Part shown: one piece after another, positions 1 to 52,967 of the stretch | How the letters are laid out: each line of letters begins with the position of its first letter | Position numbering within the stretch: position 1 is the first letter of the stretch | Assembly (NCBI GenBank): GCA_026391455.1 | Contig: JAPLEH010000020.1 | Span: 1 to 52,967 of the forward strand | Source of the DNA: Bacteroidota bacterium | GTDB taxonomy: Bacteria; Bacteroidota; Bacteroidia; Chitinophagales; Chitinophagaceae | Length of the DNA: 52,967 nt | Direction: 5' to 3' | Notes under the pieces: generated by a model | What the model saw: only the letters and a program-made list of their open reading frames with translations | What the model was told of the DNA's origin: nothing | Database searches by the model: none | Made by a program: the position numbers and the translations under genes

Positions 1-138
1 AAATCAAAGAGGAAGTGATGGCGTGGACAAATTGCAGAAATAATAAAATAAGTAAGATTAACTGGCAGTTCACCAATAGTGAAGCAAGGATTAAGCTCAA
101 GAAGTTATATCCGTCAATTTTAGATTAACTTAACACTA
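1..138 (+). mobile_element. Right end of an IS630-family insertion sequence (partial)
   Basis: The window opens inside an insertion sequence, shown by the IS630-type transposase C-terminus at 3-128. IS630 elements are known to insert at TA dinucleotides. The convergent FG-GAP reading frame keeps its own repeat pattern up to about position 135, so a TA at 137-138 is a plausible junction. The exact end is inferred, because the left end and the target-site copy lie outside the window. Confidence 0.65.
3..128 (+). CDS. IS630-family transposase, C-terminal fragment (5' end outside window)
   Basis: Frame 3 is open from the window edge to a TAA at 126-128 and encodes 41 residues. It contains INWQFTNSEARIKLKKLYP, which matches the conserved C-terminal tail of IS630-family DDE transposases common in Bacteroidota. 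The catalytic DDE residues would lie upstream, outside the window. Its stop overlaps the last nine bases of the convergent FG-GAP gene, so the host gene probably takes its stop codon from inside the element. The family call rests on recognising the tail only. Whether the complete transposase is intact cannot be judged here. Confidence 0.7.
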   Translation: MKEEVMAWTNCRNNKISKINWQFTNSEARIKLKKLYPSILD

Positions 139-3044
139 GTATTTACATAAACCGACATAATCAAACTATTACTAAATGGTATGATTATGTCTGCCTTTCC
201 ATCCCCGTTCACATCATCGATACCCAGTTTTTGTCCGGTGAATAAGATGAAAAAACTTACTGTTGGAGCAAAACTTAAGCTTCCCGGGGTACTTGTATTT
301 CTCGCTACAGAAAGTAAATTTCCTACAGAACCAAGAATATCAAGCTTACCATCACCATCAATATCAGCAAGGTTTACCCGTTGAGTGGAAAAACCTGACA
401 AATAAATAATGGAAGAAAATGAAATGGTGCCTGGTGTGCCCGTATTCAGACAAATGCCCAGTGGACCATTGATATGACTAAAGGCAAGGTCAGGTTTACC
501 ATCACCATCCAGATCTCCCACCTCTATGTCAGTCACACCGGAGGATGGCCCTCCAAACGTAGAGATATTAGTGTATTGTGGGAAAGAAGTATTGTTTATT
601 ACACCTCCATCCGGAAACGTGGGAATGAATGGAGAAATAGAATACCCTATCAGGTTGTTACCCAGGTTCAATACGCTGACCGGCTGATAAGTTGATCCGG
701 TGGGTACTGTTACAGTAAGCTGTGCAGCGCTTGCACTGGTAACAGTAGCTTTTGTGCTTCCGAAATATACCACATTATTTACTGGTACCGCATTAAAGTT
801 GGCTCCGTTTATAATTACTGAACTGCCAGGCGGACCAGATGTGGGCGTCAACGATGTAATAACTGGCGGAGGCGGAGATGTAAATACAAATCCGGATAAT
901 GTGGCAACACCTATAGGTGTGGTTACAACAACACTCCCTGAAGAACCTCCCGCTATTTCTGCTGTAATAGTAGTGGGAGATTGTACCGTAAAGGTCCTTG
1001 CTGCGGTGCCGCCAAAAGTAACTGCTGTTGCGCCGGTAAAATGATCTCCGTTGATAGTGACAACGGTTCCGGTGCCTGCAGCTGTGGGGGTAAAAGTATT
1101 AATAACCGGTACTATATAAATAAACCCGGGCAAATTACCCGTTCCAAAACCTGTAGTCACACTAACGCTTCCTGAAGCCCCTGTACCTACCACCGCCGTA
1201 ATTGTAGTTGCATTCACCACATTGAAAGAAGTGGCGGCCACACCACCGAACTTGACCGAAGTAGCTCCGGCAAAACCGGTGCCTGTTATAGTTACCGTAG
1301 TGCCGATACCTGCCGAAGTAGGCGTAAACGTAGAAATTACGGGCGGTGAGTTATGAATAAATCCTGCAAGCGAGGCAGTACCTAAAGGATTCGTTACCGT
1401 TACATTTCCGGAAGCTCCTGTGCCTACCATTGCACTGATGGTGTTGGTATTTACGATCCCAAAAGAAGCTGCGGGAATACCACCGAATGTAACAGATGTA
1501 ACACCGGTGAAATTAGATCCGTTAATAGTAACATTCGCATTTGTACCAGCCGATGTTGGTGAAAAGGATGTGATAGTAGGTGCTCCGGATTTATTCCTGA
1601 AAGCAGAAATTTTTTCTAGCGTAAACTCACCAATCACCAGATCTGGTTTACTGTCACCTTCGAGGTCACCCAGAAATAATGCGTATGGGGCAAATGAACT
1701 GAATACAGCATTAAAGCTGCTAAAGGAAAAAAAGGTTCCCGTAGTATTGTTCTGGTATAGTTGTGTTTGACCGGAGGAACTTCCCTGTACCGTCAATGCG
1801 ATGTCGGTCTTACCATCACCGTTGATATCGTTTACTGCAGCATGAAAACAGGTGTTTGATGCTGCGCCGCTTGTTACAGAGGTATTGAAGGCAAAAGAAA
1901 TAGTGCCAGGCGTACTGTTGTTTTTAAACAGTTGGGCACCACCTCCCGATCCATTGTTGATAACCACAATTAGGTCCATTTTTGAATCCTCATTAAGGTC
2001 ACCCATGGTAATCCCGTTGGGGTTATTTCCTGATCCGCAGGCGATATCAATACGGGGTGCCATTGTGATACTGCCAGCTATACTGGTATTGCGGTAAACA
2101 GAAAATGTATTGGATGTTTCATTGGTGAATGCTATATCCATTTTACCATCGCCATCGAAATCTCCACCAACAATGCTTTTGGGACCAAGCATAGTTGAAT
2201 AATCCACTTTCGCGGCAAATGAAATGTTTCCGGGAGTGCTTGTGTTTCTGAAAAAGGAAACTGTTTGGACAGTATTATTTAATGTCACCACATCCGGCTT
2301 TCCATCTCCATCGTAATCGCCAATCACAATACCAAACGTAGAGACCCCGGATGAAATATCCACTTTGGGTGCAAAACTGATCGTGCCTGGAGTACTGGTG
2401 TTTCTGAATACCGAGAAATTTAATCCTCCTATACTATTTGATACCATGTCTGTATTTCCATCCCCATCAATATCCCCGGATGCTATTGCGTAAGCGAGTG
2501 ATCCGGTGATATAATCCTGTTTTGAAGCAAATGAAATTGAACCTGGTGTGCTGGTATTTCGTAATACTGAAACCGACGCTGTACCTGCGGTAATATGATT
2601 GTTTGAAGTGGCGACATCACTTTTACCATCTCCATCAAAATCTGCAATTGTCATTCCATTGGGCCTGATTCCAGTGGTAAAATCCTGTTTGACATCGAAT
2701 GAACCCGAACTGATCTGACCGCCTCCGGAAAAAGTAAGGATAAATGGTTTGGAAGAATATGCAGTCAACCCATTTACATTTACCGTGATAAGATGATAAG
2801 ATGCACCGGCTGGTACTGTTACCGTAAGAGATGTGGCAGTGGCTGCAGTAACGGTTGCCCTTGCTGCGCCAAACAACACAATATTGCTGGTGGGGGTGGT
2901 ACTGAAATTGGCACCACTTATTGTAACGGGTGTTCCTACTGGTCCTGAGGTTGGGGAAAATGAACTGATAACCGGCTGTGCAGTTGTTACTATCGATAAT
3001 ATCAGGCCCGTTATAATCAACAGGAATTTCCGAAAGTCATCCAT
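120..3044 (-). CDS. Secreted TIG/FG-GAP (VCBS) repeat protein, probably truncated at its C-terminus
   Basis: A 974-residue exported protein with an N-terminal signal peptide (FLLIITGLILSIVTTAQ). Domain order: one IPT/TIG domain (about 24-105); about seven FG-GAP/VCBS repeats with calcium-loop motifs such as DFDGDGKSD and DIDGDGNTD (about 130-475); three TIG domains (about 487-735); a further TIG domain; then three more FG-GAP motifs. Such proteins are cell-surface or secreted adhesin-like beta-propellers, usually ending in a T9SS sorting domain. None is present here. The frame stops right after NTS, where earlier copies read NTSTPG, and the final residues VKLI and the stop lie in IS630 DNA. 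I infer that insertion removed the rest of the second propeller and the sorting domain, so the product may not be anchored. Substrate unknown. Confidence 0.85.
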   Translation of the reverse strand: MDDFRKFLLIITGLILSIVTTAQPVISSFSPTSGPVGTPVTISGANFSTTPTSNIVLFGAARATVTAATATSLTVTVPAGASYHLITVNVNGLTAYSSKPFILTFSGGGQISSGSFDVKQDFTTGIRPNGMTIADFDGDGKSDVATSNNHITAGTASVSVLRNTSTPGSISFASKQDYITGSLAYAIASGDIDGDGNTDMVSNSIGGLNFSVFRNTSTPGTISFAPKVDISSGVSTFGIVIGDYDGDGKPDVVTLNNTVQTVSFFRNTSTPGNISFAAKVDYSTMLGPKSIVGGDFDGDGKMDIAFTNETSNTFSVYRNTSIAGSITMAPRIDIACGSGNNPNGITMGDLNEDSKMDLIVVINNGSGGGAQLFKNNSTPGTISFAFNTSVTSGAASNTCFHAAVNDINGDGKTDIALTVQGSSSGQTQLYQNNTTGTFFSFSSFNAVFSSFAPYALFLGDLEGDSKPDLVIGEFTLEKISAFRNKSGAPTITSFSPTSAGTNANVTINGSNFTGVTSVTFGGIPAASFGIVNTNTISAMVGTGASGNVTVTNPLGTASLAGFIHNSPPVISTFTPTSAGIGTTVTITGTGFAGATSVKFGGVAATSFNVVNATTITAVVGTGASGSVSVTTGFGTGNLPGFIYIVPVINTFTPTAAGTGTVVTINGDHFTGATAVTFGGTAARTFTVQSPTTITAEIAGGSSGSVVVTTPIGVATLSGFVFTSPPPPVITSLTPTSGPPGSSVIINGANFNAVPVNNVVYFGSTKATVTSASAAQLTVTVPTGSTYQPVSVLNLGNNLIGYSISPFIPTFPDGGVINNTSFPQYTNISTFGGPSSGVTDIEVGDLDGDGKPDLAFSHINGPLGICLNTGTPGTISFSSIIYLSGFSTQRVNLADIDGDGKLDILGSVGNLLSVARNTSTPGSLSFAPTVSFFILFTGQKLGIDDVNGDGKADIIIPFSNSLIMSVYVNTSVKLI

Positions 3045-3067
3045 TTGCGGCTATTACTGAGTACTAA

Positions 3068-3105
3068 AATAAATAAATCCCGCCTTATAGCGGGATTTAT
3101 TTATT
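3068..3105 (-). terminator. Rho-independent terminator downstream of fusA
   Basis: Perfect 16-bp arms at 3068-3083 and 3090-3105 flank a six-base loop. The stem has a GC core (cccgc/gcggg) and AT-rich outer parts that give a T-rich tail on the minus strand. It lies 20 bases after the fusA stop and before the FG-GAP start, so it should separate the two minus-strand genes. Confidence 0.85.
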
Positions 3106-3125
3106 ATTTATAATTCGAGCTTGCA

Positions 3126-5270
3126 TTACGCACTCACTTTCCCCTTCACCTTCGCTATCACTTCTTCAGCGATGTTGTTGGGTGCGGGTGAATAGTGGGA
3201 GAACTCCATGGTAGAAGATGCACGACCAGAAGACAGTGAACGCAGTTGGGTTACATAACCAAACATTTCGCTCAGCGGTACTTTGGCCTTGATCACTTCT
3301 GCTCCGGCACGGGTATCCATCCCTTCGAGCATACCGCGGCGGCGGTTCAGGTCACCCGTTACATCACCCATGTACTGGGCGGGCGTGATTACTTCCACTT
3401 TCATGATCGGCTCAAGTAATACCGGCTTGGCTTTGCGGGCTGCCTCACGGAATCCCTGCTTGGCGCAAAGCTCGAACGACATAGAGTCAGAGTCCACCGC
3501 GTGGAAGCTTCCGTCGAATACACGGATCTTCATATTATCCACCGGGTAGCTGGCCAGTACACCAGTAGTCATTGATTGCTCAAATCCTTTCTGAATAGCC
3601 GGAACGAATTCACGGGGGATAGATCCACCGAAGAGATCGTTCACAAACTGATAGCTCTTATCAGGATTCTCTGCTTTCCATTCTGCATCCACCGGACCCA
3701 GGCTAAACTGGATATCGGCAAACTTACCACGACCACCGGTCTGCTTTTTCAACGTTTCACGGTGTTCAACAGTTGCATTGAATGCTTCTTTATAAGCCAC
3801 CTGGGGAGCACCCTGGTTTACTTCAACTTTAAATTCACGGCGCATACGATCGATGATAATCTCCAGGTGCAATTCACCCATTCCACGAAGGATGGTCTGA
3901 CCGGTATCTTCATCGGTATTTACACGCAGTGTAGGATCTTCTTCCACCAGTTTGGCAATAGCCATACCCATTTTATCCACGTCTGCCTGGGTTTTAGGTT
4001 CTACCGCTACCGCGATAACGGGCTCGGGGATAAACATATTCTCCAGGGTGATCGGATGGTTCTCATCGCAAAGGGTATCACCGGTTTTGATCTCTTTGAA
4101 ACCTACTGCCGCACCGATATCACCTGCTTCAATGAAATCGATGGGGTTTTGCTTATTCGCAAACATCTTCATGATACGGCTGATACGCTCTTTCTTTCCG
4201 CTTCTTACGTTCAGCACATAGGAACCAGCATCCAGGTGTCCTGAATAACACCGGAAGAATGCCAGACGACCTACAAACGGGTCGGTCATAATCTTAAAGG
4301 CCAGTGCAGAGAAAGGTGCTTTAGGGTCAGCTTTACGTGTTTCAGGTTCACCGCTGTCGGGGTTGGTACCCACGGTATCCGGGATGTCGATTGGTGAAGG
4401 CAGGTAACGGCATACCGCATCCAATGCAGTTTGCACACCTTTATTCTTGAAAGAAGAACCACACATCATCGGAACGATGCTAAGGTCAACCGTAGCTTTA
4501 CGGATGGCTTCATGCATTTCGTCTTCGGTGATGCTGTTGGGATCGTCAAAGAATTTTTCCATCAGCTTGTCATCGTATTCAGCAACGGCTTCTACCAGAT
4601 TGGCTCTCCATTCCTGAGCTTCTTCGAGCATATCAGCAGGTACATCGATCTCATCGAATGTCATACCTTCTGTTTCCATATGCCAGATGATTCCTTTCAT
4701 TTTGATCAGATCCACCACGCCTTTGAAATCGTCTTCAGCACCGATGGGTAACTGAAGCGGAACCGCTTTGGAACCGAGCATTTCTTTAACCTGCTTTACC
4801 ACCATCAGGAAGTCAGCACCAGCACGGTCCATTTTGTTTACGAATCCGATACGGGGTACACCATAACGGTTTGCCTGGCGCCATACTGTTTCTGATTGAG
4901 GCTCTACACCATCCACGGCAGAGAACAGGGCGATCAGACCATCGAGTACACGCATAGAACGTTCTACCTCTACGGTAAAGTCCACGTGACCCGGAGTATC
5001 AATGATATTAAATGAATATTTCTGTGTGTCGGCAGTGGCTTTACCTAATACGGTTGGGAAATTCCACTGACAGCTTACTGCTGCAGAAGTAATGGTAATA
5101 CCTCTTTCTTTTTCCTGCTCCATCCAGTCGGTAGTGGCGGCACCATCGTGCACCTCACCAATACGGTGAATCATACCGGTATAACGGAGTATACGTTCCG
5201 TTGTGGTGGTCTTACCCGCATCGATGTGAGCGGCAATACCAAAGTTTCGCTGAAATTTTAAATCTGCCAT
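3126..5270 (-). CDS. fusA: Translation elongation factor G
   Basis: A 714-residue GTPase, normal length for EF-G, which catalyses ribosomal translocation and assists ribosome recycling. Visible G motifs are AHIDAGKTT (P-loop, from residue 14), DTPGHVDF (G3) and NKMD (G4). The switch I stretch [12 protein letters not shown] and the EF-G domains II-V follow through [10 protein letters not shown] to the C-terminal region [20 protein letters not shown]. The gene stands alone between terminators. The rpsL-rpsG genes that usually precede fusA are not adjacent; a cupin gene lies upstream on the other strand. It is close enough to canonical bacterial EF-G to be the main factor, but a paralogue elsewhere cannot be excluded. 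ATG start; no Shine-Dalgarno, as is normal for the phylum. Confidence 0.97.
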
Positions 5271-5776
5271 GACTGTTGTTTATTTTAGAATTTTGTCCCG
5301 ATAGCTATCGGGGTTGTTATTTGTTTAATTTTAAAATTATTGTTTGAGCATCGTCCGGTTCGGTGTTGTGTTCCTTATGTTTCCTGCCTTCCGGGAGGAT
5401 CACTCATTTCGTTATGCTGTCCGTTGATCGAGATATATTGTAAAAGAAAATCGTAAGGCCTGTTGGCCTCAGCATTCCCCCTTGAATTCCCTTGGCAGGG
5501 CGGGGGTAATATGGTAGATCAGACTCTCATAGAAAGCCACTTGAAGAAAGCCCTGAACACCCGTTGATCTGATTCACATATAGCTTTCCTAATGGCGGCG
5601 CAAAGGTAAGGAGTTTTATGGAATTTTAAAAGATTTTAGGGGACTGTTTATAGATTGATTTTCAATCTGCTATATTCAGAATTGTTGATCATTGATCCGA
5701 TTACCTTTCTCCGGGCTATTCACCGGTACACATGCATTTTGAAACCAAAAACTCATTTTTGCCGTATAATTCAGCT
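5271..5776 (-). promoter_or_regulatory. fusA promoter and long untranslated leader region
   Basis: About 500 bases without a convincing gene. A consensus -7 box TACCTTTG on the minus strand (5608-5601) would start transcription near 5595 and give fusA a leader of roughly 320 nt. The leader has short inverted repeats, for example aggcc/ggcct near 5457-5470, and the palindrome at 5297-5312. No known riboswitch was recognised. The plus-strand part near 5700-5776 carries the likely promoter of the cupin gene. Confidence 0.5.
5297..5312. repeat. Perfect 16-bp palindrome CCCGATAGCTATCGGG
   Basis: A perfect self-complementary 16-mer in the fusA 5' leader. From memory, this palindrome recurs in intergenic DNA of many Bacteroidota. 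It has no poly-T tail on either strand, so it is not an obvious terminator. Its role is unknown. Confidence 0.7.
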
Positions 5777-6319
5777 ATGGAACGTACTATCTATAACCCC
5801 ATTCAAAAAGACAGTGTCACATTTCTAAAAACCGCTGCCGATACGCAGGGCGAATACACCCTGGTGGAAGTAGAACTGGCGGATGGCGGTGGTGTGGGTC
5901 TTCACTATCATAAAACCTATTCGGAAAAATTTGATTGCCTGGAAGGAGAATTACAGGTAAAGGCCGGAAAGATCCTGCACTCCCTTGGACCGGGGCAAAG
6001 CATTACTGCGGAGCCCAACATCAACCATCTCTTTCGCAACAGGAGCGGAAAGCCTTGCCGGTTCCGGGTGGAATTACGACCCGCAAGCCGGGGCTTTGAG
6101 CAGTCGTTGCAGATCAGTTATGGTTTGGCAAGAGATGGTAAATGCAGGCCTAATGGTTTTCCAAAAGATAAACTGGCATTGGCCTGGTTGTTTGATATCA
6201 GCGAAAGTAATCTCCCGGGGTGGAGGAGTGTATTTGAATTTATTTTAAGAGCTCAGGCTAAGCAAGCAAGGAAAATAGGAGTCGACAAAAAACTAATTGA
6301 AGAGTATGTAAAATTCTGA
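5777..6319 (+). CDS. Cupin domain protein
   Basis: A 180-residue single-domain cupin, likely cytoplasmic (no signal peptide). Cupin motif 1 is visible as HYHKTYSEKFDCLEGEL, giving two His and one Glu as likely metal ligands, and motif 2 as PNINHLFRNRSGKPCRF with a further His. The C-terminal third is helical and Lys/Arg-rich. Members of this family range from sugar isomerases and dioxygenases to sensors, so no reaction can be assigned. An upstream in-frame ATG at 5732 exists. I prefer 5777 because a near-consensus -7 box (CATTTTTG, about 5750-5757) lies between the two and the conserved-looking sequence begins at MERTIYNP. Monocistronic, divergent from fusA. Confidence 0.7.
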   Translation: MERTIYNPIQKDSVTFLKTAADTQGEYTLVEVELADGGGVGLHYHKTYSEKFDCLEGELQVKAGKILHSLGPGQSITAEPNINHLFRNRSGKPCRFRVELRPASRGFEQSLQISYGLARDGKCRPNGFPKDKLALAWLFDISESNLPGWRSVFEFILRAQAKQARKIGVDKKLIEEYVKF

Positions 6320-6391
6320 TTGTGCTTGCCCCGTAAATTCCCATCTTCCGTAACTTGCTGTCTTCAAATAAAACCAAACAAAAACCACACA

Positions 6392-6841
6392 ATGAAAAAG
6401 GGATTTTTATTTTTATCGGTACTTCTGTTTACGGCGGGTGTTTCTATCGCGCAGAAAAAAGGAAAGAGCAGCAATGCCATTCCATTTACTGTTGCTAAAA
6501 ATTACTTTGTATCCAATACTTTTCAACAGGGTATGCTGACTAATCCGGCTATCTATTCTCAGGCAGAATTTGATGCAATATTCGGAGCAGCAACTGTAAA
6601 GGGAAAGAATGGCGCTCCTACTGCTATTGATTTCAGCAAACAATATGTAATCGCCGTTATTCCTCCTGCTACAGATAAAGCCCCAACACTAAAAGCGGTT
6701 AGCCTAACGAAGAGTGGAGATATAATCACCCTGAAATATTCATATAAAGAAGGAGCAAAGCTCACCTATACATCCCAACCCTATTTGTTGCTGGTGGTAG
6801 ATGCTAAATACAAAGGCACTGTGCGTACGCTAAAGATCTGA
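6392..6841 (+). CDS. Small secreted protein of unknown function
   Basis: 149 residues with a clear signal peptide (MKKGFLFLSVLLFTAGVSIAQ, residues 1-21). The mature part has the order of a small beta-rich domain: an acidic turn near QAEFDAIFG, then YVIAVIPPATDK, TLKAVSLTKSGDIITLKYSY and YLLLVVDAKYKGTVRTLKI. This layout resembles the PrcB C-terminal type of protease-inhibitor-like domain, but I could not confirm that and give it low weight. A longer frame starting at 6320 would put non-signal sequence before the signal peptide, so the ATG at 6392 is chosen. It is followed by a strong terminator and stands alone. Confidence 0.7.
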   Translation: MKKGFLFLSVLLFTAGVSIAQKKGKSSNAIPFTVAKNYFVSNTFQQGMLTNPAIYSQAEFDAIFGAATVKGKNGAPTAIDFSKQYVIAVIPPATDKAPTLKAVSLTKSGDIITLKYSYKEGAKLTYTSQPYLLLVVDAKYKGTVRTLKI

Positions 6842-6871
6842 CACCCATTCCAATAATCGTATCTGTATTTT

Positions 6872-6907
6872 CCGGCCTGCCCTGCTACCTGGGCAGGCCG
6901 GTTTTTT
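6872..6907 (+). terminator. Rho-independent terminator
   Basis: Perfect 11-bp arms ccggcctgccc (6872-6882) and gggcaggccgg (6891-6901) with an eight-base loop, followed by TTTTTT. It ends the small secreted gene on the plus strand, 31 bases after its stop. Confidence 0.9.
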
Positions 6908-7130
6908 ATTTCGATTATATCAATTAAAGAAAATGGGTATTACCGTTTCAGCGCATGTAAACGGATGACAATACAAAAACATTATACCCAAGATTCCGGA
7001 CAGCTAACAGTGGCTATTATATTTTATTTCTCCATGCAATCTACTGATGCATATGGCCCCCTCCTGCACTTGTACAACAGGGGATTGTCTCAAATCAGGG
7101 GCATTGTTAAGCAATAGCTGCTTCGCTAAA
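6908..7130. other. Intergenic stretch with no recognised feature
   Basis: Lies between two converging transcription units, each with its own terminator. I see no ORF with coding character, no RNA gene and no clear repeat in it. Confidence 0.5.
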
Positions 7131-7164
7131 AAAAGGGCTTTCATTTTTCAATGAAAGCCCTTTT
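7131..7164 (-). terminator. Rho-independent terminator of the OmpA-family gene
   Basis: Perfect 14-bp arms aaaagggctttcat (7131-7144) and its complement (7151-7164) around a six-base loop. On the minus strand the stem is followed by a run of T. It lies 26 bases beyond the stop of the OmpA-family gene. Confidence 0.9.
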
Positions 7165-7190
7165 CTATAGCAAGCAATTGGTTCTATTGA

Positions 7191-8534
7191 TTATTTATAA
7201 TAGCTCAGTTTCAGTTCTGAACGACGGTTCTGCTGACGACCAGTTGCGGTTTTATTATCAGCGATTGGCATGGTTTCACCATGTCCCTGAGCTGTGATGC
7301 GGCTTTCATCGATGCCTTTGCTTACCAGATAAGTTTTCACCGCATTGGCACGGTTATCACTTAAAGTCTGGTTCTTGTCATCAGCACCTACGTTGTCGGT
7401 ATGCCCGTCAATTGCGAGGCTCATTGCGGGATTATCTTTCATAATCTGGGCCACTTCATTCAAACCTTTATATGATTTAGTTTGGAGTTTGGCGCTTCCA
7501 GTTACGAAAAGGATATTCTTAGCAGCTACATCTACTTTCTTTTTGATCTCTTCCGGAATAATGGGGCAACCAAAATTCTCTTTGGGACCAGGGATCGTTA
7601 CGCATTTATCTTCTTCATCGTTGGTACCATCGTTATCAGTATCAGGTATCGGGCATCCCTGGTAACGGGCATATCCGAATACAGTGGGGCATTTATCTTC
7701 TTCGTCGTTGATGCCGTCTTTATCGGTATCAGGTATGGGGCATCCCTGGTAACGGGCCAGACCTGGTACAGTGGGGCATTTATCTTCTTCATCGTTGATA
7801 CCATCTTTATCGGTATCAGGTATGGGACATCCCTGGTAACGGGCCAGACCTGGTACAGTGGGACATTTATCTTCTGTATCAATGATACCATCTTTATCTG
7901 TATCAGCAGGCGGTGGCGGTGGGGGTGGCGGAGGAATTACTTTGGGTTCCTTTTTCTTACCCAGTCTGCCGGCAAAGCCGATGCTATGCTGAAAATGGTA
8001 GTTGGCAGTTTCTGTAGTAAGCGGCACACGGTATGTTGAATTAACCACCATATACGCTTCATCCAGGAAACGAATTTTCAAACCAAGACCAAGTGGCATA
8101 GTGGCACCATAATATACTTTGTATTTATGAGCACTTACTCCGAGGTTGATATAAGGCTGAAACCAGTATTTATCAGATACCATTTTCAGGTGCAGGTTGG
8201 CAGATCCTTCCAGCAAGAGTTCGTTATCACTAAATGCTTTATTAGGCATGGGGTACTTAATAAAAGAACCGCCTAATGTTCCTGCCCAATCAACATGCTT
8301 GCTGATACCTTTTGAATAGGTAATAGATATACCGGGAGTCATGTCACGCAGCTTGGCAAAAGACCTGTCTGCAAGTACTTTACTCAGCGAAGTAGTGCGT
8401 ATTCTGTCAGGAGTGGCAAAGTCATTCACAAAAAAATTAATGCCCAGTGTTTTGGGGCTTACTTCATCGCTTTGCCCATAAGTGGCGGGTACGATCAGAT
8501 ACAGCGCAAACAATGCTGATAATATCTTCTTCAT
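7191..8534 (-). CDS. OmpA-family outer membrane protein with TSP type 3 repeats
   Basis: 447 residues. A signal peptide (MKKILSALFALYLIVPATYG) precedes an eight-strand-type N-terminal beta-barrel region (about 30-200), then a run of nine prolines. Next come four calcium-binding thrombospondin type 3 repeats of 29 residues (DTDKDGINDEEDKCPTVPG type), then a C-terminal OmpA peptidoglycan-binding domain with the hallmark DGHTDNVGADDKNQTLSDNR and GHGETMPIADN. The protein should tether the outer membrane to peptidoglycan. A frame extending to 8564 begins with TTG and carries extra residues before the signal peptide, so the ATG at 8534 is used. A -7 box (TATTTTTG) lies 27 bases upstream. It precedes the L,D-transpeptidase in the window, but the two genes are not co-transcribed in the sense of this gene leading. 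Confidence 0.92.
   Translation of the reverse strand: MKKILSALFALYLIVPATYGQSDEVSPKTLGINFFVNDFATPDRIRTTSLSKVLADRSFAKLRDMTPGISITYSKGISKHVDWAGTLGGSFIKYPMPNKAFSDNELLLEGSANLHLKMVSDKYWFQPYINLGVSAHKYKVYYGATMPLGLGLKIRFLDEAYMVVNSTYRVPLTTETANYHFQHSIGFAGRLGKKKEPKVIPPPPPPPPPADTDKDGIIDTEDKCPTVPGLARYQGCPIPDTDKDGINDEEDKCPTVPGLARYQGCPIPDTDKDGINDEEDKCPTVFGYARYQGCPIPDTDNDGTNDEEDKCVTIPGPKENFGCPIIPEEIKKKVDVAAKNILFVTGSAKLQTKSYKGLNEVAQIMKDNPAMSLAIDGHTDNVGADDKNQTLSDNRANAVKTYLVSKGIDESRITAQGHGETMPIADNKTATGRQQNRRSELKLSYYK
7556..7904 (-). repeat. Four 87-bp repeats encoding TSP3 calcium-binding units
   Basis: Four consecutive 29-codon units inside the OmpA-family gene. Units 2 and 3 are nearly identical at DNA level; unit 4 is the most divergent (CVTIPGPKENFGCP). 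Near-identical units allow copy-number change by slippage or recombination. Confidence 0.85.
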
Positions 8535-8561
8535 AAAGAGATAGTTTGGTTTAAAACTGGA

Positions 8562-8569
8562 CAAAAATA
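8562..8569 (-). promoter_or_regulatory. -7 promoter box of the OmpA-family gene
   Basis: TATTTTTG on the minus strand matches the Bacteroidota TAnnTTTG consensus and lies 27 bases before the ATG at 8534. No good -33 TTG is visible at the usual spacing. Confidence 0.5.
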
Positions 8570-8698
8570 ACGGGTAAGTTCAATATCCTGAAATAAATTA
8601 TTATCTTATTATCACCTTAATATTCACGGTTTTGGGGGCATTTTGGTAAGGGGTAGTCTGAAATGGTCATTTGGGAGTTTTCCCTTAGCGCCTGCCGC

Positions 8699-10396
8699 TC
8701 ATTTGGTTGCAAAATATTTTTCCCTCAGGAATTTGTCTTCCGCATACACATCATCATAAAATATAATATTTCGATTCTGGCCCTCACAGGTGAAATACCG
8801 CAGAAAAACGGGCATTTTATTCCGGAGGCTGATGGTTTTCTTTTCTTTTCGGGCCAGCCAGGTTTTGACGGAATCGGTACGGGTATAGTTTCCTCCCTTA
8901 GCACTCAGGCTGTCGTTGCGCAGCAGGTACCAGGCGAGATCCTGCCAGGATTGCACCCGTACACATCCATGGCTCAGGGAGCGCATGGCATTTCCAAAAA
9001 GGTACCGCTGGTTGGTGTCATGAAGGTAAACTGAGTATTTATTATCAAATACAAATTTCATTACCCCCAGTGCATTGGCATCACCACTACCCTGCACCAC
9101 CCGGTAAGGAATGCCTTTACTGTATTTGGACCAATCCACTGAATAGGGATCCACCTCTTCCCCGTTTGAATCAACCAGCGTAAACCCTTTTTTAGCCAGG
9201 TACCCGGGATTTTTCTTTACTGCTGGCAAAATCTCTTTACTTACAATACTGGGAGGCGGTACCCATTGCGGATACGTGATTAATGCATTGATAAGCCCGT
9301 TCAGCAATGGGGTGCGGGTCTTTGCTTTTCCACAGATCACTCTGGAACTTAATTTCACTTCATTATTATCGATCACCTCCATATAATTGGCCGATGTATT
9401 GACCCAGATATATTTAGATGGCATTTTCTCGGGCAATAATTTATACCGGTCCATGCTGATGGCGATACGAATGAATTTTTCCCGGTCGGACGTATTCAGC
9501 ATCCGAATCGTAGCATCCCCTGCTTTTCCATCTACTGTGATGGACTTTTCCTTCTGGAATTTTTTAATGGCCTGTGCCAGTTGCACCGAGTCAGCCCGGA
9601 GGCTGTCGGGTTTGAAACCGATATACCCTCCTTCGTACAACCGCTGCTGCAATGCCTTTTGATAGCCGGCTGCATCTTTGGCTGGCACTCTGGTAAATGG
9701 GCGATAATCTGCTTTGGCCAGAAAAGCCGGTATCCCCTCTTTCAATAATTGGTAGCCGCGGTGTGTGGGCTCCAATGCTGCAATCAATCGGGAAAGTGGC
9801 TGACCTTGCTGTAAGGCAGTCAGTTGTTGCTGATAAAATTCATCCGTAATAGTGGTATCCTTGCGAAGCGAAATACTATCTGATGGAAGCCGCCCCAATT
9901 TTACATCACGGATCAATTGTACAAAGGCATTGGTAAGCAGGATATCGGCTTTTGCCCAAACCATTGCATCTTTTCGCTCTGCACGGCCCATTGAGTCGGC
10001 CGCGATCTTTACGCGTATACTGTCCAATATTGGATAAAAATAATCTTCCGGGAATAGCCCGTATTGGCGGGCATTGCGCAATAAACGCAACAGGGAATCA
10101 CCGGCCGGCAACCATTTTTCTTCAAATGACCACACGGGTACATATTCCCTCGCTCCGTACACCATTGCGGTTATGCGTGACTGTTGGAGTACAACTGTCG
10201 AATCTTCCATCGCCCCGTTGCCGGTACTCAGTTTATCAACGAATTCACGAATGAGTCCCGGTGTTTTTTGCTGTAATTCCTGAGGTGTATCCGCAATGGT
10301 TCCTGACTGACCTTTCCCGTTGCATGCAATGAGAATGCCGATACAAAGGCCCAATAATCCATGAAGCGTGGATGCGATAAAACGGTTCGTACGCAT
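8699..10396 (-). CDS. L,D-transpeptidase (YkuD/LdtD-type murein cross-linking enzyme), lipoprotein
   Basis: 565 residues. The N-terminus ends in a lipobox (GILIAC at about 19-24), suggesting a periplasmic lipoprotein. An N-terminal scaffold region is followed by a peptidoglycan-binding domain (LQQRLYEGGYIGF to GDATIRMLN, about 250-305). The YkuD catalytic domain has YLHDTNQRYLFG and SHGCVRV, where His and Cys are the active-site residues. This order matches E. coli LdtD (YcbB). The enzyme forms 3-3 cross-links in peptidoglycan or attaches proteins to it, using tetrapeptide stems. The divergent neighbour is a D-Ala-D-Ala dipeptidase-type enzyme, so both act on peptidoglycan precursors or stem peptides. 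Start at ATG 10396. Confidence 0.9.
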   Translation of the reverse strand: MRTNRFIASTLHGLLGLCIGILIACNGKGQSGTIADTPQELQQKTPGLIREFVDKLSTGNGAMEDSTVVLQQSRITAMVYGAREYVPVWSFEEKWLPAGDSLLRLLRNARQYGLFPEDYFYPILDSIRVKIAADSMGRAERKDAMVWAKADILLTNAFVQLIRDVKLGRLPSDSISLRKDTTITDEFYQQQLTALQQGQPLSRLIAALEPTHRGYQLLKEGIPAFLAKADYRPFTRVPAKDAAGYQKALQQRLYEGGYIGFKPDSLRADSVQLAQAIKKFQKEKSITVDGKAGDATIRMLNTSDREKFIRIAISMDRYKLLPEKMPSKYIWVNTSANYMEVIDNNEVKLSSRVICGKAKTRTPLLNGLINALITYPQWVPPPSIVSKEILPAVKKNPGYLAKKGFTLVDSNGEEVDPYSVDWSKYSKGIPYRVVQGSGDANALGVMKFVFDNKYSVYLHDTNQRYLFGNAMRSLSHGCVRVQSWQDLAWYLLRNDSLSAKGGNYTRTDSVKTWLARKEKKTISLRNKMPVFLRYFTCEGQNRNIIFYDDVYAEDKFLREKYFATK

Positions 10397-10496
10397 AGCG
10401 GTTGGCAGTAACGGCTGGTGTTTTGGTTTTTTGCAGTAAATTACCCTTGTAATTCTCTTCCGGCTGCCAGATACAAAATAGCAAATCCTTTCTGAT

Positions 10497-11195
10497 ATGA
10501 GACAATCTTTGCTGGTTATTTTTTCAACATGTTTCTTCTTTTTAGCAAGTGGGCAGGAAAAGTCCTATAACCGACCGCCATTGACCGATAAGTGGGATGT
10601 TTATAAAAAACAGGTGATCGCCGATTCCACCAAACGCATGGTGGAACTGAAAAGCTTTATTCCCGGTATCGTATACGATCTCCGGTATGCAACCGTCAAT
10701 AATTTCATGAAGCGTCTGATGTATCCGGCCGGCACCAATACCACCTATCTCCGGCTTGCGGCAGCACAAAACCTGCTGAAAGTACAGCAGGAGTTAAAAG
10801 AAAAAGGATTAGGGTTAAAAATTTACGATGCATACCGGCCTTATGCCGTAACAGTTAAATTCTGGGAACTGATAAAAGATGAACGATATGTTGCCAATCC
10901 TTCCAAAGGAAGCGGGCATAACCGGGGGGTGGCGGTCGACCTTACCATTATTCATTTACAAACCGGCAAAGAATTGAATATGGGTACCGGCTTCGATAAT
11001 TTTTCCGATACAGCACATCACTCCTTTACGCAACTGCCGGAAGAGGTATTACAAAACCGTGCTTTGTTAAAATCGCTGATGGAAAGCAATGGCTTCAGGT
11101 CGCTCGATACGGAATGGTGGCATTATGTGTTGCCAGAGAGCGGCCGGTTTGAAGTACTGGATTTTGAATTCCGTAAATTGAAAAAGCATTTATAA
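10497..11195 (+). CDS. M15-family D-alanyl-D-alanine dipeptidase (VanX/DdpX-like), secreted
   Basis: 232 residues with a signal peptide (LLVIFSTCFFFLASGQ). The zinc-peptidase motifs are present: SGHNRGVAVDLTI supplies the SxHxxGxAxD zinc ligands His and Asp, and DTEWWHY supplies the catalytic Glu and third ligand His. Substrate-binding YDAYRP is also seen. VanX-type enzymes split D-Ala-D-Ala; DdpX-type periplasmic versions recycle D-Ala from peptidoglycan. With a signal peptide and no vanA or vanH nearby, recycling or stem-peptide turnover is more likely than vancomycin resistance. It is divergent from the L,D-transpeptidase (100-base gap) and its last six bases overlap the convergent DUF952 gene. 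Confidence 0.9.
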   Translation: MRQSLLVIFSTCFFFLASGQEKSYNRPPLTDKWDVYKKQVIADSTKRMVELKSFIPGIVYDLRYATVNNFMKRLMYPAGTNTTYLRLAAAQNLLKVQQELKEKGLGLKIYDAYRPYAVTVKFWELIKDERYVANPSKGSGHNRGVAVDLTIIHLQTGKELNMGTGFDNFSDTAHHSFTQLPEEVLQNRALLKSLMESNGFRSLDTEWWHYVLPESGRFEVLDFEFRKLKKHL

Positions 11196-11489
11196 TTCTA
11201 CTACTTCAGTTACCGCATCAATATTAATGGGTCCGTATATATGCGGAAAAGTATCTTTTGTGGTGGGTGACCAGTCAAAAACAAATTTACTGGTGAGCTT
11301 ATCCGTATCAATAACGAGTTTTACTAAACCGGTCTGGCCTCCAAAATAACGTTCAAGCACACCTGCCACCTGGTGATCCTGCGAACAATGAATAAACCCT
11401 TCTTCTTTTAATGAAGGATGCTCATAGAATCCTTGTGCTTTTGCAGCATTCCAATCAGTGGCGGTGGTAACATGGTATATTTCCGGCAT
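11190..11489 (-). CDS. DUF952 family protein
   Basis: 99 residues, cytoplasmic. Matches the DUF952 pattern: IYHVTTATDWNAAKAQGFY near the N-terminus, then EEGFIHCSQDHQV, and a C-terminal FPHIYGPINIDAV. The fold is related to ADP-ribosyltransferase-like small domains, but no activity is established that I know of. It is the last gene of the aromatic operon: its ATG shares one base with the aroC stop (TAATG), so it is probably translationally coupled. Why a DUF952 gene ends this operon is unknown. The 3' end overlaps the convergent dipeptidase gene by six bases. Confidence 0.85.
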   Translation of the reverse strand: MPEIYHVTTATDWNAAKAQGFYEHPSLKEEGFIHCSQDHQVAGVLERYFGGQTGLVKLVIDTDKLTSKFVFDWSPTTKDTFPHIYGPINIDAVTEVVEL

Positions 11490-12538
11490 TATAATATTCG
11501 TTTAATATGTTGTTGAAGCAGCATAAAATCAGCGACTACCAATGCCGTTACCGCTTCTACAATTACGGGTGCACGCAAGGCTACGCAGAGATCATGTCTT
11601 CCTTTGATCGAAAAATTTTCAGTCTGTCCTGTTTCCCAGTTCAGGCTATTTTGTTCTTTTGGGGTGGATGAGGTGGGCTTTACAGCCAGCCTGAACACCA
11701 GTTCGTTGCCATTGCTGATGCCACCAACGATACCACCGGCATGATTGGTCTTTGTTTTTCCGGTCATATCTTCAATCGCATCATTATGTTCGCTGCCAAA
11801 CATGGCGGATGCTGCAAATCCGGTACCGAATTCAACGCCACGTACGGCAGGTATGGCAAATAATATATGTGCGAGTGCGGATTCCAATGAATCAAAATAA
11901 GGTTCGCCTAATCCAACAGGCAATCCCTGTACACGGCATTCAATGATACCACCTACTGAGTCTTTTGCAGCTATGGCTTTTTGTAACCCGGCTTCTGTGT
12001 CTTTTTCTCCACCGATTTCGGTAACGGCGGCTTGTATGGTGATGGGATTGAAAACCTCTCCCTCCAACTCCCTCTCCAAAGGAGAGGGAGAGGTCCCTCC
12101 TGCATTCAACAACTTCTTAGCGATTGCACCTGCGGCAACGATTCCTGTGGTAAGCCGGGCACTGAAATGTCCGCCGCCACGATAGTCTTCAAAACCACCA
12201 AATTTCTGGTGGGCCACCCAATCTGCATGTCCCGGCCTTGGTATGCTTCGTTGTTTGGAATAATCCTCACTCCGGGTGTTTTTATTTTCAAATATCAGTG
12301 TGATGGGAAAGCCGGTAGTAATCCCATTGAATACCCCACTCATTATTTTCGGTATATCATCCTCCTGTCTGGGTGTGGTACCTTTTTGCTGACCTCCTTT
12401 TCTTCGCTCCAGGTCTGGCAGCATATCTTCTACCGTCAGTGCCAATCCTGCAGGGCATCCATCAATAGTAATGCCCACACATTCGCCATGTGATTCTCCA
12501 AAGATGGAAACCCTGAAAAGGCGGCCAATACTATTCAT
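11489..12538 (-). CDS. aroC: Chorismate synthase
   Basis: 349 residues. Converts 5-enolpyruvylshikimate-3-phosphate to chorismate with reduced FMN. Signature motifs are GESHGECVGITIDG (residues 14-27), RPGHADW, YRGGGHFSARLT and the C-terminal GRHDLCVALRAPVIVEA. A 19-residue block at 145-163 (AGGTSPSPLERELEGEV in its core) does not belong to the family: it is encoded by a palindromic insert and sits between AIAKKLL and PITIQAAVTEIGG. The flanking protein reads on in frame, so the enzyme may still work if this is a surface loop. A frame starting at 12568 uses a non-conserved extension, so ATG 12538, which overlaps the aroA stop by eight bases, is preferred. Confidence 0.95.
   Translation of the reverse strand: MNSIGRLFRVSIFGESHGECVGITIDGCPAGLALTVEDMLPDLERRKGGQQKGTTPRQEDDIPKIMSGVFNGITTGFPITLIFENKNTRSEDYSKQRSIPRPGHADWVAHQKFGGFEDYRGGGHFSARLTTGIVAAGAIAKKLLNAGGTSPSPLERELEGEVFNPITIQAAVTEIGGEKDTEAGLQKAIAAKDSVGGIIECRVQGLPVGLGEPYFDSLESALAHILFAIPAVRGVEFGTGFAASAMFGSEHNDAIEDMTGKTKTNHAGGIVGGISNGNELVFRLAVKPTSSTPKEQNSLNWETGQTENFSIKGRHDLCVALRAPVIVEAVTALVVADFMLLQQHIKRIL
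12050..12106. repeat. Palindromic element inserted in frame within aroC
   Basis: About 57 bp rich in ctccctctcc and ggagagggag. Perfect 10-bp arms (12068-12077 and 12081-12090) flank AAA, and an outer acctctccct/agggagaggt pair offers an alternative stem. The element is a multiple of three and leaves the aroC frame open, encoding SPSPLERELEGEV-like residues. Similar CCCTCTCC/GGAGAGGG palindromes are, from memory, common in intergenic DNA of Bacteroidota. Confidence 0.75.
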
Positions 12539-13820
12539 GATAATTAAACTTGTTTGGTAAAGATACATCAGCGCCGAGCTTTTTCAAGTCTTCGTAAAAA
12601 TCCGGATAAGACTTGCTGATCGCCTGTGCTTCTTCGATTACCATTTCACTGTCAGCTTTCAGTCCGGCCACCGCACAGGCCATCGCAATCCGATGATCGT
12701 GGTGCGAATGAGTATCCGCACCTTTTACAAAACCAGTACCATGTACGATGAGTTCATCAGCTCCAATATCTATGGTAACTCCCATTTTATCAAACTCATC
12801 CTGCAGGGTTAGCGCCCGGTTACTTTCTTTATGTATCAAACGGGAAGCTCCTTTGATGGTAGTCTTGCCCTTGCAATAAGCGGCTAATGCAACGAGCGGC
12901 GGGAAAAGATCGGGACAATCGGTAGCATCAAAATAAAAGGCGTCCATTTCCACCGGGTGTAACTGTATTCCTTTTGCATCCATTGCAATACCGGCATTGG
13001 CTGCCATCAATGCATCAATGATCGCTTTATCCGCCTGTGTGGATGTAATGTCGAGCCCCCTTACTGTAATGGGGCCAGCAATAGCACCAGCCACCAGCAG
13101 AAAAGCCCCTCCGCTCCAGTCTCCTTCCACAGTATATTCTATCGAAGAAACAGGTTGTGCAGCTTTATGAAAAACAAAAGACTCATAGTTTCTGTTTTCA
13201 ATTTCAGCAAGTCCAAACTGCCTGATCACATCGAGCGTGAGATCGATATACGGTTTGCTCTTCAGATCATTTACACGAATCGTAACACCCTCAGCGCCTG
13301 CTGCCGCATAGGCCATTAACAGTCCGGTTAAAAACTGTGAACTCAAAGAACCATCCGTATCAATATCGGCCGGCACTAATGGGCCCTGTACGATCAACGG
13401 CAATTTTCCTTCTTTGCTTTGTATCTGGACGCCCAACTGCGGGAGTATCCGATCGAAAAAATCCATGGGTCTGCTACCCAGGCTGCCTTCACCGGTAATT
13501 GTAATAGCCCGCTCACTCAATGCAGCAACAGGTGTAAACATTCTGATGGATAATCCCGATTCACCACCATGTACGGCGTCAGCAACCGGCTTCACGCCCT
13601 GGCTTTCTACCCGGATCATTTCGCCCTCTTGCTGTACATTGGCACCCAATGCTTGTATAATGTTCAAAGCGGCCTTATCATCATTGGAATGACCAGGATT
13701 TCGAATCACTGTTATTCCTTTCCGGATCAAAGCTGCTGCGCAGGCTCGTTGCATGGAACTCTTGGATGCAGGAGCTTGTATATTTCCCTTTAACCGGGAC
13801 GGATGTATTGTTACTTTCAC
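12531..13820 (-). CDS. aroA: 3-phosphoshikimate 1-carboxyvinyltransferase (EPSP synthase)
   Basis: 429 residues, normal length. Joins phosphoenolpyruvate to shikimate-3-phosphate. Visible motifs are APASKSSMQRACAAALI (residues 17-33, the substrate-binding Lys/Ser), GGESGLSIRMFTPVAAL in place of the enterobacterial GNAGTAMR, GSLSSQFLTGLLMA, DATDCPDLFPPLVALA with the catalytic Asp, and KESNRALTL. The C-terminal SHHDHRIAMACAVAGL is typical. The N-terminus shows the usual Bacteroidota variant motifs. Two bases separate the aroB stop from its start and its stop overlaps aroC, so the three are tightly coupled. Confidence 0.96.
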   Translation of the reverse strand: MKVTIHPSRLKGNIQAPASKSSMQRACAAALIRKGITVIRNPGHSNDDKAALNIIQALGANVQQEGEMIRVESQGVKPVADAVHGGESGLSIRMFTPVAALSERAITITGEGSLGSRPMDFFDRILPQLGVQIQSKEGKLPLIVQGPLVPADIDTDGSLSSQFLTGLLMAYAAAGAEGVTIRVNDLKSKPYIDLTLDVIRQFGLAEIENRNYESFVFHKAAQPVSSIEYTVEGDWSGGAFLLVAGAIAGPITVRGLDITSTQADKAIIDALMAANAGIAMDAKGIQLHPVEMDAFYFDATDCPDLFPPLVALAAYCKGKTTIKGASRLIHKESNRALTLQDEFDKMGVTIDIGADELIVHGTGFVKGADTHSHHDHRIAMACAVAGLKADSEMVIEEAQAISKSYPDFYEDLKKLGADVSLPNKFNYHE

Positions 13821-13822
13821 GT

Positions 13823-14842
13823 TTACAGATCTTGTATTATTTTTTCCAATTGGGTTAATGTAATGGATCGTACGACCCCTTTGCCGATCTTTTCCAGCAG
13901 GACATAGTTCATCGTTGTCCGCTCCCGCTTCTTATCCATTTTAAGGATATTGAATACTTTTTGCTTATCAAATTGCGCATAAGCGGGAAGGTTATACTGC
14001 TGTAGCAAATTCACGACCCGTTCCGTTTGTTTGAAACCAGTGAGTTGCTCGGATATATGACAGGCATACACCATACCAATAGCGATGGCCTGTCCGTGCA
14101 GCAATTCATACTGTGTTTCAAGCGCATGCCCCAGTGTATGACCGAAGTTGAGCAAGCGGCGTTCTCCTTTTTCAAATTCATCCCGCTGCACCACTTTTGT
14201 TTTTAATACCGCATTACGTTCAATTAATGTACCGATGGCTTTTGCACTCCGACGATATTTACTCATCGAATATTCTTCCAGTTGCGCAAACATGGCAGCA
14301 TCCTTAATACAGGCATGCTTGATGATCTCTGCAAATCCATTCTCCCAATGTTCTACGGGCAAGGAGGAGAGAAAAGCCATATCGTGCAGAATAAAGGCGG
14401 GCTGGCGGATCACTCCCACCATGTTTTTATATTCTCCCACATCAATGCCATTCTTTCCGCCAATAGACGCATCGACCAGTGCCAGAATGGAAGTGGGAAT
14501 AAACCCAAACCGGATGCCCCGCATATAGATGGATGCTACATAGCCGGTAAGATCGGTGATAACGCCCCCTCCTATTCCTACCAGGGTAGTGTTGCGCCCG
14601 GCTTCCATGTCGATGAGCTGTTCCACGATACTATCCACGGTTGCCTGCACTTTGAATTCTTCGCCGGGTTTTATGACAATGGCATTCCACCCTTTGAAAC
14701 GTTTGGTATGCGCTGCATATACATCCTCGTCGGTGATCAGTACTGTATCATCGGGGCCGGTGATTTTTTTCAATTGACTCATACCTGATAAGAGATAATA
14801 ATCAGATGAAGCATGCGTAAACCGATACGTGAGTTTTTTCAT
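13823..14842 (-). CDS. aroB: 3-dehydroquinate synthase
   Basis: 339 residues. Converts DAHP to 3-dehydroquinate using NAD and zinc, the second step of the shikimate pathway. NAD-binding glycine-rich motif GIGGGVITDLTGYVAS (about residue 90-105), then PTSILALVDASIGGKNGID, the metal-ligand region ENGFAEIIKHACI with Glu, and FGHTLGHALE with the zinc His residues. Sits between aroF-chorismate mutase (40-base gap) and aroA (2-base gap). The dehydroquinate dehydratase, shikimate dehydrogenase and shikimate kinase genes needed between aroB and aroA are not in this window. Confidence 0.96.
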   Translation of the reverse strand: MKKLTYRFTHASSDYYLLSGMSQLKKITGPDDTVLITDEDVYAAHTKRFKGWNAIVIKPGEEFKVQATVDSIVEQLIDMEAGRNTTLVGIGGGVITDLTGYVASIYMRGIRFGFIPTSILALVDASIGGKNGIDVGEYKNMVGVIRQPAFILHDMAFLSSLPVEHWENGFAEIIKHACIKDAAMFAQLEEYSMSKYRRSAKAIGTLIERNAVLKTKVVQRDEFEKGERRLLNFGHTLGHALETQYELLHGQAIAIGMVYACHISEQLTGFKQTERVVNLLQQYNLPAYAQFDKQKVFNILKMDKKRERTTMNYVLLEKIGKGVVRSITLTQLEKIIQDL

Positions 14843-14882
14843 AAAACGGATAAACGGTTGCCCGATGAAAAATTAAAATTGT

Positions 14883-15974
14883 TTATTCACTATCCAATAT
14901 CTTCTTCTGGTGATTGATACTTTCCATGTGTACGGCATCAAAATACCGGGTAATGAATTCTTTGCTGAGGCCGATCTTTTCGCCTTTGGTGGTAGCGCGT
15001 TCAATAATCTCATTCCAGCGGTTGGTCTGAAGAATGGTGATATTGTTTTCTTTTTTATACTTACCGATCTGTTCGGCGATCTTCATACGTTGTCCCAACA
15101 CCTGCATCAGTTCATCATCGAGTTGATTGATTTGCTGACGCAGTTTCTCCAGCGCCGCATGGTATTCGGGTGAGCTCACATCTTCTTTGCGCCAGATGAT
15201 GGAATCCAGCATTTCTTTCAATCGTTCCGGTGTTACCTGTTGTTTGGCATCACTCCAGGCATTGTCCGGGTCAATATGACTTTCCACCATCAGCCCGTCG
15301 TAATCGAGGTCAATGGCTTTTTGCATAATTTCAAGCAGTATATCCCTGCGTCCGCAGATATGAGAAGGATCATTGATCACCGGCATATTCGGGTATTTCA
15401 ATTTCATTTCAATGGCCAGGTGCCACATGGGTGCATTGCGGTATTCAGTATTACCATAAGAACTGAACCCACGATGGATAAGGCCGATCTGTTTTACTCC
15501 GGCACGTGCTACGCGCTCCACGGCACCACCCCATAATTCCAGATCAGGGTTGATGGGGTTTTTGATAAGTACCGGTACATCCACACCGCGTAATGCATCT
15601 GCCACTTCCTGTACACTGAAAGGGTTTACGGTAGTTCGTGCACCAATCCATAATACATCCACATCGAAGGTGAGTGCATCCTGTACCTGTTTACCTGTTG
15701 CCACTTCTACCGTAGTGGGAAGGCCCGTTATTTTCTTTGCCTGTTGCAACCAGGGCAATCCTTTTGCACCCACGCCTTCAAACATTCCGGGTTTGGTACG
15801 GGGTTTCCAAATACCTGCCCGGAGCATATCCACTTTACCGGTAGCGGCCAATCGTTGTGCGGTGGCCAATACCTGTTCTTCTGTTTCTGCACTGCAGGGC
15901 CCGCTGATGATCAGGGGACGTTTGTTCCAGGCGGCCTGTACGGATTCACCTGACACTCTTTCTGTTGTTTGCAT
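14883..15974 (-). CDS. Bifunctional DAHP synthase / chorismate mutase
   Basis: 363 residues made of two enzymes. Residues about 15-265 form a KDO8P-type (Ibeta) DAHP synthase: IISGPCSAE, RAGIWKPRTKP, WIGARTTVNPF, LIHRGFSSYGN, DPSHICGRRD and MVESHIDPDNAWSD, which together bind PEP, erythrose-4-phosphate and metal. Residues about 275-360 form an AroQ chorismate mutase helix bundle (LRQQINQLDDELMQVLGQRMKIAEQIGKYK region). The fusion lets prephenate feedback act on the first pathway step and is standard in Bacteroidota. It has its own -7 box just before its ATG, besides being in the pheA operon. Confidence 0.95.
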   Translation of the reverse strand: MQTTERVSGESVQAAWNKRPLIISGPCSAETEEQVLATAQRLAATGKVDMLRAGIWKPRTKPGMFEGVGAKGLPWLQQAKKITGLPTTVEVATGKQVQDALTFDVDVLWIGARTTVNPFSVQEVADALRGVDVPVLIKNPINPDLELWGGAVERVARAGVKQIGLIHRGFSSYGNTEYRNAPMWHLAIEMKLKYPNMPVINDPSHICGRRDILLEIMQKAIDLDYDGLMVESHIDPDNAWSDAKQQVTPERLKEMLDSIIWRKEDVSSPEYHAALEKLRQQINQLDDELMQVLGQRMKIAEQIGKYKKENNITILQTNRWNEIIERATTKGEKIGLSKEFITRYFDAVHMESINHQKKILDSE

Positions 15975-15980
15975 ATATTA

Positions 15981-15988
15981 CAAATTTA
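15981..15988 (-). promoter_or_regulatory. Internal -7 promoter box before the DAHP synthase gene
   Basis: TAAATTTG on the minus strand ends only six bases before the ATG at 15974, so a transcript from it would be leaderless. No clear -33 TTG is seen at the normal distance. It could supply aroF-aroB-aroA-aroC independently of the upstream attenuator. Confidence 0.5.
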
Positions 15989-16029
15989 CTGATTTATACT
16001 GCTATTTGTTTCCTTACTACATCCATCTG

Positions 16030-16592
16030 TCAGGCTGACACTTGTTTCTTCAGCCTGAACATCACATCTGTTCTCAACACATATTTAGTACCCCGGATTA
16101 CTGCTGCGCCCGTGTGAGGCAATGCATGCAGAAATAAAAGGCGGAACCTGTTTTACCCTGCACCGCTTTATGATCGAATACAGTTTGACCGCCTGTATAC
16201 GCTTCATTGAGGTAAAACAAAAGGGTGAAATAACTTGCTTCTTCCTCATTGCGGATGTAAGACTCATCGCAGTGACGGGCAAATTGCTGACCGGGTTCGT
16301 AACGGTAAAAGCGGAAGAGTTCATTTAAGCCAATGGCTATGGAGTTACCATATACCGGAGGCACCCAATCTTTTACCCGTTGCCAAAGTTGCTCAGCGAG
16401 TACAGTGTCTTTATACATAACACGCTTATTATTCCGGATATGGGTTATCAATCTGGCGCCCCGCTCCGTATTAATGGTTGCTGCTTTATAACCGCGTTTC
16501 TCACTTGCAGCAATAAGGGTATCGCAAAAGTCCTTTGGCAAGACCTCCTCCTTCTCCACGATCCAATCTGCTTCTATATAGTTTGCTGACAT
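16030..16592 (-). pseudogene. 2OG-Fe(II) oxygenase gene with a frameshift
   Basis: The frame from ATG 16592 codes for a prolyl-hydroxylase-type 2OG-Fe(II) oxygenase up to residue 151, including the first iron ligands in ARHCDES (His107, Asp109). After GKTGSA it runs into 13 unrelated residues and a stop at 16098. Skipping one base near 16140-16142 opens the frame that reads LLFLHALPHTGAAVIRGTK and then YVLRTDVMF, giving the missing distal iron-binding His and 2-oxoglutarate-binding Arg, and ends at 16030. The family's expected C-terminus is therefore present but out of frame. This is either a real one-base deletion (gccctt to gcctt) or a sequencing error. As read, the short product lacks the third iron ligand. 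Lies seven bases after tyrA; substrate unknown. Confidence 0.85.
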
Positions 16593-16599
16593 TATGTAT

Positions 16600-17451
16600 T
16601 TATTTAATGATCTTTCTGATCAGATTAGCTTCCTGAATTATTTTCAGTAATTCTTTTTCATCCTCTGATTCAATGCTGGTGCAAAAGCGTTGCAACTGTG
16701 CAATATGCGCCTTCAATACATCCAGTACATTCTCTTTGTTCTGCATAAATATCGGCACCCACATGGCGGAGTTACTTTTGGCCAGCCGCACCGTGCTTTC
16801 AAAACCTGCACTGGCCAGTTCGAAGATGGCATTCTCTTCTTTCTCTTTTTCCAATACCGTATTGGCCAATGCAAAAGAGGTAATATGCGAAATATGGCTC
16901 ACATAGGCCGCGTGCAGGTCATGCGCATTGGCTTCCATTTCCAGCAGGCGCATGCCGATCTTATTGTACATATATCTCGTCCATAGAAGCGCATCTTCAT
17001 CGCTTTCTTCCGCATTACAAATAATAACTGCCTTATTTTGATAAGCATCGCGTACTGCCGCTTTCGGACCGCTGTACTCGGTACCCCACATCGGGTGTGT
17101 GGCCACATATCTCCCTCTTTTAGGATGGCCTTTTACGGCGCCGGTGAGCATAGACTTGGTGGATCCCATATCAATCACGATCTGTTCATCAATTTTATCC
17201 AGAATCACTGGCAATAATGATACCATGCTGTCTACCGGGATCGCAAGTATGATTACCTCTGATGCAGCAATGGCTTCTTCCAATGGCAGCATTTCATCTA
17301 CCAACTCCAGTTCAAGGGCCGTGGCAGCATGTTCAGGATTTGCATCCACCCCGGTAAGCCGGGAGGATAGTTTCTTTTCATGCAATTGCAGGGCCAGTGA
17401 TCCACCGATCAGTCCAACGCCGATAATGCATATTTTTTTTCGCTGCTTCAT
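16600..17451 (-). CDS. tyrA: Prephenate dehydrogenase
   Basis: 283 residues. Oxidatively decarboxylates prephenate to 4-hydroxyphenylpyruvate, the tyrosine branch. N-terminal Rossmann motif CIIGVGLIGGSLA (residues 8-20), then VIILAIPVDSM, DMGSTKS, the family signature THPMWGTEYSGP with the active-site His, and HISHITSFALA. The C-terminal dimerisation helices continue to the end. There is no ACT or chorismate mutase domain; the mutase activity comes from the aroF fusion downstream. ATG start at 17451. A 73-base gap with AT-rich attatc repeats separates it from the aminotransferase stop. Confidence 0.95.
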   Translation of the reverse strand: MKQRKKICIIGVGLIGGSLALQLHEKKLSSRLTGVDANPEHAATALELELVDEMLPLEEAIAASEVIILAIPVDSMVSLLPVILDKIDEQIVIDMGSTKSMLTGAVKGHPKRGRYVATHPMWGTEYSGPKAAVRDAYQNKAVIICNAEESDEDALLWTRYMYNKIGMRLLEMEANAHDLHAAYVSHISHITSFALANTVLEKEKEENAIFELASAGFESTVRLAKSNSAMWVPIFMQNKENVLDVLKAHIAQLQRFCTSIESEDEKELLKIIQEANLIRKIIK

Positions 17452-17524
17452 TCCATTCTGTTTTGCGATTTAAGAATCACATCTCCTCATATTCACATTA
17501 TTCAATTATCAGATTATCCAATTA

Positions 17525-18700
17525 TCAAATTCTACTAATTGCTTCCTCCAATTTTTCTTCTGTACTACACAGGCTTACTCTGATGTACCGATTGCCAGCA
17601 CTGCCGAATATGCCTCCGGGTGTGATGAATACATTACTGTTGTACAACACCTGATCACTCAATGCGAACCCATCTTGATATCCGGGAGGAATAGCCGCCC
17701 ATACAAACATGCCGGCCTGATCATGGGTAAATTCACAGCCCAGTTTTTCCAGCAAGGCAAACACTTTCTCTCTTCGTATACGGTAAGTATCGTTCACGGC
17801 ATCATGCCAATCCTGGCCCAACGTGAGTGCTTTGGCAGCAGCCAGTTGTACCGGCAAATACATACCACTGTCCATATTACTTTTAAATCGCAATACTTCT
17901 TCGATCCGTTCTGCAGCACCACATAACATACCTACCCGCCATCCTGCCATATTGTGACTCTTGCTGAGCGAGTTCAGCTCTATGGCACATTCCATAGCAC
18001 CCGGTACAGATAGCAGGCTCATCGGGTTATTGTTCAGTATAAAGGAATAAGGGTTGTCATGTACCAATAAGATTTGATGCTGTCTTGCAAATAGCACCAG
18101 CTTTTCAAAAAGGGTATTATCCGGCAATTTACCGGTGGGCATCTGCGGATAGTTTACAAACATGAGTTTTACCTTATCCAGTTTCTTTGTTGCCAGCTTT
18201 TCAAAATCCGGTTCATAGTTATTTTTCTCTGTGAGTTTATATTCCACACATTCACCACCGGCCAGTTTTACAGCGCTGGTATAGGTAGGATAGCCGGGAT
18301 TGGGCACGAGTACCTTGTCCCCCTTATCGAGGTAGGTCATACAAATATGCATGATCCCTTCCTTGCTGCCGATCAGGGGTAATACTTCCGTATCCGGATT
18401 CAGCGAAACCCTGAACCAATGCTGGTACCAATCGGCCATGGCGCGGCGCAATACCGGTGAACCTTTATACGATTGGTACGCGTGTACGGATGGCATTGCG
18501 CTTTCTTCCTGCAATACCCTGATCACTTCCGGATGCGGGGGCATATCGGGGCTGCCAATCCCGAGGTTGATAATATTTTTCCCCTCCTTATTGAGGGATT
18601 CGATTTCCCTCAGTTTTTGGGAAAAATAATACTCGCCTATCCCTTTCAATCGTTTACTGGTCTTTATCATATACGTTTCTCCTGTATTATTTACATTCAT
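17525..18700 (-). CDS. Class I/II PLP-dependent aminotransferase, probably aromatic
   Basis: 391 residues, fold type I. NLGIGSPDMPPHPEV near the N-terminus, YQSYKGSPVLRRAMADWY, NPGYPTYTSA, the PLP-ring Asn/Asp region VNYPQMPTGKLPD and LLVHDNPYSFI, and the PLP lysine in ELNSLSKSHNMAGWRVGM. Between pheA and tyrA it most likely transaminates phenylpyruvate and 4-hydroxyphenylpyruvate to phenylalanine and tyrosine; the substrate is inferred from context. The ATG at 18700 overlaps the pheA stop as ATGA. Other possible starts are ATG 18706 and ATG 18670 (MIKTSKRLKGIGEYY). Confidence 0.9.
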   Translation of the reverse strand: MNVNNTGETYMIKTSKRLKGIGEYYFSQKLREIESLNKEGKNIINLGIGSPDMPPHPEVIRVLQEESAMPSVHAYQSYKGSPVLRRAMADWYQHWFRVSLNPDTEVLPLIGSKEGIMHICMTYLDKGDKVLVPNPGYPTYTSAVKLAGGECVEYKLTEKNNYEPDFEKLATKKLDKVKLMFVNYPQMPTGKLPDNTLFEKLVLFARQHQILLVHDNPYSFILNNNPMSLLSVPGAMECAIELNSLSKSHNMAGWRVGMLCGAAERIEEVLRFKSNMDSGMYLPVQLAAAKALTLGQDWHDAVNDTYRIRREKVFALLEKLGCEFTHDQAGMFVWAAIPPGYQDGFALSDQVLYNSNVFITPGGIFGSAGNRYIRVSLCSTEEKLEEAISRI

Positions 18701-19575
18701 TTCCATTGCCCTCTTTTATATACACCGTATACTTTTAAGGCAGCGGTGAGCGGTTGTATCTTTTTGATCACCCGTTTGAATTGTTCTGCTGTGTCGAATT
18801 CCATGTCGGCATGAAAACTGTATTTGAAATTACTGCCGGGTATAGGAAAACTCTGCAGCTTACTCAGGTTTATTCCTGCTTCCGCAATTTGTGTAAGCAC
18901 TTTAGCCAGGCTTCCTTTGGAGTGGTCTGTATGAAAATTAACAGTGGCCTTATCTGCATCTGCCGGCACCACTACATTTTCCTGCCGTTGTAATATGAGG
19001 AAGCGGGTATAATTATTCTTCATAGTATGGATGTTGGGCGACAGCACCTCGAGTCCGTAAAGCTCTGCTGCCAACCGGCTGGCAATAGCCGCCACATGCC
19101 GGCTTTTATGCTGATGAATATATTTTGCGCTCAATGCGGTATCATCTGTTTCCACCAGTTTCCATTTATACTGGTCGAGAAAGGCATAACATTGCTGTAA
19201 GGCCATGGTGTGTGAATGCACTTCACGGATATCTTGCAGTGTTACACCGGGATTCACCAGCAGGTTTTGACGTATCTGCAAGTAAATCTCTCCGGTAATA
19301 ACAAGGTTACTTTTTTGCAGTAAATTATAATTGGGCAAAATGCTTCCGGCAATGGAGTTTTCGATCGCCATCACGCCTCCATTACTTTCTTTCTTCGAAG
19401 CAGCGATCCTTACCACCTCACGAAACGTATCACAGGGAATCACGACTGTTTCTTTACCCAAAAATAATTGTGCAGCCACCTGGTGAAAACTGCCTTCATA
19501 CCCTTGTATGGCCCAACGTCCTGCGCCGATGCTCTTAGCTGTATTTGCGTGATTCTTTTTCATTCCTGTTTGCAT
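18697..19575 (-). CDS. pheA: Prephenate dehydratase with ACT domain
   Basis: 292 residues. Converts prephenate to phenylpyruvate, the phenylalanine branch. Catalytic domain: AIQGYEGSFHQVAAQLF near residue 22, GVMAIENSIAGSI, VHSHTMALQQC and the conserved NNYTRFLIL. The C-terminal ACT domain (about 205-285) begins near KGSLAKVLTQIAEAGINLSK; its ligand motif reads LQSFP where enterobacteria have ESRP. A longer frame begins with TTG inside the upstream hairpin, so ATG 19575 (or 19563) is chosen. First enzyme gene of the operon, directly behind a Phe/Tyr-rich leader peptide and a terminator, which suggests control by attenuation. Confidence 0.95.
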   Translation of the reverse strand: MQTGMKKNHANTAKSIGAGRWAIQGYEGSFHQVAAQLFLGKETVVIPCDTFREVVRIAASKKESNGGVMAIENSIAGSILPNYNLLQKSNLVITGEIYLQIRQNLLVNPGVTLQDIREVHSHTMALQQCYAFLDQYKWKLVETDDTALSAKYIHQHKSRHVAAIASRLAAELYGLEVLSPNIHTMKNNYTRFLILQRQENVVVPADADKATVNFHTDHSKGSLAKVLTQIAEAGINLSKLQSFPIPGSNFKYSFHADMEFDTAEQFKRVIKKIQPLTAALKVYGVYKRGQWK

Positions 19576-19590
19576 TATTGACTGACAAGT

Positions 19591-19619
19591 AAAAAAAATC
19601 CCGGCCAATTTGGCCGGGA
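19591..19619 (-). terminator. Attenuator terminator of the pheA/aro operon
   Basis: On the minus strand a 9-bp stem (19619-19611 with 19607-19599, tcccggcca/tggccggga) with a tiny loop is followed by eight T (19598-19591), a textbook intrinsic terminator. It lies between the leader peptide stop (19649) and pheA (19575). Its 5' arm (GTCCCGGC, 19620-19613) can instead pair with GCCGGGAT at 19673-19666 inside the leader ORF. That gives an antiterminator, so the hairpin is likely conditional rather than just the end of the helicase transcript. Confidence 0.85.
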
Positions 19620-19648
19620 CTCTTTATGCTGATTTTTAGTTGTTCATA

Positions 19649-19732
19649 TTAATTCAACAAAAGTGATCCCGGCTTCCCAGTAAAATAGAAGTAATAAAAA
19701 TAAAATCCGGAATATGTTTTTGTTGTTGTCAT
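19649..19732 (-). CDS. Phe/Tyr-rich leader peptide of the aromatic operon (pheL-like)
   Basis: A 27-codon ORF, ATG at 19732-19730 and TAA at 19651-19649. Codons 10-17 read FYFYYFYF, eight aromatic codons in a row, and codon 7 is also Tyr: four Phe and five Tyr in 11 codons. This is the hallmark of an attenuation leader, comparable in design to enterobacterial pheL. Leader RNA segments 1 (UUCCGG, 19712-19707), 2 (19673-19666), 3 (19620-19613) and 4 (19607-19599) can pair 1:2, 2:3 or 3:4. Segment 2 starts eight bases after the aromatic block. Stalling there would free segment 2 to pair with 3 and prevent termination; reading through to the stop would favour 3:4. The ATG follows the -7 box by seven bases, so the message is probably leaderless. 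Confidence 0.85.
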   Translation of the reverse strand: MTTTKTYSGFYFYYFYFTGKPGSLLLN

Positions 19733-19739
19733 TCTTAAA

Positions 19740-19769
19740 CAAATATAGTTTTCCTGTGCTGTAATGCAA
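19740..19769 (-). promoter_or_regulatory. Promoter of the pheA/aro operon
   Basis: Minus-strand TTG (19769-19767), 19 bases, then TATATTTG (19747-19740). This fits the Bacteroidota consensus TTG-N19-TAnnTTTG exactly. Transcription should start a few bases later, at or just before the leader-peptide ATG at 19732. It lies 14 bases after the helicase stop, so the operon has its own start and its own conditional stop. Confidence 0.8.
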
Positions 19770-19783
19770 GCAATTTGCCGGAA

Positions 19784-21457
19784 TTATTTTTTTCTGTCGC
19801 CTCCGGATGCTGCATCATTCATGCGGATTTTGCGGCCCCGGTAGTTTTTACCATCAATGGCTTTGATCATTTTTTTACCAGCTGAAGGTTCGATTTCGAT
19901 CCAGCTTGTCATTTCTTTCATATCTATCCGGCCGAGCACTTCTTTTTTCAAGTCGCTCATATCCAGAATAAATTGGAGGAAGCTCGCTTTATAGAATCCG
20001 TCTTTGGTGCCGAGATTCACAAACAAGCGTTGGTAATTACCACCGCCGCCGAATTGTCTTCCTTTGGTATCCCGGTCGCGGCTACCGACAGCAGTCCTGT
20101 CACGTTTATCACCAGCTCTGCGGTCATCGCCGCGCATATTCAGATCGGCAGCGTTTTCATAATATTTTAAAAAGCGGTCAAATTCCAATGCGGCCACTCT
20201 TTGCAATATTTCTTCTTTATCAATAGCGGCAAACTTTTCGCGCAAAGTGGGCAGATAGGTTTCATATTGCCCGTGGCTGATATCTGCCTGCAGCATCTTA
20301 TCAATGAAATGAAAAAATTGTTTACGGCATACATCTTTACCCGAAGGAATATCCATTTTATGGACCTTTGTTTTCACAATTCGTTCGATCTGACGGAGGC
20401 GGTATGTCTCTTTTGGTGTTACGATAGACACGGATACACCACTGTTTCCAGCACGGCCTGTACGACCGCTCCGGTGGGTATAAACTTCCACATCATCGGG
20501 TAATTCGTAGTTAATGACATGGGTGATACCGGTTACATCAATACCTCTTGCTGCCACATCGGTTGCTACAAGGAGTTTCACACTTTTATCGCGAAACAGA
20601 CCCATTACTTTATCGCGTTGCCCCTGCGTAAGGTCGCCGTGAATGGCGTCAATATCATATCCTTCGCGGGTCAGTTTTTCGGCTATATCCTGTGTATCGG
20701 CTTTGGTACGGGCAAACACAATACCATAAATGCCGGGATTAAAATCGATAATGCGTTTTAATACTTCATACCGGTTATGATGCTGTGTGGCATAATACTG
20801 GTGATCAATATTGGCAGAACCTTCATTGGCCTTTCCGATGGTGATCTCGAAAGGATTGGTCATATACCGCTTGCTCACCTGCCGTATTTCGGCGGGCATG
20901 GTGGCGCTGAAGAGCCAGGTACTCTGGCGATTCGGTGTATTCTTTAAGATAAATTCGATATCTTCTTTGAAACCCATGTTGAGCATTTCATCGGCCTCAT
21001 CTAATACCACATAATGGATATTTTCGAGGTTGATGGCCTTCCGTTCGATCAGGTCGATCAGGCGGCCGGGTGTGGCCACTACGATATGGGTGCCTTTCTT
21101 TAGGTCGCGGATCTGCAACGAGATGGAAGTACCACCATAAACAGCCGTAACCTGAACGGGTATTTTTTTGTTTTTGAATTTCTCCAGGTCGCTGGTGATC
21201 TGTAAACAGAGTTCGCGGGTGGGGCACACAATCAGTGCCTGGGGAAAACGGTTTTCTTTAACGATGAGTTGCAGGAGGGGCAGGCCAAAAGCGGCTGTTT
21301 TGCCGGTACCTGTTTGGGCCAACCCGATAAAATCTTTGGTACCCTGTAATAAAACGGGGATTGCTTTTTCCTGAATGGGCGTAGGTTGTGTAAACCCTAA
21401 TACCTGAATAGAATGGAGCAGGCCTTCCTCCAGCCCGAGGGCTTCAAAATTGTTCAC
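19784..21457 (-). CDS. DEAD-box ATP-dependent RNA helicase with DbpA-type RNA-binding domain
   Basis: 557 residues. All helicase motifs are present in order: Q motif FTQPTPIQ, I AQTGTGKT, Ia PTRELCLQ, Ib TPGR, II DEAD, III SAT, IV IVFARTKAD, V ATDVAARGID and VI HRSGRTGRAG. A basic, disordered linker (GDDRRAGDKRDRTAVGSR region) leads to a C-terminal DbpA-like RRM (LFVNLGTKDGF to INGRKIRMND-like end), which in relatives binds 23S rRNA. Likely roles are ribosome assembly or RNA remodelling, possibly cold-related (DeaD/CsdA group). Start chosen at GTG 21457 (VNNFEALGL); the longer TTG frame to 21511 runs through a -7 promoter box. A TACCTTTG box at 21516-21509 gives a 5' leader of about 45 bases. 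Confidence 0.93.
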   Translation of the reverse strand: MNNFEALGLEEGLLHSIQVLGFTQPTPIQEKAIPVLLQGTKDFIGLAQTGTGKTAAFGLPLLQLIVKENRFPQALIVCPTRELCLQITSDLEKFKNKKIPVQVTAVYGGTSISLQIRDLKKGTHIVVATPGRLIDLIERKAINLENIHYVVLDEADEMLNMGFKEDIEFILKNTPNRQSTWLFSATMPAEIRQVSKRYMTNPFEITIGKANEGSANIDHQYYATQHHNRYEVLKRIIDFNPGIYGIVFARTKADTQDIAEKLTREGYDIDAIHGDLTQGQRDKVMGLFRDKSVKLLVATDVAARGIDVTGITHVINYELPDDVEVYTHRSGRTGRAGNSGVSVSIVTPKETYRLRQIERIVKTKVHKMDIPSGKDVCRKQFFHFIDKMLQADISHGQYETYLPTLREKFAAIDKEEILQRVAALEFDRFLKYYENAADLNMRGDDRRAGDKRDRTAVGSRDRDTKGRQFGGGGNYQRLFVNLGTKDGFYKASFLQFILDMSDLKKEVLGRIDMKEMTSWIEIEPSAGKKMIKAIDGKNYRGRKIRMNDAASGGDRKK

Positions 21458-21508
21458 GTAATTGTAATTTGATAAAAAATAGACCCCCGTGACTGTAAAA
21501 CGGGTGGC

Positions 21509-21516
21509 CAAAGGTA
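21509..21516 (-). promoter_or_regulatory. -7 promoter box of the helicase gene
   Basis: TACCTTTG on the minus strand. It lies within the over-long helicase frame that begins at TTG 21511, which argues for the GTG start at 21457. Confidence 0.5.
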
Positions 21517-21570
21517 ACCCTTAATGAGGGCAAAGACGAATGTATTTTGTATACCATATAAAAAGCAAAA

Positions 21571-21590
21571 GCCGTTCCCGGGGGAACGGC
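21571..21590 (-). terminator. Rho-independent terminator of the small lipoprotein gene
   Basis: Arms gccgttccc (21571-21579) and gggaacggc (21582-21590), extended by aa/tt pairs. On the minus strand the stem is followed by a T-rich tail. It lies 27 bases after the stop of the lipoprotein gene. Confidence 0.75.
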
Positions 21591-21617
21591 CTTTGACTAT
21601 TGCTTGCCAAAATCAAA

Positions 21618-21812
21618 TTACATCTTTGCTTTTGTAGTATCAGCTGCATGTGTTGTATCAGCAGCATGAGTTGTATCAGCAGGAGCAGGTGCAGGTGTAG
21701 TTGTATCTACTGGAGTTGTAGCAGTAGTATCTTTGGTTTCTTTCTTTTCACCAGAGTTAGTACAAGCTACCATTGTAGCAGCGATGAATGCAATTGCAAA
21801 AAACTTTTTCAT
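21618..21812 (-). CDS. Small Thr/Ala/Pro-rich lipoprotein
   Basis: 64 residues. Signal peptide and lipobox MKKFFAIAFIAATMVAC, so the mature protein starts at Cys17. The rest is low complexity: SGEKKETKDTT, a Thr/Pro/Ala stretch, then repeated ADTTHA units ending in AKM. No fold or activity can be predicted. It closely resembles in design the 84-residue lipoprotein at 49995-50249: same ACxNSGEKK start and a Lys/Met end. It is probably abundant and membrane-anchored, perhaps acting as a spacer. Has its own terminator; monocistronic. Confidence 0.75.
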   Translation of the reverse strand: MKKFFAIAFIAATMVACTNSGEKKETKDTTATTPVDTTTPAPAPADTTHAADTTHAADTTKAKM

Positions 21813-22067
21813 TGTCGATTTTTTTGATTTTTTATGAAATATTTCAACATTAATACCCGGATCGGAGAAAGGTAACCCGGCAATTGAAAAAAAAATCAGA
21901 TTTTTTTATTTTAATTGATTATCAATAATTTAGAGTAAAATTATTTATTGATTTGCCGGCATATATGCGATTATTCGAAAACAACAATAAAGCCTTTAAC
22001 GCCAATATTTATTTTTTGCCCTCGGGCAGGGTTACTATTTTTAAAATCCTGTATTAAATAACGGAAT

Positions 22068-22643
22068 GTGAAACCTCAGACAGACGAAAAAGACTTACTG
22101 AAAGGATTAGCTGCCAACGACCCAAAAGCCGTGGAAACGATTTACCGGGAGAATTTTAATACGATTCAGGCCCTGATAATCAACAACAATGGCTCATCAG
22201 ACGATGCAAAGGACATATTCCAGGAAGCGATGATTGTTCTTTATGAGAAGGCGAAATTAAGCAGTTTTGAGTTGAACTGCCAGATCAGAACTTTTTTGTA
22301 CTCTGTATCCAGGCGGCTCTGGCTCAAACGATTGCAACAGCAGAATCGGTTCTCACCTGCCGGCGATAGCATGGAAGATACCATACCTGTGGACGAGGAA
22401 CTGGAGGACCATGAAAAAAAGAATGATGAGTTTGAAATGATGGATAAAGCCATCAGTCATCTCGGAGAGCCCTGCAAAAGCCTGATCGAAGCCTATTACC
22501 TGCAAAAACAAAGTATGCAGGAAATCGCTGCCAATTTTGGGTATACGAATGCGGACAATGCCAAAAATCAGAAATATAAATGCCTGATGCGGCTTAAAAA
22601 GATTTTTTTCTCACATTATAAAAACGGGAACGGTGATGAATGA
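22068..22643 (+). CDS. RNA polymerase sigma-70 family (ECF-like) sigma factor
   Basis: 191 residues. Region 2 runs from about AVETIYRENFNTIQALI to DAKDIFQEAMIVLYEKA, with the -7-binding helix near CQIRTFLYSVSRRLWLKRL. Region 4 covers HLGEPCKSLIEAYYLQKQSMQEIAANFGYTN with a helix-turn-helix. An acidic linker (VDEELEDHEKKNDEFE) joins them. The start is GTG 22068; the overlapping ATG at 22066 is out of frame and stops at once. The next gene starts inside this one's last codons (overlap 8 bases), so the two are translationally coupled and should act together. Target promoters cannot be read from the window. Confidence 0.9.
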   Translation: MKPQTDEKDLLKGLAANDPKAVETIYRENFNTIQALIINNNGSSDDAKDIFQEAMIVLYEKAKLSSFELNCQIRTFLYSVSRRLWLKRLQQQNRFSPAGDSMEDTIPVDEELEDHEKKNDEFEMMDKAISHLGEPCKSLIEAYYLQKQSMQEIAANFGYTNADNAKNQKYKCLMRLKKIFFSHYKNGNGDE

Positions 22644-23748
22644 CATACAGATTTTAGACGCGGTGGAACGATATATACGCGGTGAAATGAACCCGGAAGA
22701 ACGATTGCAGTTTGAAAATCTTCGCCAATCGAATTCCGAAGTGGATCAACTCGTGGTGGAGCATACGCTTTTCCTCCAGCAAATGGATCAGTTTGGACAG
22801 CGCCGGGATTTCAAATCCACGCTGAATGAAGTACATACCTCGCTTACGGAGCAGGGTAAGATCGACTCCATGAAAATGACGGGTAAAGCACGTATCGTTT
22901 ACCTCTGGAAACGATACAAACGCGTTACAGCCATTGCTGCCTCCATTGCCGGTATCACCGCACTTACTATTAGTGCACTGGTATGGGCCGTGGCCCCCAA
23001 ACAAAATAATAATCTTCAGGATCTTGGCCGCAAATACGATGCGCTCGCAAAAGAGCAGAAAAAACAAAATGCAGATGTGCGGGATATCAAACAACGGCTG
23101 GCCTCGGATAAAGACGAAAAGAAAAAGATCGAGTATAAGTCCGGAGGGACCGGTTTCATGATCGATGGCAAAGGCTATATCATTACCAATGCCCATATCA
23201 TCCGTAATTCAAAAAATATAGCAGTCATCAGCAGCAAAGGCGAAGAGTATGATGTGGTGGTGGTAAAAACCGACCTTACCCGTGATATCGCGATCCTTCG
23301 CATTGATGACAAGTCTTTCAAACCCTTCAGCACATTGCCCTATGGCATCAGCAAAACGGGAAGTGATGTGGCTGAACCCATCTATACTTTAGGTTACCCG
23401 CGCAATGATATTGTATACAGCGAAGGCTACCTGAGTGCCCTGTCTGGTTTCAATGGCGATACACTCAGTTGCCAGTTGGGTATCGCTGCCAACCCCGGTA
23501 ACAGTGGCGGACCCGTTTTTAACCACAATGGTGAAGTGATCGGCATTCTCAGCACCCGTGAAAGGGAAGCAGAAGGCGTGGCATTTGCTATTCAGTCAAA
23601 ATACATTTTTGATGCGGTGGAACAATTGAAACAGGATACCACTTATAAATCACTGAAATTGTCAGCAAAATCAAGTGTAAAAGGAATGGGTAAACAGCAA
23701 CAGGTGAAGAAGATTCAGGATTTTGTATTCATGGTAAAAGGCGACTAA
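22636..23748 (+). CDS. Membrane-anchored trypsin-like (S1C) serine protease with anti-sigma-like N-terminus
   Basis: 370 residues. The N-terminal 80 residues (ILDAVERYIRGEMNPEERL, then EFENLRQ-like helices) look like the cytoplasmic domain of Bacteroidota anti-sigma factors, without zinc ligands. One transmembrane helix (about 98-118, VTAIAASIAGITALTISALV) and a coiled coil (LGRKYDALAKEQKKQNADVR) follow. Next is a periplasmic trypsin/HtrA-type domain with the full triad: His in ITNAHII, Asp in LTRDIAILRI and Ser in NPGNSGGPVF. No PDZ domain is visible. As the partner of the overlapping sigma gene, I infer it holds the sigma factor and that its protease half senses or processes an envelope signal. 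ATG 22636 is preferred over in-frame GTG 22633. Confidence 0.85.
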   Translation: MNDIQILDAVERYIRGEMNPEERLQFENLRQSNSEVDQLVVEHTLFLQQMDQFGQRRDFKSTLNEVHTSLTEQGKIDSMKMTGKARIVYLWKRYKRVTAIAASIAGITALTISALVWAVAPKQNNNLQDLGRKYDALAKEQKKQNADVRDIKQRLASDKDEKKKIEYKSGGTGFMIDGKGYIITNAHIIRNSKNIAVISSKGEEYDVVVVKTDLTRDIAILRIDDKSFKPFSTLPYGISKTGSDVAEPIYTLGYPRNDIVYSEGYLSALSGFNGDTLSCQLGIAANPGNSGGPVFNHNGEVIGILSTREREAEGVAFAIQSKYIFDAVEQLKQDTTYKSLKLSAKSSVKGMGKQQQVKKIQDFVFMVKGD

Positions 23749-23772
23749 AACGGATTATCCCTATAAAAAAAC

Positions 23773-23798
23773 AAAGCCACCTGGGAACGGGTGGCTTT
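23773..23798 (+). terminator. Rho-independent terminator after the sigma/protease pair
   Basis: Arms aaagccacc (23773-23781) and ggtggcttt (23790-23798) with an eight-base loop and T-rich flanks on both strands. It can serve the plus-strand protease gene and the convergent nucleotidyltransferase gene. Confidence 0.8.
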
Positions 23799-23820
23799 TG
23801 TTATTTCTGATTGTATGATT

Positions 23821-24717
23821 TTACTCCCACAAAAGGCGGGGATATTCTGCATTGGCGATGAGGGTATCAAGGCTTTCTTTTACAAAAGGTGCATCTTCTT
23901 TATAGGTAACTCCGAACCACAATGAACTTGTTGGAATGACCTGGATGACGCCTCCCTCTTTGATGAAGTTATCGGCCACCAGGGGAATGAAAAATTCTGA
24001 TTTGGGTTCTTTGCCATTTGCTTCCAAAAACTGTACAAAAAGTTTTTCTGTATAAGAAAAAAATGAGGGGGCGAAGCACCAGAAATTCATTGACACTCTT
24101 GCATTCGGCGACAGTTCTTCGGGCTGCAGGCCATCTTTGGAAAGAATGCGTTCTCCTGCTTTGGCAATATTGATCCGTTCGGTAATCGAAGCCAGGTTGC
24201 CATCATGATCAAGCTGGCAGATACCCCTGTTCACTGTACCATGTTCCGACAATGTGCCGGGCAGATCATATCCCACAATGGCAAAATTGTGGTCATTACA
24301 TTCTACCTGCAGAAAAGAGGCCGCATTCCGGAAGGCATTATATCCATAAAAATCATCTGCATTGATCACGGCAAAGGGTTCCTGCACCACTTCTTTTGCA
24401 CAAAGCACGGCATGGGCTGTACCCCAGGGCTTGCTCCGTTCCGATGGAATTTCAAACGAGCCGGTAAAAGAGTTCAGTTCCTGAAATACATATACGGTCT
24501 CAATACGTCCTTTTAATTTCGGTTCAAATATCGATTTGAAATTATCTTCAAATTCTTTTCGGATGATAAATACCACTTTCCCGAATCCGGAACGCATTGC
24601 ATCAAAAATGGAATAATCCATAATGGTTTCACCTCCGGGTCCAAAACCTTCTACCTGTTTCATACTTCCATAACGGGAAGCCATGCCCGCTGCTAAAATG
24701 ACCAATGTAGGTTTCAT
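23821..24717 (-). CDS. Nucleotidyltransferase family protein (NTP-sugar transferase fold)
   Basis: 298 residues, GT-A type nucleotidyltransferase. The nucleotide-binding loop is modified: LVILAAGMASRYGSMKQVEGFGPGGETIMDY has the family's GxGxRxG-like spacing and the catalytic Lys. PWGTAHAVLCAKEVV and the metal-binding Asp pair VINADDFYGYNAF follow, with FIPLVADNFI near the C-terminus. Such proteins transfer a nucleoside monophosphate to a sugar phosphate or choline-like substrate. The substrate cannot be deduced; no glycan genes are adjacent. ATG at 24717; a TATTTTCG box lies upstream on the minus strand. Confidence 0.8.
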   Translation of the reverse strand: MKPTLVILAAGMASRYGSMKQVEGFGPGGETIMDYSIFDAMRSGFGKVVFIIRKEFEDNFKSIFEPKLKGRIETVYVFQELNSFTGSFEIPSERSKPWGTAHAVLCAKEVVQEPFAVINADDFYGYNAFRNAASFLQVECNDHNFAIVGYDLPGTLSEHGTVNRGICQLDHDGNLASITERINIAKAGERILSKDGLQPEELSPNARVSMNFWCFAPSFFSYTEKLFVQFLEANGKEPKSEFFIPLVADNFIKEGGVIQVIPTSSLWFGVTYKEDAPFVKESLDTLIANAEYPRLLWE

Positions 24718-24777
24718 ATATATAATTTACCAGAGCGAAAATAAAGTAATTTCGTCACCCAGCATCTCTTTATCCTT

Positions 24778-25668
24778 ATGCAGCCGATCCGATATGATCT
24801 TGTCACGATTGACTCCTTATCCCTTCCCGGCGTGGAAGGCAGTTTGGCAGATGTTGCTGTATTACGGCTTGACAAAATACACCCGGTGGTATCCGGCAAT
24901 AAAATTTTTAAGCTGAAAGAATACCTGGCTACTGCACTGACAGCAGGCAAAAAAGAGATCATTACGTTTGGCGGCGCATGGTCCAATCATATTGTTGCCA
25001 CCGCTGCTGTCTGTAAAAGTTATGGTCTTTCTTGTACCGGTTATATTCGTGGCGAAGCACCGGCACGCTGGTCTTCCACATTGCTGGAGGCGCAGGCGTA
25101 TGGCATGCAACTCAAATTCATTGACCGGGAAACCTACCGGCAACAAAAGCGAAATATACAAACTGACCATCCGGAAACCTGTGTGATACCCGAAGGTGGC
25201 TTTGGAATAGCGGGCATGCAGGGAGCCTCCTCCATACCCGGCCATTTCCAGGGCATCCCTTTTACACATATATGCTGTGCCGCTGGCACCGGCACCATGG
25301 CGGCCGGTCTTGCAGTAGGTGTGGGCAATGGTGAACAGATAATAGCCGTTTCCGCCCTGAAGAATAATTTGCAACTGGCTGCTGATATTCGTTCGCTTAC
25401 CGGAGAAAGCGTAGTCCCGCCGGTGCTAATACATGATTATCATTTTGGCGGCTTCGCTAAATATGATACCGGGCTGATCCGGTTTATGAATGATATGTAT
25501 ACCGCAACAGGCATCCCCACTGATTTCGTGTATACTGCAAAATTATTTTATGCGATCCGTGATCTGATTATTAAAAATCATTTTCCAACAGGTAGCCGGA
25601 TATTGCTCATTCACAGTGGCGGCTTACAGGGCAATTCATCGCTGGGAAAGGGAACGTTAATATTTTAA
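24778..25668 (+). CDS. PLP-dependent enzyme of the ACC deaminase / D-cysteine desulfhydrase family
   Basis: 296 residues, fold type II. The PLP lysine is in SGNKIFKLKEYL (about residues 39-50). The ring-stacking and anion-binding parts are TFGGAWSNHIVATAAVC and the phosphate-binding AAGTGTMAAGLAVGV; IHSGGLQGN lies near the C-terminus. Known family activities are opening of 1-aminocyclopropane-1-carboxylate and beta-elimination from D-cysteine. In bacteria without plant hosts the second is common, but the sequence alone does not decide. It is divergent from the nucleotidyltransferase gene with a 60-base gap. Confidence 0.88.
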   Translation: MQPIRYDLVTIDSLSLPGVEGSLADVAVLRLDKIHPVVSGNKIFKLKEYLATALTAGKKEIITFGGAWSNHIVATAAVCKSYGLSCTGYIRGEAPARWSSTLLEAQAYGMQLKFIDRETYRQQKRNIQTDHPETCVIPEGGFGIAGMQGASSIPGHFQGIPFTHICCAAGTGTMAAGLAVGVGNGEQIIAVSALKNNLQLAADIRSLTGESVVPPVLIHDYHFGGFAKYDTGLIRFMNDMYTATGIPTDFVYTAKLFYAIRDLIIKNHFPTGSRILLIHSGGLQGNSSLGKGTLIF

Positions 25669-25687
25669 TTTTTCCGTATCGCCCCCC

Positions 25688-25695
25688 TATCTTTG
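25688..25695 (+). promoter_or_regulatory. -7 promoter box before the secreted protein gene at 25744
   Basis: TATCTTTG, an exact TAnnTTTG match, 48 bases before the ATG. It also lies just upstream of the start of a longer in-frame ORF (25693), supporting the later start. Confidence 0.55.
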
Positions 25696-25743
25696 TACGT
25701 ATTCACCAATAAATCCAATCCTTTTGCGTTGTATTTTTTGAGT

Positions 25744-26505
25744 ATGAAAAAACTGGCATTCACCCTTCTTTTCGCATTAGCGATACTCCTTACCAGCAAT
25801 ATGTTGCAGGCGCAGGATACGTTGCCTAAATTTCTTGTAAAAAATGCCGGGAACAACCGCATCGTGATTGGCTGGGTGAATACATTTGAGAATATCACCC
25901 AATTGAGTATCCAGCGTTCCTTTGACAGCCTCAGCGGTTTCAAAACCATCCTTACCGTGGCAGATCCTATGTCGCCGCAAAATGGATATGTGGATACTAA
26001 AGCCGCAAACGATCATATGTTTTACCGGCTGTATATTCAACTTGACCGGGGTAATTATATTTTCAGTAATGCGAAAAAGCCGGTGTTGGATACTGCAAAA
26101 AAAACCGGGGTCACGGATGTGCTTCCTCGGGTGGCCGACTCCATTCGAAAAGTGAATCCTTTTTATGTAAAGCTGGACAGCCTGTTGAAAGTGGATTCTG
26201 TGTCCAGTCCCAATGCAGCCACTTTTAAAAACAAACCTACCGCCTTCTCCCCTTCTCTATATGTATATACTGCCCGCGATGGATATGTGCGCATCACGCT
26301 GCCGGATGAAGAAAAACCAAAAAAGTATTCTATCAAATTTTATGACGCGGATGAGACTTTCCTGTTTGAGTTGAAAGATATCAAGTCGAAAACTTTTAAA
26401 CTGGACAAATCCAGTTTTTACCATGCTGGCTGGTTCCACTTTGAATTATTTGAAGACGGAAAATTGCTTGAGAAACATAAGTTCTACCTCGATAAAGATT
26501 TTTGA
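25744..26505 (+). CDS. Secreted protein of unknown function
   Basis: 253 residues with a signal peptide (KKLAFTLLFALAILLTSNMLQAQ). The first half has a fibronectin-type-III-like pattern (NNRIVIGWVNTFENITQLSIQRSFD, then YVDTKAANDHMFYRLYIQLDRG). The second half (about 165-253) is a beta-rich domain, YSIKFYDADETFLFELKDIKSKTFKLDKSSFYHAGWFHF. I do not recognise the family. Its pattern suggests a periplasmic or surface protein. Convergent with lipB, with nine bases between the stops. A longer frame from 25693 would place hydrophilic residues before the signal peptide, so ATG 25744 is preferred. Confidence 0.8.
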   Translation: MKKLAFTLLFALAILLTSNMLQAQDTLPKFLVKNAGNNRIVIGWVNTFENITQLSIQRSFDSLSGFKTILTVADPMSPQNGYVDTKAANDHMFYRLYIQLDRGNYIFSNAKKPVLDTAKKTGVTDVLPRVADSIRKVNPFYVKLDSLLKVDSVSSPNAATFKNKPTAFSPSLYVYTARDGYVRITLPDEEKPKKYSIKFYDADETFLFELKDIKSKTFKLDKSSFYHAGWFHFELFEDGKLLEKHKFYLDKDF

Positions 26506-26514
26506 TAAGGCAGA

Positions 26515-27246
26515 TCATTCCATAATAAGCCGACCTTCAAACACCTTTTCTACATTTCGCCTTATTTTTCCCTTTACCTCTTCCATATCCATGGTATGAC
26601 CGCATTCTTTTTCAAGCGATGTCACCTGCTTATTCGTAATACCACAAGGAATGATGTGGTTAAAAAAGGACAGATCTGTATTTACATTCAGTGCAAAACC
26701 ATGCATGGTAATCCAGCGGCTGCAACGCACACCGATTGCACAAATCTTTCGTTCTTTGCCCGCTACGCCAGGTTCGATCCACACCCCGGTCTCGCCGGCA
26801 GACCTGCTTGCAGCAATGCCGTATTCAGCCAATGTGAGTATGATCACTTCTTCGAGGTTACGCAGGTATTTGCCAATATCGGTATCAAATTTTTCCAGGT
26901 CAAAAATGGGGTATCCCACGATTTGTCCCGGTCCGTGAAAGGTAATATCACCTCCACGATTGGTATTGTAAAACTGGATGTTCCGCTCTTTCATTTCCTC
27001 ATCGCTGATCAGCACATTGGAAATATTGCCGCTTTTTCCCAATGTATATACAGGGGGATGTTCAGTAAACAAAAGATAATGGATCGTGGTGGCAGTGCCG
27101 GTTGCTACGGTATTGCCTTCTTCCCTCTGGTATGCGGCTTCTGTTTTAATCCGCACATTTTCACGCAGCAGGGACTCCTGGTAATCCCAGGCGGCCTGGT
27201 AATCCATTTTGCCGAGGTCGCGAAACAGGATGGGTTGATTTGTCAT
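26515..27246 (-). CDS. lipB: Lipoyl(octanoyl) transferase
   Basis: 243 residues. Moves octanoate from acyl carrier protein to lipoate-dependent enzymes. Signatures are RGGDITFHGPGQIVGYPI (family motif with His), KICAIGVRCSRWITMHGFALNVN (with the catalytic Lys) and the nucleophilic Cys in IIPCGI. The 87 residues before MTNQPILF in the longer frame overlap rluD DNA and are not coding, so ATG 27246 is chosen. A TAAATTTG box ends eight bases before this ATG, suggesting a leaderless message. The lipA partner is not in the window. Confidence 0.95.
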   Translation of the reverse strand: MTNQPILFRDLGKMDYQAAWDYQESLLRENVRIKTEAAYQREEGNTVATGTATTIHYLLFTEHPPVYTLGKSGNISNVLISDEEMKERNIQFYNTNRGGDITFHGPGQIVGYPIFDLEKFDTDIGKYLRNLEEVIILTLAEYGIAASRSAGETGVWIEPGVAGKERKICAIGVRCSRWITMHGFALNVNTDLSFFNHIIPCGITNKQVTSLEKECGHTMDMEEVKGKIRRNVEKVFEGRLIME

Positions 27247-27254
27247 TTGAAATG

Positions 27255-27289
27255 CAAATTTACCAACAAAATAGCTTCCGTTACCTTTG
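27255..27289. promoter_or_regulatory. Back-to-back promoters of lipB and rluD
   Basis: In a 49-base divergent gap, TAAATTTG on the minus strand (27262-27255) faces lipB and TACCTTTG on the plus strand (27282-27289) faces rluD. They end eight and six bases before their ATGs. Both transcripts would be nearly or fully leaderless. Neither has an obvious -33 TTG at standard spacing. Confidence 0.6.
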
Positions 27290-27295
27290 CGGCGT

Positions 27296-28360
27296 ATGAC
27301 AGACGAATTACAAGATCCCGATACCGGCACAGCCGACAATAATGATGAGCTATATGAACGGTTCAGCCTGGTGGTGGATAAGGGGCAAGACCCCCTCCGT
27401 ATTGACAAATTTCTGATGGCCCGTATTGAAGGGGCCACCCGCAACAAGTTGCAACAGGCCATCAATGCGGGAATGGTGCTGGTAAACGGCAAGGAAATAA
27501 AGTCCAACTATAAGATCAAACCACAGGATGCCATCATTGTGTATTCGGACATGAGCCCGGATGAAACAGATGTGGTACCTGAGTCCATGGAGCTAAATAT
27601 CGTGTATGAAGATACCGACCTGATGGTGATCAATAAACCCGCCGGCATGGTGGTACATCCCGGCAGCGGCAATTACACAGGCACCTTGCTCAATGGTGTA
27701 TCTTATTATCTGCAACAACAAAACCCAACGATCTCGGAAGACGTGTTGCCCCGGTTTGGACTGGTACACCGGATCGATAAAAACACGAGCGGACTGCTGG
27801 TACTGGCCAAGACCGATAAAGCAATGCGGCACCTTGCAAAACAATTTTTTGACCATACCGTAAAAAGGCAATATGTGGCATTGGTATGGGGGGATATGGA
27901 AAATGACAGTGGCACCGTCGTTGCCCATGTGGGTCGGCACCTCCGGTTCCGCAAGTTATTTGAAGCCTACCCGGAGGGTGATCATGGCAAGGAAGCGATT
28001 ACGCATTATAAAGTAATGGAACGCTTTGGCTATGTAACGTTGGTGCAATGTATACTCGAGACCGGCCGTACTCACCAGATACGTGTACACATGAAATATA
28101 TCGGTCATCCGCTGTTCAGTGATGATTTTTATGGCGGCGATAAGATCGTAAAAGGAACGGTGTACAGCAAATACAAACAGTTTGTGGACAATTGCTTTGC
28201 CATTTGCAGCAGACAGGCCTTGCATGCAAAAACATTGGGCTTTATACATCCCGCTACAGGAGAGGAACTGTTTTTTGAAGCCGAGCTGCCGACAGATATA
28301 GCTACCGTGATCGATAAATGGAGAGCTTATAGCAGTGTGGTGGGGAATAAAGGGATGTGA
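27296..28360 (+). CDS. rluD: RluA-family 23S rRNA pseudouridine synthase (RluD-like)
   Basis: 354 residues. N-terminal S4 RNA-binding domain (DPLRIDKFLMARIEGATRNKLQQAI to VLVNGKEIKSNYKI). The catalytic domain has DTDLMVINKPAGMVVHPG, the active-site signature HRIDKNTSGLLVLAK with catalytic Asp, and LETGRTHQIRVHM. RluD modifies helix 69 of 23S rRNA, which matters for ribosome assembly and termination. Assignment to RluD rather than RluC rests on the S4 domain and overall pattern and is less certain than the family. ATG 27296 is used; a TTG nine bases earlier lies in the promoter box. Confidence 0.9.
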   Translation: MTDELQDPDTGTADNNDELYERFSLVVDKGQDPLRIDKFLMARIEGATRNKLQQAINAGMVLVNGKEIKSNYKIKPQDAIIVYSDMSPDETDVVPESMELNIVYEDTDLMVINKPAGMVVHPGSGNYTGTLLNGVSYYLQQQNPTISEDVLPRFGLVHRIDKNTSGLLVLAKTDKAMRHLAKQFFDHTVKRQYVALVWGDMENDSGTVVAHVGRHLRFRKLFEAYPEGDHGKEAITHYKVMERFGYVTLVQCILETGRTHQIRVHMKYIGHPLFSDDFYGGDKIVKGTVYSKYKQFVDNCFAICSRQALHAKTLGFIHPATGEELFFEAELPTDIATVIDKWRAYSSVVGNKGM

Positions 28361-28467
28361 GCTTCGAGCTGCTAGCTACAAGTTTTGAGCCTTCGTGATG
28401 AAGCGAAACGGTCATAGAAGTATTCAGTTGCTGTGGTGCGGAAAGGTGTCAAATAAATAGCTCCCTC

Positions 28468-29409
28468 TTAATTTGTGAAATCGAATAAGGTGGCAGTAAA
28501 GAAGCCACGCTCCCGCTTTTTGAACATCACGTCCCAATTACCAATATAGCGCAGCAGTTTTGGCACGAGGAAGTTGCCAAAGTGTGTCATCTGAACTTCC
28601 ATGTGTACAATAAAGTCGTAAACACCGGCATCATAACTCATATCGTAATTGCGGGCCATTACTTCCATCGTCTTTGCGTTGAACCAGGTGATCATACTAT
28701 CTATCACTATTCCATTTCGCTGGCTGCCGGAGAGATCCGGTTTTACTTTGATGGAGAATACATAGCAGGACTGTCCTTCATAGTCGCCATAATCAATGAC
28801 AAAATCATAACTGTCTGCTTTCTCCGGGTCAAAAATGTTGATCTTATCTCCTATAAAGGGAATACCGGGTATTTTTTTTCCGGGATTAAAAAACAGCATT
28901 TTGAGTTGCTCTTTATGACGGGCCATTCCGCTGAGCGAGCGCGGGTTAAAATCCACTCCCTTTACCACGTTCGACTCACCACAGACCTTTCCTTTGGTAA
29001 AGAATAAACCGGCGTACATTTCGGCAGTATTGTACCGATAGCTGCTATCGTTTTCAAAAAAATCGCCCGATACTTTTTGGTGAAGAATTTCCATAGTCCG
29101 GCATCCGTCAGCGCGATGTTGTTTGGTCTTACTGAGCAGCGAAGCTTTTACGTTCTCTTTTTTATCCCGGATGCGGATATCATTCCATGCTGTATAACCC
29201 AGGAGGTGGAGGTTCTTGAAAGCCTTGTAAAAAGTGGTGTCATTTTTAACCTGGTTGATGAAGCGGGGTACGTTCAGATCGGTGCGAATAATGGCCTCAG
29301 AAAGGCTGATCATTTTGGATAAACGTTCATTATCGAGCGAGTCTTCCTGTGCGGATAATATCTGCGAAAACAGCAAAAAAAACAGGGACACCGGTAGCTT
29401 CCATTTCAT
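28468..29409 (-). CDS. Secreted protein of unknown function
   Basis: 313 residues with a signal peptide (KWKLPVSLFFLLFSQILSAQ). The mature region has helices first (LSKMISLSEAIIRTD, RFINQVKNDTTFYKAFKNLHLLGY), then a long beta-rich part with YDFVIDYGDYEGQSCYVFSIKVKPD and VIDSMITWFNAKTMEVMARNYDMSYDAG. This half recalls LolA/LolB-like concave beta sheets that bind lipid, but I could not identify the family. Located between rluD (convergent, about 107 bases apart) and the TPR gene (divergent). Periplasmic by inference. Confidence 0.75.
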   Translation of the reverse strand: MKWKLPVSLFFLLFSQILSAQEDSLDNERLSKMISLSEAIIRTDLNVPRFINQVKNDTTFYKAFKNLHLLGYTAWNDIRIRDKKENVKASLLSKTKQHRADGCRTMEILHQKVSGDFFENDSSYRYNTAEMYAGLFFTKGKVCGESNVVKGVDFNPRSLSGMARHKEQLKMLFFNPGKKIPGIPFIGDKINIFDPEKADSYDFVIDYGDYEGQSCYVFSIKVKPDLSGSQRNGIVIDSMITWFNAKTMEVMARNYDMSYDAGVYDFIVHMEVQMTHFGNFLVPKLLRYIGNWDVMFKKRERGFFTATLFDFTN

Positions 29410-29495
29410 GCTGCAAATTATTATTTTACCCGGTTATTCCTTCGGAAATGTAAGCGGGAACCGTTATTTTTATGCATAAATTAAAAAACCTTGTA

Positions 29496-30224
29496 ATGAA
29501 AAAAATTGGACCTTTCCTGATGGGCATTTTAGCCATAGGTTCCGTAGCTGCGCAGGACGATGCGGCTATGAAGAAGCATTATCTCCGGGTATATTCCCAG
29601 GGACTTTCCTACAATGATCCGGCTGCGGCAATTATGGGCTTGCATGGATACCTTGCCATCGACAGTAATGTGGTGTATAAGGATACACTTTCCATGTTGT
29701 ATTTCGGTGTAAAGAATTATTACAGTGCCCTGTTATTATCGGAAGAAGTTTATAAAGCGCAGCCTGCCAATGCTGAATCGATGGCCAGGGCTGCTGAGTG
29801 TTATGATCAGTTGGGCGATCCCAAAACAGCCGTGGGTCTGTATGAGCAGGTGGTACCCAAAACAAAGAATCCCTATCATATTTACAAATTGGCTGTTGGG
29901 CAATACCAGCTTAAGCGTACTTTAGAATGTGAGGCGTCTGCCAAAGCGGTGCTGGCCGACACAACCAGTAAGCGAATTGGTGTTAATTTTACCAATGGCG
30001 ATGGATCGCAGCAGCCTGTGCCCGTGGGCGCAGCCGCAGCCAACCTGCTGGGTGTAATGCAAATGGATAATAAAAACTATCCGCTGGCCAAACAGTATTT
30101 TTCTGAAGCTATGAAGCTTTTTCCACAGTTTACCGGTGCCAAACAGAATATGGAAGCTTGTGATAAAATCATGAAAGGGGGCACTAAACCTCCAGCTAAA
30201 GCACCTGCTAAAAAACCGGGATAA
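29496..30224 (+). CDS. Secreted TPR-containing protein
   Basis: 242 residues. Signal peptide MKKIGPFLMGILAIGSVAAQ. Residues about 45-135 form tetratricopeptide-like helical pairs (YYSALLLSEEVYKAQPANAESMARAAECYDQ). A final repeat is NYPLAKQYFSEAMKLFPQFTGAKQNMEAC. A Lys/Pro/Ala tail (PPAKAPAKKPG) ends the protein. TPR folds mediate protein contacts; partners are unknown. The longer frame from ATG 29472 adds eight residues ahead of the signal peptide, so 29496 is chosen. Followed by a strong terminator. Confidence 0.82.
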   Translation: MKKIGPFLMGILAIGSVAAQDDAAMKKHYLRVYSQGLSYNDPAAAIMGLHGYLAIDSNVVYKDTLSMLYFGVKNYYSALLLSEEVYKAQPANAESMARAAECYDQLGDPKTAVGLYEQVVPKTKNPYHIYKLAVGQYQLKRTLECEASAKAVLADTTSKRIGVNFTNGDGSQQPVPVGAAAANLLGVMQMDNKNYPLAKQYFSEAMKLFPQFTGAKQNMEACDKIMKGGTKPPAKAPAKKPG

Positions 30225-30246
30225 TAAATTATAAAATCGACTCTTT

Positions 30247-30288
30247 AAAAGAGGCTGTCTCATCAAGCGTAGACAGCCTCTTTTTTTT
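30247..30288 (+). terminator. Rho-independent terminator of the TPR gene
   Basis: Perfect 14-bp arms aaaagaggctgtct (30247-30260) and complement (30271-30284) with a ten-base loop, followed by a continuous run of T to 30288. Confidence 0.92.
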
Positions 30289-30757
30289 GATAAAGTAATA
30301 AAGCGTAAATCTATTTATTCGATGCTGAAAGCCAGCACTCTGCTATTTTGTCCCCCATCTTCTTTTCATTTGCCGTACCTATACGCGGGGATTACAATAA
30401 GGTCTACAATAATCTGTATATCGCTATCTTTTCATTCCTATATGTGAAATTGCAGGGGTATCCTAAACGGAAGGCCACGGTATGACGGATACTTCATACG
30501 CTATTATTTAATGGATAGCAACTGTTATGACATGCATTGATCTGGCAAGACGGCGATGTTCCATCCGGAAAACTGGGATATAAACGTGTACGTTGAGTGA
30601 GCTAACTACAGAACAGGCCATGTCTGCTCTCTATACTGTATGGAACAGATAAAAGACTGTTTACAAATCGGCTTTCAGCAATTCCAGCACAAGCAATCAC
30701 TAAATTCAGAGAATCCCATTGAGGTGGCAAATCCGGAAGTGTTTAAGTCCTGTGCAT
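30289..30757. other. Intergenic stretch of about 470 bases with no recognised gene
   Basis: Lies between two convergent units, each with a terminator. I see no ORF with coding character above 60 codons, no tRNA-like cloverleaf and no clear repeats. Its size is large for this compact region, so a small RNA or a decayed gene is possible but unsupported. Confidence 0.5.
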
Positions 30758-30790
30758 AAAAAAAGGAGAGACCCTTGCGGGCCTCTCCAT
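30758..30790 (-). terminator. Rho-independent terminator of the repeat surface-protein gene
   Basis: On the minus strand, ggagag (30788-30783) and ctctcc (30770-30765) form the core stem, extended by partial gcccgc/gcggg-type pairs in the loop, followed by TTTTTTT. Ends the transcript from the gene whose stop is at 30818. Confidence 0.75.
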
Positions 30791-30817
30791 AAAGTAAACT
30801 ATGAAGTTACTTTTTGC

Positions 30818-33800
30818 TTATTCAGTCTTAGTGCTTCCGGGATCGGTGGAAGCCTTTTTATTTTCGGCTGGTTTGGGCATTTCATCCAGGCTACCGCCTT
30901 TAGTGGCAGGAGCTGGCTTAGCATCTGTTTTTGGAGCAGGCACATCTTCTGTGCTTCCGCCCTTTTCAGCAGCTTTGTTAGTTACAGGAGGAACTACAGG
31001 TGCCTGATCGAGGCTACCACCTGTTGCAGCAGCTTTGTTCGCTACAGGAGGAACAATGGGTCCCTGATCGAGGCTACCACCGGATGTAGCAGGAGCAGCT
31101 TTCTTTTGAGCAGGCTTAGTGTCGTTCAGTGAAGACTCTATGTTTCCATCGTAAGAAACTGATTTGCTTGCGGGTTGATTATGAGATTCTGCATCCCAGT
31201 ACTTCCCTCTTTGTGCAGGTGATTTATCTTCAACTGAAATGAACGGGTGTTTCTGCATACGGGCATCGTTACGAACACCTTTTACTTCCCAGCTTACTTT
31301 AATATTAGGCTGGTTAGTAGCGATCTCAAATTTATTGTTGCTCACTTCTTTGCTGATAATAGCCTGAGCAAATGATCCGATCACAGTCAGTTGATAACGG
31401 AAGTCTTTGTTGATTGCTTCAAAATAATCGGGGAGTTGAACAGTTGCTTTACCACTTGCATCAGTGGTGATATTGCCACTGTAGAAGTTGATCACTTCAT
31501 TACTTTCAGCAGCAGCGTGACGGAGCAACTTGTTCGCGGGATCCAATGGATGGTCCATAGTGAAGGCTTTCGCACCTACCACGGTAAAGTCACCATTTAC
31601 TACCACGCGACCAGTTGTATTTTCAATACGCATCCTTTCACCGCCGCCACCGAGTTCAAAGATCTGGTAGTCGTCAGTTCCGGGGTTGTTACGGGTATTC
31701 CACTGGTTAACGCCGGCTTTAGCAAAGCGCAGGGCAGCGTCACCACTTTGACCATCAATATCTATAACAGAGAAAGAAGAAGATGAACGGCTGCGGATAC
31801 CAGTTGAGCCACCATGCAGTACATCCAGTTTATAAGAAGGAGCTGTGGTTTCGCCAATACCTACGTTACCAGTAGCATCCTGAATTACAAAACGGCTACC
31901 GCCACCACCTAACTCGAAGATTTCAAAATAATCATCAGCAGGACGGTTACGTACGTTCCACTGATTTACGCCAGCTTTGGCAAAACGGAGGGCCGCATCA
32001 CCGCTTTGTGCATCAATATCCACAACAGAGAAAGAAGAGGAAGAACGGCTGCGGATACCGGTTGAACCACCATGTAATACGTCCAATTTATAAGAAGGAG
32101 AAGTGGTTTCACCGATACCAACGTTACCAGTACCATCCTGGATAACGAAACGGCTTCCACCACCACCGAGTTCAAAAATTTCGTAGTAATCATCTGCAGG
32201 GCGGTTGCGGGTGTTCCACTGATTTACGCCAGCTTTAGCAAAGCGCAGTGCAGCATCACCAGAAGCAGCGTCAATATCCACTACGGAGAATGATCCGCTA
32301 GAACGGCTGCGGATACCAGTTGATCCACCATGCAATACATCCAGTTTATAAGAAGGAGAAGTGGTTTCACCGATACCAACGTTACCGGTAGCATCCTGAA
32401 TTACCACGCGGCTGCCGCCACCACCTAATTCAAAAATTTCCAGGTAATCATCAGCAGGACGGTTACGGATATTCCACTGGTTTACACCCGCTTTGGCAAA
32501 ACGCAAAGCGGCATCACCAGAAGCAGCATCAATATCCACTACAGAGAATGATGAAGATGAACGGCTGCGGATACCAGTTGATCCACCATGCAATACATCC
32601 AGTCTGTAAGTGGGGTTGGTGGTTTCACCAATACCTACGTTACCAGTAGCATCCTGAATTACAAAACGGCTGCCACCGCCACCAAGTTCAAAAATTTCAA
32701 AGTAATCATCAGCAGGACGGTTGCGGGTATTCCACAATCCGTTTCCGTTTTTCTGGAAACGAAGGGCTGCATCACCGCTTTGTGCATCAATATCCACAAC
32801 AGAGAAAGAAGAAGAAGAACGGCTGCGGATACCGGTAGAACCACCATGCAATACATCCAGTTTGTAGGTGGGGTTGGCTGTTTCGCCAATACCTACGTTA
32901 CCAGTAGCATCCTGAATTACAAAACGGCTGCCACCGCCACCGAGTTCAAATATCTCGAGGTAGTTATCACCCGGACGATTGCGTAAGTTCCACTGGTTTA
33001 CGCCAGCATTTCCAAAACGGATTGCGGCATCACCGGATGCTGCATTGATATCCAATACAGAGAATCCGGATGTAGAATTGATACCTATACCTGTACTTCC
33101 GCCATGATTAACAGTAAAGCGATGTGTGGGGGTAGTAGTACCAACGGCAACACTTGCACCATCATCAAACAGTAAGGAGTTACCCAGGTTAGTACCTGAG
33201 GGAGTCCATTTGGGAATAAAATTCAGCGTACCGGAACCAGTAACCACACCAACCGCAGCAGCAGTCTGCCAGGTTGCATTACCTGCTCCGTCTGAAGTAA
33301 GAAGGCGATTAGCTGCTTCACCGATTCCGGTGAGTTGCAGACCACCCTGTGTTCTTAAAGCAAGCGGCACTGCATTGCTGCTGGTGATATTGGCTGCAAA
33401 GCCAGTACCATTCGTAAGCACCCGAAGAGCGGTAGCAGGAGAAGCTGCATTATTATATTGGAAAATACCAGCACCCTGTGCACCAGTACTGGTAGCGCGA
33501 ATAGCCCAACTGGCTGCACCACCATTAGTAGAAGTAGAAAGGGCGTCATTATTGTTGCCACTGTTTGTAATTTCAAAACGGGCAGCGTTATTTCCTGAGC
33601 TGGTACCATATACACCGATACCGGTACCATTGGCAGTACCCGATACACCAAAACCGGTAGTTACAATACCATTTACACCGATACCAGAAGGAGTAGTTCC
33701 GTATACACCCCAGCCGCTACCGGCCTGGCTACCGTATACACCAATACCCAGTCCGCTGGTACCATTGTTGATACCGCGAACACCGGCAGAAAACCCACCC

Positions 33801-34375
33801 GGTGCAGAGGAACTGATTGTACCAACGATTGCATTGGCATTACCGGCTGTTGAAGCTGAAGTACCATCAAAAGCGGCGGCATTTGCAGAAGCGGTGTTCG
33901 TGTTACTAAGTCTGATCAGGGGATTGGCATCGGCCTGTGTTTTATTGAAAGGCAATACCAGATCACCTGCTGTAGTAGCAAAAAGTGAATAAGGAACACT
34001 GGCCATTTGTGCAGTACCAATGTTAATGAAAGAAGTGCCACCAGCGGGGTCGATTTCCACCTGGATAAATTTAGCACCCACGCTCCAGTTTACACCGGCT
34101 ACGGTACCGATAACGGAAGAGGCACCGGCGCTGCCCACCTGTACGTTGAACAATCCAAATGGATTGGTGATCACGCTGCGGGTTTCCTGATATACAGTGG
34201 CGCCTGCGGCTGAACCGTCTCGAACGGTAAGGCGCAAATTAACGTTTTGATTCTTTAACACATTACCCACGCTGTTGCGGGCAACACCCTGGTAGTTAAA
34301 AATACCAGGTGCCTGGCTGTATCCGACCATCGTCAGTAGCAGTGCGGCAGTTAATAATGATAATATTTTTTTCAT
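30818..34375 (-). CDS. Large secreted repeat protein (tail-fibre-like surface protein)
   Basis: 1185 residues with a signal peptide (MKKILSLLTAALLLTMVGYSQ). An N-terminal domain (APGIFNYQGVARNSVGNVLKNQNV to NIGTAQMASVPYSLFA) is the type found at the start of Bacteroidota tail-fibre-like proteins. Then comes a Gly/Asn-rich stretch, then six repeats of 86 residues (about 420-935) with YKLDVLHGGSTGIRSRSS and FELGGGGSRFVIQDATGNVG. After the repeats is the domain beginning MDHPLDPANKLLRHAAAES. A low-complexity tail has several GGSLD(Q/E) segments with Pro, Lys and Ala. Probably a surface fibre; no endosialidase-chaperone domain or T9SS sorting domain was recognised. The preceding gene does have a sorting domain. 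Confidence 0.85.
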   Translation of the reverse strand: MKKILSLLTAALLLTMVGYSQAPGIFNYQGVARNSVGNVLKNQNVNLRLTVRDGSAAGATVYQETRSVITNPFGLFNVQVGSAGASSVIGTVAGVNWSVGAKFIQVEIDPAGGTSFINIGTAQMASVPYSLFATTAGDLVLPFNKTQADANPLIRLSNTNTASANAAAFDGTSASTAGNANAIVGTISSSAPGGFSAGVRGINNGTSGLGIGVYGSQAGSGWGVYGTTPSGIGVNGIVTTGFGVSGTANGTGIGVYGTSSGNNAARFEITNSGNNNDALSTSTNGGAASWAIRATSTGAQGAGIFQYNNAASPATALRVLTNGTGFAANITSSNAVPLALRTQGGLQLTGIGEAANRLLTSDGAGNATWQTAAAVGVVTGSGTLNFIPKWTPSGTNLGNSLLFDDGASVAVGTTTPTHRFTVNHGGSTGIGINSTSGFSVLDINAASGDAAIRFGNAGVNQWNLRNRPGDNYLEIFELGGGGSRFVIQDATGNVGIGETANPTYKLDVLHGGSTGIRSRSSSSFSVVDIDAQSGDAALRFQKNGNGLWNTRNRPADDYFEIFELGGGGSRFVIQDATGNVGIGETTNPTYRLDVLHGGSTGIRSRSSSSFSVVDIDAASGDAALRFAKAGVNQWNIRNRPADDYLEIFELGGGGSRVVIQDATGNVGIGETTSPSYKLDVLHGGSTGIRSRSSGSFSVVDIDAASGDAALRFAKAGVNQWNTRNRPADDYYEIFELGGGGSRFVIQDGTGNVGIGETTSPSYKLDVLHGGSTGIRSRSSSSFSVVDIDAQSGDAALRFAKAGVNQWNVRNRPADDYFEIFELGGGGSRFVIQDATGNVGIGETTAPSYKLDVLHGGSTGIRSRSSSSFSVIDIDGQSGDAALRFAKAGVNQWNTRNNPGTDDYQIFELGGGGERMRIENTTGRVVVNGDFTVVGAKAFTMDHPLDPANKLLRHAAAESNEVINFYSGNITTDASGKATVQLPDYFEAINKDFRYQLTVIGSFAQAIISKEVSNNKFEIATNQPNIKVSWEVKGVRNDARMQKHPFISVEDKSPAQRGKYWDAESHNQPASKSVSYDGNIESSLNDTKPAQKKAAPATSGGSLDQGPIVPPVANKAAATGGSLDQAPVVPPVTNKAAEKGGSTEDVPAPKTDAKPAPATKGGSLDEMPKPAENKKASTDPGSTKTE
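31577..33124 (-). repeat. Six 258-bp tandem repeats inside the surface-protein gene
   Basis: The sequence accatg(c/t)a-tac recurs with exact spacing of 258 bases (for example 31811, 32069 and 32327). Six 86-codon units are present; the outer two are more divergent and the middle four nearly identical. Variable positions include DAQ/DAA/DGQ and the residue after QWN. Confidence 0.9.
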
Positions 34376-34405
34376 CTCGGTTTGTTTTAAGGTTTGTTAT
34401 GGCGA

Positions 34406-34996
34406 TTATTTTTCATTCAATTTGATCACTTTTAACCCGCTGTGGCGGATCACCTCCAGGTTGTCTCCCGGGCGGTTCGTGTCAGGTTTAAGGTCAGCCA
34501 CAACGAAATAAAGTCCGTTGGGATAACGGCTGATGTCGAACATCTCAATACGGCAACAGCCATCATAGTGATAGCTTCTTGTTTCCAGTACCTGACCCAT
34601 GGAATTCACCAACTGAAGGCTCATAAAGCCGGGTGTTTTCACAAAAAAGTCAACTTCGAATTTTCCGGGAGTAGGGTTGGGAAACAATTTGTAGTCGCCA
34701 TCCTCAAAAAACACCGTATAAGGTGAATTGTGAATGATGTCTGTACAAGGCTGCAGCACCCCCTGAGTGACCAGGATGGAGCTGTCGGCTGGCGCAAATG
34801 CCTGGATGAGCACGAGTTCACCAAAACTCCATTCATACCGGTAGTATGATGCAGGATTGTCGTAAGTACCTCCAGCCGTATTCAATACAGCGGGTACAAC
34901 TCCATTCACGGGGTTGATGGAAGGAACCTGTGCGTTGGACCTGAATGACAGGGCCAGGAAAATTGCCAGCAAAGAGAGAGTAATACTTCTGCTCAT
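34406..34996 (-). CDS. Secreted protein with T9SS type A sorting domain
   Basis: 196 residues. Signal peptide MSRSITLSLLAIFLALSFRSNAQ. The C-terminal 85 residues are a type IX secretion sorting domain: KLFPNPTPGKFEVDFF, then MSLQLVNSMGQVL, then NGLYFVVADL and VIKLNEK. The N-terminal 90 residues (WSFGELVLIQAF, LVTQGVLQP) match the short domain seen in many Bacteroidota proteins paired with tail-fibre-like genes. The large repeat protein gene follows 30 bases after its stop on the same strand, so the two likely form an operon and may form one surface structure. Confidence 0.88.
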   Translation of the reverse strand: MSRSITLSLLAIFLALSFRSNAQVPSINPVNGVVPAVLNTAGGTYDNPASYYRYEWSFGELVLIQAFAPADSSILVTQGVLQPCTDIIHNSPYTVFFEDGDYKLFPNPTPGKFEVDFFVKTPGFMSLQLVNSMGQVLETRSYHYDGCCRIEMFDISRYPNGLYFVVADLKPDTNRPGDNLEVIRHSGLKVIKLNEK

Positions 34997-35374
34997 AAGC
35001 TTGCGGTTTATTGGTTATTAAAAAAAACAATTTATTACAGGACGGTGTCCGGTGGTCTGAAATATAGGATAGAGGCAGCTACTAAAGAGAGAGGAATTAA
35101 CCAGAAAAATCACACATTAAGCACTTTCACTTATGCGTTGCGAAGGTATAAATAAGAATCGTGTCTCCCAATATTTTTTTATGTCAGGATGATTCCTCCG
35201 GCTTATTTTTTAGTATACGGCAGTTCCTGGTTATTAAATGGTTATCATATAATAAACTAACCCTTTGCCATAAACGAAATTCGCCGGTCTGAAATACATT
35301 TGCAGCATCAAAAATAACTGAGTTACCTGTATCAGGCAATACCACATTCAGGGGATAGCTATCCCACAATCGGG
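34997..35374 (-). promoter_or_regulatory. Promoter and leader of the T9SS/surface-protein operon; otherwise non-coding
   Basis: A 378-base gap. On the minus strand TTG (35171-35169), 20 bases and TACCTTCG (35148-35141) fit the phylum promoter with one mismatch, giving a leader of about 135 nt before ATG 34996. A 61-codon frame at 35184-35369 behind def has no recognisable features, and I do not call it a gene. Confidence 0.55.
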
Positions 35375-35953
35375 TTATAGGGGAAATGACATTTTGTAAT
35401 CCACGTTTACTTTACCGCGGGAAATATCATTCAGACGTCCTTTCAGGAGTTTGCGTTTGAGGGGGGATATATGATCAATGAACAGTTTACCTTCGATATG
35501 GTCATACTCATGTAAAATTACACGGGCTGTGAGGCCAGTATATGTTTTTGTAAATGCAGTAAAATTTTCATCGCAATACTCCAGTGTTACAGATTCCGGG
35601 CGATATATATCTTCCCGGATCTTCGGAATACTGAGACAGCCTTCATTATACCCCCACTCCTCTCCTTCTAATTCGACGATATGCGCATTGATGAAAACAG
35701 CTTTGGTCCCTTCATCACCGGGAAACTCTGCTCTTTCCTCCTCGTTCATCGTTTTGAACATCTGGGCGGAATCCACCACAAACAGGCGTATATCCCGGTT
35801 TACCTGCGGAGCGGCCAGCCCCACACCGCTGCTGGCATACATGGTTTCCCACATGTCTTCTATAAATTTTGCTAATCCGGGGTAATCCGGTGTAATATCT
35901 GCCGCAACTTTGCGGAGAACAGGATCACCGTATGCGACTATAGGGAAAATCAT
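35375..35953 (-). CDS. def: Peptide deformylase
   Basis: 192 residues. Removes the formyl group from nascent peptide N-termini. The three family motifs are present: GVGLAAPQV (motif 1), EGCLSIP (motif 2, metal-binding Cys) and HEYDHIEG (motif 3, two metal His and catalytic Glu). The usual HExDHL(D/N)G reads IEG at the end. The extended frame to 36022 begins with TTG inside a promoter box and is not used; MIFPIVAYGDPVLRKVA is the normal start. It has its own promoter between ruvX and itself. Confidence 0.95.
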   Translation of the reverse strand: MIFPIVAYGDPVLRKVAADITPDYPGLAKFIEDMWETMYASSGVGLAAPQVNRDIRLFVVDSAQMFKTMNEEERAEFPGDEGTKAVFINAHIVELEGEEWGYNEGCLSIPKIREDIYRPESVTLEYCDENFTAFTKTYTGLTARVILHEYDHIEGKLFIDHISPLKRKLLKGRLNDISRGKVNVDYKMSFPL

Positions 35954-36019
35954 GCTGCTATTAATTATTTTGAATATACGACTGCGGGTTTTTGCGGCCT
36001 TCCCCGGCTGGTCATTGTG

Positions 36020-36050
36020 CAAAGTTATCGGGCCGGGCTTAAATATCCAA
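36020..36050 (-). promoter_or_regulatory. Promoter of def
   Basis: Minus strand TTG (36050-36048), 20 bases, TAACTTTG (36027-36020). It sits in the 105-base gap between the ruvX stop and the def ATG at 35953, giving a leader of about 60 nt. Confidence 0.65.
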
Positions 36051-36058
36051 TTTAGTAG

Positions 36059-36472
36059 TCAACTGATTGAACGTAAATATTCCTGCAGCATGATCGTGGC
36101 AGCTATTTCGTCCACTAGCGCTTTGTTGCGGCGCTCTTTCTTTTTTAATCCCATCTCCAGCATGGCATCTTTTGCCATTTTGGATGTATAGCGCTCATCC
36201 ACTTTTTTGATGGGTAATGTGGGGAAATTCTTCTGTAGTGACTGAATACATTTTTCCACCAGTGGGGTGGCATGCGTATCGCTATCATCCCAATTCTTTG
36301 GCTCTCCAATGATGATCAGTTCCACCTGCTCCCGGGAAAAATACTCCTTTAAAAAAGGGATCAGTTGGGGCGACTCCACTGTGGTTAGTCCTGTGGCAAT
36401 GATCTGCAAAGGATCTGTAACCGCTATACCGGTTCGCTTGAGGCCATAATCGATGGATAGAATTCGCGGCAT
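36059..36472 (-). CDS. ruvX: Holliday junction resolvase-like protein YqgF/RuvX
   Basis: 137 residues, RNase H-like fold. Catalytic-site motifs are ILSIDYGLKRTGIAVTD (first Asp), VELIIIGEPKN and VDERYTSKMAKDAM (Glu), with a conserved VDEIAATIMLQEYL at the C-terminus. The family is essential or important in many bacteria and has been linked to 16S rRNA 5'-end maturation and to resolution of junctions; the exact role here is not testable. Upstream lie 14-bp tandem repeats that begin five bases before its ATG. Confidence 0.93.
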   Translation of the reverse strand: MPRILSIDYGLKRTGIAVTDPLQIIATGLTTVESPQLIPFLKEYFSREQVELIIIGEPKNWDDSDTHATPLVEKCIQSLQKNFPTLPIKKVDERYTSKMAKDAMLEMGLKKKERRNKALVDEIAATIMLQEYLRSIS

Positions 36473-36477
36473 TTTTT

Positions 36478-36556
36478 ATGTACGATGTTTGATGTACGAT
36501 TTTCGATGTACGATGTTTGATGTACGATGTTTGATGTACGATGTACGATGTTTGTT
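36478..36556. repeat. Tandem repeats with TGTACGAT core, 14-bp period
   Basis: TGTACGAT starts at 36479, 36493, 36507, 36521, 36535 and 36542. The first five are spaced 14 bp apart with a unit like gatgtacgatgttt; the last copy is shorter. The array lies in the ruvX 5' region and the ubiA-like 3' region. Arrays of such near-repeats are, from memory, widespread in intergenic DNA of this phylum. Confidence 0.85.
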
Positions 36557-36607
36557 TGCGATATTCTGGTATCCAGCATCAGTTGGGTGCCGGGTTCATT
36601 GTTTTTA

Positions 36608-37630
36608 TTAATTATTAATAAACAGATCTGCAATGACAAAGATGGCGAAAACTACCGAAGCAATGCCATTGGCTGTCATAAAAGCAATATTCACTTTCCG
36701 CAGATCATGGGGCTTTACCAATGAATGCTGATAGATGAGCATGGCTATAAATAAACCGGCACCGATCCAATACAACCAACCTGTTTGCACATACCAACCG
36801 GCCCCCACCACCGCTCCGGCACTTATCAGATGGAGCAATTCAGATACCCGCAGCGCCTTTGCCTTTCCCATCCAGGCCGGTATGGAGTACAATTGCTGTG
36901 ATTTGTCAAATTCCTCATCCTGTAATGCATAAATGATATCAAAACCACTTACCCAGAATAATACCACTATAGAAAAAAGCACAGGCAGCAAATGAAATTT
37001 TCCGGTTACGGCCAGGAATGCTCCAATAGGTGCCAACGACAACCCTACACCTAACACCAAATGACAAAGCGGAGTAAACCGTTTGGTATAACTATACCCG
37101 AGTATAACCAATAAAGCTACAGGAGAAAGATAAAAACAGATGCGGTTAATAAAGAACGTACACCCGATAAATAACAGACTGCTGATAACAGTAAATGCGA
37201 GTGCGTTGCCAGGTGTAATTACTCCGGAAGGAATCTCCCGAATAGCCGTGCGGGGATTCTTTGCATCATATTGCCGGTCGAGATACCGGTTGAAGGCCAT
37301 GGCTGCACTTCGGGCAAAGACCATACAAGCCACCACCAGCATGAAATAAAGGAAGATTTCGGTCAATAACTGACCGCGTGATGCTTCACTGGAATATAAT
37401 CGATATACCAATGAATCTTTAGAAAAATAGTCCGTCAGATCAGCTACTTCATCTGCTTCTTTACTGCCATACCAACCTACGGATTTATGTAAATTCCATT
37501 GTCCGGTACTCACTTTCCCCGGAAGAAGCAAGCCCCCTACTCCTATAAAAAAACCGATCAATGCAAAGGGCATTGCAAAGATGGTATGCGAAAATTTGAT
37601 GAGACTCAGATAGCTCTTAACCTTACCCAT
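36608..37630 (-). CDS. UbiA-family prenyltransferase
   Basis: 340 residues, multi-pass inner-membrane enzyme with about eight or nine hydrophobic helices. The two Asp-rich motifs for prenyl diphosphate and magnesium are FNRYLDRQYDAKNPRT and DIIYALQDEEFD. A hydrophilic insert of about 45 residues (SVGWYGSKEADEV to YRLYSSEASRG) lies between helices 1 and 2 and is larger than in E. coli UbiA. The family attaches polyprenyl chains to aromatic acids. In this phylum the product is likely part of menaquinone synthesis, possibly MqnP of the futalosine route, but that is an inference because no other menaquinone genes are present. The SpoU methyltransferase gene ends 39 bases upstream. Confidence 0.85.
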   Translation of the reverse strand: MGKVKSYLSLIKFSHTIFAMPFALIGFFIGVGGLLLPGKVSTGQWNLHKSVGWYGSKEADEVADLTDYFSKDSLVYRLYSSEASRGQLLTEIFLYFMLVVACMVFARSAAMAFNRYLDRQYDAKNPRTAIREIPSGVITPGNALAFTVISSLLFIGCTFFINRICFYLSPVALLVILGYSYTKRFTPLCHLVLGVGLSLAPIGAFLAVTGKFHLLPVLFSIVVLFWVSGFDIIYALQDEEFDKSQQLYSIPAWMGKAKALRVSELLHLISAGAVVGAGWYVQTGWLYWIGAGLFIAMLIYQHSLVKPHDLRKVNIAFMTANGIASVVFAIFVIADLFINN

Positions 37631-37669
37631 AGTGAATAATCAATAATAAATATTCCGGAATAAACCCGT

Positions 37670-38197
37670 TCAAACACGAAAACGAACCATTTCCCACAAT
37701 ACCACACCGGCAGCCGTGGCAATATTCAGGGAGTGTTTCATTCCCATTTGTGGTATTTCTATACATCCGTCACATAAAGCAATGGTGGATTGCTCCACAC
37801 CCGTTACTTCATTGCCAAAAACAACAGCGATCTTTTCCTCGGGTTCAATTTCAATCGCATTTAGTTTATAACTCCCTTCCGCCTGCTCCGCGGCATATAC
37901 CTGGTATCCTTCCTGCCGCAGTTCAGCGATCGCTTCCGCCGTGGTCTTAAAATATTTCCAGGTCACAGTTTCTTCTGCACCCAATGCCGTTTTCTTTATC
38001 TCCTTATGCGGTGGCCTGGCCGAATACCCGATAATATAAATAGCTTCCGCTAAAAATGCATCGGAAGTGCGGAATACGCTGCCCACATTGTACGCGCTGC
38101 GGATATTTTCCAGCACCAGTATGACGGGATTTTTTTTGGCCTGCCGGAATTCTTCCACCGTTTTCCGGCCCAATTCTGCCATGCTCAATTTTCGCAT
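37670..38197 (-). CDS. SpoU/TrmH-family RNA 2'-O-methyltransferase
   Basis: 175 residues, SPOUT class with a trefoil knot. The three family motifs are NIRSAYNVGSVFRTSDAF (motif 1, with catalytic Arg), VFGNEVTGV (motif 2) and IPQMGMKHSLNIATAAGVVLWE (motif 3), which bind S-adenosylmethionine. No extra substrate-binding N-terminal domain is present, so the target (tRNA position 18 or 34, or rRNA) is not decided. TACCTTTG (38209-38202) ends four bases before the ATG, so the message should be leaderless. A repeat-rich intergenic region lies upstream. Confidence 0.9.
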   Translation of the reverse strand: MRKLSMAELGRKTVEEFRQAKKNPVILVLENIRSAYNVGSVFRTSDAFLAEAIYIIGYSARPPHKEIKKTALGAEETVTWKYFKTTAEAIAELRQEGYQVYAAEQAEGSYKLNAIEIEPEEKIAVVFGNEVTGVEQSTIALCDGCIEIPQMGMKHSLNIATAAGVVLWEMVRFRV

Positions 38198-38201
38198 TGC
38201 G

Positions 38202-38209
38202 CAAAGGTA
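38202..38209 (-). promoter_or_regulatory. -7 promoter box of the SpoU methyltransferase gene
   Basis: TACCTTTG on the minus strand, ending four bases before the ATG at 38197. It borders directly on the repeat region that begins at 38210. Confidence 0.55.
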
Positions 38210-38388
38210 GGTAGAGGTTCAATAGGTTGCATAGGTTCCATACGTTCAAGAAGTTCCTGCTGCCTGAGCGTAGCCGAAGGCAGGTTCAAGAGGTTACCTA
38301 AGTTCGTTCAAATGCAAAATGCGGGCAAGCCCGCATTTTGCATTTGAATAACCTTTTCAACTTATTCAACCTATGGAACCTCCTGAAC
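38210..38388. repeat. Mosaic intergenic repeat region with long palindrome
   Basis: Holds degenerate copies of aggttcaataggttc-type words, a cctgagcgtagccgaagg motif flanked by tgcct/aggca, and a perfect inverted repeat of 20-bp arms (38307-38326 and 38329-38348) with only two bases between. Around it aggttccat (38233-38241) faces atggaacct (38373-38381), so a larger fold is possible. The muiA-like gene ends exactly at its right edge. Confidence 0.8.
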
Positions 38389-40110
38389 CTACTTGAGGTT
38401 GATGATCTTTTTATCCTTCGGGTACTTGACACTATAACTGAACCGCACTTTTTTACTCTCCCCGGGTTTCAGGTCCATCTTCCAGGTTAGTACACCCGTT
38501 TCGTTATTTACCATAGCTTCGCCACCCTCTTCCAGTTTTACTTCCACCTCTTTAATCGTACTCAGCGGGAACTGGTCTTTGAGCAACAAATTCACATCGG
38601 TTATTTTATTATTTTTTACAACAATCTCATAAGTAAATACCTGTCTGCTGCTGCCCCCGCTGGTTTTTAGACTGCTGAGTTCCTTCACTACTGACCGTTT
38701 CACGGCTACACGTTTATCACGACCGAGCGACAAATTCAATGTATCGGCCGTTGTATTTGGATCGATCACTGATTTACCGATATAGGTATCATCCATAATG
38801 ATATTTGCATCACCGGGCAACAGGTCCAGGTTTTGCCAATCGGCCACTTCCGCCAGCAGGTAGGCATCTTTATCCGCTCTTGGCACCGCATAATTCTTCA
38901 GGGTGCAATCAATTTCCTGGTCTTTGATCGTAACGCTGTGTAACCGCCCGTCACTTTCGATATCATAAGGCAATGCGATCTCAAAGTTGGTATTCAACTG
39001 GCCTTCATTCAGGGTCGTATACTGCTGAAGGGTACTGGGATCCACACTTTTTTCATCATACAATTTTTTCTGATAATAAGCTCCTGCTTCGCCACTTACC
39101 ACTGTTTCTGCGAGCTTGCCATCGTCTCTGTACGACTGAATCAAATTCCGGTTGGCATTGCCCTGTGCTGCGCGGCGCTGCATATCTGTATAGATGCCGG
39201 GCACATACAGTTGCAGGTACCAGGGTGTAAGTACTGGTGCCACCACCCCAAAGTTGGGCGTACCGGTACTCAATGTCAGTTTCGTTTTTTTCCAGTCGAT
39301 ACCGCTTGTTTGCGTAAGCGATGCTTTATACACCATCTTCACTTTATTGGTCTTCGAGTTCACCCGTATATCATAGATCGCAGTCCAACCTGCATTGGTA
39401 GTATAATAAGACAGTTCCACCGGTATCTCATTGCTGTTCTTACACATTACCTGGAGGGTCACCTGTCCGTAGGGCTTTTGTTTTACCGGCGTTACAGCGG
39501 TAATGGCACTGATGCGTTTTTGCAGTTCATCGATGCGTTTGTTTTGAAGTTTTATATTCTGGTTGTGAGTATAAATATTGGTTTTTGCCCTTTCAATACG
39601 GGCATTGTAATAGTCCAGCAATTTCAGCAGTTCATCACTGGTAATGGTTTTATTACCGCTGGTATTGATCGTAGTCTCAATCAGTAACCCGGTCTTCGTT
39701 AGTATTTCCTGTTCGATCACGATCAGGTTGTCAATCCGGCTGATCTCCTTTTGCGCCAGGGCGATGCTGTCCTCCAGCCTTTCCACTTCTTTAACCTTTA
39801 CTACTGGCGGCACTACCGGGTAATAAACCGAATAGCCTTGTGACAGCAAGGCCACATCTTCCGGCACACTGATCTGGAGGCTGTTGATATCAATATTGGT
39901 GCTAAGTTGACTGATCACAATGATTTTGGTTGACCCATCCACTCTTACTTTAGTGCTATGGGTCAGTTCAGCGCCATAACCAAAATACACGGTCGCATCT
40001 TTGATCGGCGCATCGGCCTTTACGGTATCTGTATTGGAGGTACCATTCGTTTGCGCACGCAGGAAATATCCGCAGCACAACACGGCTGCCATCAGGATGA
40101 TCTTTTTCAT
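38389..40110 (-). CDS. MuiA-family protein (DUF4140/DUF4139)
   Basis: 573 residues with a signal peptide (MKKIILMAAVLCCGYFLRAQ). The N-terminal DUF4140 domain begins near ATVYFGYGAELTHSTKVRV. A long coiled coil follows (VKEVERLEDSIALAQKEISRIDNL to IKLQNKRIDELQKRI). The C-terminal DUF4139 beta domain contains VELSYYTTNAGWTAIYDIRV and LTWKMDLKPGESKKVRFSYSVKYP. In other bacteria related proteins are annotated as mucoidy inhibitor A; the mechanism is unknown. Probably periplasmic or outer-membrane associated. The extended frame to 40194 is rejected because it precedes the signal peptide. Its stop touches the repeat region. Confidence 0.85.
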   Translation of the reverse strand: MKKIILMAAVLCCGYFLRAQTNGTSNTDTVKADAPIKDATVYFGYGAELTHSTKVRVDGSTKIIVISQLSTNIDINSLQISVPEDVALLSQGYSVYYPVVPPVVKVKEVERLEDSIALAQKEISRIDNLIVIEQEILTKTGLLIETTINTSGNKTITSDELLKLLDYYNARIERAKTNIYTHNQNIKLQNKRIDELQKRISAITAVTPVKQKPYGQVTLQVMCKNSNEIPVELSYYTTNAGWTAIYDIRVNSKTNKVKMVYKASLTQTSGIDWKKTKLTLSTGTPNFGVVAPVLTPWYLQLYVPGIYTDMQRRAAQGNANRNLIQSYRDDGKLAETVVSGEAGAYYQKKLYDEKSVDPSTLQQYTTLNEGQLNTNFEIALPYDIESDGRLHSVTIKDQEIDCTLKNYAVPRADKDAYLLAEVADWQNLDLLPGDANIIMDDTYIGKSVIDPNTTADTLNLSLGRDKRVAVKRSVVKELSSLKTSGGSSRQVFTYEIVVKNNKITDVNLLLKDQFPLSTIKEVEVKLEEGGEAMVNNETGVLTWKMDLKPGESKKVRFSYSVKYPKDKKIINLK

Positions 40111-40418
40111 ACTACATTTATTTTCTACACAGATGCAATAAGAAAAGATCTTACATAGTGCAGATCGGGTAATACGTCTGCGAAATGCTATCAAGGATGT
40201 GAGGACGTTTTACTTCGCTATGGTTTCACCCACCCTTTCCTGTATTTCACCCAATTAAAATACTGGTACACCCAATGTGAAAAAAAAGGTAGTACACGAA
40301 AATTTTTCAAAAAAATATTTTAACCACTCCGGTGAATTTATCCCCCATTCTTGCTTTCCAACCATAAAACACCTGTACTTCCTTATTTTTGCCCTCCCGG
40401 TAAAAACCGGTATATGCA
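40111..40418 (+). promoter_or_regulatory. Divergent gap with mutS promoter
   Basis: 308 bases between muiA-like and mutS. TATTTTTG at 40384-40391 is a good -7 box, 27 bases before the mutS ATG. Between box and start is a short ccggtaaaaaccgg inverted repeat. No -33 TTG is found at the usual spacing. The rest is AT-rich with no gene that I recognise. Confidence 0.5.
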
Positions 40419-43049
40419 ATGTCTAAAGCAGCTTCGTCCGATACACCCATGATGCAGCAACACCGGGCCATCAAACAAAAATACCCGGATGCCATCCTGC
40501 TATTCCGCGTCGGCGATTTCTACGAAACCTTCGGTCAGGATGCCATCGTGGCTTCGCAGGTTTTAGGTATCACCCTTACTAAACGGAATAATGGTGCCGC
40601 TGCTTCGGCAGAATTAGCCGGCTTCCCGCACCATGCGCTGGATACCTACCTTCACAAACTGGTCAAAGCCGGTCACCGGGTGGCCATATGCGACCAACTC
40701 GAAGACCCCAAACAGGCAAAGGGTGTGGTAAAAAGAGGGGTTACCGATATGGTTACCCCCGGTACTACCGTAAATGATAAACTGCTGGAACACCACAGTA
40801 ATAATTTTCTGTCCGCCATTCATTTTGCAGAAAACGAACGGTATGGGCTCGCTTTTCTTGATATTTCTACCGGAGAATTCCTGGTGGCAGAAGGCGACCG
40901 GGAATATGCGGATAAATTATTGCAAAGTTTTAAACCTGCCGAAGTCGTATTTCAACGGCATCAGCAAAAGAAATTCAGGGAGTATTTCAGCAGTAAAGTA
41001 TACACTTATACCCTCGATGAATGGATCTTTGACAGCGCCTATGCAGAAGATGTGCTGCTTAAACATTTTCAAACCCATTCCCTTAAAGGCTTCGGCATTG
41101 ATGACCTGAAGAACGGACTGGTAGCAGCCGGGGCCATTATTCACTATTTAAGAGATACAGAACATCCGAATTTGCAGCATATCACTTCGCTGCAACGGAT
41201 AGACCGTGATGACTTCCTGTGGATGGACCGCTTCACCATCCGCAACCTGGAACTGGTATTTGGCAATTCCGAAGGCAATCATACCCTGTTGAGCGTACTC
41301 GACAATACTGTATCCCCCATGGGTGCTCGCCTGCTCAAACGCTGGATCGTGTTTCCTCTGAAAGATATGCAGAAGATCAATGAACGGCTCGACACGGTGG
41401 AGTTCCTGATTAAAGAAACTGAACTGCGCAATACACTTACCCAACCTATCAAACAATGCGGCGATATTGAACGACTGGTATCCCGTATTCCAATGAAAAA
41501 GATCAATCCCCGGGAAGTATTGCAACTGGCCCGCGGATTGAAACTGGTGGACACCATCAAACAATTATGCCTCCAATCATCCAGTGATTATCTCAAACGG
41601 CTCGGCGATGCGTTGAATCCCTGTCCCTACATAGCCGATAAAATACTGAAAGAAATCGTAGACAACCCACCGGCACTGGCCGCCAAAGGCGGAATGATCA
41701 GCGCCGGAGTACATGCCGAACTGGATGACCTGCGTGCCATTTCGCAAAACGGAAAAGCATACCTGGTTGCGCTACAGCAATCCGAAGCGGAACGTACCGG
41801 TATCAGCTCACTGAAGATCGGTTTCAACAATGTATTCGGCTATTACCTGGAAGTAACGAATTCGCATAAAAACAAAGTACCGGCAGACTGGATGCGAAAG
41901 CAAACATTGGCCAATGCCGAACGCTATATCACGCCCGAATTAAAAGAATACGAAGAAAAAATAACCGGGGCGGAAGAAAAAATATTGAAGATCGAACTGG
42001 AGTTGTTTGAGTCCCTGCTCAACGAACTGCAGGAATACCTGGCTCCCGTCCAAACCAATGGAAACTTGCTGGCGATCATGGACTGCCTTGCCTGTTTTGC
42101 ACAAAATGCCATCCACCATAAATACAAAAAACCCCGCCTACACAACGGAGACGAACTGGTGATACGCGAAGGCCGGCACCCGGTGATCGAACGCAATCTT
42201 CCTCTGGGAGAATCGTATATCAGCAACGACCTGGAACTGAATAAGACTGATCAGCAACTGATCATTCTTACAGGACCCAACATGAGTGGTAAATCGGCTT
42301 TACTCAGGCAAACAGCCCTCATCACCCTGATGGCACATACCGGGTCTTTTGTACCCGCCAGTGAAAGTTCGATTCCGCTCACTGATAAAATCTTTACCCG
42401 CGTTGGAGCCTCCGATAATCTGTCAGGCGGGGAGTCCACTTTCATGGTGGAAATGAACGAAACGGCTTCCATTATCAACAATATCACCGGTCGCAGCCTG
42501 ATATTACTCGATGAGATCGGGCGGGGCACTTCCACGTATGATGGTATCTCCATTGCCTGGAGCATTGCGGAATACCTGCATAATTCTCCCCATCAGCCCA
42601 AAACATTATTTGCCACCCATTACCATGAACTGAATGAACTGGAAGAAAAATTTCCTAGGGCAAAGAATTATCATGTTACCAATAAAGAGGCTGGCAACCG
42701 GATCATTTTTCTCCGCAAACTGGCCAGGGGTGGCAGCACACATAGTTTCGGGATTCACGTGGCCAAAATGGCGGGCATGCCTCCTTCACTCATCGAACGG
42801 GCCAATGAGATCTTACACCTGTTAGAAGAGCGCGGACAACAAACAGAAACAGACACGCCCAACCATTTGGATAAACTGAAGGATATGCCCACTCAGGGAT
42901 CCGGTTCACGCATGCAATTATCCATATTTGATACCCATACCGAAACTTTTGATGGTATCCGGAAATTGCTGGAAGACACGGATATTAACCGCCTGACCCC
43001 GGTGGAAGCCCTGCTGAAGCTGCAGGAGATAAAATCTTTATTGAAATAA
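40419..43049 (+). CDS. mutS: DNA mismatch repair protein MutS
   Basis: 876 residues, MutS1 type. The mismatch-reading Phe and Glu lie in RVGDFYETFG (about 28-37). The connector and lever domains follow, with the clamp region near 430-530. The ATPase domain has Walker A GPNMSGKSALLRQ (about 617-630), Walker B LILLDEIGRGTSTYDG (about 692-707) and FATHYHELNELE. MutS binds mispairs and starts repair together with MutL, which is not in this window. The Walker A reads MSGKSA instead of the enterobacterial MGGKST, which is normal for this phylum. Confidence 0.97.
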   Translation: MSKAASSDTPMMQQHRAIKQKYPDAILLFRVGDFYETFGQDAIVASQVLGITLTKRNNGAAASAELAGFPHHALDTYLHKLVKAGHRVAICDQLEDPKQAKGVVKRGVTDMVTPGTTVNDKLLEHHSNNFLSAIHFAENERYGLAFLDISTGEFLVAEGDREYADKLLQSFKPAEVVFQRHQQKKFREYFSSKVYTYTLDEWIFDSAYAEDVLLKHFQTHSLKGFGIDDLKNGLVAAGAIIHYLRDTEHPNLQHITSLQRIDRDDFLWMDRFTIRNLELVFGNSEGNHTLLSVLDNTVSPMGARLLKRWIVFPLKDMQKINERLDTVEFLIKETELRNTLTQPIKQCGDIERLVSRIPMKKINPREVLQLARGLKLVDTIKQLCLQSSSDYLKRLGDALNPCPYIADKILKEIVDNPPALAAKGGMISAGVHAELDDLRAISQNGKAYLVALQQSEAERTGISSLKIGFNNVFGYYLEVTNSHKNKVPADWMRKQTLANAERYITPELKEYEEKITGAEEKILKIELELFESLLNELQEYLAPVQTNGNLLAIMDCLACFAQNAIHHKYKKPRLHNGDELVIREGRHPVIERNLPLGESYISNDLELNKTDQQLIILTGPNMSGKSALLRQTALITLMAHTGSFVPASESSIPLTDKIFTRVGASDNLSGGESTFMVEMNETASIINNITGRSLILLDEIGRGTSTYDGISIAWSIAEYLHNSPHQPKTLFATHYHELNELEEKFPRAKNYHVTNKEAGNRIIFLRKLARGGSTHSFGIHVAKMAGMPPSLIERANEILHLLEERGQQTETDTPNHLDKLKDMPTQGSGSRMQLSIFDTHTETFDGIRKLLEDTDINRLTPVEALLKLQEIKSLLK

Positions 43050-43137
43050 ACAGTTTACCCACAGGCAGTTAGCCTGATTTATTTTAAATATTGCCAATTC
43101 AAAAAACTTCTTATTTTTACCGCAAATCTTCACAATC

Positions 43138-43686
43138 ATGAAATTGATTAAACTGACTGCTTTACCCTTATTTTTCACAGCAATAGCTTTTACATTCACA
43201 TCCTGCGAACCAGATGCGGAAGTAAAGAAAACAACTGATTTTCAGAAAAAAGGTATCGTTATGAGCGGCGCTCAGGTAGTACCGGGGAATTCATCTGCAG
43301 CTATCGGCTCTATGGATGTTTCCTATTCCAAAGAAACCCGCACACTGGTATATAAAGTGACCTGGTCTGGTCTGGCCGACTCTGTAGCTAATATGCGTTT
43401 ACATGCACTTGCACCTGCTGGTTTCCCTGCAGTTGCCAGCGCTTCTTTTCCAACCGGTGTAGCACAAAGTATTGTGGCAAGCTCTGGAGGTGTTTTCCCA
43501 CAAAAAACCAGTGGCAAGTTTACTTACGCCAGGTCTGGTACACTTTCCGGAACCATATTAGTGGACGGCGTACTGATTAAAGAAGCAGATGTTCTTAATG
43601 GTATGTATTATATCGCCATCTATCCCAATACACCTGCTTTATTAGCTGCAACCGGTGAGATCAGGGGTCAGGTGAAATTTCAATAA
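43138..43686 (+). CDS. CHRD domain lipoprotein
   Basis: 182 residues. Signal peptide with lipobox FTFTSC, so lipidated at Cys23. The rest is a CHRD-type beta domain: VMSGAQVVPGNSSAAIGSMDVSY, LVYKVTWSGLADSVANMRLHA and the terminal GEIRGQVKFQ. CHRD domains occur in chordin and in many bacterial exported proteins; their role in bacteria is not known. Promoter candidate: TTG at 43091 and TATTTTTA at 43112. A bidirectional terminator separates it from the convergent SET-domain gene. Confidence 0.88.
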   Translation: MKLIKLTALPLFFTAIAFTFTSCEPDAEVKKTTDFQKKGIVMSGAQVVPGNSSAAIGSMDVSYSKETRTLVYKVTWSGLADSVANMRLHALAPAGFPAVASASFPTGVAQSIVASSGGVFPQKTSGKFTYARSGTLSGTILVDGVLIKEADVLNGMYYIAIYPNTPALLAATGEIRGQVKFQ

Positions 43687-43708
43687 AAGTTCTTAACTGA
43701 TCATATTT

Positions 43709-43740
43709 TAAAAACGTCCTGAACATTCGGGACGTTTTTA
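43709..43740. terminator. Bidirectional terminator between CHRD and SET genes
   Basis: Perfect 11-bp arms taaaaacgtcc (43709-43719) and ggacgttttta (43730-43740), A-rich on one side and T-rich on the other, so it can end both convergent transcripts. Its right arm includes the stop codon of the SET-domain gene. Confidence 0.85.
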
Positions 43741-44121
43741 TTTTACATCAAACCATACCGGTGTAGCATCATTCCATACACCATTATAATTAATGCATAA
43801 TTCCTCCCCTGCTTTTACCTCCCTTACCGTTTTGATACTGATCAGGTCGGCATCATAATCCATTTCATACTCACAGTTGCTGGTATAGCTGTGATTATAT
43901 ACCGGCACATAGCCCATCGCCATACAACAGCGCTGCTGATCATCGCCCCATTCAAAAATATAATCGTGCAGCAATGTCTGATCGAGCAGTTTGCGCTCCT
44001 CCCCGCTCATTACGATTACGGGCGATATCTCGATCACTGTATTCGCCGGAATATCTTCCGACGTATACATCCCCCTGCCACGGTCTGGTGCAGGTGCAAT
44101 AAATAAAAAAGGAAGTACCAT
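43738..44121 (-). CDS. SET domain protein
   Basis: 127 residues, essentially one SET domain. The N-terminal part is RGRGMYTSEDIPANTVIEISPV. The SET core motifs are YNHSYTSNCEYEMDY (NHxxxxNC) and GEELCINYNG (ELxxxY), which in known enzymes bind S-adenosylmethionine and supply the catalytic Tyr. Such small stand-alone SET proteins in bacteria are likely protein lysine methyltransferases; the target here is unknown. No signal peptide, so cytoplasmic. Divergent from mgtE. Confidence 0.87.
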   Translation of the reverse strand: MVLPFLFIAPAPDRGRGMYTSEDIPANTVIEISPVIVMSGEERKLLDQTLLHDYIFEWGDDQQRCCMAMGYVPVYNHSYTSNCEYEMDYDADLISIKTVREVKAGEELCINYNGVWNDATPVWFDVK

Positions 44122-44246
44122 ATTATTATTTCATAGTGAAAAGATAACAGATAATACAAATACCGGCTTCATTTAATCCCATAATTTCACAGACTGCCAG
44201 CGCTCTACCGCCATTAACTTTTACTAATTAACTCTTAACTATTTTC

Positions 44247-44254
44247 TACATTTG
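44247..44254 (+). promoter_or_regulatory. -7 promoter box of mgtE
   Basis: TACATTTG, an exact TAnnTTTG match, ending four bases before the ATG at 44259, so the transcript should be leaderless. No M-box type magnesium riboswitch could fit between it and the gene. Confidence 0.6.
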
Positions 44255-44258
44255 AACC

Positions 44259-45650
44259 ATGTCTTTAACATTAGAAACGCCATCTATTTCCGAACAGTTT
44301 GAATCCATTATAAAAACGGAAGACAAACTGAAAATCAGGGATTTTCTCGACAATCAGAATATAAGCGATGTGGCAGATCTTATTTATGAGTTTGCCGATT
44401 ATGAAAGCCAGATCATTGCCAATATGTCTGTACACCGGGCCGCCAGCGTTTTTAAAATACTTGATCTTACTAATCAGAAATCAATCATCCGGGAGCTTCC
44501 TCCCGATACCACGGCCTCCCTGCTCAATGAACTTCCGGCAGATGACCGTACCGACTTCCTGGAAGAATTGCCCAGCAGCGTGGTGCGTGAACTGATCAAA
44601 TTACTCGATCCGGAAGAACGGAAGATCACCCTCTCCTTGCTCGGCTACCCCGAAAACAGTATTGGCCGTCTGATGACTCCCGATTATGTGTATGTATACC
44701 CCTGGAATACCATCGAAGAAGTATTTGCCACCATCCGCAAATACGGCAAAGACAGTGAAACGATCAATGTAATCTACGTAATCAATGAAAAAGGAGAATT
44801 GCTCGATGATATCCGGATTCGTGACTTCATCCTCAACCCGCCGGATAAAAAAGTATCCGACCTCATGGATGAACGCTTTATCTCCCTGCATGCGGAAGAT
44901 GACCAGGAAACTGCCAGCGAAGTGTTTAAAATGAACAACCGGGTGGCCCTGCCCGTTGTGAGTAAAAGTAATAAACTGCTGGGCATCGTTACCATTGATG
45001 ATATTCTCTGGGTGGCTGCGGAAGAATTCAGTGAAGACATGCAAAAGTTCGGAGGTACTGCGGCATTGAATGAACCCTATCTGGAAATACCGATTTTTAA
45101 ATTATTCAAAAAAAGGGTCGTTTGGCTGGTGGTATTATTTCTTGGCGAACTCCTAACGGCTTCGGTCATGCGCTATTTCGAAGATGAGATCGCCCGCGCC
45201 GTTGTACTCGCCATGTTCATCCCATTGATTATATCCAGCGGGGGCAATAGCGGCTCCCAGGCTTCCACGCTTATTATTCAGGCCATGGCAGTGGGAGAAC
45301 TCACCATCAAAGACTGGTGGCGCGTAATGAAACGGGAACTAATATCCGGGCTGCTTCTCGGCCTGGTACTTGGTATCATCGGCTTCTTGCGGATATGGAT
45401 CTGGCATTCCTTCGACCCGCACATTTATGGTGATCACTGGATGCTGATCGGTATTGCTGTGGGCATCGCTCTCGTGGGTGTGGTGTTGTGGGGAAGCCTC
45501 TCGGGCAGTATGCTGCCGCTGGTATTGAAAAAATTAGGGGCTGACCCTGCCGTTAGTTCTGCTCCATTTGTTGCTACCCTGGTGGATGTAACGGGTCTCG
45601 TGATCTATTTCTCCGTCGCCTATTCAGTGCTCAGTGGCACCCTCCTCTGA
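44259..45650 (+). CDS. mgtE: Magnesium transporter MgtE
   Basis: 463 residues. N-terminal cytoplasmic MgtE_N superhelix (about 30-140, DTTASLLNELPADDRTDFLEELP), then two CBS domains (about 145-270, DDIRIRDFILNPPDKKVSDLMDERF). The C-terminal channel domain has five membrane helices and the conserved IISSGGNSGSQASTLIIQAMAVGEL loop, and SGSMLPLVLKKLGADPAVSSAPF. In the family the cytoplasmic part senses magnesium and closes the pore when it is plentiful. Next gene glmS has its own promoter. Confidence 0.95.
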   Translation: MSLTLETPSISEQFESIIKTEDKLKIRDFLDNQNISDVADLIYEFADYESQIIANMSVHRAASVFKILDLTNQKSIIRELPPDTTASLLNELPADDRTDFLEELPSSVVRELIKLLDPEERKITLSLLGYPENSIGRLMTPDYVYVYPWNTIEEVFATIRKYGKDSETINVIYVINEKGELLDDIRIRDFILNPPDKKVSDLMDERFISLHAEDDQETASEVFKMNNRVALPVVSKSNKLLGIVTIDDILWVAAEEFSEDMQKFGGTAALNEPYLEIPIFKLFKKRVVWLVVLFLGELLTASVMRYFEDEIARAVVLAMFIPLIISSGGNSGSQASTLIIQAMAVGELTIKDWWRVMKRELISGLLLGLVLGIIGFLRIWIWHSFDPHIYGDHWMLIGIAVGIALVGVVLWGSLSGSMLPLVLKKLGADPAVSSAPFVATLVDVTGLVIYFSVAYSVLSGTLL

Positions 45651-45699
45651 TGTATAAATGCAAGTTTATTCCAATTGTTGCGGGTTTATGCGGCTTCAC

Positions 45700-45728
45700 T
45701 TGTTTGGAATGGAAAATCTATACCTTTG
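45700..45728 (+). promoter_or_regulatory. Promoter of glmS
   Basis: TTG (45700-45702), 18 bases, TACCTTTG (45721-45728). The leader to the ATG at 45772 is about 35-40 nt, too short for a glmS ribozyme, and no such fold was seen. Confidence 0.65.
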
Positions 45729-45771
45729 CCGGAATCTGTTATCCATCGTATAACCACTAAATCAATAATCT

Positions 45772-47610
45772 ATGTGCGGAATTGTAGGATACACCGGGCC
45801 AAGGCAGGCCTATCCTATCATTATTAAAGGGCTGAAAAGACTGGAATACCGCGGGTACGATAGTACCGGCGTGGCTTTACATAATGGTTCGGGACTGAAA
45901 GTATTTAAGAAAAAAGGGAAAGTAGCAGAATTGGAAGAAGCAATCGTTGGCAAGGACCTGAATGCCAATGTAGGGATCGGGCACACCCGTTGGGCCACCC
46001 ATGGCGAACCAAGCGACCGTAATGCACACCCCCATCAATCAGCCAGTGGCAAACTGGCCATGATCCACAACGGTATCATTGAAAATTATAACCAGCTCAA
46101 ACAGGAACTCACCAATAAAGGATACAGTTTCACCAGCGACACCGACACTGAAGTGCTCCTAAATTTTATTGAAGAGATCAAAAAGAATAATAATTGTTCG
46201 TTGGAAGAAGCTGTACGCGTAGCACTGAAGAGAGTAACCGGGGCTTACGTGATCCTCTTACTGGATGCCGACAACCCCGACACCATTATTGCAGCCCGTA
46301 AAGGAAGCCCACTCGTGATCGGGGTAGGAAAAGGCGAACATTTTCTTGGCTCCGATGCATCCCCTATGCTTGAATACACGAAAGAAGTAGTGTATGTGAA
46401 TGACTATGAGCTGGCCATCGTAAGGCCCGATGAACTCATTCTCAAAAACCTGGGCAATGAAAAGCTGACGCCTTATGTGCAGAAACTGGATATCGAACTG
46501 GCTGCCATTGAAAAGGGCGGGTACGACCATTTCATGCTGAAAGAGATCTTTGAACAACCCCGTACCATTCACGATTGCCTTCGCGGAAGACTGGATGCCA
46601 CAGCCGGCACCATTACCATGAGTGGTATACAGCAATATGCCGAGCAGATCGTGCAAACCAACCGTATTGTCATGATCGCTTGTGGTACCAGTTGGCATGC
46701 AGGACTGGTGGCAGAATATATTTTCGAAGAGCTCACCCGTATCAATGTGGAAGTGGAATATGCTTCTGAATTCCGATACCGCAATCCGGTTATCAATAAA
46801 GGAGATGTGATCATTGCTATTTCACAGAGTGGTGAAACCGCCGATACGCTCGTGGCCATTGAAAAAGCAAAGGAGAATGGCGCTATCATTCTGGGAGTGG
46901 TCAATGTGGTGGGGTCTTCTATTGCACGGGTAAGTCATGGAGGTGCATATACACATGCCGGACCGGAGATCGGCGTTGCGAGTACCAAGGCCTTCACCGC
47001 ACAACTGGCAGTACTTACCATGATCGCATTGAAGATCGGCTATATAAAAGGCACCATTGAACAAACCCGCTATAATAATCTCCTGAAAGAATTGGAAGAA
47101 ATACCGGAGAAAGTGGCCTGGACATTACAGCACAGTGAACATATCAAAGCACTGGCGGAAAAATATAAAGATGCCCGGGATTTCCTTTACCTCGGTCGCG
47201 GCTATAATTTCCCCGTCGCACTGGAAGGCGCACTTAAATTAAAAGAGATTTCTTACATCCATGCTGAAGGGTATCCGGCGGCTGAAATGAAACATGGACC
47301 TATCGCGTTGGTGGACGACCAGTTACCAGTGGTGTTCGTGGCCACTAAAGATACTTACCATGAAAAGGTGGTGAGCAATATGCAGGAAATAAAAGCCCGT
47401 AAAGGGCGGGTGATCGCTGTGATCACCGAAGGCGATGAACATTCTGCATCCTTATGTGAAGATGTGATGATCGTTCCCGAAGCCGATGAGATACTCGCAC
47501 CTATGCTCAGTGTAATTCCGCTGCAATTGCTGGCGTATTATATTGGTGTGGCAAAAGGATTGGATGTGGACAAACCCCGCAATCTGGCAAAGAGTGTAAC
47601 GGTGGAATAA
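45772..47610 (+). CDS. glmS: Glutamine-fructose-6-phosphate aminotransferase (isomerizing)
   Basis: 612 residues. Makes glucosamine-6-phosphate for peptidoglycan and LPS. The N-terminal class II glutaminase has the nucleophile Cys2 in MCGIVGYTG, RWATHGEPSDRNAHPH and GIIENYNQLK. Two SIS sugar-binding domains follow: ACGTSWHAGLVAEY with ISQSGETADTL, then FLYLGRGYNFPVALEGALKLKE and HAEGYPAAEMKHGPIALV. It ends in the conserved NLAKSVTVE. DUF4954 follows 100 bases downstream on the same strand. Confidence 0.97.
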   Translation: MCGIVGYTGPRQAYPIIIKGLKRLEYRGYDSTGVALHNGSGLKVFKKKGKVAELEEAIVGKDLNANVGIGHTRWATHGEPSDRNAHPHQSASGKLAMIHNGIIENYNQLKQELTNKGYSFTSDTDTEVLLNFIEEIKKNNNCSLEEAVRVALKRVTGAYVILLLDADNPDTIIAARKGSPLVIGVGKGEHFLGSDASPMLEYTKEVVYVNDYELAIVRPDELILKNLGNEKLTPYVQKLDIELAAIEKGGYDHFMLKEIFEQPRTIHDCLRGRLDATAGTITMSGIQQYAEQIVQTNRIVMIACGTSWHAGLVAEYIFEELTRINVEVEYASEFRYRNPVINKGDVIIAISQSGETADTLVAIEKAKENGAIILGVVNVVGSSIARVSHGGAYTHAGPEIGVASTKAFTAQLAVLTMIALKIGYIKGTIEQTRYNNLLKELEEIPEKVAWTLQHSEHIKALAEKYKDARDFLYLGRGYNFPVALEGALKLKEISYIHAEGYPAAEMKHGPIALVDDQLPVVFVATKDTYHEKVVSNMQEIKARKGRVIAVITEGDEHSASLCEDVMIVPEADEILAPMLSVIPLQLLAYYIGVAKGLDVDKPRNLAKSVTVE

Positions 47611-47710
47611 ACCAGTCGGGTCACCAACCGCTGCTGTGCAACAATGCCTGTACAACGCCACAACGCTATTTGCGGGCAGCAATAAATAAACAGATACCGC
47701 AACCAATACC

Positions 47711-49909
47711 ATGAACCGTATAACAAAACAATCCGTTTCATCACTGGGATATGGATTTATTGCCCGTGAATATATTCCCAAAGGGAAAAACGAATACCAT
47801 CTTCGTAATCTCCAGCATCGCACCAGTCATAAATACCGCAAACTGACCACCGCAGAGATCAATGTGCTGGAAAAAAACGACAACAGCTCCGATGATTGGA
47901 ATAAAGTATTGGTAGCCCAGGCATTTGATCCGCGCCTGGTGAAACGGTGCAGTTTCTTCGGATTGATCCGTATTGGCAAACTGGAACCCTGGTTTCATGA
48001 GTTCAATAATCTCCGTATGCCGGTAGGTTTGTACAACAGCACCATTATCAGTTGCGATATCGGAGACAATGTAGTGATCGACAATGTGAATTTCATGAGT
48101 CATTATATCATTGGCAATGATGTAATGCTTGTCAATATCAACGAACTTGCGGCCACAGACCATTCCAAATTCGGCAATGGTGTATTGAAGGATGGCGAAT
48201 CCGAATCAGTACGGGTATGGATGGAAATATGCAACGAAAATGGCGGCAGAAGCATACTCCCTTTCAATGGCATGGAAGCCGGAGATGCCTGGCTCTGGTC
48301 CAAATACCGGGATGATGAAAAACTCCTGCGCAAATTCAGGGAATTCACCGATAAAAAATTTGATACCCAACGCGGTTATTATGGCAAAATCGGTGATCGT
48401 ACCGTGATAAAAAACTGCAGCATCATCAAAGACGTATGGATTGGCAGCGATGCCTACCTGAAAGGAGCCAATAAGATTAAGAACGTTACAATCAACTCTT
48501 CCCCCGAAGCAAAATCGCAGATTGGGGAAGGGTGCGAACTGGTAAACGGAATCATCGGATTTGGTTGCCGGTTGTTCTATGGTGTAAAAGCCGTGCGGTT
48601 CATGATGGGCAGTAACTCGCAACTGAAATACGGTGCCAGGCTGATCAATTCCTACCTGGGCGATAACTCCACGATCTCCTGCTGCGAAGTGCTCAACTCG
48701 CTCATATTTCCCGCACACGAACAACACCATAATAATTCCTTTCTGTGTGCCGCTACGGTACTCGGGCAAAGTAATATGGCAGCCGGTGCCACCATCGGGT
48801 CTAATCATAATTCACGGGGTGCAGATGGCGAGATCATTGCCGGGAGAGGGTTCTGGCCCGGGTTATGCGTAAGCCTCAAACACAATTCACGCTTCGCTTC
48901 GTTTACGATCATTGCCAAAGGGGATTTCCCTGCCGAACTCAATATCCCGATTCCCTTTTCATTGGTGAGTAATGATGTAACGCAAAATAAACTGGTGGTA
49001 ATGCCAGCCTATTGGTTTTTATACAATATGTACGCATTGGCGCGAAATGCCGGCAAATACCAAAGCCGGGATAAACGTCTTGATAAATCCTTATATATTG
49101 AATACGATTACCTGGCTCCTGATAGTATCAATGAAATGCTCGACGCAATGCAACTGATGCAGGAAGCAGTGGGGAAAGCCTGGGTCTTGAAAAATAAATT
49201 ACCAAACACCATCAACCTCACTAAAGCAGGTAAGGCATTGCTGGAAAATAATCCCGGAGAAATAAGCCAGCTCGAAGTATTGGTGGAAGGATTTGAAAAC
49301 AGCAACCGGAAAACGCAATTGATTAAGGTGGCGGAAGCCTGGTCAGCATTCCGTGATATGATCATCTATCATGCGGTAACTTTACTGCTGGAAAAAGCAG
49401 AAAAAGAAAAAATACAATCCTGGCAGCAATTACAAAAAGCATTGCCAGCGTCTCCCGAACGGAAGCAATGGAAAAATATCGGGGGCCTGCTCATTACTGA
49501 GGATTCCATTCGCTCCCTCATCAGGTCTGTACACAATGGCAAGACCGATGGATGGGATGCCGTACATGATTTCTATAAAAAGCAAAGTGACAAATACCCG
49601 GCAGCTAAATTTCATCATGCCTGGGCTGCCCTGCTGGAAGTCTTGCACCTGGTACCTTCCCGCTTCACCAAAAAGATACTGATTCAGTTATTATTACAGG
49701 CTGCCGAAACCAATGATCGCATTACAAAGGGTATTTATGAGGCAAGGGCCAAAGATTATAAAAACCCCTTCCGCCAGATGGTATACGATACACAGGAAGA
49801 GATGGAAAAAGTAATCGGCAAACTCGAAGACAACAGCTTCATCAGCGACCAAAAGGCCGCCTCCCGGGAATTCAGGGAAAAAACAGAAGCCCTTTTAACC
49901 GTACTCTGA
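47711..49909 (+). CDS. DUF4954 family protein (left-handed beta-helix)
   Basis: 732 residues. Residues about 70-420 carry hexapeptide-like repeats of a left-handed beta-helix (ISCDIGDNVVIDNVNFMSHYIIGNDV, IKNCSIIKDVWIGSDAYLKGA, STISCCEVLNSLIFPAHEQHHNNSF), the fold of acyl- and nucleotidyl-transferases. A conserved AGATIGSNHNSRGADGEIIAGRGFWPG follows. The last 300 residues are alpha-helical. It is typical of Bacteroidota; its reaction is not established to my knowledge. Being downstream of glmS, a link to amino-sugar metabolism is possible, but only by position. Confidence 0.88.
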   Translation: MNRITKQSVSSLGYGFIAREYIPKGKNEYHLRNLQHRTSHKYRKLTTAEINVLEKNDNSSDDWNKVLVAQAFDPRLVKRCSFFGLIRIGKLEPWFHEFNNLRMPVGLYNSTIISCDIGDNVVIDNVNFMSHYIIGNDVMLVNINELAATDHSKFGNGVLKDGESESVRVWMEICNENGGRSILPFNGMEAGDAWLWSKYRDDEKLLRKFREFTDKKFDTQRGYYGKIGDRTVIKNCSIIKDVWIGSDAYLKGANKIKNVTINSSPEAKSQIGEGCELVNGIIGFGCRLFYGVKAVRFMMGSNSQLKYGARLINSYLGDNSTISCCEVLNSLIFPAHEQHHNNSFLCAATVLGQSNMAAGATIGSNHNSRGADGEIIAGRGFWPGLCVSLKHNSRFASFTIIAKGDFPAELNIPIPFSLVSNDVTQNKLVVMPAYWFLYNMYALARNAGKYQSRDKRLDKSLYIEYDYLAPDSINEMLDAMQLMQEAVGKAWVLKNKLPNTINLTKAGKALLENNPGEISQLEVLVEGFENSNRKTQLIKVAEAWSAFRDMIIYHAVTLLLEKAEKEKIQSWQQLQKALPASPERKQWKNIGGLLITEDSIRSLIRSVHNGKTDGWDAVHDFYKKQSDKYPAAKFHHAWAALLEVLHLVPSRFTKKILIQLLLQAAETNDRITKGIYEARAKDYKNPFRQMVYDTQEEMEKVIGKLEDNSFISDQKAASREFREKTEALLTVL

Positions 49910-49942
49910 TTGACTTACTCAAATCAGCGTTGAGATAAAAAA

Positions 49943-49963
49943 ATCCCCGCTTATTGCGGGGAT
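49943..49963 (-). terminator. Rho-independent terminator of the small lipoprotein gene
   Basis: Arms atccccgc (49943-49950) and gcggggat (49956-49963). On the minus strand the stem is followed by a T run. It lies about 30 bases after the stop of the lipoprotein gene. Confidence 0.85.
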
Positions 49964-49994
49964 CGTTGCATACTATATTTGCCAGAGAAGGTGA

Positions 49995-50249
49995 TTACAT
50001 TTTAGGCTTTGCCTCTTCAACTTTCTTCGTAGCAGAATCAGCCATATTTTCAATAGCTCCTTTTGCAGAATCTGCCAGGTTGTTCAGTGATTTCGATGCT
50101 GAGTCCATCATTTTATTCATTTCTGCACTGGCAGAATCCATCATTCTGTCAATGGCCGCAGAATCAGACAGTGCGTCCTTCTTTTCACCACTATTATTAC
50201 AGGCTGCAAAAAGGGCGGCCAAAACCAAGATTCCAATAACTTTCTTCAT
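49995..50249 (-). CDS. Small Ala/Ser/Asp-rich helical lipoprotein
   Basis: 84 residues. Signal peptide and lipobox MKKVIGILVLAALFAAC, mature from Cys17. After SGEKKDALSDSAA comes an amphipathic helix with recurring 10-11 residue units (RMMDSASAEMN, KMMDSASKSLN, NLADSAKGAIE, NMADSATKKVE) and a KPKM end. This is the heptad/undecad style of membrane-associated or coiled-coil helices. It resembles the lipoprotein at 21618-21812 in its start and end. Function unknown; perhaps a structural outer-membrane lipoprotein in the manner of Lpp, but this is only an analogy. Confidence 0.75.
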   Translation of the reverse strand: MKKVIGILVLAALFAACNNSGEKKDALSDSAAIDRMMDSASAEMNKMMDSASKSLNNLADSAKGAIENMADSATKKVEEAKPKM

Positions 50250-50358
50250 TGTTGTGTTATATATGGGTTAATCAATTACAAACTATCATTTTCAAAGGCT
50301 TCCGGTCCCGTTTGTATCTCCCTGCCAAATCACTCATCCGGCGATAAATCAGCTCGGG

Positions 50359-51672
50359 TTATTTTTTCCGGAAAAATATCCTGATGGGTATGCCCGACAG
50401 ATTGAAATGCTTGCGCAATTGATTCTCCAGATAATTCTTATACGGCAGTTTAATATCGTCGGGAAAATTACAGAAGAAGGCAAATGACGGCACCTGCGTA
50501 GGCAATTGGGTTACGAATTTTATCTTAATAGGATGACCACGTACCACTGGCGGGTGATAAGACTCCACGGCTTTGAGCATAACCTCATTGAGCTTGCTTG
50601 TCGGTATCCTTTGCTTGCGGTTCTCATATACATCCAATGCAATTTCCACCGCCTTAAAAATTCTTAATTTTTCTTTAGCCGAAACAAAAAGAATGGGTAC
50701 ATCACTAAAGGGCGCGAATCGTTTCTTCAGTTCGTTCTCATAATTTACAGCAGTATTGGTCTCTTTGCTCACGAGATCCCATTTATTTACCAGCACTACG
50801 ATACCTTTACCTTTTTTTACCGCCAGACTGAATATATTAAGGTCCTGTGCGGCAATCCCTTTTTCGGCATCCAGCATCAGCAAACATATATCAGCCTCGT
50901 CCATCGCTTTTATGGCGCGGATAACGGAATAGAACTCCAGGTCTTCATGCACTTTTGCTTTGCGACGTATACCGGCCGTATCGATGAGTATAAATTCTTT
51001 CTGAAACAAATTATAATGGGTATGTATGGTATCCCTTGTGGTACCAGCTATCTCACTCACGATCGTCCTTTCGGTACCGATCAATGCATTCAGCAAAGAG
51101 GACTTACCTGTATTTGGTTGGCCAATGATCGCAAATTTGGGCAACGCTTCCATCTCCTTAACTTCTTCAGAGGCATCATCGGTGATGAGAGCAGCCACGG
51201 CATCCAATAATTCGCCGGTGCCGCTGCCACTGGCAGAAGCGATAAAGAATACATGTTCAAAGCCCAGGCTGTAAAACTCAGATGCCTCCAGCAATCTTTC
51301 GTTTGTATCCACTTTATTCACTGTCAGAAAAACGGGCTTAGTGCTTTTACGAAGCATACGGGCCATGGAATCATCCAGGCTGGTAATACCGGTGATGGCA
51401 TCCACCATAAAAATGATCACATTGGCTTCTTCGATCGCTACGAGAACCTGCTTAGCGATCTCTTTCTCGAATATATCTTCACTGCCGTGTACAAAACCTC
51501 CGGTGTCTATCACATTGAATGTCTTCCCGTTCCAGTCGGCCACTCCGTACTGACGGTCGCGCGTAACACCGCTCATATCATCTACGATCGCTTTACGCTG
51601 CTCTAACAAACGGTTAAAGAGAGTACTTTTTCCCACATTGGGCCTTCCGGCTATAGCTATTGTAAATGACAT
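50359..51672 (-). CDS. der: Ribosome biogenesis GTPase Der (EngA)
   Basis: 437 residues with two tandem GTPase domains and a C-terminal KH-like domain, the unique layout of Der. G1 motifs are GRPNVGKST (about 8) and GQPNTGKSS (about 185); G3 is DTGG and DTAGI; G4 is NKVD and NKWD. The C-terminal part ends KHFNLSGIPIRIFFRKK. Der assists 50S subunit assembly. The era gene ends 54 bases upstream on the same strand, so two ribosome-assembly GTPases are probably co-transcribed. Confidence 0.97.
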   Translation of the reverse strand: MSFTIAIAGRPNVGKSTLFNRLLEQRKAIVDDMSGVTRDRQYGVADWNGKTFNVIDTGGFVHGSEDIFEKEIAKQVLVAIEEANVIIFMVDAITGITSLDDSMARMLRKSTKPVFLTVNKVDTNERLLEASEFYSLGFEHVFFIASASGSGTGELLDAVAALITDDASEEVKEMEALPKFAIIGQPNTGKSSLLNALIGTERTIVSEIAGTTRDTIHTHYNLFQKEFILIDTAGIRRKAKVHEDLEFYSVIRAIKAMDEADICLLMLDAEKGIAAQDLNIFSLAVKKGKGIVVLVNKWDLVSKETNTAVNYENELKKRFAPFSDVPILFVSAKEKLRIFKAVEIALDVYENRKQRIPTSKLNEVMLKAVESYHPPVVRGHPIKIKFVTQLPTQVPSFAFFCNFPDDIKLPYKNYLENQLRKHFNLSGIPIRIFFRKK

Positions 51673-51726
51673 ACTAATAATTTAAAAAAACGAAATCTGA
51701 ATTTACTGATCAAACTTTTTGTTTAC

Positions 51727-52593
51727 TTAGTAACCGTATTCCTTTAACTGCATGTCATTTTCCCGCCACTTCGGTTTTACTTTCACAAACAATTCAAGAA
51801 AAACTTTTTGCTGTATAAAGGCTTCAATGGCTTTCCGGGCCTCTGAACCTATCTTTTTCACCATACTTCCCTTCTCCCCGATGAGGATCACTTTTTGTGT
51901 CTCACGATGTACAATGATATCCGCCACGATCTTCACCAATGTTGTTTTTTCCTGGTACTCACGTATCAGTACTGCGGTATGATAGGGAATTTCATCTGAA
52001 GCGAATTTATACACCTGCTCCCGGATGAGTTCGCTCACAAAGAAACGGGTATTGAGATCGCTGATATCTTCTCCGTCGTAGAAGGGCTCTCCTTCGGGTA
52101 AATAGACCAGCACTGCATCGATCAGTTTCTTTTTATTGATCCCGGAAAGAGCAGATATCGGAATCACTTTTTTGCAATAAGGTCTTGCAGAAAAATAATC
52201 AATCCCTTCTTTTATTTTTTCCTGTGATACCAGGTCTGTTTTATTTAATACCACCAGCGCAGGTACTTTCAGGTGCAATGCGGAGAATATAGCATCACAT
52301 TCCTCCCAATTCTCTTTTACATCCACGATCAACAGGGCTACATCTGCATCTTCGAGGGCTCCTTTTACGGCCTGCATCATTTTCTCATGCAGTTTATATT
52401 TGGGTTCAATGATGCCGGGCGTATCGGAAAATATGACCTGGTAGTTTTTTTCCGTAATAATCCCTTTGATCCGATGCCGGGTGGTTTGCACTTTATGGGA
52501 TACAATGGCCAGCTTCTCATCCATCAGCGCATTAAGCAAAGTGCTTTTACCCGCATTGGGTCTGCCGAAAATATTTACAAAACCAGATTTCAT
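51727..52593 (-). CDS. era: GTPase Era
   Basis: 288 residues. GTPase domain: G1 GRPNAGKSTLLNAL (about 10), switch region VSHKVQTTRHRIKG, G3 DTPG and G4 NKTD. The C-terminal KH domain has the family motif, with ILIGEKGSMVKKIGSEARKAIE in its core. Era binds the 3' end of 16S rRNA and helps 30S assembly. The extended frame to 52617 adds eight residues before MKSGFVNIFGRPNAGKS, so ATG 52593 is chosen. Confidence 0.96.
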   Translation of the reverse strand: MKSGFVNIFGRPNAGKSTLLNALMDEKLAIVSHKVQTTRHRIKGIITEKNYQVIFSDTPGIIEPKYKLHEKMMQAVKGALEDADVALLIVDVKENWEECDAIFSALHLKVPALVVLNKTDLVSQEKIKEGIDYFSARPYCKKVIPISALSGINKKKLIDAVLVYLPEGEPFYDGEDISDLNTRFFVSELIREQVYKFASDEIPYHTAVLIREYQEKTTLVKIVADIIVHRETQKVILIGEKGSMVKKIGSEARKAIEAFIQQKVFLELFVKVKPKWRENDMQLKEYGY

Positions 52594-52693
52594 GATAATA
52601 GCCGGGAAGCTGCACACTTCGGCCAGGAAGAAAAGAGGAGGTAATCAATCCTGGCCAGTTGAGGGCAACTGTTCCGGAAAATGTTGTTTTTAG

Positions 52694-52737
52694 CCTTAAA
52701 GAAAATATACCGGATAAAAAATCGCCTTTCTTTAAGG
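52694..52737. repeat. 11-bp inverted repeat before the tandem-repeat array
   Basis: ccttaaagaaa (52694-52704) and tttctttaagg (52727-52737), a perfect match 22 bases apart. It immediately precedes the repeat array. It is not a typical terminator, since the stem is AT-rich and no T-run follows. Confidence 0.6.
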
Positions 52738-52743
52738 TATTTG

Positions 52744-52967
52744 TCAATTAAAAATCCGCATAAGCAGTTTTCTGTTGCAAGGAAAGTTCCGAACTCCCGT
52801 CCGCCGCGGCGGATATGAGCCACACGGATTGAATGGTTCCTTTCCTTATTTCAATTAAAAATCCGCCTTCGCAGATTTCCGTTGCAAGGAATCGTCGAAC
52901 TCCCGTCCGCCGCGGCGGATATGAGCCACAGTGACTGAATTCTTCCTTCCATGCTTTCAATTAAAAA
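52744..52967. repeat. About 107-bp tandem repeat array running off the window end
   Basis: The word tcaattaaaaa occurs at 52744, 52851 and 52957 (spacing 107 and 106). Each unit holds the same 35-bp core (52790-52824 and 52896-52930), within which tccgccgcggcgga is a perfect 14-bp palindrome. The rest of the unit varies. Two full units and the start of a third are visible. Small ORFs read through it in different frames, because the period is not a multiple of three. I do not consider them genes. It is not a CRISPR array: the core is a tandem element with partly related flanks, not 25-40 bp spacers between repeats. Confidence 0.85.

Follow-up and report, generated by a model that had tools for sequence, protein, structure and literature searches.

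Ribosome-mediated attenuation is a classic mechanism of transcriptional control, and in E. coli the pheL leader senses phenylalanine only. In Bacteroidota, translation mostly initiates without Shine-Dalgarno sequences. The Bacteroid-trp RNA (Rfam RF01692) is a predicted cis-regulatory RNA of Bacteroidetes (PMC2864571) and, standing ahead of the trp operon, has been termed a trp-leader-like element (PMC6414381). In Flavobacterium psychrophilum, pheA and hisG are preceded by structured 5′ elements that give clues to leader-peptide attenuation (PMC9723704), and in Bacteroides thetaiotaomicron, small ORFs in long 5′ UTRs have been described as 'reminiscent of leader peptides' (PMC7366714). The initial annotation of the locus studied here knew of no described case in this phylum, a statement that has to be withdrawn given that Bacteroid-trp (PMC2864571) and the pheA and hisG elements (PMC9723704) are already in print. 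Full-text literature searches, judged by title and start of abstract among the matches listed, returned neither a Phe/Tyr leader nor same-signal tandem leader attenuators in Bacteroidota; the surveys that PMC4833913 cites from Lyubetsky, Seliverstov and Lopatovskaya predate this comparison and lie outside it.

We analyzed a 52,967-nt contig of a Chitinophagaceae bacterium (JAPLEH010000020.1, hereafter the window). Reading down its minus strand from 19769 to 19591, a Bacteroidota-type promoter is followed by a leader ORF, an intrinsic terminator and then pheA. The leader ORF encodes the 27-codon peptide MTTTKTYSGFYFYYFYFTGKPGSLLLN (19649..19732, minus strand), with its ATG at 19732 and its stop codon ending at 19649, and carries the Phe/Tyr sensor block FYFYYFYF at codons 10-17 (19682..19705, minus strand). 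Re-reading the sequence thus confirmed the block and stop codon given in the initial annotation, as well as the eight T ending at 19591 and followed by pheA.

A scan with the window's PheA retrieved 80 related loci, from records titled Chitinophagaceae, Chitinophagales, Sphingobacteriales, named genera or only Bacteroidota. Counting as a leader any short ORF before pheA with at least seven Phe/Tyr in 10 codons and an ATG, GTG or TTG start, we found one at all 79 loci with upstream sequence (L066, whose contig ends 48 nt upstream, was excluded). Cultured relatives bearing it include Terrimonas ferruginea DSM 30193 (L023) and Lacibacter luteus TTM-7 (L062). Counting the window, 79/80 leaders have a terminator called after their stop codon, the exception being L029, where the upstream piece is too short for the caller. 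Conservation of both a Phe/Tyr-rich ORF and a terminator upstream of pheA in relatives had been proposed as a check on the initial annotation, and both are kept. ATG-started ORFs with at least seven Phe/Tyr in nine codons occur at 76/80 of these near loci, compared with 2/1174 random stretches elsewhere in the same loci. One record, L038, is titled Williamsia sp. and bears this Bacteroidota operon and leader; Williamsia is an actinobacterial name, and the title probably reflects a mislabelled bin.

Behind the leader lies an operon of eight genes by NCBIfam annotation, rather than the nine initially counted, all on the minus strand. It begins with pheA, prephenate dehydratase (18697..19563; best hits below cut-offs), and a PLP-dependent aminotransferase (17525..18706) whose best hits, below cut-offs, are LL-diaminopimelate aminotransferases and whose position suggests an aromatic role. 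These are followed by tyrA, prephenate dehydrogenase (16600..17451; NF006307 above cut-off), a small Fe(II)-dioxygenase-like protein (16098..16592; weak NCBIfam hit), and DAHP synthase fused to chorismate mutase (14883..15974; NCBIfam best hits below cut-offs). The last three genes are aroB, 3-dehydroquinate synthase (13823..14842; TIGR01357 above cut-off), aroA, EPSP synthase (12531..13820; TIGR01356 above cut-off), and aroC, chorismate synthase (11489..12568; NF003793 and TIGR00033 above cut-off); the gene after aroC (10497-11195) is on the opposite strand. The order pheA, aminotransferase, tyrA, DAHP synthase, aroB, aroA is kept in 66/66 loci with more than 9 kb downstream, and aroC in 64 of them. 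The dioxygenase-like gene, which separates tyrA from DAHP synthase, was found in the same place in one of 66 relatives (L007; tblastn E 1e-15, a search that a divergent copy could escape).

The promoter proposed in the initial annotation, TTG-N19-TATATTTG, was confirmed, with the -33 element TTG at 19767..19769 and the -7 element TATATTTG (TAnnTTTG) at 19740..19747 on the minus strand. TAnnTTTG occupies positions -12 to -5 in F. psychrophilum (PMC9723704), and this published position places the predicted start at 19735, which would leave a 5′ UTR of 3 nt. By the same reasoning, a box 4 nt from the ATG corresponds to no 5′ UTR and one 7 nt away to a 3-nt 5′ UTR. This gap is 7 nt at the window leader and, across the family, 4 nt in 20 leaders, 7 nt in 25 and 4-10 nt in 75/80, with a strict TAnnTTTG box in 71/80, although the script used here favoured start codons following a box. 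As a control, among the 221 remaining ATGs of these stretches, 12 have a box 4-10 nt before them. A TTG at a spacing of 17-21 accompanies the box in 64 of the 78 leaders with a called box (window included), versus 22/234 shifted controls. Transcription would therefore begin about 3 nt before the leader ATG. The leader ORF had been described as leaderless; the start is indeed predicted very close to the ATG, but a 3-nt 5′ UTR would make it near-leaderless. Leaderless mRNAs make up just 5.5% in F. psychrophilum (PMC9723704).

Four competing segments can be traced through the leader: segment 1 precedes the aromatic block, segment 2 follows it within the last codons of the ORF, and segments 3 and 4 form the terminator. 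On the minus strand, segment 1 (19707..19725) comprises CAACAAAA (19725-19718) and ATTCCGG (19713-19707) and pairs with segment 2 (19654..19673), which comprises GCCGGGAT and CTTTTGTTGA; segment 3 (19613..19632), the antiterminator partner of segment 2, comprises TCAGCA, AAAG and GTCCCGGC. The 15-bp terminator hairpin 3:4 (19593..19625, minus strand, -22.9 kcal/mol) runs into a U-tract of eight T (19591..19598, minus strand); the minus strand has no other terminator-like site within 19560-19900. The core motifs of the initial annotation all stand where it had placed them (TTCCGG 19712-19707, CCGGGA 19672-19667, TCCCGG 19619-19614 and CCGGGA 19604-19599), although two of its helices turned out longer. 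Its 1:2 helix is present in the minimum-energy fold (ATTCCGG 19713-19707 with CCGGGAT 19672-19666) and is extended by CAACAAAA (19725-19718) pairing with TTTTGTTG (19662-19655), and its 2:3 helix exists but spans 19673-19654 with 19632-19613 at -20.4 kcal/mol. The leader alone folds at -16.2 kcal/mol. By pattern, a CGGG-type segment 2 is present in 76/80 near leaders and missing from four.

Covariation between 2:3 and 3:4, the other check that had been proposed, was assessed in a plain MAFFT alignment not fitted to structure (79 rows from 81, with L029 and L066 left out). The 2:3 antiterminator is paired in 87.6% of cells, with 43 double-change cells versus 13.7 in shuffles, and the 3:4 terminator in 90.7%, with 38 versus 10.5. 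The 1:2 helix is paired in 80.7% of cells, with neither its pair-type count nor its double-change pairs above shuffles. Counting compensatory events by parsimony on one quick PheA tree, with a re-paired null of 300 draws, we obtained 19 branch events for 2:3 (null mean 2.5, highest 11; 0/300 reach 19) and 21 for 3:4 (null mean 3.35, highest 13; 0/300 reach 21), so that both helices show compensatory changes on a tree. Support for 1:2 is weaker than for these two, at six events (null mean 1.6; 2/300 reach six). Well-supported branches by themselves retain 1-3 independent pairs per base pair among those listed, too few for a sign test. When partners were swapped between species, without correction for kinship, 0/1000 swaps were as stable as the real pairing for each of 1:2, 2:3 and 3:4, compared with 70/1000 for the control pairing 1:3.

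We took a translating ribosome to cover 12 nt past the first base of its A-site codon. With the A site modelled at codons 10-16, the 2:3 helix stays intact at -20.4 kcal/mol or better; at codon 17 it is shortened (-14.8 kcal/mol), at codon 18 it falls to -5.3 kcal/mol and is no stronger beyond, and from codon 22 no 2:3 remains. In 62/76 leaders, 9 nt separate the last aromatic codon from segment 2, about where the leading edge of a ribosome would begin covering segment 2. Counting codons back from segment 2 (78/80 leaders counted, window included), the Phe/Tyr fraction is 0.91-1.00 at codons 4-10 and 0.99 at codons 4-6, dropping to 0.05 at codon 3, and leaders carry a mean of 1.12 Phe/Tyr codons beyond the 13-nt limit set in this analysis. 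Because Phe and Tyr codons are both present in the permissive stretch of 78/78 leaders, a shortage of either amino acid should induce.

These features point to a ribosome-mediated transcription attenuator sensing charged tRNA-Phe and tRNA-Tyr, a reading to which we assign a probability of roughly 90% from sequence evidence. The locus has what characterizes this class: a sensor-codon leader, a terminator, mutually exclusive 2:3 and 3:4 helices, a 1:2 helix (with weaker support) and a sensor placed accordingly. Its parts and their conservation can be read directly from the sequence, as can the geometry and the compensatory changes that both exclusive helices have undergone. From these we infer the start site, translation of the leader, stalling and a response to Phe and Tyr supply, which would fit together as follows. 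Transcription would start about 3 nt before the leader ATG, with the first ribosome close behind RNA polymerase. When Phe and Tyr are both plentiful, the ribosome would clear the block and cover segment 2, so that 3:4 forms and transcription stops near 19591. When either is short, the ribosome would wait with its A site at codons 10-16 (or at codon 17, with a shortened helix), disrupting segment 1 and freeing segment 2; 2:3 would then form while segment 4 is still unmade, and transcription would continue into the aro/phe/tyr operon. If the leader is not translated at all, 1:2 would form and lead to the terminator.

Other explanations for parts of this arrangement can be weighed against the same data. 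The same strand carries a DEAD-box helicase gene whose end lies at 19784, with no other terminator-like site between it and pheA, and the attenuator's terminator would stop helicase transcripts too, so the hairpin could be taken for a plain terminator of that gene with a short ORF beside it by chance. The helicase adjoins, however, at only 34 of the 75 loci with enough sequence (five were too short), whereas the leader is present at all 79 testable loci. Because it is kept at the 41/75 loci where the helicase lies elsewhere, the leader travels with pheA; segment 2, moreover, covaries with segment 3. Conservation of the leader where the helicase is absent from its side refutes helicase termination as the sole function, and we consider this account the least probable of all, with hardly any chance of being correct. 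The preference of the initial annotation for leader-peptide attenuation over a plain helicase terminator is accordingly supported by the 79/79 relatives, by persistence without the helicase and by the compensatory changes in 2:3 and 3:4.

Alternatively, the leader could act through the peptide itself, by nascent-chain arrest or in trans, rather than through codon-specific stalling, as might be suggested by a C-terminal PGMLLL common in the near set and by peTrpL of Sinorhizobium, which works in trans (PMC7298713). Yet the C-terminus shifts with the reading frame (SRESFC, PGSLC, PGASC) while the nucleotides stay unchanged, which led us to reject a trans-acting peptide as the main function, and the wider set of leaders described below differs in C-terminus but keeps the Phe/Tyr block; we regard peptide action as very unlikely. 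A structured 5′ element preceding a biosynthetic operon would also be expected of a protein- or metabolite-binding riboswitch or a T-box, with the ORF as a passenger. Here, the alignment columns that are conserved correspond to the codon block and to the competing arms. Searching the whole window gave no match to any Rfam family at its gathering score, and the Phe_leader covariance model (RF01859) scores 28.5 bits on the leader (E 0.005), below its gathering score of 55 bits. On these Rfam results we rejected a riboswitch or T-box, whose probability we place slightly lower still than that of a peptide effect.

The attenuator reading can be followed across the class. In a class-wide sample, PheA matched in 57 of 197 genomes, and 56 loci besides the window were scored for ORFs that start with ATG, run for 8-45 codons, contain six or more Phe/Tyr in nine codons and lie within 420 nt of pheA. 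Such an ORF is present at 37/56 loci, whereas reverse complements gave 0/56 and 20 shuffled sets averaged 0.25 and peaked at 2; at five Phe/Tyr in nine codons the counts are 37 loci, three reverse complements and a shuffle mean of 2.35. The same scan found no such ORF at 19/56 loci, and a strict caller found no terminator after 6 of the 37 leaders. Among the 31 leaders with a called terminator, 27 pair their own 2:3 better than shuffles at p ≤ 0.05, and 0/2000 swaps of partners match the real pairing. The near-leaderless start does not hold class-wide, as the box lies within 14 nt in only 2/37 wider leaders and, where seen, is farther off.

Matches to our model R1 were recorded in 56/395 genomes, a tally that overstates the true matches because 9 of the 16 we opened read as plain terminators (L158, from the window's own genome at C19:147174-147308, and L160-L167; E 7e-5 and above). 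The other seven are leader ORFs before pheA or DAHP synthase (L159, L168-L173). The model also misses real leaders, such as that of genome G034, which was found by the scan and has no R1 match. A leader ORF in a genome of another class (L169:770-915) lies directly before DAHP synthase and reads FYFYWFYF, a block in which all three aromatic amino acids are combined.

We also found two Phe/Tyr leader ORFs in series before pheA in two other families, here named after genomes G169 and G132. PheA matched in 29/41 genomes of the G169 family and 27/41 of the G132 family, and tandem leaders are present at 10/30 loci of the former (two of these are pieces of one gene, giving 9/29; L085, L086, L246-L251 and L266) and 10/27 of the latter (L274-L277, L279-L282, L287 and L294). 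L091 of the G132 family was scored as one module under an 80-nt spacing rule, yet holds a second Phe/Tyr-rich ORF. Taking these 19 tandem loci together with L091, both terminators were called in 17/20. In 15 of these 17, segment 2 pairs better with its own terminator than with its neighbour's when averaged over the two leaders (means -16.3 versus -11.6 kcal/mol), the neighbour's terminator arm being the better partner at L279 and L287.

These observations would fit a broader reading that we hold at even odds: the class may share an old dual Phe/Tyr sensor with the stalled ribosome as a ruler, and the module may have been duplicated in series in at least two other families, with own matched terminators, so that the same shortage is read twice for steeper, less leaky attenuation. 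The ruler, as part of this joint reading, would consist in the block ending no more than about one codon away from the point at which the leading edge reaches the antiterminator arm, an arm that in Chitinophagaceae would lie inside a near-leaderless ORF. If whole modules stand in series, each with its own terminator, the shortage would have to be read twice before operon transcription.

Sister leaders occur in the window's own genome (G000). A Trp leader ORF, MKMINNNIWWWHITLRGM, lies with a terminator before trpE (L185, G000:C25:30000-33000, 2409-2465, reverse complement; gap 7), a His leader ORF, MQNFNHNHHHHLLHRSRP, before hisG (L187, G000:C63:90000-92500, from 1770, reverse complement; gap 7), and a branched-chain leader ORF, MLKNIIHNVIASAAAIIIVVVIIISSNGGGA, with AAIIIVVVIII-like runs and a terminator (L184:2567, G000:C53; gap 16), before a gene judged by eye to encode a branched-chain aminotransferase (ilvE) and then ilvD. 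In the family, trpE matched in 59/60 genomes and hisG in 49/60; among the best 30 loci for each, WWW leaders are present at 30/30 trpE loci (reverse-complement control 1/30) and His leaders at 29/30 hisG loci (control 0/30). The gap between box and ATG is 4-10 nt in 18 of the 29 His leaders and 14-18 nt in nine, with no box in two, making them near-leaderless only in part; 20 of the 30 Trp leaders examined have no box within 40 nt, so a near-leaderless start is not supported there. Among the same-genus genomes G559-G566, some of them incomplete, HisG was found in 0/8 and IlvD in 2/8, and amino-acid auxotrophs around this genome seem likely.

If this account is correct, Bacteroidota would gain a concrete set of leader-peptide switches, for Phe/Tyr, Trp, His and probably Ile/Val/Leu, in one genome. 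Having one switch respond to two amino acids and govern DAHP synthase, aroB, aroA and aroC together with both terminal branches would be a simple way of wiring the pathway. With a near-leaderless leader ORF, one can test how ribosomes load on such an mRNA fast enough to control termination, and the same-signal tandem attenuators of the relatives raise a clear dose-response question.

Among described systems, the enterobacterial pheL/pheA attenuator (Rfam RF01859) resembles this one in its sensor-codon leader ORF, competing helices and terminator before pheA. Unlike pheL, the present leader alternates Phe and Tyr codons, precedes an operon spanning DAHP synthase, aroB, aroA, aroC, pheA and tyrA, holds segment 2 inside the ORF and has a predicted nearly leaderless start. 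Bacteroid-trp concerns Trp rather than Phe/Tyr, and its model (RF01692, gathering score 49 bits) has no match in the window or in 19 genomes (its own and 18 relatives), even though the window's own genome has a WWW leader. The F. psychrophilum elements precede the same genes in the same phylum, and the passages describing them mention no codons, segments or wide spread (PMC9723704); the present leader is probably the counterpart of its pheA element. The passages on the B. thetaiotaomicron small ORFs name no amino-acid operon with them (PMC7366714). In Sinorhizobium meliloti, the trpL leader RNA starts with the ATG of its ORF (PMC7298713), but that system is alphaproteobacterial and senses Trp. 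Salmonella mgtCBR is also a tandem case, combining two leader ORFs with serial attenuators (PMC3641672); its attenuators respond to different signals, whereas the tandem modules reported here both carry Phe/Tyr blocks. Beyond these known cases, the locus would add dual Phe/Tyr sensing over most of a pathway, a near-leaderless start and a segment 2 inside the ORF, and to this come putative leaders for Trp, His and branched-chain amino acids elsewhere in its genome, as well as the tandem modules of two other families.
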